Assembly: GCA_021785935.1 (NCBI GenBank)
Contig: JAJYOG010000005.1
Span: 1-64,000 of the forward strand
Source: Actinomycetes bacterium
Lineage (GTDB): Bacteria > Actinomycetota > Thermoleophilia > BMS3ABIN01
DNA length: 64,000 nucleotides
Direction of reading: 5' to 3'
In this document: positions 1-64,000 of the stretch, piece after piece
Layout: each line of letters begins with the position of its first letter
Position numbering within the stretch: the first letter of the stretch is position 1
The notes under the pieces: model-generated
Databases searched by the model: none
Told to the model about the DNA's origin: nothing
Seen by the model: the letters and a program-made list of their open reading frames with translations, nothing else
Made by a program: the position numbers and the translations under genes

Positions 1-112
1 ACATCGGCATCGACGAGATCTCCCGCCGGCGGGGGCATGTGTATGTCACCAATGTCTATGACCTTAAAGACCGCCGGCTTATTTGGAGCGGCGAGGGCCC
101 CGCGCCAATCCC
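1..112 (+). pseudogene. ISL3-family transposase fragment
   Basis: Reading from base 3 in the plus direction gives IGIDEISRRRGHVYVTNVYD followed by a DRRLIWSGEGP stretch. This resembles the catalytic-domain start of ISL3-family transposases (a GIDE motif, then a VVxD...LWVGEGR region). The similarity stops at about base 105-112, where the sequence passes into the left end of the IS21-type element. Only this piece is in the window; the upstream part lies beyond the left edge. It is judged a remnant because the frame runs straight into the IS21 terminus. The family call is from memory of the motif. Confidence 0.6.
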
Positions 113-120
113 AGTTAACT

Positions 121-152
121 TTGTCCGCTTTTTTCCGGAATAAAATGTCCGC
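121..152 (+). repeat. IS21 left terminal inverted repeat
   Basis: It contains ttccggaataa followed by tgtccgc, matching the inverted right end near 2226-2257. A second tgtccgctttt copy starts near 146 and gives the multi-repeat end structure seen in IS21 elements. Confidence 0.6.
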
Positions 153-171
153 TTTTTAACGGTCTTGGTTG

Positions 172-978
172 TCAGGTTTTCAGCGGTTCTTTCTTCTCCT
201 CATCCTCTTCGTTGGCTTCCTCCTTTCTGGTCCGCTGTTTTTCCAGCATTCCGGCCTTTTTCTTCTCCCTGAGCCGGTAACTGTCACCCTTGATGGAGAT
301 CACCGTGGAGTGATGAAGCAGCCGGTCGAGGATAGCGGTGGCCATCACCTGGTCGCCGAAGATCTCGCCCCAGTCGGTGAAGCTCTTGTTGGAGGTGATG
401 ATGATGCTGGCTTTCTCGTACCGGCGGCTTAGAAGTCGGAAGAACAGGCTGGCGTCCTCGCGGCTCATGGGCAGATAGCCCATCTCGTCAAGGATCAGCA
501 CTTTGGGGTAGACCAGCTGCTGCAGCTGCCGATCGAGCCGGTTCTCGCTTCTGGCGCGTGATAGCCGCATGATCAGGCTCTCCAGCGTCAAAAACAGCAC
601 CCGGTGGCCGGCTTCCACCGCTTTTACCCCCAGAGCAACGGCCAGGTGGGTTTTTCCCACACCCGGAGGACCCAACATGATCACGTTCTCAGCCCGCTCG
701 CAGAACGCTAGGCCCGAGAGTTCACGCACCACCTTACGGTCGATGCTGGGCTGGAAGGCGAAGTCGAACTCGTCGATTGTCTTTACCCAGGGGAGCCGTG
801 CCTGTACCAGCCTGGACTCAACCCCTTTTAAGTGCCGGCCGCGCCATTCGGTATCGAGCGCGAGGGTGAGGAACTCCTTGTAATTAAGGTCCTTCTTGGC
901 CGCCTGCTCGCAGACGCCCTCGATCTGCGGCGCCAGGTGATCCATCTTCAGTTTTTCGATAAGCCCATCGAGCTGCAT
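172..978 (-). CDS. istB: IS21 family transposition helper ATPase IstB
   Basis: AAA+ ATPase that assists the IstA transposase in target selection and strand transfer. The 268-residue protein has a Walker A motif GPPGVGKT at residues 103-110 and a Walker B LILDE at about 161-165, followed by the GYLPMSREDASLFF region typical of IstB. ITSN at about residues 195-198 fits sensor 1. The C-terminal ~25 residues are highly charged (Lys/Glu rich), longer than many IstB proteins. The start follows the istA stop directly (979/978), as expected for a translationally coupled istAB pair. Confidence 0.95.
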   Translation of the reverse strand: MQLDGLIEKLKMDHLAPQIEGVCEQAAKKDLNYKEFLTLALDTEWRGRHLKGVESRLVQARLPWVKTIDEFDFAFQPSIDRKVVRELSGLAFCERAENVIMLGPPGVGKTHLAVALGVKAVEAGHRVLFLTLESLIMRLSRARSENRLDRQLQQLVYPKVLILDEMGYLPMSREDASLFFRLLSRRYEKASIIITSNKSFTDWGEIFGDQVMATAILDRLLHHSTVISIKGDSYRLREKKKAGMLEKQRTRKEEANEEDEEKKEPLKT

Positions 979-2163
979 CTAGATCACCTCCTCGTAGACG
1001 GAGAGGTCACGGTACTGGGCGCTTAAGGTCTCGCGCCAGAGCCGGGCATGATGGCCTGGCACTGTCGACCAGCCATCGGCGGTACTTTGCAATTGGTGTT
1101 CTGCAATCAGCGCCGTACCATCACCCGAGTAGACACGCAGGCGGCCATCCAGGCTGATCTTCACCGCCACTTCTCTTGCCCGGTAGTCGTCGGGCACCGA
1201 ATAGCGGTTGCCGCCGACATCGATGTAACCGTCGAAGCCGACCTGCCGGCGCTCGCGGTAGGAGGTGTCGAAGCGGACTGCCGGCAGAGTGAGCAGATGG
1301 GGCCGCTCGCGCTTAAAGCGAACTGAGACAATCTCCTTTACCGTGCCGTGCAGCCGCCTGTCCGTGACGGTCGCCAGCCAGGCGAGCGCCAGGTTGTTGG
1401 CTTCCTCAATGCTCGCAAAGGAGCGGTATCTTTGGAAGAAGTTGTGCTTGATGTAGCCCACCATACGCTCATCCTTGCCTTTGGTGCGGGCGCGGTAGGG
1501 GCGGCAGGCTCTGGGAGTGAACCCGTAGTAGCCGGCCATGTCCAAAAAAGCGGTATTGTAGCGGACCCGGCCGCGTGAGTCGTGGCTTATCACCATCGAC
1601 TTCTGGTTATCCACCAGCACCTGAGCTGTGGTGCCGCCGAAGTACTCAAAAGCGCGGATAAGACCCTCGTAGGTGTGCTCGGCGTCTTCGCGGTCAGTAA
1701 TCCAGAAGTGCAGGCGGCGTGAGTAGCCCAGCGTGTTGACCGTGAAGTGGAGCTTTTTGGGCTCACCAGCTACCATACTCCACAGCTCGCCCCAGTCGTT
1801 TTGCAGCTGGACGCCGGGGGCCGTCTCGAAGCGCACTGTCTCGCGGCTCTTTCGCAGTGACCGTTTCGGTTTGATGTAATCCGCCAGAATCGTATAGCCG
1901 CCTGTGTAGCCCTGCTCGCGGATTATGCTCTCAATCACGCGCGCATTCCATACTCCTTGCCTCAGATGCTCATCGATCAAGACTTTGAACGGATCCAGCT
2001 TGCTGGTTTTCGCCAGCGGCCTCTTACCGGACGGGGCCGAGCGCCGCTTCAGCGCCCGTCTGATGGTTTTGGGGCTGACGCCGAGATTGGCGGCGATGTC
2101 TTTCTGATAGACACCGCTGGCATGTTCCGTTTTAATATGCATGTAGTCCTCCTTGGTGAGCAT
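979..2163 (-). CDS. istA: IS21 family transposase IstA
   Basis: DDE-type transposase of an IS21-like element. The 394-residue protein begins with a helix-turn-helix (about residues 17-40, YQKDIAANLGVSPKTIRRAL), followed by an rve integrase core. Candidate catalytic residues are D123 (QNDWGE), D185 (VLVDNQKS) and E232 (KGKDERMVG). The C-terminal beta-barrel-like region around GGNRYSVPDDYR is typical of IstA. It lies directly upstream of istB. Length is within the family range and no disruption is seen. Confidence 0.95.
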   Translation of the reverse strand: MLTKEDYMHIKTEHASGVYQKDIAANLGVSPKTIRRALKRRSAPSGKRPLAKTSKLDPFKVLIDEHLRQGVWNARVIESIIREQGYTGGYTILADYIKPKRSLRKSRETVRFETAPGVQLQNDWGELWSMVAGEPKKLHFTVNTLGYSRRLHFWITDREDAEHTYEGLIRAFEYFGGTTAQVLVDNQKSMVISHDSRGRVRYNTAFLDMAGYYGFTPRACRPYRARTKGKDERMVGYIKHNFFQRYRSFASIEEANNLALAWLATVTDRRLHGTVKEIVSVRFKRERPHLLTLPAVRFDTSYRERRQVGFDGYIDVGGNRYSVPDDYRAREVAVKISLDGRLRVYSGDGTALIAEHQLQSTADGWSTVPGHHARLWRETLSAQYRDLSVYEEVI

Positions 2164-2225
2164 CGATACCTCCTGTTTAAAGATTGTGAGTCTTCAAAGC
2201 AGAAGGATATTCGATTGCTCAGCTT

Positions 2226-2257
2226 GGGGGACAAATTATTCCGGAATTTAGGGGTAA
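2226..2257 (-). repeat. IS21 right terminal inverted repeat
   Basis: The reverse complement reads ttccggaataa, two bases, then tgtcccc, matching the left end at 121-152. It lies upstream of istA and may include its promoter. Beyond about 2262 the sequence becomes IS110 transposase. Confidence 0.6.
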
Positions 2258-2262
2258 TTTAG

Positions 2263-3010
2263 CACCGGCACTGACAATGGAGCTAAACCGTGCCGGGTCG
2301 CCGACCTCCAGCACCCAGGTAAGAGCCGTCACTTCGCTCACGCCGTCGATGGTCCTGAGCCTTCTTACCCGCTCGCGGATCAGTGGATCTTGTTTGAGCT
2401 CGTTAAGAAGGCGGCGCTGCGCTGCCTGGAACATCTCCAGGCTGGCACGGCTTAGTTTAAGCAACTCGATGACGGAATCGGGCACGTCCTCGACCTCCTC
2501 CAGCAGCTGAGCGAAGTACTGCTGGCCATGGAGCCGCTGCTTGCTGTAGTCTGCGCCTACCTCCATGAGTAGGCCGGACATCTTGTTCTTCGTCTTTACC
2601 GCCATGCGCACCACCAGGTTGCGGTAGCGAAGGATGCGCCGGAGCTCCCTGATCTCCTCGGAGGCCATATGGCATTCGGGCAGCAGATCTGCCCTTAGCA
2701 GGTCTGCCAGCTTCTCGGCGTCGGCCCGGTCGTTCTTCTTCTTTGCCGCGGTGATGGCTTTAAGCATCTGTGGGTGGGCTACCTTGATATCCTGGGCCAC
2801 CGGTTTTAAGAAATCGTAGATCCAGGCGGTGAAGATGGTCGCCTCCATTGCCCCGATCCAGGGACCGGGTATCGTCCGAGCCCACTTGCCAAGGGCTGTT
2901 CGTCTGGCTGCCACCGTGCCAGAAGATACTTTGCTGCCGTCTCCCAGTTTGATGCAATACGCGACCGACTTCTTGTGGACGTCCAGGCCAATGTAGTAGA
3001 TACTTTCCAT
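2263..3010 (-). pseudogene. IS110-family transposase, C-terminally truncated
   Basis: N-terminal ~250 residues of an IS110-family DEDD recombinase. The RuvC-like domain shows D10 (YIGLDVHKKS), E56 (GAMEAT) and the acidic pair D94/D97 (KKNDRADAEKLADLL), followed by a coiled-coil-like region. The start of the transposase_20 domain is visible (DGVSEVTALTWVLEVGD). Similarity ends near ARFSSIVSA, where the IS21 right end begins, so the serine-containing C-terminal half of the active site is missing. The open frame continues to a stop at 2219 inside the IS21 terminus. The start at 3010 has an adjacent ggagg. Confidence 0.85.
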
Positions 3011-3120
3011 GGAAGCCTCCTTCAGTGTTTAGTTCTGGGCGAGTATTTCTCGGCCCAGAACGCTTCAAGCGATTATTAACACCGGGAGGCTTCCCTAGCC
3101 AGACCTGAACTTATACATTC
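3011..3120 (-). ncRNA. Candidate IS110 bridge-RNA region
   Basis: Immediately upstream of the IS110 transposase start lies a strongly structured non-coding stretch. A 10-bp stem pairs 3011-3020 with 3085-3094 (ggaagcctcc/ggaggcttcc). Inside it is a hairpin at 3032-3061 with arms gttctgggc and gcccagaac, extended by gag/ctc around a small loop. IS110 elements are known to express a bridge RNA from the non-coding end next to the recombinase gene, so this position and folding fit. The outer stem also contains the transposase ribosome-binding site (ggagg), so it could instead simply control translation. No expression evidence is available here. Confidence 0.4.
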
Positions 3121-3122
3121 AA

Positions 3123-3223
3123 ACACAATACTTAATTATTCGCTATCCTGGCGTTTGGCAGGACGATTTGCTATCAATCATGGTGCCCGCCCGGGACTTT
3201 GTGCAAATAATTAAGTATTGTGT
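3123..3223. repeat. 18-bp perfect inverted repeat pair
   Basis: The sequence acacaatacttaattatt at 3123-3140 is the exact reverse complement of 3206-3223, separated by 65 bases. The right arm continues into tgtccccgaaa, which matches 18 of 20 positions of a directly repeated sequence at 42153-42199. This looks like the ends of a small mobile or palindromic element, or of the IS110 copy's insertion target. Confidence 0.7.
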
Positions 3224-3249
3224 CCCCGAAATTTTCCCCGAAATAGGAA

Positions 3250-3277
3250 GCGGCCGGGCTCCTACCAGCCCGGCCGC
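3250..3277 (-). terminator. Strong GC-rich hairpin downstream of the transglycosylase gene
   Basis: Perfect 11-bp stem (gcggccgggct / agcccggccgc) with a 6-base loop, 85 bases past the stop of the minus-strand gene ending at 3362. The T-run on the minus side is weak (ttcctattt), so this is a likely rather than certain intrinsic terminator. Confidence 0.55.
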
Positions 3278-3361
3278 ACAGTTCATTCTGTGATTATACG
3301 TATTACTACTTATATTTTATATTATAACTGGTAACCCGATTTGATTATCAGGGATCCCGGC

Positions 3362-3886
3362 TCAGGCGCAGGTCCATTCACCTTTCCTGCCCTGGGACCA
3401 CATCCAGGCGGCCGCCTGTATCTGCGCGTGCCCGTCATAGATGCTCTGGCCCCCGAACGGAGTACCGGCCCAAGTGCTCGGATTGAACTGGAAAAGCCCC
3501 TTGCAGACACCATTATCGGCGCTGGAATCTCCCTTGCTCTCGCAAATCATTACCCTGAAGAGCAAGTCCGGATCCTGACCGTATGTCTCGGCGGCTGCGA
3601 CCAGGTCGGGCCCCCAATCGCCGAAACGTGCAATCGCATCGGCGTTTTTCTGCTGCGCAACCTGCTTTTGTCTTTCCTGTTCCTTGAGCGCCGCATAAGC
3701 CAGCCTGGCGCTTTCGAGCCTGTTCTTCCAGACAGGGAAATCCGTTGTTGATACTGCTTCCCTGCCAGGCCAATCAATCAGGCGGCTGTCATGCGCCGCC
3801 TTTCCTTGTGCCGCCTGTGCTGCGTAGATCCCTATTCCTCCTACGACCAGCAATCCAATCGCGACAGCCATAGCAACATATCGCAT
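3362..3886 (-). CDS. Secreted lytic transglycosylase (SLT-like)
   Basis: A 174-residue exported protein likely to cut peptidoglycan glycan strands. Residues 5-25 form a signal peptide or N-terminal anchor (AMAVAIGLLVVGGIGIYAAQA), followed by a short coiled region (about 55-85). The C-terminal domain has a transglycosylase pattern: E116 in ICESKGDSS is the likely catalytic acid, GLFQF lies at 130-134, and IQAAAWMWSQGRKGEW is a final helix. Single cysteines near both ends of the domain (C115/C128 and the terminal WTCA) may form disulfides. It stands alone. Resuscitation-factor-like activity is possible but not shown. Confidence 0.8.
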   Translation of the reverse strand: MRYVAMAVAIGLLVVGGIGIYAAQAAQGKAAHDSRLIDWPGREAVSTTDFPVWKNRLESARLAYAALKEQERQKQVAQQKNADAIARFGDWGPDLVAAAETYGQDPDLLFRVMICESKGDSSADNGVCKGLFQFNPSTWAGTPFGGQSIYDGHAQIQAAAWMWSQGRKGEWTCA

Positions 3887-4433
3887 GCATCCCTTCCGGC
3901 CTTCTGAGGCCTGTGAATAGCTTTCATTACAGGCAGACGTTTCACCGTTGGCATCTTACGTCTGCCGGATTGCAAGGCGTTTCACCTCCTCAAATTGTTT
4001 GACAGTTACATAAAAATAGCGCTCATATTGGCGCCGCGGGCAATATTCGCACTCAGATAAGCCAATCCTTCAATTTCCCCGAGCTTCTTTCGGCAGGAAC
4101 ATCCCCATGTTTTAGCCGGCCACAGGTTTGAGCACACCGATACGTATGAGTAATCCACGGGGGCAGCACAAAGAAAAAGGAGAAGAAGCTGAGAAAAACC
4201 CGGGGGACCGCCGCTGGAAAATATTGCCTGCGGCGATATCATTCAGTTGTCTGAGTGAACTGAACTATTCTACGTAAAAAGCTACTAATACTCAAGAAAG
4301 ATAGTGGCTATTGATACATGCATAGGGATAAGTTCGGGAGATAACACCACTATTGGAGCGTCCACACATATTGGAGCGTCCACACATTTTCCCGGTCTAA
4401 CTGGACGCAGGGCGACGGGCTCCGCGCTGGCGC
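3887..4433. other. 547-bp intergenic region
   Basis: No convincing gene is seen. The small frames here lack a good start or recognisable sequence. The only structure noted is the tandem repeat at 4351-4386. Sequence upstream of 3886 probably holds the transglycosylase promoter. Confidence 0.5.
4351..4386. repeat. Two-copy 18-bp tandem repeat
   Basis: The unit tattggagcgtccacaca occurs twice without mismatch at 4351-4368 and 4369-4386, just past the methyltransferase stop. Confidence 0.85.
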
Positions 4434-5171
4434 TCAGTCTGACAGGTCTACAATGGCGATGAGACGGTAGCAGGGACCAACATTGAGATAGCTGAGCAAC
4501 CCCGCCAGCGGCATCAATCCCAGTACGGTCAGGTTGTAATAGAAACAGTTCCGGCTTATCCACCCCTTCATGAGAAAGGAGCGCAGCCAGATATTGGTAT
4601 TTTTCCTGATCGAAAACGATCCCTTCCTGCCGGTACGTTTGAGGGCGCGGGTGATCAACAGTTCCAGTTCGTCCCGCTGCGGTAATCCGTTCTCCAGGTG
4701 ATCTTTAAAAAAAGGGTATTCCTCACCGCGAACTCGCCTATAGCGTTCAGCCAGATGCTGGTCCTGAGCCTCAGCCGCGGTTCCGGCAGGCACCGCGATC
4801 ACCGCGCGCCGGTAGGCCGTCCTGACGATCTCCGTAACCGCGATATCCCTTTTATCCGGCGGGATGTGCTCGAGCGAGTCCACCGAAACAACCGCGTCAA
4901 AATCACGCTCGTCATAAGGTAGCCGGGTAGCCGAGCCTTCAACCTGATCCATATCTGGATTATCCTGCTCGAAGGCACGGTCCACACCAGTAAGATCGAA
5001 ATCCAGTGAATAAGGCGTAAGCCCCAGGTCGCCGGAGCCCACTTCGAGCACCTTGCCAGCGCCGCTCTCCCTGAGAGCGCGTACAACCGGCAGATATCTC
5101 AGCGCCACTTCTGTGGACTGATCCGGATACCTGTGCATGAGCCACTCTACGATTTTTCCTGGAAGGGACAT
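4434..5171 (-). CDS. Class I SAM-dependent methyltransferase
   Basis: A 245-residue protein with a methyltransferase-11-like Rossmann core. Motif I is VLEVGSGDLG at 41-50, an acidic residue follows in DLTGVD, and a DAVVSVDSLEHIPP segment matches motif IV of small-molecule methyltransferases. After the core, a ~70-residue C-terminal part is hydrophobic near the end (FYYNLTVLGLMPLAGLLSYL), suggesting membrane association. The substrate cannot be read from sequence. It lies between the transglycosylase and dsrJ without operon overlap. Confidence 0.75.
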   Translation of the reverse strand: MSLPGKIVEWLMHRYPDQSTEVALRYLPVVRALRESGAGKVLEVGSGDLGLTPYSLDFDLTGVDRAFEQDNPDMDQVEGSATRLPYDERDFDAVVSVDSLEHIPPDKRDIAVTEIVRTAYRRAVIAVPAGTAAEAQDQHLAERYRRVRGEEYPFFKDHLENGLPQRDELELLITRALKRTGRKGSFSIRKNTNIWLRSFLMKGWISRNCFYYNLTVLGLMPLAGLLSYLNVGPCYRLIAIVDLSD

Positions 5172-5242
5172 CTCTTGCTAATTGTAGCAATATTGGCAGC
5201 CGCAATGCATCCGTGAGACCTGGGACCAGAAGCAGCTTTCAG

Positions 5243-5596
5243 CTAGTAATCGATCGCCGGGTTGATCCCCACGAACTGATGGCAACGGTCGCAGAAACTT
5301 GCCTTGTCGCTATGGCAGGCCGCACATTGTTTGGTGCTCTGACCCGGCTGCTTCAAAATATTCATGTGGTTACGCATGTAGTTGAGATCCACGGCGCCGT
5401 TGGGCAGCAGTGGTTTGGGAAGATTTACCGCATATTCGTCCATGAGAGCGCCATACTGCGCAGCCTCGGCGCTAATTGAAACCGGCCGGGGATCGCCATT
5501 AAAGATGTTGCCGCTGGCGGCGTGTATCGAAAATGGCAGATAGAGAATAGCCGCGAACAGGATCAGGACGATTACTGCTTTCACTCTCATGTTCAT
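5243..5596 (-). CDS. dsrJ: DsrJ-like c-type cytochrome (two haem motifs)
   Basis: A 117-residue protein with an N-terminal hydrophobic signal/anchor (about residues 5-27), placing the haem domain outside the membrane. Two CxxCH motifs are present close together, CAACH and CDRCH, with the FCDRCHQFVGINP context typical of DsrJ. Canonical DsrJ is trihaem and continues into a third CxxCH just after this proline; here the protein stops at PAIDY, so the third site is absent. The start overlaps the dsrK stop by four bases (ATGA), so they are translationally coupled. Role: electron relay between the DsrMK membrane module and the periplasmic side. Confidence 0.75.
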   Translation of the reverse strand: MNMRVKAVIVLILFAAILYLPFSIHAASGNIFNGDPRPVSISAEAAQYGALMDEYAVNLPKPLLPNGAVDLNYMRNHMNILKQPGQSTKQCAACHSDKASFCDRCHQFVGINPAIDY

Positions 5597-7155
5597 GCTT
5601 TTGCTCCCAGTTCTATCGCCCTGCCTACCAACTGGTGCACACCCCCCGCCACACTCATTGGTATCCCGTACTTGGGCATTATTTTTGTAAATTGGGCCTT
5701 GCAGATTGCGCAGATCAGAGCCATGAAATTAACCCCATCGCTTTCGATGACGCTGTGCAGCGCCTGCATCTTGGGCATGGCGCCCTGAATCCGGATCTGC
5801 AGAATCTCATCGGAGAGCAGACCGCCGCCGCCGCCGCAGCAGAACGTCCTTTCATGGATGGTGTCCTTATCCATGTCCACAAATTTATTGCAGGAGGCCT
5901 TTATCAGCTCCCTGGGAATGGTGAACTGCCCGCCCGGGCGGTCTCCCATTGAGGATCCGCGGGCGACGTTACAGGAATCATGGAAGGTAACGGTAAATTC
6001 GTCGTTCGCCGACTTGTCGAGCTTGATCGCTCCGCGCCGCACCAGATCCAGCGTAAACTCACAGATATGCTGCGGGGAAGGATACTTCGGATCCAGCATG
6101 TCGAACGGCCCGATTAACGTATTCCAGAACGAGTAGGCAACCCGCCATGCATGCCCGCATTCGCCGACGATCAAACGCTTGGGCTTCATTTCACGGATGG
6201 CATCGCTTACACGCGAGGCAACCTTTTGCATCTGATTGTAGTTGCCAATGAACATTCCAAAGTTGCCGGCTTCAGAAGCAGCCGTGCTCAGGGTCCAGCT
6301 GATTCCTGCCTGGTGGAACACCTTGGCGTAACCCAGCAGCGATTCCACGTGAGGCGAGGCAAAGAAATCAGCCGAAGGCGTAACCATCAGAACCTCGGCT
6401 CCGGCCTCATCCAGAGGCAGCCGTATCTTCTGACCTGTCTCTTCCTCGAGGTCCTCTTCCGTGGATTCGAGCGTGGCCGCCAGAGCCTTGGGGTTCATCC
6501 CCAGGTTGTTGCCGATCGTATGGACCTTGCCCAAGATTTCGTTGACGTACTTCTGGCCGAGCCCGATGCTGTCCATGATCTCCCGGGCAGCCATGGAAAT
6601 CTCTGCGGTATCGATACCCTGCGGGCAGTAAACAGAGCAGCGCCGGCATTGAGAGCACTGGTGGAAGTAGGCATACCAGTCACCGAGTACCTTGAGGTCG
6701 AGCCTGTGCGCGCCTGCCAGTTTTCCAAACAGCTTGCCCTCAGTCGTGAAATATTTCTTGTAAACCTGCCGAAGCAGCTCAGCGCGGGCAACCGGCATAT
6801 TGTTGGGATCGTTGGTGCCGAGAAAGAACTGGCACTTATCGGTGCAGGAGCCGCACCTGACACAGGTATCCATGTAAACCTGAAGGGATTTGTATTTCTC
6901 CAGCAGCTCTCCCAGCTTGCGGACAGCGACCTCTTCCCAATTGTCCACCAGGGTCTCGGGAAAGCCGAGCTTGGCCTGGATCTCCGGTTTGGCCATATGA
7001 GGTTTGACGTCAGCGGTCACGCCTTTGACGATCAAGCCCTCTTCAACGCGCGGCATGAAAATCTCGCCGGTAAGCTCGGGAGCCTTGAAGGCCTTATTCT
7101 GCTTCGCTTCAGAAACTATCTCTGCAGGAGTCTTATCTACAGTTTGTTCTGCCAT
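5593..7155 (-). CDS. dsrK: DsrK/HdrD-like iron-sulfur subunit
   Basis: A 520-residue cytoplasmic iron-sulfur protein of the DsrMK type, known to pass electrons from menaquinol via DsrM towards DsrC-type disulfides. It has two ferredoxin-like [4Fe-4S] sets: C98, C101, C104, C108 (CVRCGSCTDKC) and C167, C170, C173, C177 (CSQCRRCSVYC). The C-terminal half carries a CCG domain with HDSC, then FCCGGGGG and ICAIC, the arrangement that binds the noncubane catalytic cluster in HdrB/HdrD. It sits between dsrM and dsrJ. An HdrD or Tmc-like assignment is the alternative, but the neighbours favour DsrK. Confidence 0.88.
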   Translation of the reverse strand: MAEQTVDKTPAEIVSEAKQNKAFKAPELTGEIFMPRVEEGLIVKGVTADVKPHMAKPEIQAKLGFPETLVDNWEEVAVRKLGELLEKYKSLQVYMDTCVRCGSCTDKCQFFLGTNDPNNMPVARAELLRQVYKKYFTTEGKLFGKLAGAHRLDLKVLGDWYAYFHQCSQCRRCSVYCPQGIDTAEISMAAREIMDSIGLGQKYVNEILGKVHTIGNNLGMNPKALAATLESTEEDLEEETGQKIRLPLDEAGAEVLMVTPSADFFASPHVESLLGYAKVFHQAGISWTLSTAASEAGNFGMFIGNYNQMQKVASRVSDAIREMKPKRLIVGECGHAWRVAYSFWNTLIGPFDMLDPKYPSPQHICEFTLDLVRRGAIKLDKSANDEFTVTFHDSCNVARGSSMGDRPGGQFTIPRELIKASCNKFVDMDKDTIHERTFCCGGGGGLLSDEILQIRIQGAMPKMQALHSVIESDGVNFMALICAICKAQFTKIMPKYGIPMSVAGGVHQLVGRAIELGAKA

Positions 7156-7203
7156 TTTTATCCTCTCACAACTACAGATCGCATTTGCTACGACTGATTT
7201 GTT

Positions 7204-8010
7204 TCAGGAATCGGGCGTGTCTTTGCTGACGATCAGCGACGGCTGGACTGGCACGGGCTCCGGAGATCCGGCGCGGCCAGGCTTTTTGACCGTCCAGGGT
7301 CCCCAGCGCTTTACCCTTGAATTATCAACCTGGTTCCGGGTGGGGCTGAAGAAGATGCCAACCGCGTGAACCAGCTTGCTGAAAGGAAAGTAAATGAGCA
7401 GCAACATGATCAGGCTGAAATGGGTCAGGAACAATCTGTTGTCGGGGACGGTCCCCGGATTAAAAGTGAACAGTCCGCCAACGAACACCTTGATGTCGGG
7501 GAGGTCGGCCCTGACACCGCCGCCTTCCCAGAATCTGGAGAGAAGCCCGGTGGTGGCAATGCACATGAGCAGACCCAGCAACAGGTAGTCATTGAATACT
7601 GAAATATAGAAATGCCGGTCTATAACCAGGCGCAGGATAAACAGGAAGGCAAGGGCGGAGAGAAGAATAAATCCGGTATAAAGGTCAAAATTAACCAGGT
7701 TGTCAAGAAAAGCGGGAGTTGAAGGAAAGAGAAACCTGAGGTGCTTCATGAAAACAAACAGAAGGCTTAAGTGAAATACGTAACCGCCCACCCACAGGAG
7801 TTTGTTGCTTTTGAAAAGGCTCTTGAAAAGAACTATTTCCTGAAACATTCGCGAGCCCACGCCTACCGTTGTTTTGGGCGCTGGCGTCAGGGGAATCTTT
7901 AGCGGAGCTGGCGTGGCGGCGTACTTCCATATTTTTAAAAGCAGCCCGACCAGAAAGATGTCAACGGCGATGTAGAAATAAGCACTAAAAACCAACGTTA
8001 ATCCGGTCAT
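7204..8010 (-). CDS. dsrM: DsrM-like membrane cytochrome b subunit
   Basis: A 268-residue integral membrane protein of the NarI/DsrM type that should oxidise menaquinol and hand electrons to DsrK. Hydrophobic segments occur at about 5-25, 65-90, 105-130, 140-160 and 190-220. Histidines within or near them (VFHLSLLFVFMKHL, LTHFSLI) are candidate haem b ligands. The tail is a polar, proline-rich cytoplasmic end. The start at 8010 follows an aaggaggaagt ribosome-binding site. It is the first gene of dsrMKJ, with a matching promoter at 8053-8081. Confidence 0.82.
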   Translation of the reverse strand: MTGLTLVFSAYFYIAVDIFLVGLLLKIWKYAATPAPLKIPLTPAPKTTVGVGSRMFQEIVLFKSLFKSNKLLWVGGYVFHLSLLFVFMKHLRFLFPSTPAFLDNLVNFDLYTGFILLSALAFLFILRLVIDRHFYISVFNDYLLLGLLMCIATTGLLSRFWEGGGVRADLPDIKVFVGGLFTFNPGTVPDNRLFLTHFSLIMLLLIYFPFSKLVHAVGIFFSPTRNQVDNSRVKRWGPWTVKKPGRAGSPEPVPVQPSLIVSKDTPDS

Positions 8011-8031
8011 ACTTCCTCCTTAACCGCCAGA

Positions 8032-8047
8032 ATACCTCCATAGGTAT
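8032..8047. repeat. Short palindrome in the dsrM leader
   Basis: Arms atacct (8032-8037) and aggtat (8042-8047) with a 4-base loop lie between the dsrM promoter and start. It is a possible operator or small leader hairpin; function unknown. Confidence 0.35.
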
Positions 8048-8052
8048 GGGCT

Positions 8053-8081
8053 ATTATGATGTATACAATGAAATTAGTCAA
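8053..8081 (-). promoter_or_regulatory. Promoter for dsrMKJ
   Basis: On the minus strand TTGACT (8076-8081) and CATAAT (8053-8058) are separated by exactly 17 bases, close to the sigma-70 consensus, about 43 bases before the dsrM start. Confidence 0.6.
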
Positions 8082-8228
8082 ATAAGTTATATTGAGATGC
8101 TCCCACGGGGGTTAACGGGAAATCGATTGGGAAATCTTCCTGAGTAAGTGAGTTAAACCGGGAGCAAACGGACTACAGAGGGAACAAGGGGGCGGCCGCT
8201 GAGGTTATCCCTGGAAAACAAACCATGA

Positions 8229-9026
8229 TCAAACACTGAAATCCTTTTTTTGGTAGGCGTACCTTGATCCCGCTATCATAATGGCGGCTGCCACCAGGGT
8301 AAATACTATGTACCAGATATCATAGGCATGCTCGGCATAGATCGTTTTGGCATCGAAGTATTTAAATGGTGTCGCATATTTCAGAAAGCTGACCTTGCCG
8401 GATATGTCTACAACCGCGGAGATGATAAATGTAGCCAGCAGCACCGAAGCTGAAGTCATTCCCGCCCATCTTGGACGCCTGGCAACCGTAGCAAAGAGAA
8501 ACCCGATTAAGAGAAACCAGAGCTGTATGAAAAAAACAGATGGCATCAGAAACAGAATGTCCCCATTAATGGATGGCCCTTCCGAGAACAATGGCAAGGT
8601 GACGATCGAAGACACCAGGGTGACCAGGTTCAGTATCATTATCGCTGTCAGGGCGGCCAGAAGCTTAAAAAACAATATATGGGTTCTGGATGCCGGTTTG
8701 GTGCATAAAAATTCAATGGTCTTGTCTGTTTCCTCTTTCGAAATGATACCGGAGCCAAGCAGTACGGCATGCACCCCCAACATCACCGCCAGATAAAGGA
8801 CGCACATGGCAAAGAAGCCACCGGCGCTCTGCAGGTCAAGTCCCTTGAAGCCCAGAACCGCGCCGATTCCCGCAGGCATGCTGCTGACGAAATCATTAAT
8901 TGAAGTGCCTGACTTGGCATAGCCCTGATATTTGCTCATCGCCGACAGTAAAAAGGCGACGATAGCCAGCGACCAGAAGATCAGCGACTTTCGGTAATCC
9001 CTCAGCTCTTTAAGGTATATGTTCAT
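8229..9026 (-). CDS. ABC-2 type transporter permease
   Basis: A 265-residue membrane protein with six predicted spans: one near residues 15-30, then clusters around 70-90, 110-135, 145-175, 185-205 and 235-255. The segment SKEETDKTIEFLCTKPASRTHILFFKLL is the usual cytoplasmic loop of ABC-2 exporters with a short N-terminal domain. It pairs with the next permease (start 10 bases past that gene's stop) and the ATPase upstream, so the three form an operon. The substrate is unknown; drug or lipid-related export is usual for this class. Confidence 0.82.
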   Translation of the reverse strand: MNIYLKELRDYRKSLIFWSLAIVAFLLSAMSKYQGYAKSGTSINDFVSSMPAGIGAVLGFKGLDLQSAGGFFAMCVLYLAVMLGVHAVLLGSGIISKEETDKTIEFLCTKPASRTHILFFKLLAALTAIMILNLVTLVSSIVTLPLFSEGPSINGDILFLMPSVFFIQLWFLLIGFLFATVARRPRWAGMTSASVLLATFIISAVVDISGKVSFLKYATPFKYFDAKTIYAEHAYDIWYIVFTLVAAAIMIAGSRYAYQKKDFSV

Positions 9027-9036
9027 CGCATGGGGC

Positions 9037-9828
9037 TCATAACGTTGGAATGTCTTTCTTCTGGTAGACCATAAAACTGGCGACGAACGCCACGATTGAT
9101 AGCACAGCGAGGTATAAAAGCATGCCGGTTTCGTAACTGCCCCCAGACGTCAACATATTGACATCAAAAAACTTGAACGGCGTCATGTATTTAATTTTTT
9201 CTCCAACCACCGTATCGAACAGCCCAATGATATAAAAACCAAAAACCGCCGGCAGTGAAACCGCAATTACTGACTTGATCCTGCGTCTCGCCGAGCCAAG
9301 CAGAAATCCAAACGAAAGAAAAAACAGCTGCACCAGAAACAGGCTGCTGGTAGCCGTGAAAAACGTCTTGAAGCCATATGGCTCGTTAACAATGGCCTTG
9401 ATCAAACCCCAGTCAGCTGCCAGGAAGATCAGATCCGTCACAATGATAATCGTGAAAATAGTGAGCAGCTTCTGACGCAATACGGATACCCGGCTGATTG
9501 GCTTGGTCAACAGAAAATCCGCCGTCCTCTCGCGCACTTCCTTGGAGGTTATGCCCGCGCCGAGATTCATCGCCTGCACCGCTCCCCCCAGCAGCAACAG
9601 GTTCAGCACCAATCCGTAAAAACCGCTAAAAGCGTTCAGAGTATTTTCTGATATGTCAAAAGTCTTCTTGAAAGCTTCCGGAAAATTTTTGTAAATATTG
9701 GCGATAGCCGGGTTCTGGGCTACCGACGGATAAAGGGAAATGTAAAGAGCGGCGATGGCAATCAGCGCCACTATCCACACAATGGTGGAATTTCGGTTCC
9801 GCTTTAGCTCGTGGAAAAAGACATTCAT
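9037..9828 (-). CDS. ABC-2 type transporter permease
   Basis: A 263-residue permease homologous to its downstream neighbour, including the loop SKEVRERTADFLLTKPISRVSVLRQKLL. I place the start at 9828 (MNVFFHELKRN), four bases after the ATPase stop. A longer in-frame start at 9891 would run into the ATPase gene and adds residues with no family character. About six membrane spans end in a YQKKDIPTL tail, mirrored by YQKKDFSV in the partner, which suggests the two arose by duplication and work as a heterodimer. Confidence 0.82.
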   Translation of the reverse strand: MNVFFHELKRNRNSTIVWIVALIAIAALYISLYPSVAQNPAIANIYKNFPEAFKKTFDISENTLNAFSGFYGLVLNLLLLGGAVQAMNLGAGITSKEVRERTADFLLTKPISRVSVLRQKLLTIFTIIIVTDLIFLAADWGLIKAIVNEPYGFKTFFTATSSLFLVQLFFLSFGFLLGSARRRIKSVIAVSLPAVFGFYIIGLFDTVVGEKIKYMTPFKFFDVNMLTSGGSYETGMLLYLAVLSIVAFVASFMVYQKKDIPTL

Positions 9829-9832
9829 GCGA

Positions 9833-10708
9833 TCAGCCGTAGTAGTGCATGAAAATTTCTTCCAGATCCGGCTCTTCGACCATAAAATCAACCAGATCGA
9901 TCTGCGCGATCAGTCTGGAAATAGTGTTTACATCACCCTTATAGAGAAAGCCCACGTTACTGTTTTCTATCTTGAGGTTGCTCACACCCGGTAGCTGGAA
10001 CTGCTCATGTTTTACTTTTTGCCTGGTCACCAGATGCACACGTTTGTAATTGTTCTGGATCAGGTTTTCCATCGATTCGATGTTAATCAGATCGCCGTCC
10101 TTGACGATCGCCACCCGGTCGCATATTTTCTGGACTTCACTCAGAATGTGAGACGAAAAGAAAATAGTCTTGCCGGCCTGGTTTTCTTCCCTTAGAAGTT
10201 GGAAGAAATTTTTTTGCATCAGCGGATCGAGTCCGCCGGTCGGCTCGTCGAGGATGATAAGCCGCGGGTCATGGAGCAGTCCCTGGACGATCCCCACCTT
10301 CTTCTTATTGCCGTAAGAAAGGTCATCTATCTTTTTATTGAGATCCAGCTTCAGTAATGCGGATATGTCCTTGATGCGTTTCGAGCAGTCCTTGTGGTAG
10401 AAACTGGCGGAATATTCAAGCAGTTCTTTCACCCGCATGTTCTCGTAATAAAACACCTCCGACGGCATGTAGCCGATTTCTCGTTTGATCTCGGGGCCAT
10501 ATTCAATGACGTCCTTGCCGAAGATGGTGGCGCTGCCGCTGGATGGATAGATAAGCGATAGTAAAAGCCGTATGGTCGTGGATTTGCCAGCGCCGTTGGG
10601 ACCGATAAAGCCGAGGATCTCGCCCTCCTCAACGCTGAGGCTTAGATCCTTGATGCCGGTGACGCTGCCGTAATATTTCGTTAGATTTTTTGTTTCAACA
10701 ATGTCCAT
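9833..10708 (-). CDS. ABC transporter ATP-binding protein
   Basis: A 291-residue ATPase powering the two ABC-2 permeases. Walker A is GPNGAGKSTT (about residues 37-46), the signature-like region is LSYGNKKKVGIVQG in place of the common LSGGQ, Walker B is RLIILDEPTGGLDP, and the H-loop is FFSSHILSEV. The ~80-residue C-terminal extension after the nucleotide-binding domain is typical of ABC-2 drug/lantibiotic exporters. First gene of the three-gene operon. Confidence 0.9.
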   Translation of the reverse strand: MDIVETKNLTKYYGSVTGIKDLSLSVEEGEILGFIGPNGAGKSTTIRLLLSLIYPSSGSATIFGKDVIEYGPEIKREIGYMPSEVFYYENMRVKELLEYSASFYHKDCSKRIKDISALLKLDLNKKIDDLSYGNKKKVGIVQGLLHDPRLIILDEPTGGLDPLMQKNFFQLLREENQAGKTIFFSSHILSEVQKICDRVAIVKDGDLINIESMENLIQNNYKRVHLVTRQKVKHEQFQLPGVSNLKIENSNVGFLYKGDVNTISRLIAQIDLVDFMVEEPDLEEIFMHYYG

Positions 10709-10860
10709 TTACACTTCGTAAAAAATATAGGGTCTCACCGGATTCGAAAAATTACGTTTATGTACCAATATACGCGCGGAAACACGCAAACACCTGTATT
10801 TTTCGGCTATCCGCAATTACACCCGGTCAATCATTTCCCGGTGCATCTTTTTTCCTGCGT

Positions 10861-10886
10861 AAAAAATGCCTCCGAGGAGGCATTTT
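10861..10886 (-). terminator. Intrinsic terminator after the LPNTG gene
   Basis: Minus strand: the stem aaaatgcctcc/ggaggcatttt with a very short loop is followed by six T residues (10861-10866). It sits 26 bases past the stop of the minus-strand gene at 10912. Confidence 0.8.
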
Positions 10887-10911
10887 AGACTGAGTTGATT
10901 TTGACGTGCGA

Positions 10912-11400
10912 TTACTTCTTACCGTGCCGCCGCAGGGAGAATGCCCCCAGTCCGCCCAGTGCCAGCCCGGCCGCGGGCAATATCAGCATCAGACCAGTGT
11001 TCGGCAGGGTGGTTGCGGTACTGGCCACAGGATATGCATCCATGGGCACAGTGGCTGCCATGGTAGTACCGATTACCGTGAAGGGAAATGGACAGTTCAG
11101 GAAACCTTCACCATTTGGTATCCGGAACGTTATTGTGTGTGCGCCCGGCGTTGCGTCGGCTGGTACAAGCAGCAGCCCGTTGAAACTACCGTCGATGTCC
11201 TGTGTCGCCCATGCTACGCCATCAAAAGAAATCATCAACGTGCCAAAACCGCCGATGCCGCTGTAATTAACAGTGCTACCGGCCGCCCCTGTATTAGTAG
11301 AAAGTATAACCGTGTCACAATAGGACTGGGCCAATGCGGTAGTGGAAAATACCATTGCTATCAGTAACCCCAGTGCTGTCACTAAAAAAATTCTCTTCAT
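10912..11400 (-). CDS. Secreted protein with LPNTG cell-wall sorting signal
   Basis: A 162-residue protein with a Sec signal peptide (MKRIFLVTALGLLIAMVFSTTALAQ, cleavage after ALA) and a C-terminal sorting signal: LPNTG, a hydrophobic stretch (LMLILPAAGLALGGLGAFSL) and a basic RRHGKK tail. Sortase would cleave in LPNTG and join the protein to peptidoglycan. The mature ~100 residues are Gly/Thr rich with an Ig-like beta pattern (AGSTVNYSGIGGFG, ATPGAHTITFRIPNG) and two cysteines. No sortase gene is in the window. The gene has its own terminator. Confidence 0.8.
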   Translation of the reverse strand: MKRIFLVTALGLLIAMVFSTTALAQSYCDTVILSTNTGAAGSTVNYSGIGGFGTLMISFDGVAWATQDIDGSFNGLLLVPADATPGAHTITFRIPNGEGFLNCPFPFTVIGTTMAATVPMDAYPVASTATTLPNTGLMLILPAAGLALGGLGAFSLRRHGKK

Positions 11401-11437
11401 GATTCCTCCTTGGCGGAAGCTTCTTAAGTGCGCTTAT

Positions 11438-12364
11438 TCACCACTGTTTTTCTGTTTGCCTGTTGCCTGCGTATGCTTCTCTGAGTTTCTCAATGTCAAA
11501 CTTCTTCATTTGGAGAAATGCTTCAGTCACCCGCGCAACTTTCTCTTCGTCCTTGTCCCCGAGCATTTCGTCCATGACATTGGGGACTATCTGCCACGAG
11601 AGGCCATATTTGTCTTTGAGCCAGCCGCACTGTTCCGCTTCCGGAACCGCGGTGAGTTTTTCCCAGTAGTAGTCGATTTCTTCCTGCCCCTCGCAATGCA
11701 CTATGAAAGAAATGGCTTCATTGAGGGCAAAGTTATGCTCGCGAGCGCTGTCCATGGCGGCAAACTCCTCACCCTCGAGCGTGAAGGCCGCATGCCTAAT
11801 TGTGCCCTGCCGGTCGGGTTCCTCATCCTTGCCATAGCGCATGATGGAGCCAACTTCAGCGTCATGAAATACCGATGCATAGAAATTGACCGCCTCCTCC
11901 GCCTTGCCGCACACATCGCCCACGAACATGATCGTCGGGATGATTCGTTGCGTAACTTCGCCAGCGACAGAAAACATTAACTGCCATGAAAGCCCGTATT
12001 TGTCCTGTATCCATCCATACCTTTCACTGAAAGGATAGAAGCCAAGCTCCATGAGGGTGGTGCCTCCCCCCGCGAGCCCTTCCCAGAATTGATCGACTTC
12101 TTCCTTTGATCCGCAGGCAACCAGAAACGATACGGACGGATTGAATTTGAACAGAGGCCCAGCGCTGACAAGCGTGAATTCCTGACCGAAAAGTTCAATT
12201 GTGACTAAATCCGCATCTCCCGAAGGAGTGCCATTAAGCGTGGTCGTGTCCTTGATCACCGCATCAGTGAAGACAGATAGATAGAGTTCGGCTGCTTCTT
12301 TCGCTTCTTTGTCAAACCATAGATTCGGCGTGATTTTTTGCTTATGTGAAATGTTGCCCGCCAC
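11438..12364 (-). CDS. Tandem PhnB-like (glyoxalase-fold) protein
   Basis: A 308-residue protein built from two repeats of the PhnB / 3-demethylubiquinone methyltransferase-like glyoxalase domain. Each repeat begins with a phrase like KITPNLWFDKEAKEAAELYLSVF or PTIMFVGDVCGKAEEAVNFY and closes with GWIQDKYGLSWQL or GWLKDKYGLSWQIV. The enzymatic activity of this family is generally unproven despite its name. It stands alone between the LPNTG gene and the broken C45 gene. The start is preceded by cgggagagacatcg, a fair ribosome-binding site. Confidence 0.8.
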   Translation of the reverse strand: MAGNISHKQKITPNLWFDKEAKEAAELYLSVFTDAVIKDTTTLNGTPSGDADLVTIELFGQEFTLVSAGPLFKFNPSVSFLVACGSKEEVDQFWEGLAGGGTTLMELGFYPFSERYGWIQDKYGLSWQLMFSVAGEVTQRIIPTIMFVGDVCGKAEEAVNFYASVFHDAEVGSIMRYGKDEEPDRQGTIRHAAFTLEGEEFAAMDSAREHNFALNEAISFIVHCEGQEEIDYYWEKLTAVPEAEQCGWLKDKYGLSWQIVPNVMDEMLGDKDEEKVARVTEAFLQMKKFDIEKLREAYAGNRQTEKQW

Positions 12365-12585
12365 GATGTCTCTCCCGTTTCATGAGAAGAATAATTTATA
12401 TCTTTTTGCCTACCCAGAGATTGGCGGTTGTAACCTGTCCGTCAAAGAAATTTGAAGAAATAAGGGACATCCGGCAACACGTATTAAAAAAGTCCCTTAG
12501 GGTATGAGAGCGCATAATTCTGAATATAAATCCATCCTGGAGAGCAAACTGGTTTGCAACACGCCGCCTGAAAAAGGACAAGTTC

Positions 12586-13536
12586 ATGCCAGCTGCCGAT
12601 AGCGGTTCGGCCTTGGTTATAAACCGCGTGGTTCTGGAAAAGTCTGCCGGCCAAAGTTACCAGGAAGTCAGACATATCGTGCTGCGGGGCACTAATGAAG
12701 AGATAGGCCGGGCAATCGCCCAGATTGCCAGAGATGATTACCAGGCGCTGTGCCTTCCCCTCGGATCGCTCCAAAATAAAAGCAGCAGAAACAGTTACAT
12801 CCAGATACATTTTCCCTCTTTGGCCGAGCGGCAGAAGAGGATTGCGGCTTACTACGGCTGAGGTGACAGTGACTTACACGACAGCAGCCCCCTGTGGTAC
12901 GACCTGCAGCCGGTTAAATGCTCCGCTATCTATTTCCCCAAAACTGTCACGGCTAACGGCCATTCGCTGCAGACTCGCAACATGGAATTCTACACGGTCG
13001 ACATGTTCGAGTTCATGTTTCATGGAAGCGCCGGCCACGGGGACAAGATGTTCTCCCGCAACTTTGTCATGGAAACATATCCACAGGATGGCGGCTACGC
13101 ATCGCTGGTGGTTGGAACTTTTGATCTGCTGAACGGCGCCTATGACGGGTTTAACGAACATGGTCTGTGCATCAGCGGGCTTGTGGATCAAAATCTGGAA
13201 CAAAAAACCGTGCCCCTAAACGAACTGGAACAGCAGGAAGGCCTGAGCTACCTGCAAATGGTCAAGGCCTTACTCGAGGGGGCGCGCACGGTTGATGAGG
13301 CCAAAGAGCTTGTTTCCGATCTTAAGGTGTATTTCCCGATGGACGGCATCCATTTTCTGCTTGGCGACCGTAACGGCAACTCCACGATCCTGGAGTTTTC
13401 CGAGGATGACCTCTCGCCCAGGTTTACAGATCCAGCCTCTCCCGGACCGTCAATCATGACAAATCATTCAGCCAGGAATTATCCAACCGTCGATACATTG
13501 CCGCCAATTGATAAATCGTTGCCGTATGATACTTGA
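12586..13536 (+). pseudogene. C45-type acyltransferase/amide hydrolase, interrupted by in-frame TGA and truncated
   Basis: One continuous reading frame from 12586 to 13536 is split by a single in-frame TGA at 12859-12861. Before it the protein reads SYQEVRHIVLRGTNEEIGRAIAQI...ERQKRIAAYYG. After it come YDLQPVKCSAIYFPKTVTANGHSLQTRNMEFYTVDMF and DGFNEHGLCISGLVD. This is the C45 / penicillin V acylase-like Ntn-hydrolase layout, with the cysteine of KCSAIY as likely nucleophile. The C-terminus ends soon after TNHSARNYPTVDTLPP, roughly 60-100 residues short of usual. Nonsense change plus short end suggests a pseudogene; read-through is less likely. Confidence 0.7.
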
Positions 13537-13630
13537 ACGAAAAGTTGGCCAATAATTTCTGTATGTATTTGTTAAATGCTCAAAAGTCACTACCCACGTC
13601 TCTTTCTTCTTTCGCAGATCGAAAACGGCG

Positions 13631-13654
13631 AAGCCCCCGGAATTCCGGGGGCTT
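13631..13654. terminator. Bidirectional terminator palindrome
   Basis: Perfect palindrome aagcccccgg/aattccgggggctt between the converging gene ends at 13536 (plus) and 13743 (minus). T residues follow on the plus side. Confidence 0.65.
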
Positions 13655-13742
13655 TCTATGAAGTCATATTGTGAAGCTGATCACTTGTTCACCATGACCC
13701 TAAGCGTTTTTATTAGGAAATCGCAGCACCGCCTGGCGCCTG

Positions 13743-14384
13743 TTATTCTCCCGCCTCTGCCGGTTCTGCGGCCCCTACAGCCTCTGCTGGTTCTACGGCC
13801 TCTGCTGGTTCTACGGCCTCTGCTGGTTCTACGGCCTCTGCTGGTTCTACGGCCTCTGCTGGTTTTGTAGCCTCTACAGGTTCGACTCCTACATTGGTAT
13901 TGTTCTGATTACCCTGGTTGGGGATATCCACATTCAGCACAGCCCTGGATGCATCTTCGGCGTAAGTACCCGGCAGATCGACGCCTGCGAATGCGAGCCC
14001 CGCTGTGATCAGCATCAGACCTACTAATACGGCGGCTAGCTTTAAACTCCTGAATACTATTCTCTTTTTCATTTTGCCACTCCTCTGTTTCGGTAGCCCG
14101 GATACCTGCAGTACAGGCCCGATGGCTTTGCTTGCCGGCCTCACGACCAGGTCGCCTTTCTCGATCAGGCTACTGGATGTTTCAATAATCGCAGCAAGGT
14201 GGCTCTCCTCTGTCTCGTTGGAAGGGGGCTCCGTTAAAGCCGTCCGAGCTTCCATGAGGAAAGAAGCGAGGTCCTCGTACTGGCAGTCTCCGGCAGGCGC
14301 CTTGCCTTCGATAATTCGGTCGAGGTCGCTATCGCTGTGATTAAGGAAACGTCCCATGTAGTCATAAGCGTCAAAATCGCTCAT
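13743..14384 (-). CDS. Membrane protein, likely anti-sigma partner, with EAVEPA repeats
   Basis: A 213-residue protein overlapping the sigma gene by four bases (ATGA), the usual place of an anti-sigma factor. The N-terminal ~100 residues are cytoplasmic and acidic; no zinc-binding HxxxCxxC signature is visible. A basic stretch (KMKKRIVFRS) precedes one membrane span (LKLAAVLVGLMLITAGLAFAGV, about 114-135). The outer part is short and ends in repeats of the hexapeptide EAVEPA encoded by an 18-bp DNA repeat at 13781-13870. The anti-sigma role is inferred from position and topology only. Confidence 0.65.
   Translation of the reverse strand: MSDFDAYDYMGRFLNHSDSDLDRIIEGKAPAGDCQYEDLASFLMEARTALTEPPSNETEESHLAAIIETSSSLIEKGDLVVRPASKAIGPVLQVSGLPKQRSGKMKKRIVFRSLKLAAVLVGLMLITAGLAFAGVDLPGTYAEDASRAVLNVDIPNQGNQNNTNVGVEPVEATKPAEAVEPAEAVEPAEAVEPAEAVEPAEAVGAAEPAEAGE
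13781..13870. repeat. 18-bp tandem repeat within the coding tail
   Basis: Four perfect copies of cctctgctggttctacgg (13781-13852) and one diverged copy to 13870. On the minus strand each encodes six residues (EAVEPA register). Perfect identity at third codon positions indicates recent slippage or expansion. Confidence 0.9.
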
Positions 14385-14935
14385 AGGGTTACGCCCTCCT
14401 TCAACATTTCTCGTCTGAGTGACTCCAGCCCTCGTCGTTGCAGAGCCTTGACAGCACCAGACCGTTTACCCAAAGCCTGGGCAACTTCCTCCACAGTAAG
14501 CTGGCCTATAAGGCGCAAAATCAGAACGTCTTGCTGGTCTGATGACAGCCGGCCAATTAGATTTCGGATCCTATCGACGAGTAGCGATTGCAGCGCCTCC
14601 TTTTCGGTGTTTTCCTGAGATGCCACATGCACCATGATTTCATCCAGACCAGAATTCTCAGGGCGGCGCGTTCGGTAACGTACATCATCCAGCAGACGAT
14701 GGTAGGTGATTGTAAAGACCCACGTACGGAATGCTCGCTCATCGCCTTGGAAGGAACCGAGATCTCGCACAACCTGCAAGAAGACCTCACCAGTCAGGTC
14801 CTCGGGATCTGCCGCGCCCCGGACGCGCAGGAAACCAAGCACCGACCCCGCCAAGTCGTGGTATATCATCGACCATGCCCACTCGGCACCAACAAGGGCG
14901 GCCTGTATTATCTGATTGTAATTTTGGTCAAGCAT
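14381..14935 (-). CDS. ECF-type RNA polymerase sigma factor
   Basis: A 184-residue sigma-70 family factor. Region 2 spans about residues 25-95 (DPEDLTGEVFLQVVRDLGSF and RTWVFTITYHRLLDDVRYR). Region 4 spans about 125-180 (LSSDQQDVLILRLIGQLTVEEVAQALGKRSGAVKALQRRGLESLRR), containing the helix-turn-helix. There is no region 1 or 3, so it is ECF type. It is transcribed with the membrane protein downstream, forming a signal-responsive pair; the adjacent FecR-domain and beta-helix genes may belong to the same surface-sensing theme (inference). Confidence 0.9.
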   Translation of the reverse strand: MLDQNYNQIIQAALVGAEWAWSMIYHDLAGSVLGFLRVRGAADPEDLTGEVFLQVVRDLGSFQGDERAFRTWVFTITYHRLLDDVRYRTRRPENSGLDEIMVHVASQENTEKEALQSLLVDRIRNLIGRLSSDQQDVLILRLIGQLTVEEVAQALGKRSGAVKALQRRGLESLRREMLKEGVTL

Positions 14936-15024
14936 GTCTATTTATCCATTTTGATAGTCAATTTACATCGGGTTTGATATTCTGAAAGCTTAATTAACGA
15001 ACCCGATATGCGAGGCTAAGGGGT

Positions 15025-15057
15025 ATGAATTGCCCCGATGAACTCGGGGCAATTCAT
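15025..15057. repeat. Perfect 14-bp inverted repeat hairpin
   Basis: Arms atgaattgccccga (15025-15038) and tcggggcaattcat (15044-15057) around a 5-base loop. It lies about 90 bases upstream of the ECF sigma start. No T-run follows on either strand, so it is not a typical terminator; an operator or RNA hairpin is possible. Confidence 0.6.
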
Positions 15058-15101
15058 GAAGTCTACTACCGCGTAAAAGAGGAAGCTGAAAAAGAGGGAA
15101 A

Positions 15102-15216
15102 AAGTTCATATCCCCTAAGCTGTCATCGATATACCAACAATAAAATGGCTCAACAAAGCAATTTATGAGAGGTGCAGGGTCAAAAGTTGGTGGACCTTAT
15201 GGGATGCTATTCGAAC
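15102..15216. repeat. Copy A of a ~110-bp inverted-repeat element
   Basis: Begins aagttcatatcccctaag, continues with atcgatata, then aaaatggctcaacaaagc, and ends ggtggaccttatggg...attcgaac. The same order and spacing recur at 18465-18572 and 19231-19332. Copies A and B share the right-hand 29 bases (ggtggacc to ttcgaac) almost exactly. Confidence 0.75.
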
Positions 15217-15264
15217 ATCGTAATTCTTGATGATCTTTTTGCAGCTGTTGCCAATTAACTCCGG

Positions 15265-16703
15265 CTAGTGTTCGCTTCCATTATCCTGACTGCAGGCGGG
15301 ATAATTCACTAAGTTATCATGTGCATTTATAGTTGTCCGGCCGGTGACATTAGAGATCTCTTTATCGAGACAATTCGAATAGATTTCCGCCGCTCCCGTC
15401 GACTCCTCAGTAACCAGAATCGAGTCTCCGGTACTTTCGTAGCAGACGTTATCGCGGATACTCGCCTGCAACCCCGCACCCATTGCGCCCATAAAAATAC
15501 AGGATCGCTGATTGTTGCGGATAGTATTATCATAGATTTGAACGCCCGCAATCCATTCACCGCTTCCCTCTGCATCAGAATTTCCCAGCAAGATTCATCA
15601 TATGGTCCCGTGTCGATATCGTTGTGATGTATGCGCACGTTGGTAGTCCGTTCTCCGGCCGTATGTCCATATAATTGAATGTGGCGGCCGTCGCGTTGTC
15701 GAACCAATCGATTGTAAGCAACTTCGAGATCGGTGTTCGTTGAGGCGACCCCGCCATGGTAGATACCGTGGGAGTTGTTCTCGTCCGGCACTCCATAATC
15801 GAACAGGTAATTTCCCAGGACCCGGGTATGACTTGCTTCGTCGAATGTGAGCACGCCTTCATCGAAGTATCCGATGTTCGTAAACACATTGCCGATAACG
15901 CGATTCGATTCCCCATCCGCCCGCACTCCGACAGTCGTACCGTTCACCATTCGCATCTTTGCGACAACCCAATGGTCACCAATCATGATATCCGCCGGAC
16001 CACCTCACGCATTCCCGCATCGAGGATCGCCGTTTCACCGGGATAGCCGATGATGGCGTATGGCCGGTTTTCGGTACCATCCATTTCGAGGGCGTGAAAC
16101 ATGGTTCCCCAGGTTTCAACATCGATATCCGTATAAGTGCCGGCGCGAACGTATAATACGTCACCCGCACGCATCTGGGTGCGGGCAAATGGCAGGGTCT
16201 TCCAGGGGCCGCCGCTTTCCGCTTGATTTCTTTCCGAAAGACCGTCACTACCGTCATTACCATTCACTTGATCAACGAATAAAATCCTACCAGTATGTTG
16301 CGCTAGTGGCAGTGAGCCTTCGACGCCGTCTACAGTTACGGAACCTGCTCCGCCCACTGTCTGCCGGAATTCGATGCGGGTCAGCCAAGGAATGTTAGGA
16401 TCCGGTCCCTACGAGAGAATGTCGCTGCCCTTGATGGCACCCCCCCCCCCCCAAAGCGCAAGGTCCCGGAGGTGCCGAGGTCCTTCCCCCATACCGTCAC
16501 GTAGCCGTTAAGGGGAATTGAAACAACATCACTGAAAATTGCGGTTGACTATCCGCCCGCAGCCACAGAGTCCGTCCTGTTTTCACCTTCTCTGATGGTT
16601 TCGTCAACTACGCCTGCATCTTCCTCCCCTCCGCAAGCGACGGGGACGAGAGCAAAGAGAATGACAATCATCAATAAGCATAGTTTGACCAGTTTAATTA
16701 TCA
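15265..16703 (-). pseudogene. Decayed right-handed beta-helix lipoprotein gene
   Basis: Piecing three minus-strand frames together gives one ~475-codon protein. It starts at 16703 with a lipoprotein signal (MIIKLVKLCLLMIVILFALV then PVAC). A domain then begins GRILFVDQVNGNDGSDG and continues with RAGDVLYVRAGTYTD. Beta-helix coils rich in HNDID, IYDNTIRNN and GNVFTNIGYF follow. The frame is broken by a TAG soon after the lipobox region, a 13-residue C homopolymer at 16440-16452 with a frame change, a second TAG, and single-base shifts near 15985 and 15590. Such proteins usually bind or cleave surface polysaccharide. Confidence 0.75.
16440..16452. repeat. Homopolymer of 13 C
   Basis: Thirteen consecutive C on the plus strand (G on the coding strand) inside the decayed beta-helix gene. 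The reading frame changes at this tract. Confidence 0.85.
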
Positions 16704-16783
16704 TCCCTCATTCACATTCAGGACCGTTAGGAAAAAACGTCCCTTGACCTCTCCTTGACCTCTTCAGCTGGTGACAGGATTGT

Positions 16784-18214
16784 CTAGTCTATCCGGGCGC
16801 CACAATCCCCGCAGAAGTGGTTGCCGTCTTTTACGGCGCTGCCACAGTTTGTGCAGTACTTCGAAGACCCGGTCGGCGTGTCAGTTGTTGTGGCCGCTTC
16901 CTGCGCCTGGGCGGCGGGAGAAGTACTAATGGGGTCATCCGGCGCGAGATGCGTATGTACGAGGCCACCCGTAGCCTGAGCGGTAGCGGCCTTCGACTTT
17001 CTTTTCCAGAGGAACAGCAACACGACAGCGCCTGCAACAGCTGCCAGCACGACTAACAATATGCCCAGCATATACAGGCCATAAGTCCGGGCCTCGCTCT
17101 GCTCGGAATCGATGATCTCTTTTTCCATCTGCGCAAAATCCGGTGGGCTTTCGCCGGTCATGGCCGAGAGGCCGCCAAACCCTGAATCATCCATGTCCAG
17201 AACATTTCCGGCGCTGACTATTTTCTTTCCCCCACCAGTGAGGCTCTCAGCCTCTACCGTTCCCTCATAGACCTTCAACACCGATTCTTCCTGGTTTGTG
17301 GAGATTTCGAACTGGGTCCCGATGATCGACCACTTTGCCCTTCTGTCCTTGAGATAGATCTTCTTCCCCTGTTTCGCGAAGGAATAGTAGTAATTGCCAG
17401 TCTCCATGGTGAAGGCTCCGTTTGAAAAAGTGGCGGTGGAGCCTTCCCTGATGATGAACTTTGTACCATCCTTGAACTGGATTACCGCCCTGCCATCTCC
17501 GGTCTTTAACTGAAAGCCGTCGGTGAGGTACATGCCTTTTTCCGGATCGACCCTCACCCTCCAGGGCTCCGGGTCATCTTCTCGTCCAGTCAGACCATTA
17601 AAGACCGAGCCCAAGAGCTTGTATGACTTATCCAGAATGCCTCGCTGCACCGATGGGTCGGATATAGTGACGTCACCATATATCCCGCTGATCGTCAGCT
17701 GGTCTTCTCCGAGATCGCTTTTCGCGCCGTCGGCGGTGGAGATATCCTCAGTGGAATATTCATCGAAGGTCTGGTTATTGGCGGCTTTAAATGCCTCCGG
17801 GGAAAAAGTGACCTGCCAGAGAACTTCACCACTTTCCCCGCCAGATATATCAACCATCATAGTTCCATTGCCAGAGCCATTGGCGTATAAATTGCCGCTA
17901 AAGCTGCCACTGGCCCCAGTTTCTATTGAGCACTTTTCCGATGCCCTCGTTCCATTCATGTTTCCGGCAACCCTGCCCCCATCGCCACCATCAAACGTGC
18001 CCTCCATGTTTCCTGTCAATGTCGAAGGGCATTCCCCCGTGGCATTTGCTTGACTGAAACTCCCGGTAAAGGATCCACCGGCAGGAGAAAAATGTACCGT
18101 GAGTGATGCCGTGCCCATTACCGTTCCCGCGCCTGAGATGGTCTGCGCTTGCTGTGCGCCGGCTGCAAACGTCGGTAAGAACACCAGAAAACTGATGAGC
18201 GCAACAATGATCAA
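16784..18214 (-). CDS. FecR-domain membrane protein with C-terminal zinc ribbon
   Basis: A 476-residue exported protein. It has a signal peptide (about 1-20), then a Gly/Ser/Thr-rich beta region with SGSFSGNLYANGSGNG-like strands (to about 150). A FecR domain lies around residues 225-335 (DGRAVIQFKDGTKFIIREGSTATF and KWSIIGTQFEISTNQEESVLKVYEGTVEAE). One membrane span follows (about 383-405), then a cytoplasmic tail ending in a zinc ribbon, CTNCG and CGDCG. The first in-frame standard start is a poorly placed TTG at 18214. A good AAAGGAG at 18249-18255 instead points to an ATC codon at 18239-18241, which would add IKHFKILQR, an ideal signal-peptide start. Confidence 0.75.
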   Translation of the reverse strand: MIIVALISFLVFLPTFAAGAQQAQTISGAGTVMGTASLTVHFSPAGGSFTGSFSQANATGECPSTLTGNMEGTFDGGDGGRVAGNMNGTRASEKCSIETGASGSFSGNLYANGSGNGTMMVDISGGESGEVLWQVTFSPEAFKAANNQTFDEYSTEDISTADGAKSDLGEDQLTISGIYGDVTISDPSVQRGILDKSYKLLGSVFNGLTGREDDPEPWRVRVDPEKGMYLTDGFQLKTGDGRAVIQFKDGTKFIIREGSTATFSNGAFTMETGNYYYSFAKQGKKIYLKDRRAKWSIIGTQFEISTNQEESVLKVYEGTVEAESLTGGGKKIVSAGNVLDMDDSGFGGLSAMTGESPPDFAQMEKEIIDSEQSEARTYGLYMLGILLVVLAAVAGAVVLLFLWKRKSKAATAQATGGLVHTHLAPDDPISTSPAAQAQEAATTTDTPTGSSKYCTNCGSAVKDGNHFCGDCGARID

Positions 18215-18464
18215 TCGCTGTAATATTTTGAAATGTTTGATGGCTCATCTCCTTTATAGAGATATAGAGATGTTTATTGTATTACTTCGAAAGGGCTTAT
18301 TAAACAATATTAATTATCGTTCATGCATGTGAAACAATTCTGAAGTCCTTTTTGATAATCAGCACATCTGCAACTACGAATATTTCCGACCATTAATAAA
18401 TCGCCTTTCAGAAAAGATTACCGACCTTTTATATATTTTCAGTTTATCTGATGTGTACATGATT
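18215..18464. other. Intergenic, AT-rich upstream region
   Basis: Contains the ribosome-binding site (18249-18255) of the FecR-domain gene and AT-rich sequence likely to hold its promoter. No gene recognised. Confidence 0.5.
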
Positions 18465-18572
18465 AAGTTCGAAGCCCCTATGGCGCCATCGATATAGGAA
18501 CAAAATAATGGCTTAGGTAAGCCATTTGTGAGGCATAAGGAAGTGGTGGACCTTATGGGATGCTATTCGAAC
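18465..18572. repeat. Copy B of the ~110-bp inverted-repeat element
   Basis: Starts aagttcgaagcccctatgg, contains atcgatata and a perfect internal palindrome atggctta/taagccat, and ends ggtggaccttatggg...attcgaac. It is aligned with copies A (15102) and C (19231). Confidence 0.8.
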
Positions 18573-18639
18573 TTTTCGGCTCTGGATGAACTTATAGCGG
18601 CGGTTTCTGAATAATTCAGCAGCTTGTCCTCGTCTTCGG

Positions 18640-18900
18640 TTATGCCGCAGCTTCTTCTTCAACGTCCCAGCCTGGGAACACCAGAACGGCAGGATGGCAA
18701 TTCAGGGCGCGAGCGAGAACTTTTGCCCTCTCCACCCCTAGCTTCACTCTATCGTTCTCTATGGCAGAGAGGGTCGACTGAGGAATGCCGGTCAGTTCGG
18801 AAAGCCGGTTCTGACTAAAGCCCTGAAGCTCTCGAATTATCCTCACGGATTCTCCCACCGAAACCTCTATTCTCTTTTTTGCTTTCTGATAATCCTTCAT
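18640..18900 (-). CDS. XRE-family antitoxin (HigA-like)
   Basis: An 86-residue DNA-binding protein with a helix-turn-helix at about residues 17-70 (VRIIRELQGFSQNRLSELTGIPQSTLSAIENDR). Its start overlaps the toxin stop by four bases (ATGA). The toxin-first order is characteristic of higBA-type modules. It should neutralise the toxin and repress the pair's own promoter. The acidic, alanine-rich end (VEEEAAA) is unremarkable. Confidence 0.85.
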   Translation of the reverse strand: MKDYQKAKKRIEVSVGESVRIIRELQGFSQNRLSELTGIPQSTLSAIENDRVKLGVERAKVLARALNCHPAVLVFPGWDVEEEAAA

Positions 18901-19181
18901 TTTTTCCTCCGGTAATCGTGCGCTGACAAATCGACAACTTCGACTAAGACTTGCTGTGCCTTAATACGGTAAATAATTCTAAAGCCAAGTCCCAGCCTTG
19001 AAGATCTATGGCCTCTCCACTCTCCCCTTAGGCTCTCGTCGTGAAAACCTTTGATCTTACGTAGTCCGGAAGGACCTGAAATCATCACGATGTCTTTCCA
19101 TTTCTCGTAACGCCTTAAGACTTCTGCTGGCGCTTTTTTAAGAGATTTATCGGCCCGCCGGTGCTCATATACTTCCCACAT
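18897..19181 (-). CDS. RelE/HigB-family mRNA interferase toxin
   Basis: A 94-residue basic protein of the RelE/ParE superfamily: KSLKKAPAEVLRRYEKWKDIV helix, then SGLRKIKGFHDESLRGEWRGHRSSRLGLGFRIIYRI and a final VVDLSAHDYRRK. The GFRIIYRI strand and HDYR end match HigB/YafQ-like ribosome-dependent RNases. It is first in a two-gene operon with the antitoxin, 128 bases from tRNA-Ala, a common landing place for mobile DNA. Confidence 0.85.
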   Translation of the reverse strand: MWEVYEHRRADKSLKKAPAEVLRRYEKWKDIVMISGPSGLRKIKGFHDESLRGEWRGHRSSRLGLGFRIIYRIKAQQVLVEVVDLSAHDYRRKK

Positions 19182-19230
19182 ATCTTATTTATACTATACT
19201 GTTTTTGTTATATCAAGGTTGAATATAAAA

Positions 19231-19332
19231 AAGTTCGAATCCCCTATGGTGTTTACGATATTTGAAAGTAAATATGGCTTAACAAAGCCATTTGTGAGGG
19301 TCAGAATTTGGTGGAGGATAGGGGATTCGAAC
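19231..19332. repeat. Copy C of the ~110-bp element, running into tRNA-Ala
   Basis: The left arm gttcgaatcccctat (19233-19247) is an exact 15-base inverted copy of 19318-19332, which is the T-arm and acceptor part of tRNA-Ala. Between them lie the shared element core acgatat and atggcttaacaaagccat, tttgtgagg and ggtgga, aligned with copies A and B. Confidence 0.8.
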
Positions 19333-19384
19333 CCCTGACCTTTTGGCTGCCAGCCAAACGCTCTCCCAGCTGAGCTAATCCCCC
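19309..19384 (-). tRNA. tRNA-Ala (GGC anticodon)
   Basis: Minus-strand cloverleaf of 76 bases with encoded CCA. The acceptor 5' GGGGGAT pairs with ATCCTCC and has the G3-U70 wobble that defines alanine tRNAs. The D-arm is AGCTCAGCTGGGAGAGC. The anticodon stem TTTGG/CCAAA holds the loop CTGGCAG with anticodon GGC. The T-arm is AGGGGTTCGAATCCCCT. Confidence 0.95.
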
Positions 19385-19590
19385 GCGACAGATGAATTAC
19401 CGGACCCTGGCGGATCCGGCTCGTGTTGAATTCGCGAGAACGCGAATCCAACCTTACAGATTATAGAAGCGCCGTAGTGCAGGCGCAAGCAGAATCCATT
19501 TATAGAAGCGCCACCCTAAAAGCGTAAGCCACTACACCCCTGGCGGGATAGCGCACTGCAAGCGCGCGCAATTCCCTCCCCAACACTACT

Positions 19591-20424
19591 CTACTTCTCC
19601 TCCCCCATGACAATCTCGTTCTCGCGCAGGGCTCGAGCCAGTTCGCGACGCAAGACACGGGCCACCTCGGGATCCTTAAATGGCTCCGTGCGCGCAACCA
19701 GGCGCACAGTGACCGTCCTGCCGCTGATCTGCTCAACTCCCAGTACATCGGGGCCACTGATGATGAAAGGCCTGACCTCAGGCGCACGTGCGGTCTCCTT
19801 CGCAGCCTGCCCCAAAACATCCCAAACCTTTTCCAGGTCTTCGTGGTAATCAATCTCAACATCTATATTTACCCGCGACCAGCCCTTGGTGAGATTGGAT
19901 ACGACTCTCATCTCGCCATTGGGAATAATATGCAGGATGCCCTCGCCGTCGCGCACCAGGGTCGTCCTTAGCTTGATAGCCTCGACCTTGCCCTGGACCG
20001 TTCCCACCTTGATGACGTCGCCAACATAGAACTGCCCTTCGAGCAGCACGAAGAAGCCGCCGATGAGGTCCTTGACCAGCGTCTGCGCGCCAAAGCCCAG
20101 AGCGATGCCGGCGATGCCGGCGCCCGCGATCAACGGCCCGATATCATAGCCCAGCTCGCGCAGGATCATTAATACAACCACGGCTACCAAAACACCGATA
20201 ATGAGCCCGCGGGTAATACCGGCCAGTGTCCGCGCCCGCATCTCCTGCTCGCGCGAGACCAGGTCGGAGTCACTTACCTTTCTGCCTGCCACCTTGATCA
20301 CGCGGCGCGATAGGGTACGGATGAAATAATAGAAGATGATCGCCCCAACAATCATGCCGACGATGCGCACACCGCTGGTGACGGCCCAGTCGTACAGCCT
20401 GTCGGGCAGATTAGAGTTCAACAT
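19591..20424 (-). CDS. mscS: Small-conductance mechanosensitive channel (MscS family)
   Basis: A 277-residue membrane channel that opens under high membrane tension to release solutes. Three N-terminal membrane segments lie at about 18-35, 68-90 and 95-115; the last is the Gly/Ala-rich pore helix (GPLIAGAGIAGIALGFGAQTLVKDLIGGFFVLLE). The cytoplasmic beta domain carries the MscS signature (GQFYVGDVIKVGTVQGKVEAIKLRTT and IPNGEM). Length matches the short MscS/YggB type. It is transcribed after the GT-C glycosyltransferase with a 21-base gap. Confidence 0.92.
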   Translation of the reverse strand: MLNSNLPDRLYDWAVTSGVRIVGMIVGAIIFYYFIRTLSRRVIKVAGRKVSDSDLVSREQEMRARTLAGITRGLIIGVLVAVVVLMILRELGYDIGPLIAGAGIAGIALGFGAQTLVKDLIGGFFVLLEGQFYVGDVIKVGTVQGKVEAIKLRTTLVRDGEGILHIIPNGEMRVVSNLTKGWSRVNIDVEIDYHEDLEKVWDVLGQAAKETARAPEVRPFIISGPDVLGVEQISGRTVTVRLVARTEPFKDPEVARVLRRELARALRENEIVMGEEK

Positions 20425-20445
20425 GTCCCCCTCGGTTAATCCTGG

Positions 20446-22086
20446 TTAACTCTCGAGCCTGTAAATGATAGTTTCCTGATCGGTCCCCTGGCCCTGATGG
20501 TATACCGCCCGCAGCGATGGGCCCGCCTGCGACGGATCCATCAGGCTTGCCAGTTGCGGCCGCAGCGAATCCACCATCTGCCGCTGCAGGACCAGGTAAT
20601 CGACGTTATTCCTGCGGCCGTAATCAATGACTTCGTCCACGGAAGCGTAGGGTAACACAACCATGGTGCCACCGGAATACCATGAGGTCGATGCCTCGCG
20701 GCTCATAATCCGGATGTCGTCTCCCCCATGCCCCTTGAGCCATTCTCCCGCCTGCCGGTATTCGGTTGGATAATTTGTGTGCGAGATGCTCCAAAATGAC
20801 AGCGCTATCAGGGGGACCAGCACCAATACCGCAATACCTTGCTTGATCATCGACCTGCGCCTGTCGCTCACCTCGCGCCAGCCGGCGATCTCCTTGACCG
20901 TATCCACTCCCCAGTCCTCCAGATGAACCCAGCCGCGCGCCACCCAGAGCATGATGATGCCAATATACGGCAGCATAAAACGCGTATCGCCCCAGGCAAC
21001 CGGCACCAGCACCAGCGGCGCCATCACCAGGGCGAAGTATCCGTACTTGAGAGCCTCCCTGCGAGTCCAGGCAAGCCGCAGCATCCCCACACCGATCAGC
21101 GGAATCAGCCAGACGGGTACCAGCCCCTGGATTCCCCGGAAGTAAAAGTTGTAATCGTTGCGAAGAGCCGCCTTGGTCAGCCCGACCGGATCGCGAACCA
21201 AAGTACCGAAAATACCAGGGCCCTGTTGCAGCTGAGTCAGTCTAAGGTTGCCGTTGGCGTCGAGGCTCATCATCTCGCTGTCCCGCGCTTCAGTGCCCGC
21301 AACCAGTTTGTGCACCGAGGCGTATATCTGGTCGGAGGGACGGTCATCGATAGTGAGGCGCGAATTCTCCCAGGTCATGAATGCCACGTTGGGAATAGCA
21401 AAGACCAGAAAGAGCAGCACGAAATGCACCGCGGCCTTGTTGGCGTAGTTGGCGAGTTCCTGGCGGAAGCCAACGATCACCAGCAGCGTGAACAGGATCA
21501 CCAGGTAATACAAAGCGGATGGATCATCAAGGTAGGCAAGTCCAAGGCAGGTTCCGGAAAGCATGCCGCACATGCAGCGCTTGGTGAACTGCATGCGGTA
21601 ACCAAAGAAGAGTGAGCACATGAGCCAGAAAGCGAAGAGATTCTGGCCGTCAACCAGGCTGCCCTTGCCCACCATCACCGGCAGCACCGCCACGAGTGCC
21701 GCCGCCGCGGTCGCCACCCGTTTGTTCCACATAACCTTGCCGAACATGTATGTGGGCAGAATCATCAGCGAGCTGAACAGCACCGACACCGCATATCCCG
21801 CGGCAACGTAATTGTGACCAAAGACAGCGAAAGAAGCTGTTACCAGCGGATAGAGGATGGAGAAATGGGTCGCGGACAGGCCGGTGATGTCGAGTGGATG
21901 ATGCCCAAGGAGAAGGTTCTCGGCCATGCGCGCGCACGTGGTCTCGTCAAACTGAATCATTTCGCGCGTGAAGACGGCGATGGTTCGCATCGCCACGGCC
22001 AGGAAAAAGATTACAACCAGCCAGAAGATCTCGGAATTGATCTTCTTGATGCCGGTCTTTCCGGCGCCGGTATCTGTCTCAGCCAT
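20446..22086 (-). CDS. GT-C family membrane glycosyltransferase (PMT/ArnT-like)
   Basis: A 546-residue polytopic protein of the glycosyltransferase 39-like class. The first extracytoplasmic loop has FTREMIQFDETTCARMAENLL, with DE as the typical GT-C catalytic acidic motif, followed by about ten membrane spans (for example YPLVTASFAVFGHNYVAAGY). The C-terminal ~120 residues form a soluble domain (GDDIRIMSREASTSWYSGGTMVVLPYASVDEVIDYGRR). I choose the start at 22086, behind a good gaggaga site, rather than upstream in-frame codons. It probably transfers a sugar from a polyprenyl donor to a wall or envelope acceptor. Confidence 0.8.
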   Translation of the reverse strand: MAETDTGAGKTGIKKINSEIFWLVVIFFLAVAMRTIAVFTREMIQFDETTCARMAENLLLGHHPLDITGLSATHFSILYPLVTASFAVFGHNYVAAGYAVSVLFSSLMILPTYMFGKVMWNKRVATAAAALVAVLPVMVGKGSLVDGQNLFAFWLMCSLFFGYRMQFTKRCMCGMLSGTCLGLAYLDDPSALYYLVILFTLLVIVGFRQELANYANKAAVHFVLLFLVFAIPNVAFMTWENSRLTIDDRPSDQIYASVHKLVAGTEARDSEMMSLDANGNLRLTQLQQGPGIFGTLVRDPVGLTKAALRNDYNFYFRGIQGLVPVWLIPLIGVGMLRLAWTRREALKYGYFALVMAPLVLVPVAWGDTRFMLPYIGIIMLWVARGWVHLEDWGVDTVKEIAGWREVSDRRRSMIKQGIAVLVLVPLIALSFWSISHTNYPTEYRQAGEWLKGHGGDDIRIMSREASTSWYSGGTMVVLPYASVDEVIDYGRRNNVDYLVLQRQMVDSLRPQLASLMDPSQAGPSLRAVYHQGQGTDQETIIYRLES

Positions 22087-22299
22087 TGCGGTTCTCCTCA
22101 TCGGTGAGCGTTCTGTATAAATCCCACCAACCCAGTTATCCATGATACCGCAATATTCCTGCCGACCGGCACGGCAGAGTCATCTTAGCAAAAAATAGAA
22201 ACGTAGAAATGGACAGGTTTATCCGCGGCCGGGAGCCCCCAAAACACGCCCTGGGCGGCCAAACGCCACGAAATTGACTAACCGCACGCCCGGAATCGA

Positions 22300-22440
22300 T
22301 TACCCGCGCGGTTTATATTCACAGTTATTTCTTCGCAGTTCCCGTCTCCAGGTGATGATCAGCTCACCCACCGTAAAAGCCACCAGCAGGAAACCAAAAC
22401 CTATCACCGTGAAAGCCTCAATGATTGCCATGTCGGTCAT
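22300..22440 (-). CDS. 46-residue single-span membrane protein at the end of the bc operon
   Basis: ATG at 22440 to TAA at 22300. The sequence has one hydrophobic helix (about residues 9-31, AFTVIGFGFLLVAFTVGELI) followed by a basic tail (WRRELRR). It starts 12 bases after the subunit IV stop, on the same strand, behind a gaggagactgaca ribosome-binding site. Position and size resemble the small single-helix subunits of cytochrome b6f complexes, but no homology is claimed. Confidence 0.65.
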   Translation of the reverse strand: MTDMAIIEAFTVIGFGFLLVAFTVGELIITWRRELRRNNCEYKPRG

Positions 22441-22452
22441 TGTCAGTCTCCT

Positions 22453-22878
22453 CTACTCGAAACCGAGATAAGCCAGCGATGCCAGGAAGACCGCTAACAG
22501 CACTCCCAGGGCGACCAGCGTATGCAGCAACAATCTGCCGTAACGCCACTTGGTGATCTGCTTGTAGAACAACGGGAACAGAATCAAAATCGGAGGAAAT
22601 ATGATAAAGGTCAAAATTATGCCAACGGTTTTGGGCACGTACTTGAGAATCTGATAAACGCTCAGGAAGTACCATTCCGGCTTGATCCCCGCCGGAGTCT
22701 TCAGCGGATCGGCGGGCTCTCCCATCGGCGCGGGCATCAGCGTGGCCAGAAAAACAACAAGCCCCAGCACCAGAGCCATCACTGCCGCCTCCTTGACGAA
22801 ATGATCGGGAAAGAAAGGCACTCCGCCCTCGTGCTCGTCTTTATCCTTTTCCGGTTCGTAACTTTGGTTGGGACTCAT
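22453..22878 (-). CDS. Cytochrome b C-terminal half (subunit IV-like)
   Basis: A 141-residue protein equivalent to PetD/QcrC C-terminal cytochrome b. It has the quinol-site motif PEWYFL (IKPEWYFLSVYQILK, about residues 67-81) and three membrane spans (about 30-50, 85-105, 115-140). With the separate b6-like subunit this shows a split cytochrome b, as in b6f and menaquinol:cytochrome c complexes of Firmicutes, unlike the fused b of typical aerobic Actinobacteria. It follows the b6 gene by 18 bases. Confidence 0.9.
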   Translation of the reverse strand: MSPNQSYEPEKDKDEHEGGVPFFPDHFVKEAAVMALVLGLVVFLATLMPAPMGEPADPLKTPAGIKPEWYFLSVYQILKYVPKTVGIILTFIIFPPILILFPLFYKQITKWRYGRLLLHTLVALGVLLAVFLASLAYLGFE

Positions 22879-22896
22879 TTATTCACCTCGCACCAT

Positions 22897-23541
22897 TTAT
22901 AGCGGATCGGCAATGCCCTGCTTGCGGACCATAAGAAAATGGGCCACAAGCAGCGCCGACAATGTGATCGGCAGGATTATTACATGGATCGTATAAAAGC
23001 GGGTCAGGGTCGCATCGCCGATTTTGTCTCCCCCCAGGAGGAAAGCCTGAACGTACTGACCGATTAAGGGTATGGCGCCGGCGATCTCGGTGCCGACCTT
23101 GGTAGCCCAGTAGGAAAGCTGGTTCATCGGCAGCAGATAGCCCGAGAAGCCAAAGGTTATGGTGATGAAAAACAGAACAACGCCCGTGATCCAGTTAAGC
23201 TCCCGCGGCGGCCGGTAGGCGCCATGGAAGAATACTCTGAGCATGTGGAAGACCACCATGATGATCATGATGTTTGCCGTCCAGGCATGCAGGCTCCTGA
23301 CCAGGACTCCAAAAGGCACGTTATCCATGATATTGAGGACGCTGCTGTATGCCGTAGTTGTCGAGGGTTCGTAATAAAACGCCAGTAGCACCCCGGTCGC
23401 GGCCTGGATCAGGAAGCACAGGAAAGTTATCCCGCCAAAACAGTATAGCCAGTTGACGTGATCGGGAACCGGATGGTTGGCGAACTCCCTGGCCCCTTTT
23501 CTGATTCCAAAGCGTTCGTCAAGGAAATCGATTACGCTCAT
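22897..23541 (-). CDS. Cytochrome b6-like subunit
   Basis: A 214-residue four-helix cytochrome b. Two histidine pairs expected to bind two b haems are visible: LHAWTANIMIIMVVFH in helix B and IHVIILPITLSALLVAH in helix D. The PPRELNWITG segment follows helix B as in the b6 family. Together with the Rieske protein and subunit IV it should oxidise menaquinol and pump protons by a Q-cycle. The start overlaps the Rieske stop by four bases. Confidence 0.93.
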   Translation of the reverse strand: MSVIDFLDERFGIRKGAREFANHPVPDHVNWLYCFGGITFLCFLIQAATGVLLAFYYEPSTTTAYSSVLNIMDNVPFGVLVRSLHAWTANIMIIMVVFHMLRVFFHGAYRPPRELNWITGVVLFFITITFGFSGYLLPMNQLSYWATKVGTEIAGAIPLIGQYVQAFLLGGDKIGDATLTRFYTIHVIILPITLSALLVAHFLMVRKQGIADPL

Positions 23542-24017
23542 GCTATTCCCTCCACGTAAATGTCAGTACCCTCGACCGCAATCTTGTATTTGGTCAGAGG
23601 TTTCGGCGGCGGGCCGGCGATCGGCTGCCCGTTTTCATCAAACTTGCCGGCATGACAGGGACAATGAAAGTCCCTCTTGGCCGCTTCCCACTTGACTATA
23701 CATCCTAGATGTGTGCAAACGAGGGAATAAGCGGCGAAACTGGAATCCTGTAACTGGATCAGCATCGAAGGCGTGTCCATGTAATCGAAGCGGACGCCAT
23801 CGGCGGTCACCTGTGCAGTGGATGCGATTTTTTGCTTCTCAAAGACCTGGCCCTTAAGCACCGGATAGGCATATCTGGCCAGCGGCGCCGCGAAGGCTCC
23901 CAGCCCCACCGCCGTCGCTCCAGCGAAACATATCGACAGGAACCGCCTCCTGGTGATAACAGCGGCACTTTCCTTTTTTGGGGTTGTCATTCCGCAAGAT
24001 TCTTTATTTTCAGTCAC
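23538..24017 (-). CDS. Rieske [2Fe-2S] iron-sulfur protein
   Basis: A 159-residue Rieske subunit. A twin-arginine-like N-terminal anchor (TRRRFLSICFAGATAVGLGAFAAPLARYAYP) precedes the cluster domain with CTHLGC and CPCHAG, which give the two Cys and two His ligands plus the usual disulfide cysteines. The start at 24017 overlaps the end of the multihaem cytochrome gene by eight bases. It passes electrons from quinol to the operon's c-type cytochrome. Confidence 0.93.
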   Translation of the reverse strand: MTENKESCGMTTPKKESAAVITRRRFLSICFAGATAVGLGAFAAPLARYAYPVLKGQVFEKQKIASTAQVTADGVRFDYMDTPSMLIQLQDSSFAAYSLVCTHLGCIVKWEAAKRDFHCPCHAGKFDENGQPIAGPPPKPLTKYKIAVEGTDIYVEGIA

Positions 24018-25194
24018 GACCTGACAGCCTCCTCCTTCTCGGCTTGAGCACGCCCTGGTGGAACAGGAATATCAGCAGGCTGGCGCTCGCCAGGAGATAC
24101 GCGATCCAGAGGGCAAGCGGTCCTACCTCACGGCTGCCCCCGGTGGTGCCGGCAACCTCGACCAGCACGCGGTAGAAAGCGTAGATATCAGTCGTAAATA
24201 CCGCCACGCTCAAGGCCACGGCGATCCAGCTTTCGAAGATGAAGCGTTTGGCTTTCGGCCAGGGTACCAGCGTCAACATGAAAACTCCGATGACCAGTCC
24301 GAACATGCCCAGCGGCGCGGCGCTGGCCTGTTGAGCTTCCTGGGTCGGCGCGAACGTTGGCGCCGTATGGAAATGACAGCTCTTGCAGTTCTTGGCCTCC
24401 GCCGGTTCTGCGTGACAGGCGAGGCACGTCTGTCTCTCAATCTGGTCGTACTGAACACCGTTGATTTCACCAGGCCCGTGGGCGAGCTTCCAATGGTTAT
24501 TGCGCCAGATCGCGGTATCAATCTTTGGCGCTCCTGGATGCTCACGTCCAGATAAGGTGATCGGACCGAAGATAATTGGCGCTACATCTCCCGAATGGCA
24601 GGTCGAGCAGAATTCGGGCTTGGCGGCAGCCTGCGGTTTGTCACCGGTCAGTTCGGCCCCATGGACCACTCCGGAGTGGCAGTCGGCACACTTGAGCTGC
24701 ACTTTATTCACATGAAAATCATGCGGAAAATATATGGTCGTCTTGTCGGGACTGTACTGGTCGGTAACAGCAATCTTCGGATAGGAGGGATCGTTAGGGT
24801 CGGTAACGCTGATGCCATCCTCATAGCCAGGTTTTCGTTCCGAGGCTTTGCCATGGCACTGCAGACAGGATGAGTTGGTGAGCAGATCGGCGGATGGCGG
24901 CGGGCGGTCGTAATTCTGAGTGCCGTACTCAGTGAGTTTCATCAGGGAATAAATCTTGCCACGGGCGTATCCAAGAACGCCAGGCTCAAAGTGGCAATCG
25001 ATGCAGGTCACGTTCCTGTTACCCAGCTTGCTGCCCATGAAAGAGGTTTTCCAGGCAGCTACATACGGCTGGATTATGTGACAGCTATCGCAAAACTCAG
25101 GATTGTTGGTATAGCGAACCCCCCAAATAGTCGCACCTACCACGACAATAAACAGTACTACAAGCGCCCCGGCCAAGATGGATCTGCCTCGCAT
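24010..25194 (-). CDS. Heptahaem cytochrome c with membrane-spanning C-terminus
   Basis: A 394-residue protein with an N-terminal membrane anchor (about 5-28) and seven CxxCH haem motifs: CDSCH, CIDCH, CLQCH, CADCH, CSTCH, CLACH and CKSCH. The first haem region (NPEFCDSCHIIQPYVAAWKTS) is NapC/NirT-like. After the haem domain come three to four membrane spans (about 292-312, 323-345 and 360-385) and a basic tail. It is first in the bc operon, replacing cytochrome c1/f, and probably takes electrons from the Rieske protein to extracytoplasmic reductases. The combination of NapC-like head and membrane tail is unusual. Confidence 0.85.
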   Translation of the reverse strand: MRGRSILAGALVVLFIVVVGATIWGVRYTNNPEFCDSCHIIQPYVAAWKTSFMGSKLGNRNVTCIDCHFEPGVLGYARGKIYSLMKLTEYGTQNYDRPPPSADLLTNSSCLQCHGKASERKPGYEDGISVTDPNDPSYPKIAVTDQYSPDKTTIYFPHDFHVNKVQLKCADCHSGVVHGAELTGDKPQAAAKPEFCSTCHSGDVAPIIFGPITLSGREHPGAPKIDTAIWRNNHWKLAHGPGEINGVQYDQIERQTCLACHAEPAEAKNCKSCHFHTAPTFAPTQEAQQASAAPLGMFGLVIGVFMLTLVPWPKAKRFIFESWIAVALSVAVFTTDIYAFYRVLVEVAGTTGGSREVGPLALWIAYLLASASLLIFLFHQGVLKPRRRRLSGRD

Positions 25195-25269
25195 ATACCT
25201 CTCCCCAAATCAAGGAATATTACTGAGAACCTATACTACTCGTGCCATTTTGATACGCCGCCCGCCAAA

Positions 25270-25299
25270 ATCGTACACTCTCAATACTATTGCTGTCAA
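25270..25299 (-). promoter_or_regulatory. Probable promoter of the bc operon
   Basis: Minus strand TTGACA (25294-25299) and TACGAT (25270-25275), spacing 18, 76 bases before the cytochrome c start. Confidence 0.5.
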
Positions 25300-25319
25300 T
25301 ATGATTAGTTTAATTATTT

Positions 25320-25348
25320 TTGACAAGTTTATCGCAATAGCTTAAAAT
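25320..25348 (+). promoter_or_regulatory. Consensus-like plus-strand promoter
   Basis: TTGACA (25320-25325) and TAAAAT (25343-25348) with a 17-base spacer, back-to-back with the bc operon promoter. The nearest plausible gene on this strand starts 275 bases downstream. Confidence 0.55.
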
Positions 25349-25557
25349 CAATTCGCCATCCTGTCTTAAAGTGATGTTCTTGGCGTTCTGATGTTTTGGT
25401 ACGTTTTCAGGAAGCCCCGCGCTCGGGTTTTTGTTCATCAGCAACATTTATTGCTTAAATGTTCTGTTTTAAAACCTGAAAGCCTGCTTGCACCCGTTCG
25501 GAGCCATAGATATTATTTCTTCCAGAAGGCAGGTAAGGGGCGGGCATCGAATATTAG
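25349..25557 (+). other. Region downstream of promoter without a clear gene
   Basis: About 210 bases follow the strong plus-strand promoter. A 75-residue frame exists, but its composition (FRKPRARVFVHQQHLLLKC) and lack of a ribosome-binding site do not support coding. A long leader or a small RNA is possible. Confidence 0.3.
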
Positions 25558-25585
25558 TTATTGTATTCGCATGCGGTGGTATACT
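25558..25585 (+). promoter_or_regulatory. Promoter for the 44-residue membrane protein
   Basis: TTATTG (25558-25563) and TATACT (25580-25585), spacing 16, about 40 bases upstream of the GTG at 25624. Confidence 0.45.
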
Positions 25586-25623
25586 AAATTACAAACCACT
25601 ATTTGCCCTGGGAGGTGAAGACA

Positions 25624-25758
25624 GTGCCGGTTGAAGCCATTATTTTTCTATTTTTCATTCTGGTGCTGGCCCCGGTAGTAGCGGTGCTCGCATACTGCGG
25701 TATCAGAGGTACCTGCGGTCAGAGCGATGAAGAGGGCAAGGGTTCGCAAAAACCTTAA
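25624..25758 (+). CDS. 44-residue small membrane protein
   Basis: GTG start at 25624, seven bases after a ggaggtga ribosome-binding site; TAA at 25756-25758. The product has one hydrophobic helix (VEAIIFLFFILVLAPVVAVLAY, about residues 3-24), then CGIRGTCGQ and a charged tail (SDEEGKGSQKP). Two cysteines follow the helix. It has its own promoter and a downstream hairpin, so it is probably a real monocistronic gene. No family recognised. Confidence 0.6.
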   Translation: MPVEAIIFLFFILVLAPVVAVLAYCGIRGTCGQSDEEGKGSQKP

Positions 25759-25851
25759 GGCCCGATCGTCTCGCGGTTGGTGTAGATTTGGGGGATAAAT
25801 AATAACGTCCCGTGCCAGAAAATTTAAGGTTTATTCAGCAATTTATATTTT

Positions 25852-25882
25852 AAAAAGGCTGCGATGAGAGCGCAGCCTTTTT
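25852..25882. terminator. Bidirectional terminator hairpin
   Basis: Perfect 12-bp stem aaaaaggctgcg/cgcagccttttt with a 7-base loop, bounded by A5 and T5. It would end transcription of the 44-residue gene. The ATG used for the next gene's longest frame lies in the loop. Confidence 0.8.
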
Positions 25883-26469
25883 CTTTGCGTCGATTGTTTT
25901 TGCGTCAATTTTTTTCGGCGGCTTTTTCGCTGGATGTCTTCACGGCGGTTTTGCTGATGATGCTAGTGATATGGACCGCGGGATGCGCAACCGATGAATC
26001 CCCCACTTCTGCTTCCTCGACTTCTGCTTCCCCCGCCTCTGCTTCTTCAACAGGAAATGCCCTGAAGGGAAATATTGCTTCCGGGGGCTCGACGGCTTAC
26101 CAGTCAAGGGTTGTCTTTCATCCTTCAGACGGAAGCGAAGCGGCCTTGCTAATAGAAATCGCGCGCACGACCCAGGAGAGGGCTACCGGGCTGATGGACC
26201 GGTCCACACTTGCGCCCGATGCCGGCATGATCTTTGTGTGGGATAAACCGGTAAGGGATTCATTCTGGATGAAGAACACCTACATCCCGTTATCAATTGC
26301 TTTTATCTCGCCGGACGGCACCATCGTGGACATCCAGGACATGCAGGCGTTATCGGTGGAGACTCATTCACCGCCCGTTAACTATATTTACGCAGTTGAA
26401 GCCAATCAGGGATGGTTCACGGCCCATGGGGTTAAGGCGGGAGACAACGCTGAATTTTTCGAGCGGTAA
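25864..26469 (+). CDS. DUF192-family lipoprotein
   Basis: Up to 201 residues. A lipobox (VIWTAGC) is followed by a Ser/Ala/Thr-rich linker and a DUF192 domain of about 110 residues: IARTTQERATGLMDRSTLAPDAGMIFVWDKPVRDSFWMKNTYIPLSIAFISPDGTIVDI, ending AVEANQGWFTAHGVKAGD. The family is widespread and of unknown biochemical role, often exported. The start is uncertain: the first ATG (25864) is inside a terminator hairpin, and TTG or ATG codons nearer the hydrophobic segment lack obvious ribosome-binding sites. Confidence 0.82.
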   Translation: MRAQPFSLRRLFLRQFFSAAFSLDVFTAVLLMMLVIWTAGCATDESPTSASSTSASPASASSTGNALKGNIASGGSTAYQSRVVFHPSDGSEAALLIEIARTTQERATGLMDRSTLAPDAGMIFVWDKPVRDSFWMKNTYIPLSIAFISPDGTIVDIQDMQALSVETHSPPVNYIYAVEANQGWFTAHGVKAGDNAEFFER

Positions 26470-26554
26470 CTAGCCAGAATCGCTAGCGTTAGTTCGTCCG
26501 TCGTAAGATAGATCCGGCAGGGAATTACAGCGACGACTGAACTGCAAACCAGCG

Positions 26555-27343
26555 TCAGCTGAGCGGCGCCGGTTCCACCTGATCCTTAAGACGGCCCTTA
26601 AGCCGCAGGATCGCCTTCGTGTGGAGCTGTGAAACCCGCGACTCGGTGACACCGAGAACATCACCGATCTCACGCAGCGTCAATCCCTCATAATAGTAGA
26701 GGGCGATGACGATCTTTTCCCGCTCGGGCAGATTCGAAATCGCATGCGCCAGGCGTTCCTTCACTTCATTGATGTCAACGACTTCTGCGGGATTCTTGCT
26801 CTGGCGATCCTCGATGGTATCGATTAGCGCTACCGATTCGGTGCCGGTGCTCGAAATTGTCCAGAGTTCTTCCAGGGCGACAATCGAGCTGGAGCTAATG
26901 CGGGTGAGGGCGTCCTGGAATTCTTCATCGGTCATGCCCATGTCCTTGGCCATTTCCTGATCAGTGGGAGCGCGGTGCAGCTTGTTCTCCAGCGCGGCGC
27001 TGCATTTTTCTATCTGCCGGGCGATGCTGCGCACCGATCGCGGAACCCAGTCCAGCGAGCGGAGTTCATCGAGAATGGATCCCTTAATGCGGGTGATGGC
27101 GTAGGTTTCGAATTTGATATTGCGCTCCGGCTCAAAACGCTCGAGGGCTCCGATGAGCCCGAGCAGGCCATAGCTGATAAGGTCGGATTCATCCACATGT
27201 GAAGGAAAATTGGTGCCCATGCGGCCGGCTACATATTTTACGAGCGGCGCGTAGTTAAGGATGAGCCGGTCCCGTGCCTTGGCATCGCCTTCCTGTTTAT
27301 AGAGGCGCCATAGTTCGATTATTTCCTTATCTTCTTCCGGCAT
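26555..27343 (-). CDS. whiG: FliA/WhiG-family RNA polymerase sigma factor
   Basis: A 262-residue sigma-70 family factor with regions 2, 3 and 4. Region 2 contains DLISYGLLGLIGALERFEPERNIKFETYAITRIKGSILDELRSLDWVPRSVR, a strong FliA/WhiG signature. Region 3 follows (APTDQEMAKDMGMTDEEF), and region 4 ends with LTLREIGDVLGVTESRVSQLHTKAILRLK. In Actinobacteria whiG lies close to the xerC/dprA/rpsB neighbourhood, as here. It could direct motility or developmental genes, but no flagellar genes are in the window. Confidence 0.92.
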   Translation of the reverse strand: MPEEDKEIIELWRLYKQEGDAKARDRLILNYAPLVKYVAGRMGTNFPSHVDESDLISYGLLGLIGALERFEPERNIKFETYAITRIKGSILDELRSLDWVPRSVRSIARQIEKCSAALENKLHRAPTDQEMAKDMGMTDEEFQDALTRISSSSIVALEELWTISSTGTESVALIDTIEDRQSKNPAEVVDINEVKERLAHAISNLPEREKIVIALYYYEGLTLREIGDVLGVTESRVSQLHTKAILRLKGRLKDQVEPAPLS

Positions 27344-27410
27344 GTCTCTCCTGGTCGGAAATTGTCATTCGATTCATTAGCTTTGCACGACAGCACCATG
27401 GTTTTCAACC

Positions 27411-27433
27411 CGGGGCGGCTTTCTTCTGCCCCG
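27411..27433 (-). terminator. Hairpin after xerC
   Basis: Arms cggggc (27411-27416) and gccccg (27428-27433), 11 bases past the xerC stop; the T-tract is poor, so termination strength is uncertain. Confidence 0.4.
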
Positions 27434-27443
27434 TTCCAAGCCG

Positions 27444-28391
27444 CTAGCTGCGTGCACGGGGGTGTGAGCGCTCGTAAACCCGCCGCAGATGCGCTCCACT
27501 AACGTGTGTGTACCGCTGTGTCGTCGAAATCGATGCATGCCCCAATAGCTCTTGAACTGCCCGGAGATCCGCTCCGCCTTCCAACAGGTGCGTGGCGAAG
27601 CAGTGCCTGAAAACGTGCGATGACGTTTTCGTCTCCACCGCAGCCTTGCGTACGTATTTTATAGTGCGCCGGCGAATATCCGAAGTCCCGAGCTGATTGC
27701 CCCTCGACGAGAGGAAAAGCGCTTCGGGTTCGGCGCCGCCTTCTTCAACTGATTCGGGCAGCAGCTCCGGCCGGCCTTTTTTGATATATTCCCTGACAGC
27801 GGCCAAAGCAATCTCCCCCACCGGCAATATACGTGTTTTATTTCCTTTGCCGGTGACGCGGATCTCTTCTTGCTCGAAATCAACCTCCGCGACCATGAGA
27901 TTGACTACTTCTTCGCTCCTGAGACCACAGCCGTAAAGCAATTCGAAAATGGCCAGATCGCGCAATCCCAGAGGTTTGGCTGTATCGATCGCCCGCAGAA
28001 AAGCCTCGATCTCGTACGGTCTGAGCACCGCCGGCAACTTTTTGGGCAGCTTCGGCGATGATAGAGCTTCGGCCGGGCTGGCGTCTACTAGACCTTCAGA
28101 GCGGCAGAAACGGAAAAGTCCGCGGACAGCCGAAAGCTTCCTGCTGATGCTCGACTTCTCATACCTGGAAGTGGCCAGATGAGCGGCATAACGTCTCAGA
28201 AAACGGTAATCTACCGCTTTTGGAAACTCCCTTTGGTCGCGAGCAACGTAGCGCAGAAAATGGCGGCAATCGCGGCGATAAGCCACGACTGTCTTTTGCG
28301 AACAGCCAGACTGGTTCAAAGAGACAAGGTATCGCTCCAGGATGTCCAGGTCCTGCTGCCGCGCTTCTCCTTTTTTATATGCGGCTTCCAA
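27444..28391 (-). CDS. xerC: Tyrosine recombinase XerC/XerD
   Basis: A 315-residue site-specific recombinase resolving chromosome dimers. The N-terminal SAM-like DNA-binding domain spans about residues 15-105. The catalytic domain has R158 (YGCGLRSEEV), K182 (TGKGNKTR), H259-x-x-R262 (HVFRH), H285 (LLGHAS) and the nucleophile Y294 (TQRYTHV). All active-site residues are present and the length is standard. It lies between whiG and dprA on the same strand, the normal chromosomal place, so it is more likely the housekeeping Xer enzyme than a phage integrase. Confidence 0.92.
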   Translation of the reverse strand: MEAAYKKGEARQQDLDILERYLVSLNQSGCSQKTVVAYRRDCRHFLRYVARDQREFPKAVDYRFLRRYAAHLATSRYEKSSISRKLSAVRGLFRFCRSEGLVDASPAEALSSPKLPKKLPAVLRPYEIEAFLRAIDTAKPLGLRDLAIFELLYGCGLRSEEVVNLMVAEVDFEQEEIRVTGKGNKTRILPVGEIALAAVREYIKKGRPELLPESVEEGGAEPEALFLSSRGNQLGTSDIRRRTIKYVRKAAVETKTSSHVFRHCFATHLLEGGADLRAVQELLGHASISTTQRYTHVSGAHLRRVYERSHPRARS

Positions 28392-28485
28392 TTATGCGGC
28401 TTCCAATTAATATCAATTTGCTGCCAATTGTCATATTTTCGACGCCGAGGCGTCCAGTTCCTTGAAAGTACTTACTTCATGACCC

Positions 28486-29685
28486 CTAGCGGCTATAGCC
28501 GCGGCCGGGGACCATGTGCGCGAGGCCGTTTAGTTCCAGGGATATGAGGGCGGCGGCGGCGCTGGCGCCGTCAATGCCGGCGAGTGTGGCCAGGCGGTCC
28601 TGGTGCTGAGGGCGTTCTTCGAGGACGAGAATAATTTTGGCTTCAACTGGGGTGAGCCGGGATGGCGCGGCGTTGGTTAATGTGGATGGATTGGCGCCAG
28701 TCAGATCAAGTGTCAGATAGTCTGGAAACGCGCGCGGAGATTTGGTGGTGATATCTATCCCGAGACTTTCGAAAACATCATCAGCGCTCGTTACCGCGGC
28801 GGCTCCGCTTCTTATTAGTTGATGCGGCCCGGCGGATAGATCCGAGAAGATGCTTCCCGGTACAGCGAAGACTTCACGGCCCTCCTCAAGGCTGAAGTCG
28901 GCGGTAATCAAAGCACCGCTCTTTTCTTTTGCCTCGACGACGACGACGGCATCAGCTAGGCCAGCCATAACGCGGTTGCGTGCGGGAAAACGCCAGGCCT
29001 GCGGTTTGGTTCCCGGTGGATATTCGGAAATGATAAGGCCATGCTCAAGCAAAGAGCCATAAAGATTGCGATTGCCGCGCGGATAGATGACATCGGGTCC
29101 GCAGCCGAGCACGGCGATACTGCCACCCCTCTCCTCAACCGAGCCGCGGTGAGCGGCGGCATCGATCCCGAGCGCCATGCCGCTGATGATGCAGGATCCG
29201 TTAGAGGCGAGTCCGCGAGCTATCCTGGCCGCCGCGTCGATGCCGTAATCCGAAGCGGCGCGGGCGCCGACGATGGCTACTCGCGTTCTTTGTATAAATT
29301 CAGTTAGTTTATCAACACCTCCGCGTATAAAGAGCGCCGGGGGCGGATCGTGTATCTGCGCAAGAGGCTGTGGGTAGTCTTCATCCCCGAGGGCAATCAT
29401 GTGTAGATCGCTGCGCGTTAACTCCGCAAAAGCGGATGCGATTGAAAAACTTTTCCTGAACGCATTTAGGCGAGCCAGTCCCGGTTTTGGCAGTTTCAGG
29501 CGGTCGGCGATGGCACGATCGGTGCCGCTCCAGATCTCTAGCGGCTTCAACTTTCCTGTGGGCACTCGCAGAGGCCAGCCGTACTCGGCCAGGAAACACG
29601 AAAGCGCCAACGCCGCTTCGCGGTTCGCGGACTTGCGGCGCTCCCGCCTGCGCTCATGAATGTTATTGTCGCGGTTAGCTACCAT
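28486..29685 (-). CDS. dprA: DNA-processing protein DprA
   Basis: A 399-residue RecA loader for incoming single-stranded DNA in natural transformation. The Rossmann-like domain shows VAIVGARAASDYGIDAAARIARGLA, GSCIISGMALGIDAAAHRGS, GGSIAVLGCGPDVIYPRGN and SEYPPGTKP, all DprA signatures. A C-terminal winged-helix-like region follows (TPVEAKIILVLEERPQHQDRLATLAG). I set the start at 29685 (MVANRDN), overlapping the yifB stop by 11 bases. A longer frame to 29751 lies inside yifB and has no family character. Confidence 0.92.
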   Translation of the reverse strand: MVANRDNNIHERRRERRKSANREAALALSCFLAEYGWPLRVPTGKLKPLEIWSGTDRAIADRLKLPKPGLARLNAFRKSFSIASAFAELTRSDLHMIALGDEDYPQPLAQIHDPPPALFIRGGVDKLTEFIQRTRVAIVGARAASDYGIDAAARIARGLASNGSCIISGMALGIDAAAHRGSVEERGGSIAVLGCGPDVIYPRGNRNLYGSLLEHGLIISEYPPGTKPQAWRFPARNRVMAGLADAVVVVEAKEKSGALITADFSLEEGREVFAVPGSIFSDLSAGPHQLIRSGAAAVTSADDVFESLGIDITTKSPRAFPDYLTLDLTGANPSTLTNAAPSRLTPVEAKIILVLEERPQHQDRLATLAGIDGASAAAALISLELNGLAHMVPGRGYSR

Positions 29686-31231
29686 CCCAACCCTTCCGGT
29701 CGATGGCGCGGTAACTGATGGCTTCTGCCAGATGCGATGGACCGATGTCATCGGCGTCGTCTAGATCCGCGATTGTGCGTGCCACCTTGAGGATGCGGTG
29801 ATGGGCACGGGCGCTTAAGGCTAACCGGTCTATGGCTCCCTCCAGCAGGCGCGTGGCCGGCGGGTCTAACCGGCAAAATTTTTCGGCCAGTCGCGTGTTC
29901 ATCTGGGCGTTGCAAAAAACTCCATCCTCCGCCTGCTTAGGAGCTTGCAGCCTGGATGACTGGCGCTCGCGGGCGGCACTTACTCGGGCGGCGACTTTTG
30001 AGGACGGCTCCCTGGGCGAATCTTCGAGCATCTCTTGCCTGCCGAGACCGGGTACCTCCACGGCCACATCGATGCGGTCCAGAAGCGGCCCACTAACTCG
30101 TCCGCGGTACGAAGCGATCCTGTGGGGAAGGCAGATGCACTGCTGCCGGGGATCGCCCAGGTGTCCGCAGGGGCAGGGATTCATGGCGGCGACGAGCATG
30201 AAACTGGCCGGATAGGTTACCCGTGCGAGCGCCCGGGAGATAGAGACGCTGCCATCCTCCATGGGCTGGCGCAGCGTTTCGAGCGCAAGGCGCGAAAATT
30301 CCGGCAGCTCGTCGAGGAATAAAACCCCCAGGTGCGATAAGCTGACCTCGCCTGGCCGGGGCGATCCTCCACCGCCGGCAAGCCCCACATGAGAAATTGT
30401 GTGATGCGGCGAGCGGAACGGTCTTCTGGAAATGAGTGAGCCTCCAGCGGAAAGAAGACCGGCGACGCTGTAAATTCTCGTCACCTCGACCGCTTCGCGG
30501 ATGCCGAGCGGCGGCAGGATCGAGGGCAGGCGCCTGGCCAGCATGGTTTTGCCCGAGCCCGGAGGCCCGATCATGAGCAGATTGTGGCCGCCAGCGGCGC
30601 AGACTTCAAGCGCCCGGCGGGCGTGCTGCTGGCCCTTGACGTCAGCGAGGTCAAGACTACCGCCGTTGTTATTACTTTCAATGAGAGCTACGACATCCAC
30701 ACGAATGGGAGCGATCGTAATCTCATCCTGCAGAAACTTGACCGCCTGCTTGAGATTGTCGACCGCGATGATTTCGATGCCCTCAACCAGCGCGGCCTCC
30801 TTGGCGTTGGCGGCCGGCAGCAGCACTCCCCTGTGCCCAGTCTTGCGGGCGCCTTCGGCGATTGAAAGCGCCCCGTTGATACGCCTGATACCGCCGTCGA
30901 GCGACAACTCCCCCGCGGCGCTGTATCCGGCGAGGCGCTTCTGCTTGAGTTGACCGGAAGCAGCCAGAAGCGAGAGTGCAATCGGGAGGTCGAAAGCGGG
31001 TCCCTCCTTGCGCACATCAGCCGGCGCCAGATTTACCGTAATTCGCCTAAGGGGAAATTCATAGCCGGAATTGGACATGCCAGCGCGGACGCGTTCTTTG
31101 GATTCGCGGACGGCGGCGTCGGGAAGGCCCACCATGTTAAAAGCGGGAAGACCCCATCCCAGATCGGTTTCGACCTCGACCGGGCAGGCATCCATGCCTA
31201 TTACCGCATGGCTGTGTAATCTCGCAAGCAT
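29675..31231 (-). CDS. comM: YifB/ComM-family Mg-chelatase-like AAA ATPase
   Basis: A 518-residue protein with an N-terminal Lon-like domain (VIGMDACPVEVETDLGWGLPAFNMVGLPDAAVRESKERVRAG), an AAA+ core with Walker A GPPGSGKTML and Walker B VLFLDELPEF, and a zinc-binding CPCGHLGDPRQQC segment. The C-terminal helical domain is as in magnesium chelatase ChlI. ComM is a DNA helicase promoting branch migration in transformation, which fits the dprA neighbour. The start at 31231 has aaaggag 8 bases upstream; alternative upstream starts are too close to that site. Confidence 0.92.
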   Translation of the reverse strand: MLARLHSHAVIGMDACPVEVETDLGWGLPAFNMVGLPDAAVRESKERVRAGMSNSGYEFPLRRITVNLAPADVRKEGPAFDLPIALSLLAASGQLKQKRLAGYSAAGELSLDGGIRRINGALSIAEGARKTGHRGVLLPAANAKEAALVEGIEIIAVDNLKQAVKFLQDEITIAPIRVDVVALIESNNNGGSLDLADVKGQQHARRALEVCAAGGHNLLMIGPPGSGKTMLARRLPSILPPLGIREAVEVTRIYSVAGLLSAGGSLISRRPFRSPHHTISHVGLAGGGGSPRPGEVSLSHLGVLFLDELPEFSRLALETLRQPMEDGSVSISRALARVTYPASFMLVAAMNPCPCGHLGDPRQQCICLPHRIASYRGRVSGPLLDRIDVAVEVPGLGRQEMLEDSPREPSSKVAARVSAARERQSSRLQAPKQAEDGVFCNAQMNTRLAEKFCRLDPPATRLLEGAIDRLALSARAHHRILKVARTIADLDDADDIGPSHLAEAISYRAIDRKGWDGS

Positions 31232-31329
31232 CGGCATCACTCCTTTGAGGAGGATGCTCCCGCGGCGGGGATCAGCGTGGGGTTGTCAGATTACCAGATG
31301 GTGAGTTGTTTGGCAAAGAGGCGTCTGAT

Positions 31330-31731
31330 TCAGCAGAAAGCGTTTTCAATATGCGTAATTTCTTCCCTACCCTCCATGATCGAGATGACATCGAAACGGA
31401 AATCGCACTCGCGCAGCCCGCGGTCTCCCTGATGCGCGGCGATCCACATCATAGCCATACGCCTGATCTGATTCTGTTTTCGGAGGCCGACGGCCTCGAA
31501 GGGCTCGCCATATTTGCGGTTTCTGCGGGTTTTAACCTCGATGAAGGCGATGATGTTGCCGCGCCTGGCAATAATGTCTATCTCGCCGTAGCGGCTGCGG
31601 AAGTTGACCTGCAGGATGAAGTAACCATGACTTTCGAGGTGTTGGCGGGCGGCATCCTCGCCGGACTGTCCGAGAGCGCGGCGATGATCGCCCGGGGAGC
31701 GCCCAGCTCCGACTTCACCGGCCCGGCTCAA
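31330..31731 (-). CDS. yraN: UPF0102 endonuclease-like protein YraN
   Basis: A 133-residue protein of the restriction-endonuclease fold. Motifs: LGQSGEDAARQHLESHGYFILQVNFRSRYGEIDIIARRGNIIAFIEVKTRRN, with the E...D...ExK catalytic pattern. The N-terminal ~18 residues (MSRAGEVGAGRSPGDHRR) precede the domain, so the true start may be internal. It begins two bases after the rnhB stop, the usual rnhB-yraN-yifB-dprA order. Proposed nuclease role is by family only. Confidence 0.88.
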   Translation of the reverse strand: MSRAGEVGAGRSPGDHRRALGQSGEDAARQHLESHGYFILQVNFRSRYGEIDIIARRGNIIAFIEVKTRRNRKYGEPFEAVGLRKQNQIRRMAMMWIAAHQGDRGLRECDFRFDVISIMEGREEITHIENAFC

Positions 31732-31733
31732 AC

Positions 31734-32474
31734 CTACCCGTGGTCGCTGCGGAGAATGGTCTTACCTTGAGCAGTAGTATCACGTGGAGTCTGTGCCTCA
31801 CCGTCTTCGAATAATGTCTCCGAAATTCGCGGCAGCGTCACATTGAACGAACGGCGATGCTGCGGCGAGTAACCATGCGCGGCGATAGCTTCGCGGTGGT
31901 CAAGCGATCCATAACCCATGTGGCGCGAGAAGCCATACTCCGGATATTGCTCGTGCAGTTTCAGCATCAGGCGGTCCCTGATTACCTTGGCGACGATTGA
32001 AGCCGCGGCGATGCAGGCGCTTTTGGTATCGCCCTTGGTGATCGCCTGATGCTCGACCTGGCAATCCGGCAGCTGTTGCCTGCCGTCAACGAGCGCTGTT
32101 TTCGGGCAGGGTTCCAGCGACTCGAGGCTTCTGGCAAGCACACGCAGGTTGGTCTTGTGCAGGCCGCATTCATCGATGGTGCGGCTGGAATAGCTGATGA
32201 CGGAAAAGCGGGATATGTTTCGCAGGATCAGGGGATAGAGGCGCTTGCGCGCAACCGCGGTCAGTTTCTTGGAATCGCCCAGGCCTTTGAGTGTGGCCGC
32301 AAGCGTTTCAATATCAAGACGGGAGTAATCGAGGGTCACGGCGGCGGCCACGATGGGACCGGCAAGGCAACCGCGTCCGACTTCATCGGCGCCCGCCATC
32401 TCCCCCGCTCCGCCGCACATCTCCAGGTCATACTCAAACAGAATCGCGGCTGGGGAAGTTTCGGTGGCGGCCAT
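31734..32474 (-). CDS. rnhB: Ribonuclease HII
   Basis: A 246-residue RNase that removes RNA from RNA-DNA hybrids and misincorporated ribonucleotides. The DEVGRG motif (GADEVGRGCLAGPIVAAAV) provides the first catalytic acids; GLGDSKKLTAVARKRLYPLI is the substrate-binding region and LVDGRQQLP supplies a further conserved acid. The first ~27 residues are an extension before the RNase domain. The C-terminal ~25 residues are variable. Between lepB and yraN. Confidence 0.92.
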   Translation of the reverse strand: MAATETSPAAILFEYDLEMCGGAGEMAGADEVGRGCLAGPIVAAAVTLDYSRLDIETLAATLKGLGDSKKLTAVARKRLYPLILRNISRFSVISYSSRTIDECGLHKTNLRVLARSLESLEPCPKTALVDGRQQLPDCQVEHQAITKGDTKSACIAAASIVAKVIRDRLMLKLHEQYPEYGFSRHMGYGSLDHREAIAAHGYSPQHRRSFNVTLPRISETLFEDGEAQTPRDTTAQGKTILRSDHG

Positions 32475-32481
32475 ATCTATC

Positions 32482-33012
32482 CTAATTCAATTGGCCCAGG
32501 CGCCCAGGGGGCCAGTAGGTGAAAAAGGCTTTGCCGATAACGCTATCCACCGGCAGCCAGGGAGGATCCCAGAAACGGGCGTCAAGGCTGTCGGTGCGGT
32601 TATCCCCCATCACAAAAACATTGCCGGGCGGAATCGTTGTCGGGGGGAAATTGCTGACATCGGCCACCAATGGATTGATATAATTCTCTACTTGTGGTTC
32701 ACCGTTAACGATGACCTGTCCACGCCTGACCTCAACCGTGTCGCCTCCGAGAGCAATAACCCTTTTGACGAAATCGGTGCCGGGATCGGTGGGAGCGGGA
32801 AAGACGATGATGTCACCGCGCTGGATCTCGCCGTAGCGGTAGGCTAGCCGGTTTACCAGCAAACGATCCCCAGGATCAATCGTCGGGACCATCGACGGAG
32901 TGGGAATCTGGAAAGGTTTGATCAGGTAGGCCTGGCAGACCCAGGCGACGATGACGGCGCCAAGGATTATCCCGATGGTTTCGAGGATACTGCGGGCGAC
33001 GCTGCGGGGCAT
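32482..33012 (-). CDS. lepB: Signal peptidase I
   Basis: A 176-residue membrane protease cutting Sec signal peptides. One N-terminal membrane span (about 10-28, TIGIILGAVIVAWVCQAYLI). Catalytic serine in IPTPSMVPTI, general-base lysine in FVKRVIALGGD, and the conserved VFVMGDNRTDSLDARFW box. It follows rplS by 16 bases and precedes rnhB, the standard actinobacterial arrangement. Confidence 0.94.
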   Translation of the reverse strand: MPRSVARSILETIGIILGAVIVAWVCQAYLIKPFQIPTPSMVPTIDPGDRLLVNRLAYRYGEIQRGDIIVFPAPTDPGTDFVKRVIALGGDTVEVRRGQVIVNGEPQVENYINPLVADVSNFPPTTIPPGNVFVMGDNRTDSLDARFWDPPWLPVDSVIGKAFFTYWPPGRLGQLN

Positions 33013-33028
33013 CAGAGAATCCGGAAGT

Positions 33029-33376
33029 CTAGCGCTGCTTTTCCCGGACCTTGGCTTTCTTGCCGACCTTACCGCGCAGGTAATAAAGCTTGGCGCGGCG
33101 GACGTCGCCGATGCTCAGGACTTCGATCTTGCTGATCTTCGGGGAATGGAGCGGGAATGTACGCTCGACGCCAACGCCGAAGGAATGCTTGCGCACGGTG
33201 AAAGTCTCGCGTGAGCCCTCGCCCTGGCGCTTGATGACAATGCCCTGGAAAACCTGGATACGGCTGCGGGTTCCCTCAATAACCTGGAAGTGTACCTTGA
33301 CGGTATCCCCGGCCTTGAACTGGGGTATTCCCTTGCGGAGCTGCTGCTCCTCGAGCCTGGCTATGGTCTGATTCAT
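33029..33376 (-). CDS. rplS: 50S ribosomal protein L19
   Basis: A 115-residue ribosomal protein at the 30S-50S interface. Signature sequence [93 protein letters not shown]. Full length. Its usual upstream partner trmD is 5.2 kb away here, so rplS must have its own promoter in 33377-33720. Confidence 0.96.
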
Positions 33377-33720
33377 GAATTTCTCCCCGCTTCTGCTGGA
33401 AACGGCCGCCTGTTGCGGCCTGTCTACGCCGGATTTGCGGCCTAATTGGCGCCTGGTTGCCGCCCAACCCGGCGATTTTCTATATCAATGGTGCCAAGTT
33501 CGAGATTTTAGAGGTTTTTTGGAGGGAATGCAATATAAGGCGGGCAACCTGGTACTGGTTTTGATATCAAGCGGCCCCTTATTTCCTCAATTTTAACTTC
33601 ATTGCTGTCAAAGTTGCTCTCAAAATATGGAGCCTCCAGGAAACTCAGTGTTGTTCATTGGAGTTGGAGTTGAGTTTGCTGGCAGGATTCGTCTAGAGAG
33701 GTACTGCCAGCGATATAAGG
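33377..33720. other. 344-bp region upstream of rplS
   Basis: No gene recognised. GC-rich next to rplS (probable leader) and AT-rich beyond about 33480, marking by eye the edge of the inserted segment. Confidence 0.5.
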
Positions 33721-34167
33721 TTAATAGCGACCGTCAGGCTCTCTGCTTTTTATCTTTCTGTAAAACGAGCGCCAAGAGCGCCGTTTAACGATTACATATA
33801 GTGGAAAAACTGTTATATCAATAAAAGCAGAAAGGGTCAAAGAACCGGAAAATAGGTTCAGATATCCCAAACCAAAGAGCGCGAACCAGATATAGTCACC
33901 GGCCTCCCAGGATACCGTCATGGCGGAAACCAAGCTAAAAATGATTGTCCAAATCATGATTTCATCACTTAATGTTGTTTCCTTCCGGTGCAAAGGATTT
34001 GTTGCCGCCCAAATATAGATCGCCAAGATAAGGAGAACAGAGAGAGTGCCAATGGCCAGCGTTGATTTCCTCAGCTTCAACGAGTCCATGTCATCAATGT
34101 CTCGACTCGGGATAGCCGGGTACTTGGTCATGGCCGTTTTGCTGGCCCCACCAATCGCCAAAATCAA
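33721..34167 (-). CDS. Hypothetical membrane protein
   Basis: Up to 148 residues from a TTG at 34167; internal ATGs (34131 or 34089) are equally possible because no ribosome-binding site decides. Three or four hydrophobic segments (LAIGTLSVLLILAIYIWAA, IMIWTIIFSLVSAMTV, YIWFALFGLGYLNLF, AFIDITVFPLYVIV) and a basic C-terminus (KRRSWRSFYRKIK). No family recognised. It is an orphan inside the segment separating rplS from trmD. Confidence 0.5.
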   Translation of the reverse strand: MILAIGGASKTAMTKYPAIPSRDIDDMDSLKLRKSTLAIGTLSVLLILAIYIWAATNPLHRKETTLSDEIMIWTIIFSLVSAMTVSWEAGDYIWFALFGLGYLNLFSGSLTLSAFIDITVFPLYVIVKRRSWRSFYRKIKSREPDGRY

Positions 34168-34386
34168 AAATGCCTGTAAGGAGGAAATCTGAAAGAGATT
34201 GTTTCCAAGGCGTCCATTCCATTAGCTTTATCACTTACATGTTTGTCTTCACCCCCTTCGCCGGGCTTCACAATGTCGGCATCTTTGAGCCGATCTGGCT
34301 TGCACAAGTTTCTCCTGTGCCACTGGCAATCACTGATTAGCTGAGGTCAGATAAGAATTTCTAACAATTCGTAGAAAAGAATATAA

Positions 34387-34414
34387 TTGACAAAATGACT
34401 CGATAATATAAAAT
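34387..34414 (+). promoter_or_regulatory. Promoter of the dynamin/antiporter operon
   Basis: TTGACA (34387-34392) and TAAAAT (34409-34414) with a 16-base spacer, giving a leader of about 115 bases before the ATG at 34536. Confidence 0.6.
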
Positions 34415-34419
34415 GTTAC

Positions 34420-34535
34420 TAGCCCTATTCACTGGGCTATATTGTAAAAACAACATAATGGTGATGAAGCTCACCGAATGCTCTCTTTTGAGCTAATGGC
34501 TTCTGCAGCAGATCTGCAGGAGCTTTTTTTGTGAA
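34420..34535 (+). promoter_or_regulatory. Structured 5' leader with possible attenuator
   Basis: Three successive hairpins: tagccc/gggcta (34420-34439), agctca/tgagct (34468-34494), and a terminator-like stem ending in seven T (34499-34530). The agct at 34491-34494 could pair with either the second or third structure, so alternative folds are possible. No known riboswitch pattern recognised. Confidence 0.45.
34499..34530 (+). terminator. Terminator-like hairpin just before the dynamin gene
   Basis: Stem gcttctgcag/ctgcaggagc (one G-U type pair) with a 5-base loop followed by ttttttt. It ends five bases before the ATG. Its 3' arm contains aggag, the only ribosome-binding-site-like sequence near that start. 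Confidence 0.65.
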
Positions 34536-36326
34536 ATGCTGGAGAATTATTCAAAAATCAGAGAATCGCTGCTGGAATTGCCCGCGAAAGTTGCCTCGGC
34601 AACCGAGAGTGAGGAATCGCGCCGGGCACTTTCGGCCATCGCCAAGAGGCTGGCAGAAAATGAGTTCTGCCTGGTTGTGGCAGGCCAGTTTAAGCGCGGC
34701 AAAAGCACCTTCATAAATGCCTTCCTGGGAGACGATCTGCTGCCCACGGCGATCATCCCTGTCACTTCAATAATCACTGAGATCCGGTACGGTGAGTCCC
34801 TTCGAATTAACGTAATCTTCAATGATGGCTCAGAAAAAGAAATTTCTGGAGAAGATCTGGTTTACTACGTCACCGAAAAAAATAACCCCAAGAATGCGAA
34901 GGATGTGAAAATCGTGGTAATTTTCCATCCTTCCTCTTATCTGAAGAACAACATCCGCCTCATTGACACCCCCGGGGTTGCATCGATTCACAGTCACAAC
35001 ACGGACGTGACATACAGTTACCTGCCCAACGCCGATGCAGCGATTTTTTTGGTCAGTGTTGACCCGCCGATTACAGACGCCGAGTACCACTTTCTGAACG
35101 ATCTGAAGGGATTTGCCACCAAGCTTTTCTTCATTCAGAACAAGATCGATACAGTCAGCGCTGCCGACCGGAATGAGTCACTTGAGTTTACCCGTGAGGT
35201 AATAAACAAGCAGGCCGGGCTTGAGAATACAATCGTATATCCGCTCTCAGCCAAGAAAGCGCTGGAGGGAAAACTTGGCCAAAACCGCGGCCTATTTGAG
35301 GAAAGTGGACTTGCGGATTTTGAATCCATGTTGGAAAGCTTTCTTATCGAAGAAAAAGGGCAGGTGCTCCTCGCCTCGGCTGCAAACAAAATACGAAACA
35401 TTGTCGCTCAGGAGTCTTTTTCGGCAAGGCTTATGCAAAAGTCACTTGGCGAGCCGCTAAAGGACTTTGAAGAAAAGATTAAACACTTCACTGACGCCGA
35501 AGTCGATATCTCTCAGGAGCGCCGGGATAGCCATCACCTTGTTCGCGCCGAAACCGGCAGTATGGCGAGTGAAATCCTGATCCCTGATCTTGAGGCACTG
35601 AAAGCGGAAAAATCGGCTGCCCTGGTCAAAGCGATCGGTCAGTATTACGAGTCAATCCGTCCGATCGGTAACAGGGAACTTGTAAAAAAGATGAATCATT
35701 TCGTCCATGAGCAGATACACGATACCTTTGATGAGTTTCAATCCCATGAAGAAGGTATTCTGAGAAGTCGCCTTGAGACTATCCTCGAACGGCTGATAGC
35801 CAGGACTAATCAGATGATAAAAAATATCATCAATCTGTCTGTTGACATCTTCGAGATCGATCTGCAACCGTTCGCAATAGAAGAATCTCTGGCCAAAGAA
35901 TCAGGATTTCGGTTCAAAATCGATGAAGACGTCAAGGTTTCGCTTGAGTTCATCACGGAGTCGGCAACGCTTATGCTCCCCAAACCGCTGGCACACAAGA
36001 TCATCCTCAAAAACGCTCGTGAACGGATGCGAGAAATGGTTGAAAGACATTGCGGGCGTCTACGCCAGGATTTCATGGTACGGATTGATAAGACCGTCTC
36101 TGATTTTGAAAAGCAGCTTGACGGGATAGTCGAGGCAAGCCTGGCAGGAATCCGCGGTGCCCTTAACGCGGCTCAAAACGCGAAGAAAGAGGGAGAACAC
36201 GGAGTTTCAAAGAACGAAGCCGGTCTAAACAATCGTCTTGATATATTCGAAAGCGTAGTCCGTGAGCTGGACAGCCTGGAGGAGGGAAATATGCTGAGCC
36301 AGCAAATGGGGGCAAGTCATGAGTGA
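34536..36326 (+). CDS. Bacterial dynamin-like GTPase
   Basis: A 596-residue large GTPase of the bacterial dynamin-like family. G1 is AGQFKRGKSTFINAFLG (about 49-65), G2 a threonine in IPVTSIITE, G3 IDTPG (about 144-148), and G4 QNKID. The rest is mostly helical with long charged, coiled-coil-like stretches and a hydrophobic patch near residue 470 (ESATLMLPKPLAHKIIL) that could touch membrane. Such proteins remodel or repair membranes, some in stress or phage defence. It overlaps the antiporter gene by eight bases, so they form an operon. Single copy, not the tandem pair seen in some dynamin operons. Confidence 0.82.
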   Translation: MLENYSKIRESLLELPAKVASATESEESRRALSAIAKRLAENEFCLVVAGQFKRGKSTFINAFLGDDLLPTAIIPVTSIITEIRYGESLRINVIFNDGSEKEISGEDLVYYVTEKNNPKNAKDVKIVVIFHPSSYLKNNIRLIDTPGVASIHSHNTDVTYSYLPNADAAIFLVSVDPPITDAEYHFLNDLKGFATKLFFIQNKIDTVSAADRNESLEFTREVINKQAGLENTIVYPLSAKKALEGKLGQNRGLFEESGLADFESMLESFLIEEKGQVLLASAANKIRNIVAQESFSARLMQKSLGEPLKDFEEKIKHFTDAEVDISQERRDSHHLVRAETGSMASEILIPDLEALKAEKSAALVKAIGQYYESIRPIGNRELVKKMNHFVHEQIHDTFDEFQSHEEGILRSRLETILERLIARTNQMIKNIINLSVDIFEIDLQPFAIEESLAKESGFRFKIDEDVKVSLEFITESATLMLPKPLAHKIILKNARERMREMVERHCGRLRQDFMVRIDKTVSDFEKQLDGIVEASLAGIRGALNAAQNAKKEGEHGVSKNEAGLNNRLDIFESVVRELDSLEEGNMLSQQMGASHE

Positions 36327-37551
36327 TCCTTTCACTATCGCGGCCGTCTGGTTCGCGTTGGCAGTCTTAGCCACTATCATTGCCAATAAACTGCGTGTCT
36401 CGGTGGCACTCATAGAGATTTGCGTTGGTGTCGCAGCAGGTGCGGTGGCTCTGCGTTTCTTTGGCTCGGACTGGCTTGGAGCAAATACAGATTGGCTTAA
36501 ATTCCTAGCCTCATCGGGAGCCGTAGTACTGACCTTCCTGGCGGGCGCCGAGCTTGAGCCTGCTGTCCTTAAGACAAAGTGGAAGGAAGTAAGCGTCGTG
36601 GGGCTCATAGGCTTTTTTGCGCCGTTCTTGGCATGCACCGCTTTGGCAAAATATGGATTAGGCTGGGATTCAAAGGCTAGCTTGCTCGCAGGCGTCGCCC
36701 TCTCGACCACTTCTATGGCAGTTGTTTATGCGGTGATGCTGGATACAGGGCTAAACAAGATCAGCTTCGGGAAGGGAATCCTTGGTGCCTGCTTTGTGAA
36801 CGATTTGGGCACGGTAATCGCGCTCGGGCTCATCTTCGCGCCTTTCACGTACAAGACAGCTGTTTTTATCGGCGTAACCGTTCTAGTTCTGGCTGCACTT
36901 CCTTTTGTAACGAAATGGTTGACAAAAAAATATGCATACGGTACAGCGGCCATCCGCACCAAATGGCTGCTTTTAATCCTTTTTGGTTTGGGAGCGCTTG
37001 CCACTTGGTCCGGCAGTGAGGCGGTGCTTCCTGCCTACATCGCTGGCATGGCACTTGCTGGCGCAGCAGCCGAGGACCATAACTGGATGCGGCGGGTGCG
37101 CACATTGACCGTGGGGCTGCTCACGCCCTTTTATTTCCTGCGCGCTGGTTCGCTGGTTACTATCCCTGCAATCATAGGCGCGCCTTTTGTCTTTGTGGCG
37201 CTTCTGGGAGGCAAGGTAGCATCAAAAATCTTTGGCCTATACCCCGTGATTGGCCGTTATAACAAACACCGGAAGGAAAGATGGTATTACACGCTGATGA
37301 TGTCAACGGGTCTCACTTTTGGCACGATTTCCGCACTTTACGGATACAGTCACAACATCATCAACCAGGACCAGTATTCATTCCTGGTCGCAGTTGTCAT
37401 AGCTAGCGCTGTTGTGCCCACGTTAATTGCAACGGCTATATTCTTGCCAAAGCATCTATTTGAACACATTCCGATGCTTGACGAGGAAGATGAATTCAAC
37501 GGGGGTAATAAGAATGGAAATGTAAGTCAGAGTTCGGAGAGAGGCGGGTAG
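36319..37551 (+). CDS. Cation:proton antiporter (CPA superfamily)
   Basis: A 410-residue membrane transporter with about 11-12 spans. The core helix has GKGILGACFVNDLGTVIALGLIFAPF: an ND pair in place of the DD of electrogenic CPA2 exchangers. In this superfamily ND generally goes with electroneutral exchange. SALYGYSHNIINQDQYSFLVAVVIASAVVPTLIATAIFLP is typical of the final helices. The tail is acidic and polar (LDEEDEFNGGNKNGN). Coupled to the dynamin-like gene, suggesting a shared membrane/ion-stress function. Transported ion (Na+ or K+) not determined. Confidence 0.82.
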   Translation: MSDPFTIAAVWFALAVLATIIANKLRVSVALIEICVGVAAGAVALRFFGSDWLGANTDWLKFLASSGAVVLTFLAGAELEPAVLKTKWKEVSVVGLIGFFAPFLACTALAKYGLGWDSKASLLAGVALSTTSMAVVYAVMLDTGLNKISFGKGILGACFVNDLGTVIALGLIFAPFTYKTAVFIGVTVLVLAALPFVTKWLTKKYAYGTAAIRTKWLLLILFGLGALATWSGSEAVLPAYIAGMALAGAAAEDHNWMRRVRTLTVGLLTPFYFLRAGSLVTIPAIIGAPFVFVALLGGKVASKIFGLYPVIGRYNKHRKERWYYTLMMSTGLTFGTISALYGYSHNIINQDQYSFLVAVVIASAVVPTLIATAIFLPKHLFEHIPMLDEEDEFNGGNKNGNVSQSSERGG

Positions 37552-37565
37552 GCGTTGGCGGATAA

Positions 37566-37694
37566 TTGATCTACCTTGAAAGAACAAGGCCGATTATATT
37601 ATCCCAGCGGATAGCGATTTTCACTTTTGCGGTCATGGTGGGTTTATCCGTATTTATAGGTTATATCTTAAGCAACTGCGTTCTACAGAATTAA
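37566..37694 (+). CDS. Possible 42-residue membrane peptide
   Basis: TTG at 37566 to TAA at 37694, 14 bases after the antiporter stop. It contains one strongly hydrophobic segment (IAIFTFAVMVGLSVFIGYIL) after a basic N-terminus (ERTRPIILSQR). The ribosome-binding site (ggcgg) is weak, so it is tentative. Confidence 0.35.
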   Translation: MIYLERTRPIILSQRIAIFTFAVMVGLSVFIGYILSNCVLQN

Positions 37695-37855
37695 GATAAT
37701 GTTTTTGCCGCCCCGCACCACGACACTTGCAATTATGTTTTATGAACACCTGCATAATCCTGGCAGTAAGGTAGGTTAACAAAAGACCCGTAATCATAAA
37801 AGGACTGTCGCGACGATAGCCTTAAACACAGGAACATTAAAAGCAAAATGAAATG
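37695..37855. other. Intergenic spacer
   Basis: AT-rich; no terminator or gene clearly seen between the plus-strand operon and the converging tauE-like gene. Confidence 0.4.
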
Positions 37856-38611
37856 TTAAAAAACTGTTAATATTCCAAGGCTTATTGTCGCTATCAATGC
37901 CAAAGGAATCCATTTACGGTTTTGATCTTCATTCATTAAAAGGTTCCCTAACCGCGCGCCCAGATATGCCATCGGAATAATTCCTATCCCCATGGAAATC
38001 ATTACCGGGCCATTCACATGCCCGAGGGCGAATTGGATGATCGTTCCCGGCAGGGCCATCACCGCCACCACCAACAGTGATGTGGCTATCGCCTTCTTGA
38101 CGGGCAGTCCGTAGATGACCACGAATGCTGGCACGAAGAAAATGCCGCCGCCATTAGCAAGCAGGCCCGAAAGAATACTGATAAACGCCGAGACCGTCAG
38201 CACCTGCCACACCGGTGGCCGGGGTTCAACCTTGCGGCCGGCGAACGACCTCTCGGTCAGATCCTTGACGATAAAATCCACCCCCACCAAAAAAAGAACC
38301 ACGGCAGTCAGCAGCATGAGAAATTTGCCGGAGACATATTTTGTCAGCAGTGAGCCAACGACCATTCCCGGCAAGCCGGTTGCGAGGCTCAGCAGGGCCA
38401 GCCGGAAATCGACAAGATGATGCTTGCGGAAAGCGAAGAGGGCGATGTTCGCGGTCAGCCTTGTCAGAGGCAGCGGCGTGGCCAACGCTTCGAGAGGCGG
38501 CAATCCTGCCAAGACCCTGATCAATGGCGTGTCGATGCTGCTGCCGCCGATGCCAAAGAAAGCCGACACGTAGCCGGTAACGCAACCGATGGGGATGGCG
38601 ATCAAGCTCAT
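37856..38611 (-). CDS. TauE/SafE-family membrane exporter
   Basis: A 251-residue membrane protein with seven to eight spans in two pseudo-repeats. The first is GCVTGYVSAFFGIGGSSIDTPLI, the second GLLANGGGIFFVPAFVVIYGLPVKKAIATSLLVVA. These GIGGG-like loops are the TauE/SafE signature. Members export sulfite, sulfoacetate or related anions. The start is nine bases after the trmD stop, so it has joined the trmD transcript. A sulfur-anion role would fit an organism with Dsr proteins, but that is inference. Confidence 0.85.
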   Translation of the reverse strand: MSLIAIPIGCVTGYVSAFFGIGGSSIDTPLIRVLAGLPPLEALATPLPLTRLTANIALFAFRKHHLVDFRLALLSLATGLPGMVVGSLLTKYVSGKFLMLLTAVVLFLVGVDFIVKDLTERSFAGRKVEPRPPVWQVLTVSAFISILSGLLANGGGIFFVPAFVVIYGLPVKKAIATSLLVVAVMALPGTIIQFALGHVNGPVMISMGIGIIPMAYLGARLGNLLMNEDQNRKWIPLALIATISLGILTVF

Positions 38612-38620
38612 GGCAAGCCC

Positions 38621-39283
38621 CTACTTCAGATTTTCCCGACGCCACTTCTCGATCCCGGCGTGGTTCCCGGAAATTAGCACTTCTGGTACCTTCCAGCCGC
38701 GGAATTCGGCGGGTTTGGTGTAGTGCGGATATTCGAGCCGGCCACCAAACTCATCTGAAAACGACTCGAAGACAGCGCTCTCCTCACTCCCGAGCGCTCC
38801 GGGCAGGCGGCGCGCCAGCGCATCCATGAGCACCATCGCCGGTAGTTCTCCCCCGCTGACGACATAATCTCCGATCGAGATCTCGCCGGTGACCAGGTGT
38901 TCGGAGACGCGCTCGTCGAATCCCTCGTAGCGGCCGCAGAGCAGTGTGAATTCCTTAAGCTCCGTCATCTCCGTCAGCAGTTTTTCGTCCAGCCGTCTGC
39001 CGCGGGGCGATAACATATACACGGGACGTTCGTCCTTCACCGCCTCGCAATCCATTTCGTATACGCCCTCAATGGCAGCGCAGACCGCGTCGACGCGCAA
39101 GACCATGCCGGCGCCGCCGCCGGCGGGGGTATCATCCACCTGGTTGTGTTTGAGCGGCGTGTAATCGCGAAAGTTGAAAAGCCGCGCCTCGAAACCCCCG
39201 CCCTGCATGGCGTTGGAAATGTGGCGTTGCTCAAAGAACCAGTTGAACCACTGGGGAAAAAGTGAAAAGATGTCTATCCGCAT
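38621..39283 (-). CDS. trmD: tRNA (guanine-N1)-methyltransferase TrmD, short C-terminus
   Basis: A 220-residue SPOUT methyltransferase making m1G37. Start [16 protein letters not shown] at 39283; the longer upstream frame has no family character. Knot motifs are present: [27 protein letters not shown] and [32 protein letters not shown]. The protein ends [15 protein letters not shown], stopping before the R-RPDLL-like tail that closes most TrmD proteins, so it is slightly truncated. Its 5' end overlaps the divergent GT-C gene by 14 bases. Confidence 0.92.
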
Positions 39284-40973
39284 GCCACGCTCCCAGGCTT
39301 TTTTCTCATCCATACGCAAGAAGAATACATTAATCGTGCTGGTGCTTCTAACCGGCGCCGTCGCTCTGCGTGTGCCCTGGCGCGCTCGGGTGCTCGACAA
39401 TTGGGATTCATCGAACTTCTCGCTGGCGATGGAGCGCTTCGATCTGGCGTCACACCAGCCCCATCCGCCCGGTTACATACTCTATGTTGCCGTGGGCAAG
39501 CTGTTCAATGTTTTTTTCCATGATCCCAACAACGCGCTGGTGGCCCTAAGTATAACCAGTTTTGTGGTGTCAGTCTTTCTCGTCTATATGGTGGGAGGCT
39601 GGATGTTCGGGCGTTCGACCGGCATCGTCGCCGCCATAATCCTCATTTTTTCACCGCTTGCCTGGTTCCACAGCGAAGTCGCGCTCTCTTACCTGGCCGA
39701 GCTACCGTGGGTGATCCTGGGGACCGGGCTTCTCTACCAACTCTTTTTCCATCGCCGCTACGCGATATTGACAGGGGGGGTTTTAGCGGTCGGCGCCGGT
39801 TTTCGCACGGATGTGTTCCTCTTTCTGGGCCCGCTCTGGTTTGTTGGCATCTGGCGGACCGGCTGGCGCACGGCGCTGTGGTCGCTGCTGGCGGCGGGTG
39901 CGGCCCTGCTTTCCTGCCTCTCACCGCTCATATATCTATCTGGCGGCTTTTCAAGCTATTTCGATGCGAGCCAAATCCTGTATGGTGCGGTCACCGGTCC
40001 GACCAATGTTTCCGCGAACGGCATGCAGGCATTCAGACAAAACCTGATGGATGTCTGGAAGGCAGTCTTGTGGTTCACCGGCCTCGCGGCGCCGCTGATA
40101 TTTTTCCTGCCGCTGGCGCTGTTGCGGACATATCGGGATACCTGGACCCGCCTGCTGTTTTTGCTGGTTCTGCCCTTGCCGGCCCTGGTCGAATTCCTGT
40201 TCGTATATTTTGGACATCCGGGATATGCGTTCATTTTCGGTGGCACACTTCTGCTTTTGCTGGCCCGATCTGTAGTGATGATGGGCGAGTGCGCGGGGCG
40301 GGCTGAGAGGTATTTCGCAAGCGGTAACCGGGGAGAACTGGCAACCGCAGCAGACAGTAACATGAGTATGTCTGGCGCTACGTTAACCGGCTACGTCTTG
40401 ATGGCTCTTTTTCTGCTCGCTGTTTCGGCGGGAAATTCGTACCTGTTTCTCAAGGCAACGAAGATCAACCACGAGGCGCCGTTCACGGGCTATTCAGTGG
40501 CGACCCTGTACGGGGGATATAGTGCCGGGGGCCTGAGCGCGGCGGAGACTAACACGAATCTGCTGATCGATGAGGTCCGCCGCTTCGAGCCGGGCGACAC
40601 CATGATTGTGAATGCGTACCCGTACGACCTCAAGATCACTGACTGGCGGCGGACACTTTATTATCTGCCGGAGTTCAGGGATGCAATCCTCTGGATGACA
40701 TCGGGAGCGGAGTACTCCGTCGCCTGGCATCATACGGTGGAAAAAAGGATGACGACGAGCGTAACTGTCGACGGGGATGTGCGGCAGATCCTGTTCATCG
40801 GGCTGGATGGCAGCCAGGTGCATCAAGCGAATCAGAGCGGTTCGCAGAGCGGGCTGCAGACAGCTGTGACTTCGGAGGCCCTCCCCGCAATCGACGACGT
40901 GCCGTTGACGCTGGTGCGGTTTCCTGCCGGCGGCAGCACCATCACCGTTGGCCCCTATACGATCGGGCGGTAA
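39270..40973 (+). CDS. GT-C family glycosyltransferase (DUF2723/TMEM260-like)
   Basis: About 567 residues from ATG 39270 (39282 is also possible); longer in-frame starts run deep into trmD. N-terminal signal-anchor, then [38 protein letters not shown], whose acidic loop and HPPGY motif are typical of GT-C O-mannosyltransferase-like enzymes. About ten membrane spans follow, with a C-terminal extracytoplasmic domain (about 430-567). Only plus-strand gene in the block, separating trmD from rimM; the stop is four bases from the rimM end. Confidence 0.78.
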
Positions 40974-40977
40974 ATGG

Positions 40978-41499
40978 TCAGACCAGGAATCCCTCGACTA
41001 TCTCTATCCGCTGTTTATCGAGATCGATTTTTTTGATTACCTGACTGATAAATGGTATCAATACCGGCTTCTCTTCGCCGCCAGGATCGATTTCGATGTA
41101 GGGGTTGGCCTTGGGGAGTTCCTGCAGCTTGATTACGACGCCCACACGCTTCTCTCCCTCATAGACCTCGCAGCCTTCCACCTGAAAAGCGTAATAAGTT
41201 CCGGCTTCCGGTTCGTCAAGGTCGGCTGCCGGTATGAACAGCGAAGCGCCGAACAACTCCTTGGCCTCGTCGCGAGACCCCACGCCCGACAGCCTGACGA
41301 TCGGACCCCGATCCGATTCACGGCTGGTCTCGATCGAAACCGGCGACCGCTCTTCCTCGCGCTTGCGCATGAGGTAAAGTTGGGACCCGGCAGCGAACCG
41401 CTCCAACCGATCGGTCAGCGGTTTGATCAGCAGCTCACCATTGTTGCCATGGATGCGCTTGACCATCCCGACCAGTATCCACTCGGGAGCGTCGGTCAT
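40978..41499 (-). CDS. rimM: Ribosome maturation factor RimM
   Basis: A 173-residue 30S assembly factor that binds S19. The N-terminal RimM domain begins WILVGMVKRIHGNNGELLIKPLTD; the C-terminal PRC-barrel domain shows TYYAFQVEGCEVYEGEKRVGVVIKL, ending LIPFISQVIKKIDLDKQRIEIV. It lies downstream of khpA and rpsP in the usual order. Full length. Confidence 0.92.
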   Translation of the reverse strand: MTDAPEWILVGMVKRIHGNNGELLIKPLTDRLERFAAGSQLYLMRKREEERSPVSIETSRESDRGPIVRLSGVGSRDEAKELFGASLFIPAADLDEPEAGTYYAFQVEGCEVYEGEKRVGVVIKLQELPKANPYIEIDPGGEEKPVLIPFISQVIKKIDLDKQRIEIVEGFLV

Positions 41500-41624
41500 G
41501 AAGTTATGGATTCGATGAAAGCCATATTGCCGCCCTCATTGAAAGTTGTGCATATGCTTGATGCCTCACCCGTTTCGGGAGCCCGCCCTCTGTGAAACAA
41601 TCCCGGATTAATCAAAAGTGAGTT

Positions 41625-41855
41625 TCAGTCAACTATTTCGACGATGGCACGCTTGCCGTTCTTGACGGCGCTGGCCTTGACGATCGTCCGGAGCGCCCGG
41701 GCGATGCGGCCCTGCTTGCCGATGACCTTGCCGATGTCATCCTTGGCCACGGTGAGTTCGAGCACGACAGTCGTGTCCGTCTCAGTCTCCTGCACCTTGA
41801 CCTCGTCAGGTTTGTCCACCAGGGACTTTGCGAGGTATTCGAGTAACTCTCTCAC
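41625..41855 (-). CDS. khpA: KH-domain RNA-binding protein KhpA
   Basis: A 76-residue single KH domain protein. GTG start at 41855 behind ggaggaag; a longer frame upstream overlaps rpsP and is not family-like. The RNA-binding loop GKVIGKQGRIARALRTIVKA carries the GxxG motif. KhpA (with KhpB) binds small and messenger RNAs. Position between rpsP and rimM is conserved in Gram-positives. Confidence 0.9.
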   Translation of the reverse strand: MRELLEYLAKSLVDKPDEVKVQETETDTTVVLELTVAKDDIGKVIGKQGRIARALRTIVKASAVKNGKRAIVEIVD

Positions 41856-41889
41856 TTTCTTCCTCCGTTTCCACTTTAGAATTGCAACT

Positions 41890-42132
41890 TCAAGAAATCC
41901 CCTTAATTGCCAGCAGCTTGGCGACGGTAGCCGTCGGCTGGGCGCCCTTCGACATCCAGTCGCGGGCCTTGTCCTCATCAACCTCAATGAGGGATGGATC
42001 TTCCTGCGGACTGTAGCGACCGATGTTCTCGATCACTTTGCCATCCCTGGGGGAACGGGAATCGGCAACAACAATCCGGTAGATCGGTTTCTTTTTCCTG
42101 CCAACACGGCTGAGTCTTATCTTTACCGACAT
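41890..42132 (-). CDS. rpsP: 30S ribosomal protein S16
   Basis: An 80-residue protein, [20 protein letters not shown] followed by [22 protein letters not shown], full length. The ribosome-binding site gaaggaggtg lies directly upstream. First gene of the rpsP-khpA-rimM set here, separated from ffh by the 20-bp repeats. Confidence 0.95.
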
Positions 42133-42152
42133 TCAATCACCTCCTTCGCGTA

Positions 42153-42199
42153 TAAGTAATGTGTCCCTGAAATATTTAATAAGTAATGTGTCCCTGAAA
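42153..42199. repeat. Direct repeat pair between ffh and rpsP
   Basis: A 20-base sequence (taagtaatgtgtccctga plus aa) occurs at 42153-42172 and again at 42180-42199 without mismatch. A relative with 18 of 20 matches is at 3212-3231 near the IS cluster. Origin unknown; perhaps ends of a lost element. Confidence 0.85.
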
Positions 42200-43537
<1,338 letters not shown>

Positions 43538-43984
43538 GGCTATTTTTTCGTGACGGGCTTGAACGCGACCGGCTCTTTCGGCACGCTTATCGGCGCAACG
43601 CGTTGCCGCTCGTTACGATAAGGCGTGACGATGATCGAGGCGAAAAGCGGCAGGAGAATTCCGGCGCCGTGAAGACACCGGTGCGGGAGATGAGACACAC
43701 CGATCGGCACGTCCGAATTTAATTCGGAGGTTGTCCGGACATGGGTAATCCCAATTTAAAAACAATCTCACCGCTGCAATCCACTGTCCGCTTTTCGAAC
43801 TCTCCGTAGTCACTATCCTCGGCAGGGAGCTTTTTGAAGCCGCGGCCTTCGGGCTCGCGTTGTCCCGGATCGCTCCCGGCACCTCTCAGGCGCGTCAATG
43901 TGCCTGTCAACAAGTCTTAATATTAGGAATTAGCAGAGTGAGTGTCAAGCCTAATGCCGCATGAAATGGGCGGAATTGCGTGAT
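43538..43984. other. 447-bp intergenic region upstream of ffh
   Basis: No convincing gene. Short frames here are arginine/serine-rich shadows. Presumably carries the ffh promoter. No SRP RNA fold was recognised. Confidence 0.5.
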
Positions 43985-44419
43985 TTAGCTAAAAGCCGAA
44001 GACTGAAAAAGGAGGTAAATGATGAATACAACGGCAATAATGATAATTCCAACGGCAATGATGATGTCGAGCGTGACCGAGGTCTCGCAGCGCCCCTGGC
44101 GGATCGCTTTGTCTATATACCAGAATCTTTTAGTCGCCATCCCTATGATAAAGGCTCCGGATATCATCAGTACAATGCCGGCGATGCCGGAATAATGGAC
44201 GAAATTGAACTGTTTTTGCGAAACCTCGGCTGAAATCGCTTCGAGGAAGGTACCGGCTTTTTCGACGACGAAGCCGAAGGCCAGCAGGGCGATACCGGTT
44301 CTGATCCAGGCCAGAAACGTGCGTTCGTTCGCCAGTTGTGTGGTCAGGCGGCTGTACTTGGCCGATCCTGGCTGCCCCACCGGCGGCAAATCACAGCTTT
44401 CATCTGACTTTTTTACCAT
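43985..44419 (-). CDS. DUF202 (YidH-like) membrane protein
   Basis: A 144-residue protein, start MVKKSDES at 44419 behind agaggaaaag. It has the DUF202 pattern LANERTFLAWIRTGIALLAFGFVVEKAG, then two further spans (YSGIAGIVLMISGAFIIGMA and LDIIIAVGIIIIAVVFIIYLLF). Function of the family is unknown. It begins 13 bases after the ftsY stop, on the same strand. Confidence 0.82.
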   Translation of the reverse strand: MVKKSDESCDLPPVGQPGSAKYSRLTTQLANERTFLAWIRTGIALLAFGFVVEKAGTFLEAISAEVSQKQFNFVHYSGIAGIVLMISGAFIIGMATKRFWYIDKAIRQGRCETSVTLDIIIAVGIIIIAVVFIIYLLFQSSAFS

Positions 44420-44432
44420 GCTTTTCCTCTGT

Positions 44433-45434
44433 TTACGCTTCAAGCAGCGCCGTGGCAAAATCAGCCGGGTCAAAGGGACGAAGGTCTTCCATCTGCTCTC
44501 CTACCCCTACCAGCTTTATGGGTAACCCCAGTTCATGGGAAATGGCGACGGCGATGCCGCCCTTGGCGGTGCCGTCGAGCTTGGTCAGCACCGCGCCCGT
44601 CACCTCAACCGCGGCGCCGAAAAGCTTTGCCTGGATAAGGCCGTTCTGGCCTGTGGTGGCGTCGACGGTAAGCAGGGTTTCATGCGGGCCGCCGGGAATC
44701 TGCTTGGCGATCACGCGTCTTATCTTTTTCAGCTCCTCCATCAAGGGTACCTGCGTGTGCAGCCGCCCGGCGGTGTCGACCAGGACCACATCGGCGCTAC
44801 GCGAGCGGGCAGCCGAAATGGCGTCGAAAACCACCGCGCCGGGATCGCTGCCGTGCTTCTGGGCGATGACCGTGCAGTCCACGCGCCTCCCCCACTCCTG
44901 TAGCTGCTCGATGGCGGCGGCGCGGAAGGTATCGGCCGCGGCCAGGATGACACTCTTGCCCTCACGCCGCAGGTGCCAGGCAATTTTGCCGATGGTGGTA
45001 GTCTTGCCGGTGCCGTTTACGCCAACAACGAGGATGACGGATGGCTGATGGGATACGTCGATCTGGAAATCATTGCCGCCCACGAACATTTCCGAGATGG
45101 ACTGCTCGAGGTAGGAATAAAACTGGTCCTTGCCAAGGATCTTACCGTCATTGGCGGCCTGCTCCATGCGCTCGACGATGGCAACGGTGCTGTTGACTCC
45201 GCAATCGGCAAAGATCAGGGTCTCTTCGAGGCGCTCCCAGAGATCAGCGTCGATCTTGTCGAACATGACCGCCGACAGGTGCTGCTGCATTGTCTGGCGG
45301 CTCTTGGAAAGACTTTCCTTAAAGCGCCTGAACCAGCCGCTCTTTTTTTCTTCCTCCTCTTCAGCCGCGGATTCGGCCGCGGTTTCGCCGGGGACGTCGA
45401 CGCCCTTGAAAACTTCGTGCCAGGAACGGGTCAT
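44433..45434 (-). CDS. ftsY: SRP receptor FtsY
   Basis: A 333-residue GTPase docking SRP at the membrane. A short acidic N-terminus (AAESAAEEEEEKKSGWFRRFKES) leads into the NG domain with GVNGTGKTTTIGKIA, DTAGRLHTQ and TKLDGTAKGG, and ends GVGEQMEDLRPFDPADFATALL. It starts three bases after the smc stop, so smc and ftsY are cotranscribed. Confidence 0.96.
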   Translation of the reverse strand: MTRSWHEVFKGVDVPGETAAESAAEEEEEKKSGWFRRFKESLSKSRQTMQQHLSAVMFDKIDADLWERLEETLIFADCGVNSTVAIVERMEQAANDGKILGKDQFYSYLEQSISEMFVGGNDFQIDVSHQPSVILVVGVNGTGKTTTIGKIAWHLRREGKSVILAAADTFRAAAIEQLQEWGRRVDCTVIAQKHGSDPGAVVFDAISAARSRSADVVLVDTAGRLHTQVPLMEELKKIRRVIAKQIPGGPHETLLTVDATTGQNGLIQAKLFGAAVEVTGAVLTKLDGTAKGGIAVAISHELGLPIKLVGVGEQMEDLRPFDPADFATALLEA

Positions 45435-45437
45435 GAA

Positions 45438-48400
45438 CTAACCGGCGATGGCGGTGGCTTCGACGTCGCGCTCGATGGACGAGGAGCCGGCGACTGTTTC
45501 CGATTCTGTTGCGGGAACGGCAGTTTCGTGCGATTCGCCCGCTTCAACTGCGGAATCGGCAGTTTCTTGTGTATCCGCCGCGGGCATCCGCCTCGAAAGA
45601 ACTTTCGAGGTGCCGTCGGCGCTCATGCTGACGCCGTAGAGCACGTCGGCGACTTCCATCGTGCGCTTCTGATGCGTGATCACAATGAACTGCGTCCGGT
45701 TCTGGTAGCGCCTGAGCATGGTCAGCAGCCTGTCGATGTTGAGATCGTCCAGTGCGGCCTCGACCTCATCAAGGATGTAGAACGGCGCCGGCCGGGCCAG
45801 GAAGATCGCAAAAAGAAAGGCGATGGCAACCAGCGAGCGTTCGCCGCCCGAAAGAAGGGAAAGGCTGCGCAGCGCCTTGCGGGCCGGCTTCACCGAGATT
45901 TCAATGCCGCGGCGGTCGCCGATTGAGTTTGCCGCTTCTCCAGCTTCGGCCTCGGCTTCCTCGCCAGGCTCCCCGTCCTCGTCGACAGCGGCGGTTTCAG
46001 TCTCCACCAACGTCAGGCGGCCTTCGCCGCCCGGGAAAAGCGTTCCGACAACATCGGAAAAGTGCTGCCGCACTGCTGCGAATGTCGCCGCGAAACTGGT
46101 CTCGATGCGATCGGTCAACTCCTTGATCAGGCCGGTGAGCTCATCCAGGCTCTTCTCCAGATCGGCGCGCTGCTCGGTGAGGAAGGTCTGGCGTTCTAAC
46201 GCCTCCTCATATTCCTGCTGCGCCAGTGGATTCACCGGGCCGATAAGCTCACGACGGCGCTCAAGCCGTTCGATCTGCTCCTCAAAGATTTCAAGCTCAG
46301 AGACTGGAACCGGCTCCAGCTCGGTTAGACCGGCGTCAGGATAGTGCTCCTGGAGAGCAGTCAGCCTCGAAGCCTGCTCCTCAACCTGATCCCGGAGACG
46401 GGTGACGCTGACTTCACGCTCGGTAGAGGCGTCGCTGGCGCGGCTAAGCTCCTGCTGCAGCCCGGCCTCTGCGGTTGATAGCTCGCGCAGCCCGGTAGAA
46501 TGCAGGTTGCTCTGCTCTTCCCCTTCCTTGAGCTGCGCTTCCAGGCCAGCAGCCATCCGCTCAAAAATTGTCGCTAGCCTCTCGATGCTCGAAAGCAGCG
46601 CCGCACATGCCGGCTCGAGTTTGCGATAGGCGGCCAGCTGCCTCGTATTGCCGGACTGATCACGGCGAATTCGCTCCAGCGCCGGGCCGATGCGGTCGAT
46701 CGCCTGCACGGCCACCTGTTCGCGCTCGCGGTACCTCGCAACGGTTATCTGCAGCTCCGTAACCTTCTCGTAAAGATCGTGACGGCGCTTTGCCAGCGCT
46801 TCGTCATCTTCCTCAGGCGCAGATCCAGAAACGACTCCGGCATCGGCTAGCGCCTGCTCGGTCTCCTCCAGACGCTGTCGCGCTTCGCTAATTTCCTCAT
46901 CAATTTTTTGATCCTCGGCCACCAGGTGTTCGCGAGAAGCTTCCTTGATCTCGACTTCCTGGGCCAGCACCCGGCGCTTACGCTCGATGCCGGCAAGTGC
47001 GCCTTCAGCCTCGCGCATCTCGTCGAGAATACCACGGGCTTCCATCTCGGCGTCGGTGTGCCGCCGGTCGGCGTTGGCCAGCTCCATGACAATCCGCTCG
47101 AGCTGCGTCTCGAGTTCGGCGCGCCTGCCTTCAGCCTCTTCGCGCTCCGCTTCAAGGTTATGTCGCTCGTTGCGCTGCCTGAGAACCACCGATGAAGGCG
47201 GATCGGCCTTGTAGCTGAGAAGCCCACGGCCGGAATGATAGACAACGCCGTCACGGGTGACCAGAGTTCCAGAACCACCGGCGCTTCCGTCCACATTCAT
47301 GCCGGAACCGCCTTGAAAGCCCGCTATGTCGTCTACAACCCGTACACCTGCCAGGAGGCCCGCAATGCGGCTCTGCTGGCCTCCTGAAACCTTAACATGG
47401 TCAATGAGGTAATCCTCGCCCTCGTTGCGGACATGCGAATCTTTGTTTTCCCGGGGAAGCAGGAACTCGACGCTGCCAAGCTTGGCCGTACGGGCCTGGG
47501 AAAGAAGCTCCCCGGCCTGGCCGATGCCGTCCACCGCCAGGGCAAAGAGCATGCCGCCCAGAACCGCGGACACAGCCTGTTCGTAACCGCTTTCCACATC
47601 TATCAGCTCGACCAGTGCCTTGACGTCGTGATCGATGGCGATCTTCTTGGCGGCGGCCGGCAGCGCGGCACGGTCGCGGTCGCTGTCACCGATAAAAGTA
47701 AGCCGCGCCTTGGCTATCTGGAGATCCTCGCCTACGCGGCGAAGGTCCGATCTGATTTCCTGCCGCTTGGCTTCGAGCTCGGCGCGGTGCTTGATCAGAT
47801 CCTTGAGTTTTGACTCGGCGGCCTCGGAACGCTCACGCCAGGAACCGAGTTTTTCTTCATCCAAACCAGTCTGCTGGTCAAGCTCCGCAAGCTCGCGCCT
47901 GTGGGCAGCGGTTTGCTGGATCGCGCGCTCGATGGAAGCGGCAAGCCTCTGCTTGCGCTGACTAAGATATTCGGACTGATGGGTATAGCGTTCGCGCAGA
48001 GCGGCCAGCTCTCCAACCTTGCGCGTCTTTTCCTCACTGGCCTCGCGGCGGCGGTTCATCTCAGACTCGGCGGCCTCAAGCTCCCGCTTGCCGGAGGCAA
48101 GCCCGGCTTCAATTGCTGTGAGGCGGGTAGCGTCGCGCTCGTGCTCGGCAATGGTTCTCTCGAGTTCGGCTTCAGTCCGCTCGGCCTGGCCCTTGAGATT
48201 TTCAATTCTGGCCTCGGCGCGCCGCGCAACCTGTGCCAGCATATCCCGGCGCTCGGCCATGGCCGAGCGCCGGTTGCCCAGGGAATCCTTCTGGGACTTT
48301 AAACTGTAATAGCGGGCGGCCAGTTGCTTGTGCTCATGGAGAGACGCTGATAACAGCTCTTCAGAGAGGCGGCGCTCTTCGGCCGTCGCCGCCAGTTCCT

Positions 48401-49178
48401 GCTCCAGCTCACCGCGCCGGAAGCCGGCTTCACGGGAGGCCTTTTCCGCGGCCTCCAACTCGGCGGTTAAAACTTTCAGCCGCCCCTTGATCAGTTGCGT
48501 CTGCGCGGTGGCGATCTGCCTGTCGAGTTTGGATCCTCGTTCGGCCGCCGTTGCCTGCCTCTTCAGTGGACGCAGGTTGGTCTTGACCTCTTCCTCGACG
48601 TCCGCGAGCCGTTCCAGGTTGCGCCTGACCGCGGCCAGCTTGTGCTCCGCGCGGCGGCGGCGCTTCTTGAACTTGCCCAGCCCCGCGGCTTCCTCGATAT
48701 GGGAGCGCCTGTTAATCGGCTTGCTCTCGAGGATGGAATCCACCTTGCCCTGACTGACGATCGAATGGCCGTCTCTTCCGAGTCCGGCGTCGGAGAGCAA
48801 CTCGGTAACATCAATGAGCCTGCAGGCGGAGCGGTTGATGAAATATTGTCCTTCGCCGTCGCGATAGAGGCGGCGCGATACAGTCACTTCGGAAAACTCA
48901 ATCGGCAGCAACCCCCGGGAATTGTCGAGCGTGATCTCGACCTCGGACATCCCCGCTGGGGCCATCTTGTCGCTGCCGGAAAAGATTACGTCCTGCATGG
49001 TGGCGCCGCGTACAGCCGACGGGCTCTGCTCGCCCATAGCCCAGACGACCGCATCAGAGATGTTGCTCTTGCCGCTGCCGTTAGGACCGACCACCACGGT
49101 GATGCCAGGCTGGAATCCAAACTCCACCGGGCGCGCAAAGGACTTGAAGCCCCGGGCTTTTATCGACTTGAGAAACAT
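45438..49178 (-). CDS. smc: Chromosome segregation ATPase SMC
   Basis: A 1246-residue condensin subunit. N-terminal Walker A GPNGSGKSNISDAV (about 32-45), long coiled coil to about residue 500, a hinge around 510-650 (AVSAVLGGMLFALAVDGIGQAGEL and GGSGTLVTRDGVVYHSGRG), a second coiled coil, and the C-terminal head with signature LSGGERSLVAIAFLFAI and Walker B FYILDEVEAALDD. A ~60-residue Ala/Glu/Thr-rich tail (about 1190-1246) extends past the head, and an acidic insertion (VDEDGEPGEEAEAEAGEAAN) lies just before the signature. Otherwise standard length. Confidence 0.96.
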   Translation of the reverse strand: MFLKSIKARGFKSFARPVEFGFQPGITVVVGPNGSGKSNISDAVVWAMGEQSPSAVRGATMQDVIFSGSDKMAPAGMSEVEITLDNSRGLLPIEFSEVTVSRRLYRDGEGQYFINRSACRLIDVTELLSDAGLGRDGHSIVSQGKVDSILESKPINRRSHIEEAAGLGKFKKRRRRAEHKLAAVRRNLERLADVEEEVKTNLRPLKRQATAAERGSKLDRQIATAQTQLIKGRLKVLTAELEAAEKASREAGFRRGELEQELAATAEERRLSEELLSASLHEHKQLAARYYSLKSQKDSLGNRRSAMAERRDMLAQVARRAEARIENLKGQAERTEAELERTIAEHERDATRLTAIEAGLASGKRELEAAESEMNRRREASEEKTRKVGELAALRERYTHQSEYLSQRKQRLAASIERAIQQTAAHRRELAELDQQTGLDEEKLGSWRERSEAAESKLKDLIKHRAELEAKRQEIRSDLRRVGEDLQIAKARLTFIGDSDRDRAALPAAAKKIAIDHDVKALVELIDVESGYEQAVSAVLGGMLFALAVDGIGQAGELLSQARTAKLGSVEFLLPRENKDSHVRNEGEDYLIDHVKVSGGQQSRIAGLLAGVRVVDDIAGFQGGSGMNVDGSAGGSGTLVTRDGVVYHSGRGLLSYKADPPSSVVLRQRNERHNLEAEREEAEGRRAELETQLERIVMELANADRRHTDAEMEARGILDEMREAEGALAGIERKRRVLAQEVEIKEASREHLVAEDQKIDEEISEARQRLEETEQALADAGVVSGSAPEEDDEALAKRRHDLYEKVTELQITVARYREREQVAVQAIDRIGPALERIRRDQSGNTRQLAAYRKLEPACAALLSSIERLATIFERMAAGLEAQLKEGEEQSNLHSTGLRELSTAEAGLQQELSRASDASTEREVSVTRLRDQVEEQASRLTALQEHYPDAGLTELEPVPVSELEIFEEQIERLERRRELIGPVNPLAQQEYEEALERQTFLTEQRADLEKSLDELTGLIKELTDRIETSFAATFAAVRQHFSDVVGTLFPGGEGRLTLVETETAAVDEDGEPGEEAEAEAGEAANSIGDRRGIEISVKPARKALRSLSLLSGGERSLVAIAFLFAIFLARPAPFYILDEVEAALDDLNIDRLLTMLRRYQNRTQFIVITHQKRTMEVADVLYGVSMSADGTSKVLSRRMPAADTQETADSAVEAGESHETAVPATESETVAGSSSIERDVEATAIAG

Positions 49179-49223
49179 TTAACTCCTTTCCGGCTGCCTG
49201 TTACGCTTACCTTATCCCCATAC

Positions 49224-49255
49224 AAAAAGAGCCCGCAACCGGTGAGGCTGCGGGC
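49224..49255 (-). terminator. Intrinsic terminator after rnc
   Basis: Minus strand: arms gcccgca (49231-49237) and tgcgggc (49249-49255), extended by acc/ggt, followed by five T. It separates the plsX-acpP-rnc unit from smc-ftsY. Confidence 0.75.
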
Positions 49256-49262
49256 GGCGGGG

Positions 49263-49946
49263 TCAGGAAGAAGCTTCCTTGCGTTCCCGCAGTACATTCA
49301 ATGCCTCTTTCGCCGCCTCCTGCTGGGATACCTTCTTGGTCTTACCGCGCCCCCGTCCGAGGATCTCGCCATCGAGCGCCACCTCTGACGTGAACAGACG
49401 CGCGTGCGGCGGACCTTCGGCTTCCACCACTTCATAGGTAACCTCGTGGCCGGTCTTGGCCACTTCCTCCTGGAGGACAGTCTTGTAATCGACGTGTTCA
49501 CTGGCGGCGTAGACGATGTGCTCATCGAACGCATCAACGACAGCGTCAATGATTTTTCCCAGGCCCATCTGCAGATAGAGAGCGCCGATGAGAGCTTCGA
49601 CGACGGCCGCCAGGACATTGGCGTTTTCCGCCAGCTGGACGGCGTTGGCGGCTTCAGCTTCTTCCGCCGAACGCACCAGGCGCTCGGAGAGATTCAGCGC
49701 CAGTCCTACCTTGGCGCAGGTGTAGCGGCTGACGACGTAGGCGCGCACCTTGGCCAGCTCGCCTTCGTTGTAATGAGGATAGCGGGAATAGATCTCGGTG
49801 CTGATGCATATCCCCAATACACTGTCGCCTAAAAATTCGAGTCGTTCGTAGGAAAGTGTCCTCTCGGACACCCAGGAGGAGTGTGTGAACACCTGCCGGG
49901 CCAGTTCCGGCCGCAGCTGCTCAGCTAGTTGGGCAAGGGTTGCCAC
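49263..49946 (-). CDS. rnc: Ribonuclease III
   Basis: A 227-residue double-strand RNA endonuclease. Catalytic signature YERLEFLGDSVLGI (about 34-47); the second acidic set is in EALIGALYLQMG. The C-terminal dsRNA-binding domain (DYKTVLQEEVAKTGHEVTYEVVEAEGPPHARLFTSEVALDGEILGRGRGKTKKVSQQEAAKEAL) is complete. It follows acpP by 14 bases. Confidence 0.95.
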   Translation of the reverse strand: MATLAQLAEQLRPELARQVFTHSSWVSERTLSYERLEFLGDSVLGICISTEIYSRYPHYNEGELAKVRAYVVSRYTCAKVGLALNLSERLVRSAEEAEAANAVQLAENANVLAAVVEALIGALYLQMGLGKIIDAVVDAFDEHIVYAASEHVDYKTVLQEEVAKTGHEVTYEVVEAEGPPHARLFTSEVALDGEILGRGRGKTKKVSQQEAAKEALNVLRERKEASS

Positions 49947-49960
49947 CAGTAACGTTACCT

Positions 49961-50200
49961 CTAGGAGTGGGCTGTGACAAACTCCACTGCGTCTTTGACA
50001 GTTAGTATTTTTTGTGCTTCCTCGTCGGAAATCTTGACGCCGAACTTGTCTTCCATCTCCATGATCAACTCGACCAGATCGAGGGAATCCGCATCGAGAT
50101 TATCCTGAAAGGAAGCTTCCATGGTCACATCCTCTTCGTCAACTCCGAGCTGTTCAACCAGCATTGCCTTGATCTGGGCAAAAACTTCCTCTTGGGTCAT
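49961..50200 (-). CDS. acpP: Acyl carrier protein
   Basis: A 79-residue acidic four-helix protein carrying fatty acyl chains. The phosphopantetheine attachment serine is in [23 protein letters not shown]. Ribosome-binding site ggaggttgttgc upstream. Between plsX and rnc, a common lipid/ribosome gene order. Confidence 0.95.
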
Positions 50201-50301
50201 GCAACAACCTCCGTGGTTTCATTTAAGGCAGGGTAATTCATTCGAGTGAATCTACCACGATAGGCCGCAATTTTCAAAAGGGGCCTGAAGCCCGGCGGCG
50301 C

Positions 50302-51336
50302 CTAAACGGGCTGCAGCTCTTTTATCCGCTCCTCCAGCTTGCCGATCAGCTTTTGCTCCGCGGCCCGGGCCGCATACTTCAGGGCGCTGGCGATAGCCTT
50401 GCGGCTGGAGTTGCCGTGGCAGACAACCGCCAGCCCGCGCACCCCCAGGAGGTAGGCGCCTCCGAATTCCTCGGTGTCGATACTCTTCTTGAACTCCATG
50501 AGTTCCTTCTTGACCAGGAGCCCGCCAATTCTTGCCTTGAGGCTGCTGTTGGCCGCTTTTTTGACCTCTTCGACAATCAGGGACGAAGTGCTTTCCATCA
50601 GCTTGAGGCAGACATTGCCGGTGAAACCATCCGTGACGACAACATCGACCACGTTCCTGAGAATATCCCGGCCCTCGACATTGCCATAAAAGTTAAGATG
50701 GGGCGAATCGGCCATGAGGCCGTGCGTCTCCAGAACCAGGTCGTTGCCCTTGATGGATTCCTCACCGATTGATACCAGCCCCACGGATGGGTTGGTGACT
50801 TCGAGGACATCCTGCGCAAAAATGCTCGCCATGTGGGCAAATTCAAGCAGATGGATGGGCCGAACCTCGGAATTGGCGCCTACGTCGATAAACAGGGTGG
50901 GCTTGCCCGGAGTCGGCAGGACAGCGCAGAGGCCCGGCCGTTTCAATCCCTTGATCCGCTTGAGATTGAACATGGCAGCCGCCAGCATGGCACCGGTGTT
51001 TCCAGCCGAGACCACGCCATCGGCACGGCCTTCGGCGACCTCGCGGCAGGCGATGACCATGGAAGAATTGGTCTTGGCCCTGACGGCCTTCACCGCATCC
51101 TCATTAAAGCTGATGACCTCGGGCGCTTCGACGATATCGAGATATTTCGCCGATGAGGAACCGGCCTCGGCCAGACATCGTTCGATCTCGGCCCGGCGAC
51201 CGGTGAGGGTGACTTTAAGCGAAGGGCTGGCGACTGCAGCCGCACCCAGGACGATTTCGTCGGGCGCGTAGTCCCCGCCCATCGCATCAAGGGCGATAAC
51301 AGTCGTGGCGCCGGTTTTTGATTCATAAGGAGTCAT
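50302..51336 (-). CDS. plsX: Phosphate acyltransferase PlsX
   Basis: A 344-residue enzyme converting acyl-ACP to acyl-phosphate for phospholipid synthesis. Signatures: VIALDAMGGDYAPDEIVLGA near the start, GVVSAGNTGAMLAAAMF, and IGEESIKGNDLVLET. The C-terminus includes EFGGAYLLGVRGLAVVCHGNSS. Full length. It lies upstream of acpP on the same strand with a 101-base gap. Confidence 0.95.
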   Translation of the reverse strand: MTPYESKTGATTVIALDAMGGDYAPDEIVLGAAAVASPSLKVTLTGRRAEIERCLAEAGSSSAKYLDIVEAPEVISFNEDAVKAVRAKTNSSMVIACREVAEGRADGVVSAGNTGAMLAAAMFNLKRIKGLKRPGLCAVLPTPGKPTLFIDVGANSEVRPIHLLEFAHMASIFAQDVLEVTNPSVGLVSIGEESIKGNDLVLETHGLMADSPHLNFYGNVEGRDILRNVVDVVVTDGFTGNVCLKLMESTSSLIVEEVKKAANSSLKARIGGLLVKKELMEFKKSIDTEEFGGAYLLGVRGLAVVCHGNSSRKAIASALKYAARAAEQKLIGKLEERIKELQPV

Positions 51337-51449
51337 AATTGGATGCGCTCTCGCAATTGACGCCGCAGCTTACTCCGACGGATTGAATTATAATATGATG
51401 CAGCCCGGGAAGCCGCATCAACCGATTTGCCTCAAAGGAGACGAAAAGT

Positions 51450-51587
51450 TTGCCCAGAATAGCTTACCTTATCATAACCGTCGCCTGCTTTATCACTGCG
51501 ATTTCACTCTGGGTCTCCGGATACCATGGATATAGCGGGCTGATGGTGGCAATAGGCCTGGCGGCGTCGATCAACCTGAAGCGTTAG
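51450..51587 (+). CDS. 45-residue small membrane protein
   Basis: TTG start at 51450, nine bases after aaaggag (51434-51440); TAG at 51585-51587. Two short hydrophobic helices (IAYLIITVACFITAISLWVSG and GLMVAIGLAASINL) joined by YHGYS, ending in KR. Divergent from plsX. No family recognised, but the good ribosome-binding site and two-helix pattern support coding. Confidence 0.55.
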   Translation: MPRIAYLIITVACFITAISLWVSGYHGYSGLMVAIGLAASINLKR

Positions 51588-51636
51588 CGGAAAGTCCACC
51601 CGGTTCGACGGCTAAAACGTGAACGCAGCCAGCAGT

Positions 51637-52875
51637 TTAGGAAACATAGGAAACGTACGTCCCTAGTCGATGGGTCAGTTCCTCGCGCAGGTTATCAAGG
51701 GAAAAGTGTTTGCGGCCAATCTCAAAATTGCGATCCGCCATCTCTTTCATCAGCGCCGGATACTCCATGATCTTCGACGCCCTGTCGACCGCCCGGTCAT
51801 CCAGCGGCAGAAACTGGAAACCGTATTCCCTCAGCTCCTCGAGCACGGGATAATCGGCTACCAGCAAAGGCTTACGGTGAACCACTGACTCCAGCACCGG
51901 GTTACCAAAACCCTCGCGCGAGCTGGGAAAGGTCACCATGTCGCTGACAGCATAGGCATCGCGTACGTCGTAGCGTGAGCCGGCTCCAGGTTGGTTTCTG
52001 TGGCTGCCCAGCCAATTGGGAACATGCAAAACTTCAGCCTTGGAGCTGCGGCACATGCGTCCGAACTTGATGGCGTAGCCCTGCTCACAGGGCCCGGTGA
52101 CGACCAGCCTCGCCGGTTTGCCGCTGGCCGCCACGAAATCCTCAACAAACCTGAGCGACAGGCCGATCCCTTTGCGCTCGATCGCGCGCGTTGGCTGCAG
52201 GAACATGACTACATCCTTATCAATCCCCAGATCGGCCCGCAGAATAGCATTGAACTCGTCGAGCTTGCGCGGTTTCTCAAAATCGAAACAATTGTGGATA
52301 CAGGTGGCGCTCACACCCGTACGATGGTAAAGCTCCTCGCGGCTGCGGCGATTGATGGTCACATGCCGCATCACTTCCATCCTGGGAGGAAAGTAACGCT
52401 CCAGCAGTTCCGCGAACAGACTTTGGCCAAGCTTTGGATCCTGCCAGTACAGGTCGTGATGAACAGCGATACAGGTGATATTCTCGCGCTCGAGAAAACC
52501 GTGAAGAGCTATGGTAAAGGGAAGATTGAGCGGCAGGGAAAAAACATTCTCAGCGACGATCAGGTCGGGTGCAATCCCTTCGAGGATGGGCGTCAACCGC
52601 CTATCCAATGCCTCAGTCAGTATGCCCAGCTCGCGCTCGAGCACGTCCCGGTCCTGCCCCTGATCGAAGGCTTTATTCGAGAACGATTCTACCTGGGGAT
52701 CAAGAAAATTCAGTTCGCCGATTACGTGGTCGTACTCACCGGCATCCGGAATCTGACCTGCCACCCGGTGGATCTCGCATCCCCATTCCTGAAAAATGTC
52801 TATCCATTTTTCTGCTTCCGCGGACACGCCATCAAGCGCTCTAAGGCGAAATGAAACAAAGGCAACCTTGGTCAA
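51637..52875 (-). CDS. Glycosyltransferase family 4-like protein
   Basis: A 412-residue GT-B fold enzyme. The N-terminal half has VAENVFSLPLNLPFTIALHGFLERENITCIAVHHDLYW. The C-terminal half has DVVMFLQPTRAIERKGIGLSLRFVEDFV and FPSSREGFGNPVLESVVHRKPLLVADYPVLEEL, the EGFGNPVLE motif being the nucleotide-sugar/catalytic E-x7-E type. The first residues (MTKVAFVSFRLRALDGVSAEAEKW) look like the trehalose/mannosyl transferase entry. Acceptor and sugar are unknown; not in an evident operon. Confidence 0.82.
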   Translation of the reverse strand: MTKVAFVSFRLRALDGVSAEAEKWIDIFQEWGCEIHRVAGQIPDAGEYDHVIGELNFLDPQVESFSNKAFDQGQDRDVLERELGILTEALDRRLTPILEGIAPDLIVAENVFSLPLNLPFTIALHGFLERENITCIAVHHDLYWQDPKLGQSLFAELLERYFPPRMEVMRHVTINRRSREELYHRTGVSATCIHNCFDFEKPRKLDEFNAILRADLGIDKDVVMFLQPTRAIERKGIGLSLRFVEDFVAASGKPARLVVTGPCEQGYAIKFGRMCRSSKAEVLHVPNWLGSHRNQPGAGSRYDVRDAYAVSDMVTFPSSREGFGNPVLESVVHRKPLLVADYPVLEELREYGFQFLPLDDRAVDRASKIMEYPALMKEMADRNFEIGRKHFSLDNLREELTHRLGTYVSYVS

Positions 52876-53231
52876 TCCAATCCTCCGATCGCCCAGGCCC
52901 GTTCGGCCGCAACTGGGGATACAACCTTTTTAATTTTCCGAATGGATCATTATATTGCGACGGCGCGCTATCGCACAATCATGATTGAAACAGTTGCTCT
53001 AATAATGAATTCACTTTGAGAAAGAACTTCGGGAAATCGTGAAGAACGTCTGGGAAGAAATCGCTAAAGGTTTTTTTCTTTTTTCCGATAGGAATTCTGC
53101 AGGTTTTTTGGTGGGTACGAGAGACCGGCTTCATCCTAATCAATTGGTGATTGAAACAAGGTGAAGCTTCCCGTTCTCCGCAGACGGACACCGAAACTCC
53201 TTTAAAACAGCTAAAACACTCTTCATCCTCC
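52876..53231. other. Intergenic region, no supported gene
   Basis: An 84-codon minus-strand frame (52979-53233) ends in phenylalanine- and lysine-rich sequence without a ribosome-binding site or family resemblance. Upstream of 52875 likely carries the glycosyltransferase promoter. Confidence 0.45.
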
Positions 53232-53262
53232 AAAAAAGGAAGCCCGGTCAGCTTCCTTTTTT
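53232..53262 (-). terminator. Intrinsic terminator after the sugar kinase gene
   Basis: Perfect stem aaaaaaggaagc/gcttcctttttt with a 7-base loop, 18 bases after the kinase stop; runs of A and T allow it to work in both directions. Confidence 0.85.
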
Positions 53263-53279
53263 GATGCCGTTTTCCAGGC

Positions 53280-54233
53280 TTAGAGCCGGACCGTGTGCTC
53301 CTCGACCTTCGTTTTGGGGATCAGGCGCTTCATTTCATGGACGTCAAAAATGCCGGCGCCATATTTCTGGGTATTGGCGGCTCCACAGGCTACCGCGTAG
53401 CGAAGACACTCGCCGTCGTTCTTGCTGGACAGTTTCGCCGAAACAAAGCCAGCCAGGAAGGCGTCACCGGAGCCAACGGTGCTGATCGGGTCCAGCGGCG
53501 GTATTGAAACCTTGTACGTCTTCAAACCGCCGTCGCCATCGTCAAGAAAAGCGTAGCAACCGCTTGGATGGGTGATGATAGCCGAACCGGCGCCCATGCG
53601 GTTTAGATGGACAGCCGCATCAAGTGAATCTTCATCCTCGCCAAACTCATGGCCGATCAGCGCCTCAGCCTCAAAGATATTCGGCGATACGAGCCCCGGT
53701 TTGGCTTTGATGGCGACCCTTAGCGGTTCACCGGCTGTATCGAGCACCGTCAGGGCATCAGTGGCCGACAGCGCCCCGATGATCTCCTTGTAAAAAGAAT
53801 CCTTGACCTTCCTGGGCAGCGAACCGGCGATGATGACGACGTCGGCGCCCTTGGCGATGTAAGTGAATTTCTCCATGAAGGCATGCAACTCACGGGCGGT
53901 AACTACGGGGCCGTATTCATTAACCTCCGTCTGGGTGTTGCTGGTGGGGTCGATGATGGCTGTGGACGTACGGGACTCACCGCGAATGCGCACGAAATCA
54001 TTGAGGATTCCCTCTGCCGTCAGATCTTCCACGATCCTGATTCCCGTCTTGCCGCCCGCGAGGCCGGTGGCGATTACCGGCTGGCCCAGTGACTTCAGCG
54101 CCCGGGCAATATTGACGCCCTTGCCGCCGGGAAGGGTGAGGCTTTCGCTGGCGCGATGGCGAAATCCAGCCTGGAAATTCGGCACCGTCAACGTGCGATC
54201 CAGCGCAGCGTTAAGTGTTACGGTCACGATCAT
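53280..54233 (-). CDS. fruK: PfkB-family sugar kinase (1-phosphofructokinase type)
   Basis: A 317-residue kinase. N-terminus MIVTVTLNAALDRTLTVPNF and LPGGKGVNIARALKSLG are the 1-phosphofructokinase/tagatose-6-phosphate kinase signature. The C-terminal PfkB motif STVGSGDAFLAGF includes the catalytic aspartate of GSGDA. Substrate may be fructose-1-phosphate, tagatose-6-phosphate or fructose-6-phosphate; there are no PTS or regulator genes nearby to decide. Last gene of the minus-strand run before a strong terminator. Confidence 0.88.
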   Translation of the reverse strand: MIVTVTLNAALDRTLTVPNFQAGFRHRASESLTLPGGKGVNIARALKSLGQPVIATGLAGGKTGIRIVEDLTAEGILNDFVRIRGESRTSTAIIDPTSNTQTEVNEYGPVVTARELHAFMEKFTYIAKGADVVIIAGSLPRKVKDSFYKEIIGALSATDALTVLDTAGEPLRVAIKAKPGLVSPNIFEAEALIGHEFGEDEDSLDAAVHLNRMGAGSAIITHPSGCYAFLDDGDGGLKTYKVSIPPLDPISTVGSGDAFLAGFVSAKLSSKNDGECLRYAVACGAANTQKYGAGIFDVHEMKRLIPKTKVEEHTVRL

Positions 54234-54263
54234 ACTTTATAGACCTCCCCCTGGCCGCTTCGG

Positions 54264-55484
54264 CTAGCCGGGCTTGATAGCAGACAACAGGAATCCAAAC
54301 GCTGATTTAACGTAATAACCTACTCGTTCCCCCATTCCGGGGTCGGCGAAGTCTTCCGTTGCGATAAGGTAGGAGCTGCCCATGAACTTGCCATTGTCCT
54401 GGACCTCCACCAGTCCGATTCTATCACCCTTGTGAATGGGCAGGTGTAATTCCTGGGGCAGGACCAGCTTTTGCTCGATTTTATCCTTGATGCAGACAAC
54501 TCGCGTTAGGCTGCTTTCGGCTGCGAGTGACAGCTTCTTGTTGTAATAAAACGGCACATCGATCGACGCGGTTTCAGCGCCCTGGGTTATCACGGTCTGC
54601 TCCCGAAAGTTGTCAAAGCCGTACTGCAGCATGTTGAGCACGTCTGTATCCCGCTCACCCAGGGATGGCCCTCCCAGGTACGAGAGGATGAGATTGACGC
54701 CGTTCTTGCCGGCGGAGACGACCACGCATTGCCCGGCCGCATCCGTGAAGCCGGTCTTTATTCCATTTATGAAAGGATAGGTCTCCATCAGGTGAAGATG
54801 GGTTATCAATGTCCGCGGGTAGGGTTGACCGGGCCAGGGAATGTTGTATTCGGTGCGCTTGACGATCTCGCGGATCTCGGGATGCTTCATTAGCTCACGG
54901 CCGAGTATGGCGAAATCGGCGGCGCTGGTGAAGTGGTTGGGCTCATCCAGGCCGTGCGAGTTTGTGAAATGGGTGTTGGTCATTCCCAGCTGGGCGGCGC
55001 GCCTGTTCATCTGCTCGGCAAAGTTTTCGACGGTGCCGGCTTCGTATTCAGCCAGGGCGATGGCGGCGTCGTTGCCGCTCTGGATCAGCATGCCGTTGAG
55101 CATCTCGGTCACGGTAAGCTTCTCGCCTGCCTGCAGGAAAATTGAAGATTCGCCGATCTCGGCGGCGCGCTGGCTGGTGGTGACCTGGGCATTCAGGTCC
55201 TTGCAGTTCTCGATTATGAGCAGCGCCGTCATCATCTTGGTGGTGCTGGCCATCGCCAGATGCTCGTCGGGATTGACGCTCATGAGAACCTGACCGGTGT
55301 CCGCGTTGATCATAATGGCGGACCTGGCGGCAATGGCCGGCGGCGGCGGTCCGTCCTCGGCCAGTCCGGCGGGTGCGAAGAACAAGAGTATGAGGAGGGA
55401 CAGTAGCATCGGTGCGATCAGCCACAACGGTACGGCCAATAACTTTCGGTATGTGTGAAGATTTACGGCGGCTGTATTTTTCAT
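54264..55484 (-). CDS. dacF: D-alanyl-D-alanine carboxypeptidase (penicillin-binding protein 5/6 type)
   Basis: A 406-residue exported peptidase trimming the D-Ala from peptidoglycan stem peptides. Signal peptide (about 1-42), then the S11 active-site motifs: STTK (AMASTTKMMTALL), SGN (IQSGNDAAIALAEYE) and KTG (INGIKTGFTDAAG). The C-terminal beta domain (QKLVLPQELHLPIHKGDRIGLVEVQDNGK) and a hydrophobic terminal segment (GYYVKSAFGFLLSAI) resemble the PBP5 membrane anchor. Three bases separate it from the LysM gene. Confidence 0.93.
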   Translation of the reverse strand: MKNTAAVNLHTYRKLLAVPLWLIAPMLLSLLILLFFAPAGLAEDGPPPPAIAARSAIMINADTGQVLMSVNPDEHLAMASTTKMMTALLIIENCKDLNAQVTTSQRAAEIGESSIFLQAGEKLTVTEMLNGMLIQSGNDAAIALAEYEAGTVENFAEQMNRRAAQLGMTNTHFTNSHGLDEPNHFTSAADFAILGRELMKHPEIREIVKRTEYNIPWPGQPYPRTLITHLHLMETYPFINGIKTGFTDAAGQCVVVSAGKNGVNLILSYLGGPSLGERDTDVLNMLQYGFDNFREQTVITQGAETASIDVPFYYNKKLSLAAESSLTRVVCIKDKIEQKLVLPQELHLPIHKGDRIGLVEVQDNGKFMGSSYLIATEDFADPGMGERVGYYVKSAFGFLLSAIKPG

Positions 55485-55487
55485 TTT

Positions 55488-55838
55488 TTAAGGGATGGTG
55501 AGCCTGGTGCCAGAGGTCAGATTCTGCGGATCGACATTGGGATTCAGTTGCGAGATCTCGGCAATGGTGACGTTATATTTGCGGGCTATGCTGTAAAAGC
55601 TGTCGCCATCGGCGACGATGTGGCTACGGGTTCCGGTCGTCGCGGTCTTTGCCGGTTGTGCTCCCTGGTCAGCGGCCGCGGTGGAGCTGCCGATCGCCCC
55701 GGTTGTATCGGCGGAGCTGTTTTTGCCGCCGCCAAGAACACCGGAATTAAAGGTGACGAAAATGGCAAAAAGGAAGGCGGCGGCGAGCCCTGTGATGGCC
55801 AGCGATTTAATAATTTTGGGTTCATACCGTGAATACAT
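55488..55838 (-). CDS. Membrane-anchored LysM domain protein
   Basis: A 116-residue protein, start MYSRYEPK at 55838 behind ggaggtaccgcgg. One membrane span (about 12-31, LAITGLAAAFLFAIFVTFN), a Ser/Thr/Ala-rich linker, then one LysM repeat (HIVADGDSFYSIARKYNVTIAEISQLNPNVDPQNLTSGTRLTIP) that binds peptidoglycan. Paired with the carboxypeptidase gene, so probably a wall-localisation partner. Confidence 0.88.
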   Translation of the reverse strand: MYSRYEPKIIKSLAITGLAAAFLFAIFVTFNSGVLGGGKNSSADTTGAIGSSTAAADQGAQPAKTATTGTRSHIVADGDSFYSIARKYNVTIAEISQLNPNVDPQNLTSGTRLTIP

Positions 55839-55907
55839 CCGCGGTACCTCCGGCTGTCGTGCCTTCAGCACATTTCCGTGCAAGATGCGTATTTGCCCCC
55901 GGAACAG

Positions 55908-56903
55908 TCAGACGTTTCCGAGGCTGCTTTGCCAAAGCTCGTCCCTCATGGCCGCGGCCGCTTCGGCGGCGCTCGCGGCGAAATTTTCGCCGGCACCAGC
56001 GTAGATTATACTACGAGATGCCGTCACCAGGGCACCCAGCCCCCGTTTGTCGAATGCCGCGGACATATCGGCGGCAACGGCGCCCTGAGTGCCGTAACCA
56101 GGAATGAGAAAAGGCGTTCGGGGAAGAAGTTTGCGCAGGGATGCCAATGTCTCCGGATGGGTGCCGCCGATTACGGCGCCAATGCTGCTGTACCCTGTCT
56201 CCCCGATGAGATTCTCGCCCCAGCTATCAACCAGGGATGCCACTTTTTCATGGAATTTGCGGGTATTACTTGCTGCGCTGCCCGCGGTTGGAGAGGATGA
56301 GCCGGATATGACTGAAGGTGATTTTTCGCCCGCGACTATCAGGTCCTGAAGATCCGCGGAGCCGGGATTGGATGTCTTGACCAGCACGAAGATGCCGGCT
56401 CCGTACTGAGCGCAATCATCGATGAATGGCTGCATGGCGTCAGTGCCGAAGAGCGGATTGACGGTTAGGGCGTCGGCGCCGAGGTTGTCGATCTTGCCGT
56501 CGAAGCCGTCGGGACGGCCGATATACGCGGCTGAATAGGCGGCGGCGGATAGCCCGATGTCGCCGCGTTTGGCGTCGGCGATCACCAGAAGCCCCTGTTT
56601 GGCTGCATGGTCACAAAGGTGCTTGAACGCCTTGAATCCCGGCGGTCCGTACTGCTCGAAGCAGGCCAGCTGCATCTTGACGGCTACCGCATGCGATGCT
56701 ACCGCGTCGATGATGGCGGCGCCGAACTCGTAAAAACAGGCTCCGATCTCATGCCTGCCGCAGCCACAACCCTGGCGGGGCTGGTCACGATAGCGCCCGA
56801 TCAGCGATTCCGGCATGTGGTCGAGGCGCGGGTCCAGCCCCACGCAGACCTGGGAGTTCTTGGCAAGAATGGCGTCGTTAAGCCTGTCCGCAAAATTTCT
56901 CAT
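55908..56903 (-). CDS. pyrF: Orotidine 5'-phosphate decarboxylase (type 2)
   Basis: A 331-residue pyrimidine synthesis enzyme converting OMP to UMP. Start MRNFADRL at 56903. Motifs: SQVCVGLDPRLDHMPE and the catalytic LLVIADAKRGDIGLSAAAYS (D-x-K-x-x-D). The larger size and GAGIFVLVKTSNPGSADLQDL segment mark the type 2 family. It includes a ~30-residue Ser/Ala-rich insertion (EKSPSVISGSSSPTAGSAAS). The rest of the pyrimidine pathway is not in the window. Confidence 0.92.
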   Translation of the reverse strand: MRNFADRLNDAILAKNSQVCVGLDPRLDHMPESLIGRYRDQPRQGCGCGRHEIGACFYEFGAAIIDAVASHAVAVKMQLACFEQYGPPGFKAFKHLCDHAAKQGLLVIADAKRGDIGLSAAAYSAAYIGRPDGFDGKIDNLGADALTVNPLFGTDAMQPFIDDCAQYGAGIFVLVKTSNPGSADLQDLIVAGEKSPSVISGSSSPTAGSAASNTRKFHEKVASLVDSWGENLIGETGYSSIGAVIGGTHPETLASLRKLLPRTPFLIPGYGTQGAVAADMSAAFDKRGLGALVTASRSIIYAGAGENFAASAAEAAAAMRDELWQSSLGNV

Positions 56904-56934
56904 TGAAGGATCATATGTCAGAAAGCCGCATTTT

Positions 56935-58299
<1,365 letters not shown>

Positions 58300-58324
58300 T
58301 TAATTACGGCATATCTCCGGGCCG

Positions 58325-58665
58325 CTATAGGTTCTCCGGTTGGTAAGTGGCCGATCCAAAAGCAAGGATGGGGATGAAGATGAATGGCAGGAAGATGATG
58401 CCTGCGCCAAAACCGGTTCCCTTGCCAAAGTTCCTGGCAATCCCAAGGGCAATGAGTATCTCGATTACAATGTTGACTATGGGGACAAAATACAGAACCA
58501 GCCACCATCCCGGTTTTCCGGCCACCTTGATCAACAGATAAGTGTTATATATGGGGATAATTGCTCCCGGCCCGGATATCCGGCCTTGACCAAAAGCTTC
58601 CAGCAGGCGGCAATGAAAAATACGATTATTGCGGCATAGATAATTACCATCAACGCTACACTCAT
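58325..58665 (-). pseudogene. DUF5684-like small membrane protein with a frameshift
   Basis: From ATG 58665 the frame encodes SVALMVIIYAAIIVFFIAA then WKLLVKAGYPG and drifts to a stop. Dropping back one frame near 58563-58575 restores GAIIPIYNTYLLIKVAGKPGWW, then FVPIVNIVIEILIALGIARNFGKG, ending ATYQPENL at 58325. The joined product (~113 residues, four spans) matches the DUF5684/signal-peptidase-I-neighbour type membrane protein. One missing G in the ggcccgg run would explain the break; it may be a true mutation or an assembly error. Confidence 0.65.
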
Positions 58666-58749
58666 AATTCTCTCCTTTGCGTCAGGTACTTCCCATTATT
58701 TCTTCCCGTTCTTTCCCCTTCAAGAAATAATTCCTTTCAACAGCGCACC

Positions 58750-58773
58750 AAAAAAGGCCACCTGATGGCGGCC
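58750..58773 (-). terminator. Intrinsic terminator after rpmA
   Basis: Minus strand: ggccgcc/ggtggcc stem (one G-U), 4-base loop, then six T (58750-58755). It ends the rplU-rpmA unit and separates it from obgE. Confidence 0.8.
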
Positions 58774-58806
58774 TATACTTATACTATCTTCGATCCGGGG
58801 TGAATG

Positions 58807-59067
58807 TCAGGAAGTTTCCTCAACCGGAATCACGCTGATGGTGCGGTTGGCTCCCTGGGTGAAAACAACACGGCCGGACACACGGGCGTAAATGGTGTCG
58901 TCGCCGCCGATGCCTGCTCCCGGCCCCGGGCGGAACCTGGTGCCCCGCTGCCGTACTATGATGGTCCCAGCGTTGACGACCTGGTCGCCAAAGCTCTTGC
59001 AGCCCAGTCGTTTGGACTGCGAGTCGCGACCGTTTCTACTTGTTCCTGCGCCTTTTTTATGCGCCAT
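58807..59067 (-). CDS. rpmA: 50S ribosomal protein L27
   Basis: An 86-residue protein beginning [20 protein letters not shown], then [28 protein letters not shown]. The N-terminus starts directly with the mature-like MAHKKG, without the cleavable leader found in many Firmicutes. It follows rplU with no gap (59068/59067). Confidence 0.96.
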
Positions 59068-59592
59068 TTATTCCTTCTCCGTCTTAGCGTCTGATTTGGC
59101 CGATTTGGAATCTTTTTTAGAATCAGCCTTGACTGCCTTGGTGCCGGTCTTGGTTTTAGCCTCAACCTTGACTGCTTTGGTGCCGGTTTTAGCCTCAGCC
59201 TTTTTGGTCTTTGCCTCTGGCTTCTCAACCTTCGCCGTCTTTGTTTCAGCCTTCGCCGGCCTGGCAGCTTCCACTTGCTTACCGCCGGCAGCGGTTATTG
59301 TCTGAATGGCAACGCGGGATAGGCGGCTGCGATGCCCCTTGTTGCGCCGGTAACCGCTCTTGGGCTTGTATTTGAAAACGCGAACCTTGCCGCCGAGGAG
59401 GTGTTCCTCGACCTTGGCTTTCACCTTGGCGCCCTTGAGCTCTGCCGCGGTTACGGCGACGGTATCGCCACCGACCAGCAGCGGGGTCAACGACAGTGAT
59501 TTACCCTCGTCAAGATCGAGCCGGTCGACAAGTACCTTGTCGCCTTCGGCTACCTTGTATTGTTTGCCGCCAAGTTCAATTACCGCGTACAT
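59068..59592 (-). CDS. rplU: 50S ribosomal protein L21 with long Lys/Ala-rich C-terminal extension
   Basis: 174 residues. The first ~103 form normal L21 (MYAVIELGGKQYKVAEGDKV and HRSRLSRVAIQTITAAGG). The last ~70 are low-complexity, rich in Lys, Ala, Thr, Glu and Ser, with repeats such as KAEAKTGTKAVKVEAKTKTG and TKAVKADSKKDSKSAK. The tail resembles histone H1-like basic tails and may contact RNA. No frameshift is involved, because the frame runs cleanly into the stop next to rpmA. Confidence 0.94.
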   Translation of the reverse strand: MYAVIELGGKQYKVAEGDKVLVDRLDLDEGKSLSLTPLLVGGDTVAVTAAELKGAKVKAKVEEHLLGGKVRVFKYKPKSGYRRNKGHRSRLSRVAIQTITAAGGKQVEAARPAKAETKTAKVEKPEAKTKKAEAKTGTKAVKVEAKTKTGTKAVKADSKKDSKSAKSDAKTEKE

Positions 59593-59705
59593 AATATCCT
59601 TGTCTATCGTTTCTCGATGTGAGATTTGGCCGGATTAGGTGAGGTGCAAACGTGCCTAATTTTAGCCTTTGGAAGTATAGCAACGCCGCTGGGTAAAAGC
59701 CAGCT

Positions 59706-61490
59706 TTACTCGTGATCCTCGCGGCCGATGCTCCAGTCATGCCGCTTGGGCACGTCAACATCCTGGCTTTTCTTGGCCGAGGCCGCAGCTTCTGCTTTAG
59801 CTTTCTCGGCGCCCTCCTCGACCACAGAGCCGTAGGCGCAGGTGCGGCTGACGCTGTCGATGTGAATCTTCCGATCCTCCCCCACCATCCTGCCGGCCCC
59901 GGAAACACTGACGACATAGCCGTCGATCCGGGCGATGCCATCCGCGGCGTTATAGGTGTGCGGCTCCTCAATCCGCAAGCGGACCTCATCGCCCTCAGCC
60001 ACGGGCAGCGACGCCCGCTGAATGGCTTCGCGGCTACCCTCGGCCGATACCTCAAACGTATCGATGGGGATGGTATCTAGCCCTTCAAAGCTGAAGTATT
60101 TTCCGGTGTCCTCCTCGATCTCACGCAGTTTGGCTCCGCCCTGGCCGATCAGCATTGCCGCCACCTTGGGATGCACCTCCACAAGAAAAGCCTCGTTGGG
60201 GGATGTCTCCGCCAGGCGCCTGAGCCGGCGCTCGATGTCGAATGCCATGGATTCCTCCGAGATAATCACGCCCTCACCGGAACAGGTCGGGCAGGTCTTG
60301 GTGAGGATGCCCCTGAGGCCCTCGGTCACGTTCTGCCGGGTCATCTCCACCAGCCCCAGCGGCGAGAGTTCGACGATATAGGTCTTGGTGCGGTCGGTCT
60401 CCAATTCCTGGCCCAGGGTATCAAGCACCTGCTGGCGGTTGCGCGGCCGCGCCATGTCAATGAAGTCGATGATAATGATGCCGCCGATGTCGCGCAGCCG
60501 GAGCTGGCGGACAACCTCCTTGCAGGCTTCCATATTGGTCTTGAGGATCGTGTCCTCGAGCCGGGTGCGGCCGACAAAGCGGCCGGTATTGACGTCGATG
60601 ATAGTGAGCGCTTCGGTATACTCGATAACAAGATAGCCGCCGCTGGGAAGGTCGACGCGGCGCATGAGCGCTTTCTTGATCTCCTCATCGACGCCGTAGG
60701 TTTCCATTAGCGGTTTGGAGCCCTGGTACATCTCTACCCGTTCCGCCAGTTTGGGTGAGGTCTTTTTAATAAAGGAACGGATCTTGTCATATTCCTTCTG
60801 TGAATCTACCAGCACCCGCTCGAAGGTGTCGTTGAAAATGTCGCGGATGACCTTGAGGGACACTTCCGCCTCGGAATAAAGCAGCGCCGGGGCTTTGGCG
60901 GCCTTGTCACGTCCCTGCACCGTCTGCCACATCTTCTCCAGGAACTTGACATCGTTGAGCAGTTCTTTCTTGGTGACGCCCTCGGCGGCGGTGCGCACGA
61001 TCAGGCCCGCTCCCATGATCTTGAGTTCACGGCAGAGCTGGCGCAGACGCTGGCGTTCATCATCGGGCAGACGCCTGGAGACGCCGACGCCGTCACCGCC
61101 GGGAACGTAGACCATGAAACGGCCGGGGATGGAAAGCTGGGTGGTGAGCCGGGCGCCCTTGGTGCCCATGGGATCCTTGACGATCTGGACCTGGATCTCC
61201 TGCCCCGAACGGAGCATCTGGGTGATCTTCTTGGGTCGCTTGTCGGGGTCTTCATGAACCATGACCTCCTCGACGTAGAGGAAGCCATTCTTTTCCAGCC
61301 CGATGTCGACAAATGCCGCTTCCATGCCGGGAAGCACATTCTCGACTTTGCCCTTATAGATATTGCCGGCCAGCGGCCGGCGGCCTTTCCGTTCAACGTA
61401 AATCTCGACGAGCCGTCCGTCTTCAAGCACTGCAACCTTGAGTTCGTTCGGCTCGGCGCTCACCAAAATCTGCTTGGCGCGGCTAGCCAT
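59706..61490 (-). CDS. rng: Ribonuclease E/G family endoribonuclease
   Basis: A 594-residue RNase for rRNA processing and mRNA decay. S1 domain (about 38-125, NIYKGKVENVLPGMEAAFVDIGLEKNGFLYVEEV), RNase E/G core with IDVNTGRFVG and IIIDFIDMARPRNR carrying the metal-binding aspartates, the zinc link CPTCSGEG, and a C-terminal region with KH-like (AAMLIGQGGAKLREIEEDTGKYF) and TRAM-like parts. Longer than RNase G and without the RNase E scaffold. Upstream of rplU as in many Gram-positives. Confidence 0.92.
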   Translation of the reverse strand: MASRAKQILVSAEPNELKVAVLEDGRLVEIYVERKGRRPLAGNIYKGKVENVLPGMEAAFVDIGLEKNGFLYVEEVMVHEDPDKRPKKITQMLRSGQEIQVQIVKDPMGTKGARLTTQLSIPGRFMVYVPGGDGVGVSRRLPDDERQRLRQLCRELKIMGAGLIVRTAAEGVTKKELLNDVKFLEKMWQTVQGRDKAAKAPALLYSEAEVSLKVIRDIFNDTFERVLVDSQKEYDKIRSFIKKTSPKLAERVEMYQGSKPLMETYGVDEEIKKALMRRVDLPSGGYLVIEYTEALTIIDVNTGRFVGRTRLEDTILKTNMEACKEVVRQLRLRDIGGIIIIDFIDMARPRNRQQVLDTLGQELETDRTKTYIVELSPLGLVEMTRQNVTEGLRGILTKTCPTCSGEGVIISEESMAFDIERRLRRLAETSPNEAFLVEVHPKVAAMLIGQGGAKLREIEEDTGKYFSFEGLDTIPIDTFEVSAEGSREAIQRASLPVAEGDEVRLRIEEPHTYNAADGIARIDGYVVSVSGAGRMVGEDRKIHIDSVSRTCAYGSVVEEGAEKAKAEAAASAKKSQDVDVPKRHDWSIGREDHE

Positions 61491-61773
61491 ACGTTCATCA
61501 ACCTTTCTTCAAATTGGGCGGCCCGGGCGCCCGCGGCAGGCGATCGCCCCTGAGAGCAGACCTCCAGCCACGCCCGCAGCCAAAACTTTTACATATAATC
61601 TTCCGCAAATTGGCCCGTGGGAAACCACTCGCCGCGCCGGTACCGCATTTTCCTGCCGGCTGGCGGCCACGGGGCGAAAAACTTTTCGGGGAATAAAAAC
61701 CTGCATGCTCCCGCCGTAGGCATTATATCCGTTCAGTTGGGGAGATTCTAGAAGTGCCCGGCGGTGGCCGGTT
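61491..61773. other. Intergenic region upstream of rng
   Basis: 283 bases, GC-rich; likely holds the rng-rplU-rpmA promoter. No gene recognised. Confidence 0.4.
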
Positions 61774-62562
61774 TCAGCTTCGGCCGCGCCTGGAAGAGCG
61801 GCCACCGGGGTGGTTGCCGTGGCGTCCGGAGGAGCGGCTGCTGTGGCGTCCGGAGGAGCGGCCCCCGGGACGACCTGCGATTCGGCCGGATCTGTTCCCA
61901 TAACCGGGAGCCGACGGTTGTTCTTCCTCGGCAAGTTCGATCCCGGTGCGCACAATGCGCGCCGCCCGCAGCTCCTTTCCGGAAAAGTCCGAGAGCGCCC
62001 TCACGATCTCATCGGGGCGGGCCGTGCCTTTGGCGGTAACCTTCATGGTGAAGCACAAGCCGCCGCCTTCGGCCAGATCCAGGCTCTCAACATATTTTTT
62101 GATATCGACTTCCTTGTCGCCCTTGGGGCGTTTCCTCAAGATAATAAGTTCGCCCGCGAGGTTATAACTGTTTACCGCATCCGCATAATCCGTGGCGGGA
62201 CTGTCAAGATCGATCCGGTAGCCACAGCTCTCCACCCGTGAGGCTGCCTTGGCGCGGTCGAATGACAGGCCTACCGATTTGAGCGCCATACCCCGCGGTA
62301 ACTCGCTCTGGAGTTTCCGGGCCAGGTCGTTTAGCGGCGCCCGCTGCCGCAGTGAGAAATCACAGATCTCATCTTCACCCTCAACGCCAACTCCAAGTGG
62401 CATGGCCAGACTCAGGATCGGCTTGGGCCGCATCCCCTGGGTGAAGGCCAGCTCGAAACCGGTCCGGCGGATTGCCCTGGCCAGGCAGCTGAGCGTATCC
62501 AGATGCGAAATAAACCGCGCCCTGCCGGTCTTGGAGTATCTCAACTGATAATTGAAATTCAT
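61774..62562 (-). CDS. Radical-SAM-linked protein (TIGR03936/DUF2344 type)
   Basis: A 262-residue protein with the family opening LRYSKTGRARFISHLDTLSCLARAIRRTGFELAFTQGMRPKPILSLAMPLGVGVEGEDEI. The domain is normally fused or adjacent to the radical SAM protein, and its start overlaps that gene by four bases (ATGA). The last ~45 residues are Arg/Gly/Ser/His-rich (RSGRIAGRPGGRSSGRHSSR), an RNA-binding-like tail. Precise function unproven. Confidence 0.87.
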   Translation of the reverse strand: MNFNYQLRYSKTGRARFISHLDTLSCLARAIRRTGFELAFTQGMRPKPILSLAMPLGVGVEGEDEICDFSLRQRAPLNDLARKLQSELPRGMALKSVGLSFDRAKAASRVESCGYRIDLDSPATDYADAVNSYNLAGELIILRKRPKGDKEVDIKKYVESLDLAEGGGLCFTMKVTAKGTARPDEIVRALSDFSGKELRAARIVRTGIELAEEEQPSAPGYGNRSGRIAGRPGGRSSGRHSSRSSGRHGNHPGGRSSRRGRS

Positions 62563-64000
62563 GGCTTTACCAAATTCATCTGCAATTCATCCTCGCAGAC
62601 GCCGCAATCCCCGCAAGGTCCCCAACGGCAATCGAGTGTCGCTTCTCCGCTCTCGGCCTTCTTGTTTTCTTCCAGCAGAAATTCACGGTCGACGCGGGAA
62701 TCGATGTCATCCCAGGGCAATGCCGCGTCCAGCGCAAAAGAGCGGGTCGCCTCCTGCTCGATGCCGCTGCCGATAGCGACGAACCCGGCTTCCCAGGCTT
62801 CAAAATTGAAATGCTCACTCCAGGCGTCGAAGGCGGCGCCGGCGCGCCAGGCGGCTTCGATCGCCCCGGCGGTCTCCTCCCGCCCACGGGCGATAGCGCT
62901 TTCCACCAGGCTGGGCTCAAGATCGTGCAGGCTCAGCTTGATCTGTTTGCGCGGCATGTTCCGCCGCAAAAATTCATGCTTGCCGGCCAGTTCCTCGCGT
63001 CCGTTCATGCCAGCCCACTGGAAGGGCGTGTGCGCCTTGGGCGCAAAACTGGCGATGCTGACGTTGATCTGTACCCGGCCGGCGGCGGCTTCCTGACGGC
63101 CGATCCGCCGGGCCGCAGTAGCGATGTCGATTATTCCCTGAAGGTCAGCTTCGGTTTCGGTAGGCAGGCCAATCATGAAGTAAAGCTTCACGGTGGTGCG
63201 GCCACCGCGGAATGCTTCGGCTAGAGCTTCCTGGATGTCTTCACCGCTCACCTGCTTGTTGATGACATCCCGCAGCCGCTGGCTGCCGGCCTCCGGCGCC
63301 AGTGTAATCGATCCCTTACGTGATGACGTGCACCCCGCCATGCGGATTGCCGCCGGATCAACTCTCAGCGACGGCAACGAGACTGTCAGCCGCGGCATCG
63401 ACTGGGCCAGCCGCGCGAGCACCTCCTGGATACAACTGTAGTCGGTCGTCGAGAGCGAGCTGAGCGAGGCCTCTTCATAACCGGTGGCCGCCACCATTTC
63501 CGTGACGGCCCGCTGGATGTCGTCGGCCGGGCGTTCCCGGACCGGCCGGTACCAGTTTCCCGCCATGCAAAAACGGCAACCCCGGGTGCAGCCGCGCATA
63601 ATCTCGAACGTAGCACGATCATGGACGGCCGCCATCGAGGGAATGACCGGTTTCAGCGGAATCATCGAATAATCAAGTTCGCTTACCGCCGCCCGCCTGG
63701 TGAGGCCCGGCGTCGCCGGAACATAAATGCCTTCCATGCCGGCCAGTTTCTTTAAGAGTTCCCCGCGCGGTGTTCCCTTTTCGGCTTCGCAAACCCTGAG
63801 CATCTCCGGCACGACCTCCTCGCCGTCGCCGATGATAAAAAAGTCGAAAAATCTCGCTACCGGAATGGGATTGCTGGCACAGGGGCCGCCCGCAAAAACC
63901 AGGGGGTCGCCGTCGCCCCGATCCTTCCAGTGCAGCGGTACTCCGGCAAGATCGAGCATGTCGAGTATGTTGGTATAGGTAAGCTCGTGCTGCAGGGTAA
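62559..64000 (-). CDS. B12-binding radical SAM protein (TIGR03960 type), partial
   Basis: At least 480 residues; the coding frame continues past the right edge (TLQHELTYTNILDMLDLAGVPLH before the first internal Met). It has a cobalamin-binding-like N-terminal region (GPCASNPIPVARFFDFFIIGDGEEVVPEML), then the radical SAM cluster motif CTRGCRFCMAG binding [4Fe-4S]. Further motifs include ASLSSLSTTDYSCIQEV and GSITLAPEAGSQRLRDVINKQ. It ends with WGPCGDCGVCEDE, a cysteine-rich motif at the C-terminus. Pairs with the linked protein downstream; biochemical role not established. Confidence 0.88.
   Translation of the reverse strand, partial: TLQHELTYTNILDMLDLAGVPLHWKDRGDGDPLVFAGGPCASNPIPVARFFDFFIIGDGEEVVPEMLRVCEAEKGTPRGELLKKLAGMEGIYVPATPGLTRRAAVSELDYSMIPLKPVIPSMAAVHDRATFEIMRGCTRGCRFCMAGNWYRPVRERPADDIQRAVTEMVAATGYEEASLSSLSTTDYSCIQEVLARLAQSMPRLTVSLPSLRVDPAAIRMAGCTSSRKGSITLAPEAGSQRLRDVINKQVSGEDIQEALAEAFRGGRTTVKLYFMIGLPTETEADLQGIIDIATAARRIGRQEAAAGRVQINVSIASFAPKAHTPFQWAGMNGREELAGKHEFLRRNMPRKQIKLSLHDLEPSLVESAIARGREETAGAIEAAWRAGAAFDAWSEHFNFEAWEAGFVAIGSGIEQEATRSFALDAALPWDDIDSRVDREFLLEENKKAESGEATLDCRWGPCGDCGVCEDELQMNLVKP

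Follow-up and report, generated by a model that had tools for sequence, protein, structure and literature searches.

A compact DsrMKJ with a two-haem DsrJ and no adjoining DsrOP in Thermoleophilia

Introduction

The DsrMKJOP complex of sulfate reducers and sulfur oxidisers contains a three-haem DsrJ. In PMC8076601, DsrMK is described as transferring electrons between menaquinol and DsrC, DsrJOP is proposed to form a second quinone branch, and DsrJ is suggested to act on thiosulfate. Smaller arrangements have also been reported. Excerpts of PMC10504309 deal with DsrMK-only complexes, and in cable bacteria, as described in excerpts of PMC13047784 and PMC10926707, a dsrTMKJ locus stands without adjoining dsrOP, the OP homologues being located elsewhere in the genome.

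The locus described here lies in a 64,000-nucleotide stretch of a Thermoleophilia genome (contig JAJYOG010000005.1, positions 1 to 64,000; hereafter the window). It has in common with DsrMKJOP the M, K and J subunits, the M-K-J order and the DsrK family with its clusters, and the overlap between the start of dsrJ and the stop of dsrK is also seen in the canonical operons of the same bacterial family. It differs from DsrMKJOP in that O and P, the third haem motif and the conserved cysteine are all missing and the loop ahead of the first CxxCH is shorter. The DsrMK-only complexes likewise lack O and P, whereas the window locus keeps a c-type DsrJ. Two-haem and 2x2-haem DsrJ loci of Nitrospirota and Nitrospinota share with it the two-haem unit and the absence of both the cysteine ligand site and OP, but their DsrJ is mostly lipoprotein-anchored by sequence, some of them stand beside Rieske/cytochrome b genes, some are tandem-duplicated, and they are separate on the DsrK tree. 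No published description of a two-haem DsrJ or an OP-less DsrMKJ of this form was recognised in a literature search that covered parts of the sources and had subscription papers and preprints mostly outside its reach.

The dsrMKJ locus

All three genes are on the reverse strand: dsrM (7204..8010) encodes a membrane cytochrome b of 268 aa, dsrK (5593..7155) an iron-sulfur catalytic subunit of 520 aa, and dsrJ (5243..5596) a two-haem c-type cytochrome of 117 aa, the start of dsrJ overlapping the stop of dsrK by 4 nt in the reading frames. DsrK scored 552.5 bits against the NCBIfam DsrK profile (NF045796), above its equivalog cut-off of 400 bits, and contains the Pfam domains Fer4_8 and CCG. DsrM, at 150.3 bits, is under the equivalog cut-off of 300 bits (NF038037), yet DsrM is its best-scoring family nonetheless; Pfam Nitrate_red_gam was also matched (42.9 bits), and the conserved DsrM histidines are retained in an alignment with 18 other DsrM sequences. 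The family match of DsrJ is DsrJ, at 27.3 bits and thus under the canonical equivalog cut-off of 100 bits (NF038038). Sequence searches of solved structures with DsrJ, DsrK and DsrM gave nothing usable.

The next gene downstream of dsrJ encodes a methyltransferase, and the reading frames bear out the prediction of a compact dsrMKJ that ends after dsrJ without OP. Neither dsrO nor dsrP adjoins the trio, and genome-wide searches with DsrO and DsrP found matches on two other contigs only (C16 and C9), with none on the contig of the window (C2). The operon had also been predicted to be promoter-driven, for which there was no backing beyond chance: the site at 8081-8053 is a 10/12 match, and the region contains two promoter-like sites versus 3.0 expected in shuffles. 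Transposase-like genes on the reverse strand (172-3010), which we take to be an ATP-binding helper and transposase pair and a second transposase-like frame, are located 2.2 kb from dsrJ.

DsrJ with two haem motifs

Canonical DsrJ has three haem motifs, and the window DsrJ has two CxxCH, namely CAACH (5312..5326, reverse strand) and CDRCH (5279..5293, reverse strand). The cysteines and the histidine of both motifs are invariant in 18 two-haem DsrJ sequences, and the second motif is also placed by the profile register. The profile match spans positions 90-116 of 121 and stops 5 short of the profile end, at the third-motif site, so that DsrJ ends just short of the usual third motif, expected near residue 117. 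Both the CxxCH count and the register thereby corroborate the two-haem DsrJ of the original prediction. An N-terminal helix (residues 3-27; 5516..5590, reverse strand) without a lipobox is the predicted membrane anchor. In the AlphaFold model, pLDDT is about 88-91 over the first 20 residues and 64.9 on average, the N-terminal helix alone being confident and the rest uninformative.

A feature overlooked in the original prediction is the absence of the conserved cysteine upstream of M(R)xxHM; there is no cysteine at all ahead of the first CxxCH. In work of Grein from 2010 this residue was reportedly an axial haem ligand. One His-Met pair is invariant together with both CxxCH in the alignment of the 18 two-haem DsrJ, which come from more than one phylum and leave out a group with HP instead of HM (e.g., L029 and L209). 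This invariance fits a working two-haem wire.

It had been considered that a frameshift or an assembly error might hide a third motif. In G067 (99% complete), which belongs to a different species of this genus, the dsrM-dsrK-dsrJ trio is found again, with 92% identity in DsrK, 87% in DsrM and 74% in DsrJ, and its DsrJ is also 117 aa long with the same end point; the short DsrJ is therefore not a frameshift. There is no CxxCH in the three forward frames over 300 nt past the dsrJ stop, and this DNA is not conserved between the two species (27% identity), which together with the orthologue rules out such an error. The dN/dS values for the pair are 0.07 for M, 0.04 for K and 0.13 for J (NG86; rough, since dS exceeds 1), and dsrJ is under purifying selection.

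The canonical operon and related genomes

The window genome has two DsrK. A complete dsrN-M-C-K-J-O-P-A-B-L operon is found on contig C16, and the window dsrMKJ is therefore a paralogue. The original prediction had advised looking for dsr genes elsewhere in the genome, and dsrA, dsrB, dsrC, dsrO and dsrP are all in the C16 operon: the window locus is OP-less, but the genome does have DsrOP. The idea of a reduced complex thus stands for the locus, which is compact, two-haem and without OP, and fails for the genome, of which it is not the whole complex.

The C16 DsrJ carries the conserved cysteine, and its third motif is widened to C(x6)CH. This motif is present in canonical DsrJ of Thermoleophilia (L101 10495-10923, which is the C16 locus itself, L016, L017, L018, L103, L159, L161 and L162), and in L015 the third motif takes the form C(x9)CH. 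In several loci a second dsrA-dsrB(-dsrL) set, about 50% identical, is found in the same operon (L010 16624-20828; L013, L014, L021, L163), and the window genome has such a second set on another contig (C15, about 3300-5628). DsrD was detected in none of the 16 genomes of the family with PF08679, a short divergent family that could escape detection; this is the opposite of the review PMC10591310, which in its consulted part credits Thermoleophilia with DsrD.

DsrK was found in 16 of 399 genomes sampled from the class, and these 16 belong to a single family. A stand-alone MKJ together with a canonical, OP-bearing operon is found in four of them (G000, G067, G025 and G113); besides that of G067, the stand-alone loci include L009 and L011. 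Loci with dsrMK but neither dsrJ nor dsrOP nearby, among them L030 and L043, were also seen, for example in Magnetococcales and Nitrospirota.

Six sister-genus genomes (G031, G043, G049, G055, G061 and G073; 92-98% complete) have no DsrK above the cut-off other than the two-haem form. The gene order in all six is M-C-K-J-A-B-L with no gene between J and A, within contig limits (L021 begins inside dsrK and L012 stops inside dsrB). Profile searches found canonical DsrP in 0/6 and canonical DsrO in 0/6 of these genomes. The best DsrP scores were 133.7-138.5 bits, versus 677-716 for canonical DsrP of G000, G067, G091, G025, G037, G079, G113 and G107. A DsrP score is by itself no proof of absence, as the reductive-type DsrP of G009 reaches 106 bits only, and for this reason neighbouring genes were read at L177 and L182 and at L175, L184, L186, L188 and L189. 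The NrfD-type match adjoins a Mo-oxidoreductase in both sister-genus loci inspected (L177 and L182, 2/6), and a match of like kind and score is found also in family genomes that do have DsrP. Since aprA and dsrA are present in 6/6, the Dsr pathway of the sister genus appears whole.

Co-variation with DsrOP on the DsrK tree

DsrJ and the downstream genes were read in 131 loci, and 83 rows entered the DsrK tree. Eleven rows lacked a full score on the two traits, because DsrJ was not found or there was too little downstream sequence. Of the 72 scorable loci, 41 have the cysteine, the third motif and adjacent OP, 31 lack the cysteine, the third motif and adjacent OP alike, and none is mixed. The scoring counts C(x6)CH and C(x9)CH as third motifs and L231, with four CxxCH, as three-haem; L032, L067 and L089 were set by hand to OP present, their O and P being cut by the stretch end or lying more than 8 kb from K, and L210, with a DsrO-like gene 6.4 kb off and no P, was counted as without OP. 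The score of the window itself comes from the reading frames and the genome-wide DsrO and DsrP searches, not from the script. In the table of 132 K entries, the loci off the rule are those at contig or stretch ends (L033, L063, L019; with O only, L032, L039, L088, L089) together with L067 and L210; L045 and L074 have OP, with no DsrJ recognised, and L104 duplicates L016. The Nitrospirota loci were picked by DsrK score, not at random, from 185 positive of 395 genomes.

The tree requires four changes, and there are only four independent contrasts, all in the expected direction (sign test p 0.125). A single clade of all two-haem rows, a group chosen after the tree was seen, is rejected (p-AU 2.4e-6). 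Within Thermoleophilia the two-haem rows are grouped together (bootstrap 100, SH-aLRT 98) and nested among rows with the cysteine, the widened third motif and OP, so the loss there looks derived. We infer that the third haem and the cysteine are functional parts of the J-O-P branch, lost when O and P were lost. J, O and P may, however, have a history separate from the DsrK tree and could have travelled as one block, in which case the correlation with OP need not be functional.

Possible function and partners

For the window DsrMKJ we infer the partner, the haem binding, the electron route and the direction from sequence. On balance we favour, with some reservation, a second, streamlined Dsr membrane complex that works without DsrOP as a menaquinol/DsrC oxidoreductase, the two-haem DsrJ being a periplasmic electron port to another partner. 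Menaquinol would be oxidised at the cytochrome b DsrM, and electrons would pass to the iron-sulfur clusters of DsrK and on to the cluster at the CCG site, reducing DsrC, or in reverse oxidising it; the DsrC would be borrowed from the main operon. With O and P absent, the only contacts left to DsrJ would be DsrM and some partner in the periplasm or the membrane. A c-type or Rieske/cytochrome b partner might take the place of DsrO and of the DsrP quinone site in exchanging electrons with the membrane-anchored DsrJ. A partner other than DsrOP, as already put forward in the original prediction, is plausible.

A Rieske/cytochrome b complex is suggested as this partner by the Nitrospirota. In four of their loci (L022, L202, L204 and L217) genes for a Rieske protein and a cytochrome b6 come immediately after a two-haem dsrJ, and no Rieske neighbour is found at the other two-haem Nitrospirota and Nitrospinota loci read (L205, L207-L210, L212, L220, L068, L077 and L029). 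Most Nitrospirota two-haem DsrJ have a lipobox-like start. In eight further Nitrospirota loci (L206, L211, L213, L214, L215, L216, L218 and L219) a tandem two-haem unit with four CxxCH follows dsrMK without OP. In Thermoleophilia no Rieske gene adjoins dsrJ; the distance is about 14 kb in the window, and the G067 Rieske gene is on another contig. The candidate partner cluster of the window (22453..25194, reverse strand) was read from the frames as a seven-motif multihaem cytochrome (24010-25194), a Rieske protein (23538-24017), a cytochrome b6-like protein (22897-23541) and a petD-like protein (22453-22878), all on the reverse strand. The multihaem gene is present in 10/10 family genomes with a two-haem DsrJ versus 3/6 without it, a weak association uncorrected for kinship (Fisher p 0.036).

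A wider and rather speculative proposal is that the cysteine-associated third haem would link DsrJ to DsrO for electron transfer rather than take part in sulfur chemistry, and would go with the cysteine when OP is lost. The two-haem DsrJ would then be a stand-in for cytochrome c1/f of the Rieske/cytochrome b complex, and the DsrMKJ-bc unit would have arisen more than once.

Alternatively, DsrMK alone could suffice, with DsrJ a dispensable or structural remnant. This agrees with the DsrMK-only complexes in the excerpts of PMC10504309, with L043 and L030, where M-K is found with no J in about 10 kb downstream, and with the faster divergence of J than K between the two species (74% vs 92%). The low dN/dS of dsrJ and the invariant haem and His-Met residues across phyla speak against a remnant, and the duplication of the two-haem domain to a four-motif cytochrome in the eight Nitrospirota loci would be odd for one; we hold this explanation to be unlikely. 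More doubtful still is that the window DsrMKJ serves as another front end to which the canonical operon lends its DsrOP in trans, so that a full DsrMKJOP still forms. The four genomes that contain both loci would allow it, and in cable bacteria (PMC13047784, in excerpt) dsrTMKJ is indeed apart from the OP homologues; the six sister-genus genomes, however, have the two-haem form and no canonical OP, and the two-haem DsrJ is without exactly those features that are paired with OP in 41/41 loci. Lastly, a Tmc/Hmc-type complex, closer kinship to which had been raised beside the original prediction, is rejected as highly improbable: although DsrK, TmcB and HmcF are related families that all match the window DsrK, it scores 552.5 bits as DsrK versus 192.1 as TmcB (cut-off 735) and 147.4 as HmcF (cut-off 750), DsrM scores 150.3 versus 25.7 as TmcC, and on the tree the window DsrK branches from within the DsrK of dsr operons.

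Implications

What the cysteine-associated DsrJ haem does, and what the J-O-P branch is for, is the standing question that the OP-less two-haem DsrMKJ addresses. Natural complexes without the third motif, the cysteine and OP, in Dsr pathways that appear complete, would mean that these form one functional unit which is dispensable to the pathway. The joint losses in the relatives, two subunits and one haem, may thus hint at the purpose of the missing haem.

Follow-up and report, generated by a model that had tools for sequence, protein, structure and literature searches.

The window, i.e., the whole stretch of 64,000 nucleotides that was analysed, carries a two-gene operon composed of a dynamin-like GTPase gene and a cation/proton antiporter gene, preceded by a promoter and a structured leader RNA. 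The features of the locus are as follows:

33537-37955, no strand: approximate operon-carrying stretch, from blastn breakpoints against the same-genus genome G002
34387-34414, plus strand: promoter, TTGACA-16 nt-TAAAAT, 11/12 consensus matches
34420-34439, plus strand: hairpin TAGCCC...GGGCTA at the 5′ end of the leader, from the computed fold
34451-34512, plus strand: fluoride riboswitch aptamer (RF01734, crcB motif), Rfam 34.3 bits, E 1e-5
34460-34463/34472-34475, plus strand: first stem of the aptamer, from pairing and covariation
34466-34470/34499-34503, plus strand: pseudoknot of the aptamer, GAAGC/GCTTC, joining the first-stem loop with the 3′ tail
34480-34483/34490-34493, plus strand: second stem of the aptamer
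34498-34530, plus strand: intrinsic terminator, 11-bp stem and T run, stem pairs within 34498-34524
34536-36326, plus strand: dynamin-like GTPase gene, 596 aa, from ORF call and Pfam
36319-37551, plus strand: CPA2-type cation/proton antiporter gene, 410 aa, from ORF call and Pfam

The ORF calls and the Pfam matches agree on an overlap of 8 bases between the dynamin gene and a CPA-superfamily antiporter gene, as the first-pass annotation had stated, and the near-consensus promoter it had marked is the top scorer among 7 in 5.2 kb. The 42-residue membrane peptide that it had placed next (37566-37694, 42 codons from a TTG start) was rejected, as homology to the same-genus locus ends at 37503 and in that locus the antiporter is followed by enolase. 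The operon is flanked by housekeeping genes (comM, rnhB, lepB, rplS, trmD, rimM, ffh). Between rplS and tauE-trmD, blastn finds about 4.4 kb with the operon here and 115 bp in G002; therefore, the position of the operon varies within the genus. Elsewhere in the window, a c-di-GMP-I riboswitch match (14089-14166, minus strand; 40.7 bits against a threshold of 35) sits within a 213-aa ORF (13743-14384), on the downstream side of a sigma-factor-like gene, and is probably a chance match or one caused by overlapping coding sequence.

The leader is strongly structured, as had been proposed, with a folding energy of -39.5 kcal/mol (z = -4.2 against shuffles). Its 5′ hairpin is not conserved in the same-genus relatives, to which the DNA homology starts at 34460. 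The RF01734 score in the window is only just over the gathering threshold (34.3 vs 34 bits). The same motif precedes the dynamin gene in all close relatives scanned, at 38-54 bits and above the threshold, and it occupies the homologous leader position in the same-genus genomes at 45-46 bits. Pairing reaches 99.6% for the first stem and the pseudoknot taken together across 25 loci, with double compensation in 20 cells, and the pseudoknot helix alone is 100% paired, with compensatory changes present. None of the 500 shuffles matched the observed paired cells, double changes or covariation.

The terminator had been recognized earlier together with an aggag in its 3′ arm, and both features hold: 11 pairs are formed within 34498-34524, followed by the T run, and the Shine-Dalgarno-like AGGAG lies at 34518-34522. 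The 3′ strand of the pseudoknot belongs to the 5′ arm of this terminator, so that the expression platform overlaps the 3′ end of the aptamer, and such an overlap is repeated in the six relatives folded. Because one strand serves both structures, fluoride should permit read-through. The layout is the same as that of the crcB motif in its on-switch arrangement (PMC2864571), and by analogy with the known family the direction of the switch would be fluoride-on. By its aptamer match and its pairing, the leader is a fluoride riboswitch and not a generic attenuator. The earlier description of an attenuator-like leader thus stands in broad terms for the conditional expression and gives way to RF01734 for the type of element. 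The putative control of the operon by fluoride is strongly supported.

The generality of this arrangement was assessed in 397 genomes of the phylum, on which the dynamin profile and RF01734 were each run. The dynamin loci of at least 250 bits number 30 and are spread over ten families; 28 of them have a same-strand fluoride riboswitch 14-113 bases before the matched start, the 29th has a sub-threshold aptamer (25.7 bits), and the 30th (G179) is cut by a contig end. No fluoride riboswitch precedes any of the 57 weaker dynamin matches in the same 397 genomes, a count taken from the comparison of the dynamin and riboswitch lists, with 18 of the 57 computed. With the loci treated as unrelated, the riboswitch frequencies at strong and weak matches differ at a Fisher p of about 1e-20. 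Seen from the side of the riboswitch, 90 genomes have at least one of the fluoride type, and in 28 of these a copy stands in front of this dynamin. The fluoride-linked proteins also stand together in a tree of 63 dynamins, where a 28-member clade is purely fluoride-linked (support 90/93). A wider group of 37 members adds three dynamins without a shown riboswitch: G179, which ends at the contig edge, an IMG/VR contig, which is truncated where the gene begins, and G114, where no riboswitch was found near the dynamin and the nearest match (18.9 bits) is located about 7 kb off.

CrcB is a fluoride channel, and enolase is a classic fluoride target. In the same-genus genomes G002 and G003, a riboswitch-crcB-DUF190 unit is followed by a riboswitch-dynamin-antiporter unit, and in G002 enolase comes after the antiporter. 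Neighbouring crcB and DUF190 genes are found at the dynamin loci of G002, G003, G012, G013, G016 and others. On a different contig of the genome to which the window belongs, a further fluoride riboswitch precedes crcB-DUF190; these two genes were named by similarity to the Pfam-identified proteins of the relatives. Enolase and pyrophosphatase, both targets of fluoride inhibition, are commonly under fluoride riboswitches (PMC11139923). The partner of the dynamin varies by locus and may be crcB, the antiporter, an MFS transporter, enolase or none.

Several of these neighbourhoods have peculiarities of their own. Family f25 carries an MFS transporter gene instead of the antiporter, overlapping or directly after the dynamin (L156:9769-11016, plus strand; L152:6699-7964, minus strand). 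A dense fluoride island in L141 (G151:C39:1-20000) holds five fluoride riboswitches in about 14.4 kb on both strands, with a sixth about 0.6 kb beyond its end and one more on G151:C43. A crcB operon in L070 (12388-13101, minus strand) encodes one DUF190 chain with two DUF190 stretches and a weak similarity to P-II signal proteins, which suggests that DUF190 may be a P-II-like regulator of fluoride genes. In G100, a DUF190 protein of 389 aa, in which three DUF190 stretches are matched (L172:3-1172, plus strand), is encoded some 1.3 kb away from a partial dynamin gene, and the listed fluoride riboswitches of this genome are on a different contig from that gene.

The antiporter gives a full-length match to Pfam Na_H_Exchanger (residues 13-373, 122 bits, E 3.6e-35). 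The ND type proposed for it is borne out by the motif ACFVND (N161-D162), in which the aspartate is invariant; its ion specificity is putative. Sodium/proton antiporters are the second commonest gene class behind fluoride riboswitches (PMC11139923), and relatives of the present protein at 99 bits or more are mostly found directly behind such riboswitches, even without a dynamin (G021, G026, G036, G045). The adjacency to the dynamin, for which a search across genomes had been proposed earlier as a check, is conserved, though not constant. It is found in G000, G002, G003, G012, G017, G137, in G052, G105 and G186, where the two genes are adjacent but divergent, and in G008, where the antiporter is interrupted. 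In that last genome, a TAG stop breaks the antiporter gene (L073:7901-8922, minus strand), which looks decayed, and the dynamin is intact. Among the neighbourhoods of the surveyed dynamin loci, the antiporter is absent next to many other fluoride-linked dynamins, and an obligate dynamin-antiporter machine was rejected for this reason. The G012 proteins are 81% (antiporter) and 52% (dynamin) identical to those of the window, and such mismatched identities imply that the two genes were exchanged independently. The antiporter is thus a frequent, replaceable partner of the fluoride-linked dynamin, and the association of the dynamin with the fluoride riboswitch is stronger and more general than its adjacency to the antiporter.

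The dynamin-like protein matches Pfam Dynamin_N (101 bits, E 7.8e-29), and the alignment shows intact G1, G3 and G4 GTPase motifs (GQFKRGKST, DTPG, NKID). Its profile matches are BDLP1 2J68 (132 bits), IniA 6J72 (100 bits) and C. jejuni DLP1/2 5OWV (97 bits). The AlphaFold model (three sequences) predicts helices with low confidence (mean pLDDT 49.5). Bacterial dynamin-like proteins are characterised by a helical neck/trunk with a membrane-binding tip and by GTP-dependent assembly on membranes. The membrane role of the protein would follow from its family resemblance. The tandem pair is described as usual for bacterial dynamins (PMC6104087); in the survey, a second dynamin gene adjoins many non-fluoride dynamins, whereas the fluoride-linked ones are single.

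Outside the phylum, the alphaproteobacterium Lichenicola cladoniae has a plasmid on which a dynamin gene stands divergent to a fluoride riboswitch (59.7 bits) that is accompanied by crcB and universal stress proteins; this dynamin has a long branch and falls outside the 37-member group. The same plasmid encodes a CrcB-universal stress protein domain fusion behind a strong fluoride riboswitch (L164:4545-5774, minus strand). The dynamins on cyanobacterial and Bacillus-group plasmids stand in contexts other than fluoride. A viral origin was rejected: the phage records contain no relative covering more than 80% of the length and one partial record at 25% identity, and IMG/VR contains only one partial contig with a divergent C-terminus.

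The locus is probably a fluoride-response operon; its dynamin would protect or reshape the membrane, and its antiporter would bring pH and ions back into balance. At low intracellular fluoride, RNA polymerase would halt at the terminator (34498-34530). Magnesium-bound fluoride would stabilize the pseudoknot and remove the 5′ arm of the terminator, leading to read-through into both genes, and the release of AGGAG from the 3′ arm could aid translation. As HF acidifies cells (PMC11139923), the antiporter would offset the acid load and the ion imbalance that HF causes. The dynamin most likely would bind and remodel or seal the cytoplasmic membrane, the barrier to HF entry, and so limit the damage. 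The identity of the riboswitch, its overlap with the terminator and the conserved co-localisation with fluoride genes can be read from the sequence itself. It is also quite possible, and is proposed here tentatively, that fluoride-induced dynamins form an unrecognised arm of bacterial fluoride resistance, in which GTP-driven membrane remodelling limits HF entry or repairs the fluoride-damaged membrane. Such proteins may be switched directly by GDP-metal-fluoride complexes, would be widespread in one phylum and would have spread to proteobacterial plasmids.

Two other explanations keep the fluoride control and assign the dynamin a different role. Complexes of GDP with MgF or AlF mimic the transition state of P-loop GTPases, and the GTPase cycle of the dynamin could itself be affected by fluoride, either as an over-produced target, as enolase would be, or as a direct sensor of the fluoride complex, with GDP-MgF3 formation triggering its assembly on the membrane. 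The fluoride-inhibited enzymes commonly placed under these riboswitches (PMC11139923), with enolase in the G002 operon, offer a precedent for the target form; however, the linked dynamins form a distinct group and are not the ordinary paired dynamins expected if a housekeeping one were topped up, and we consider this explanation rather unlikely. A membrane scaffold that clusters or stabilizes exporters such as CrcB and the antiporter would account for the 8-base overlap, for the antiporter adjacency in G002, G003, G012 and G017 (divergent in G052, G105 and G186) and for crcB adjoining the dynamin at other loci. The varying partner, together with the independent exchange seen in G012, speaks against it, and this role appears distinctly improbable.

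A general membrane-stress or phage-defence unit behind an ordinary attenuator, close to what the first-pass annotation had suggested, has very little chance of being correct. In other bacterial species, dynamins have roles in membrane stress and in resistance to phages, and PADLOC returns LeoA (56 bits) and LeoBC (39 bits), both as distant matches. These points are opposed by the fluoride riboswitch in the leader, by the fluoride genes around the relatives, by the neighbourhood, in which no defence genes lie close by, and by the phage and IMG/VR records described above. Membrane stress is retained in broad terms from the earlier suggestion, whereas defence is not, and neither the housekeeping and fluoride neighbours nor the PADLOC scores of 39-56 bits support a defence-island context. 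The fluoride-response operon remains the preferred reading.

No paper joining "fluoride riboswitch" with "dynamin" was found in the literature search, outside which bioRxiv and the gene list of Baker et al. 2012 lie, so that a prior mention is possible. The match for crcB, dynamin and fluoride concerned connexin signalling in breast cancer cells, and that for dynamin with "fluoride resistance" concerned chloride homeostasis; the earlier remark that the pairing was not recognised as a described one holds in broad terms. The recurrent riboswitch-dynamin pair appears to connect fluoride resistance with the dynamins of bacteria, and no such connection was found in the literature searched. We know of no trigger for most bacterial dynamins, and a fluoride riboswitch before a whole group of them points to one exact inducer and to a physiological role that can be tested. 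The resistance programme, hitherto made of exporters, ion balance and enzyme replacement, would gain a protein that remodels membranes. Since dynamins are GTPases and metal fluorides mimic the GTPase transition state, the link is directly testable in vitro.

Compared with known systems, the dynamin shares Dynamin_N with all motifs, a long, putatively helical C-terminal region and a comparable length with BDLP1 2J68, IniA 6J72, C. jejuni DLP1/2 5OWV and LeoA. It differs in being a single gene behind a fluoride riboswitch, in contrast to the tandem pair at many non-fluoride loci, and the fluoride-linked dynamins form a tree group separate from other bacterial dynamin-like proteins. The antiporter has the full-length Na_H_Exchanger domain in common with the CPA2 / KefB-NapA antiporters, with a profile match to NapA 4BWZ, but ND replaces the DD motif, the C-terminal Kef regulatory domain is missing, the TIGR00932 subfamily cut-off is not reached (109 vs 238 bits), and the clade to which the protein belongs is located behind fluoride riboswitches. 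With the known regulons of the fluoride riboswitch (RF01734), the locus shares the aptamer fold, the pseudoknot and the overlapping terminator, and crcB, DUF190, antiporter and enolase genes are likewise nearby in the relatives; it differs from them in that the first controlled gene is a dynamin-like GTPase.
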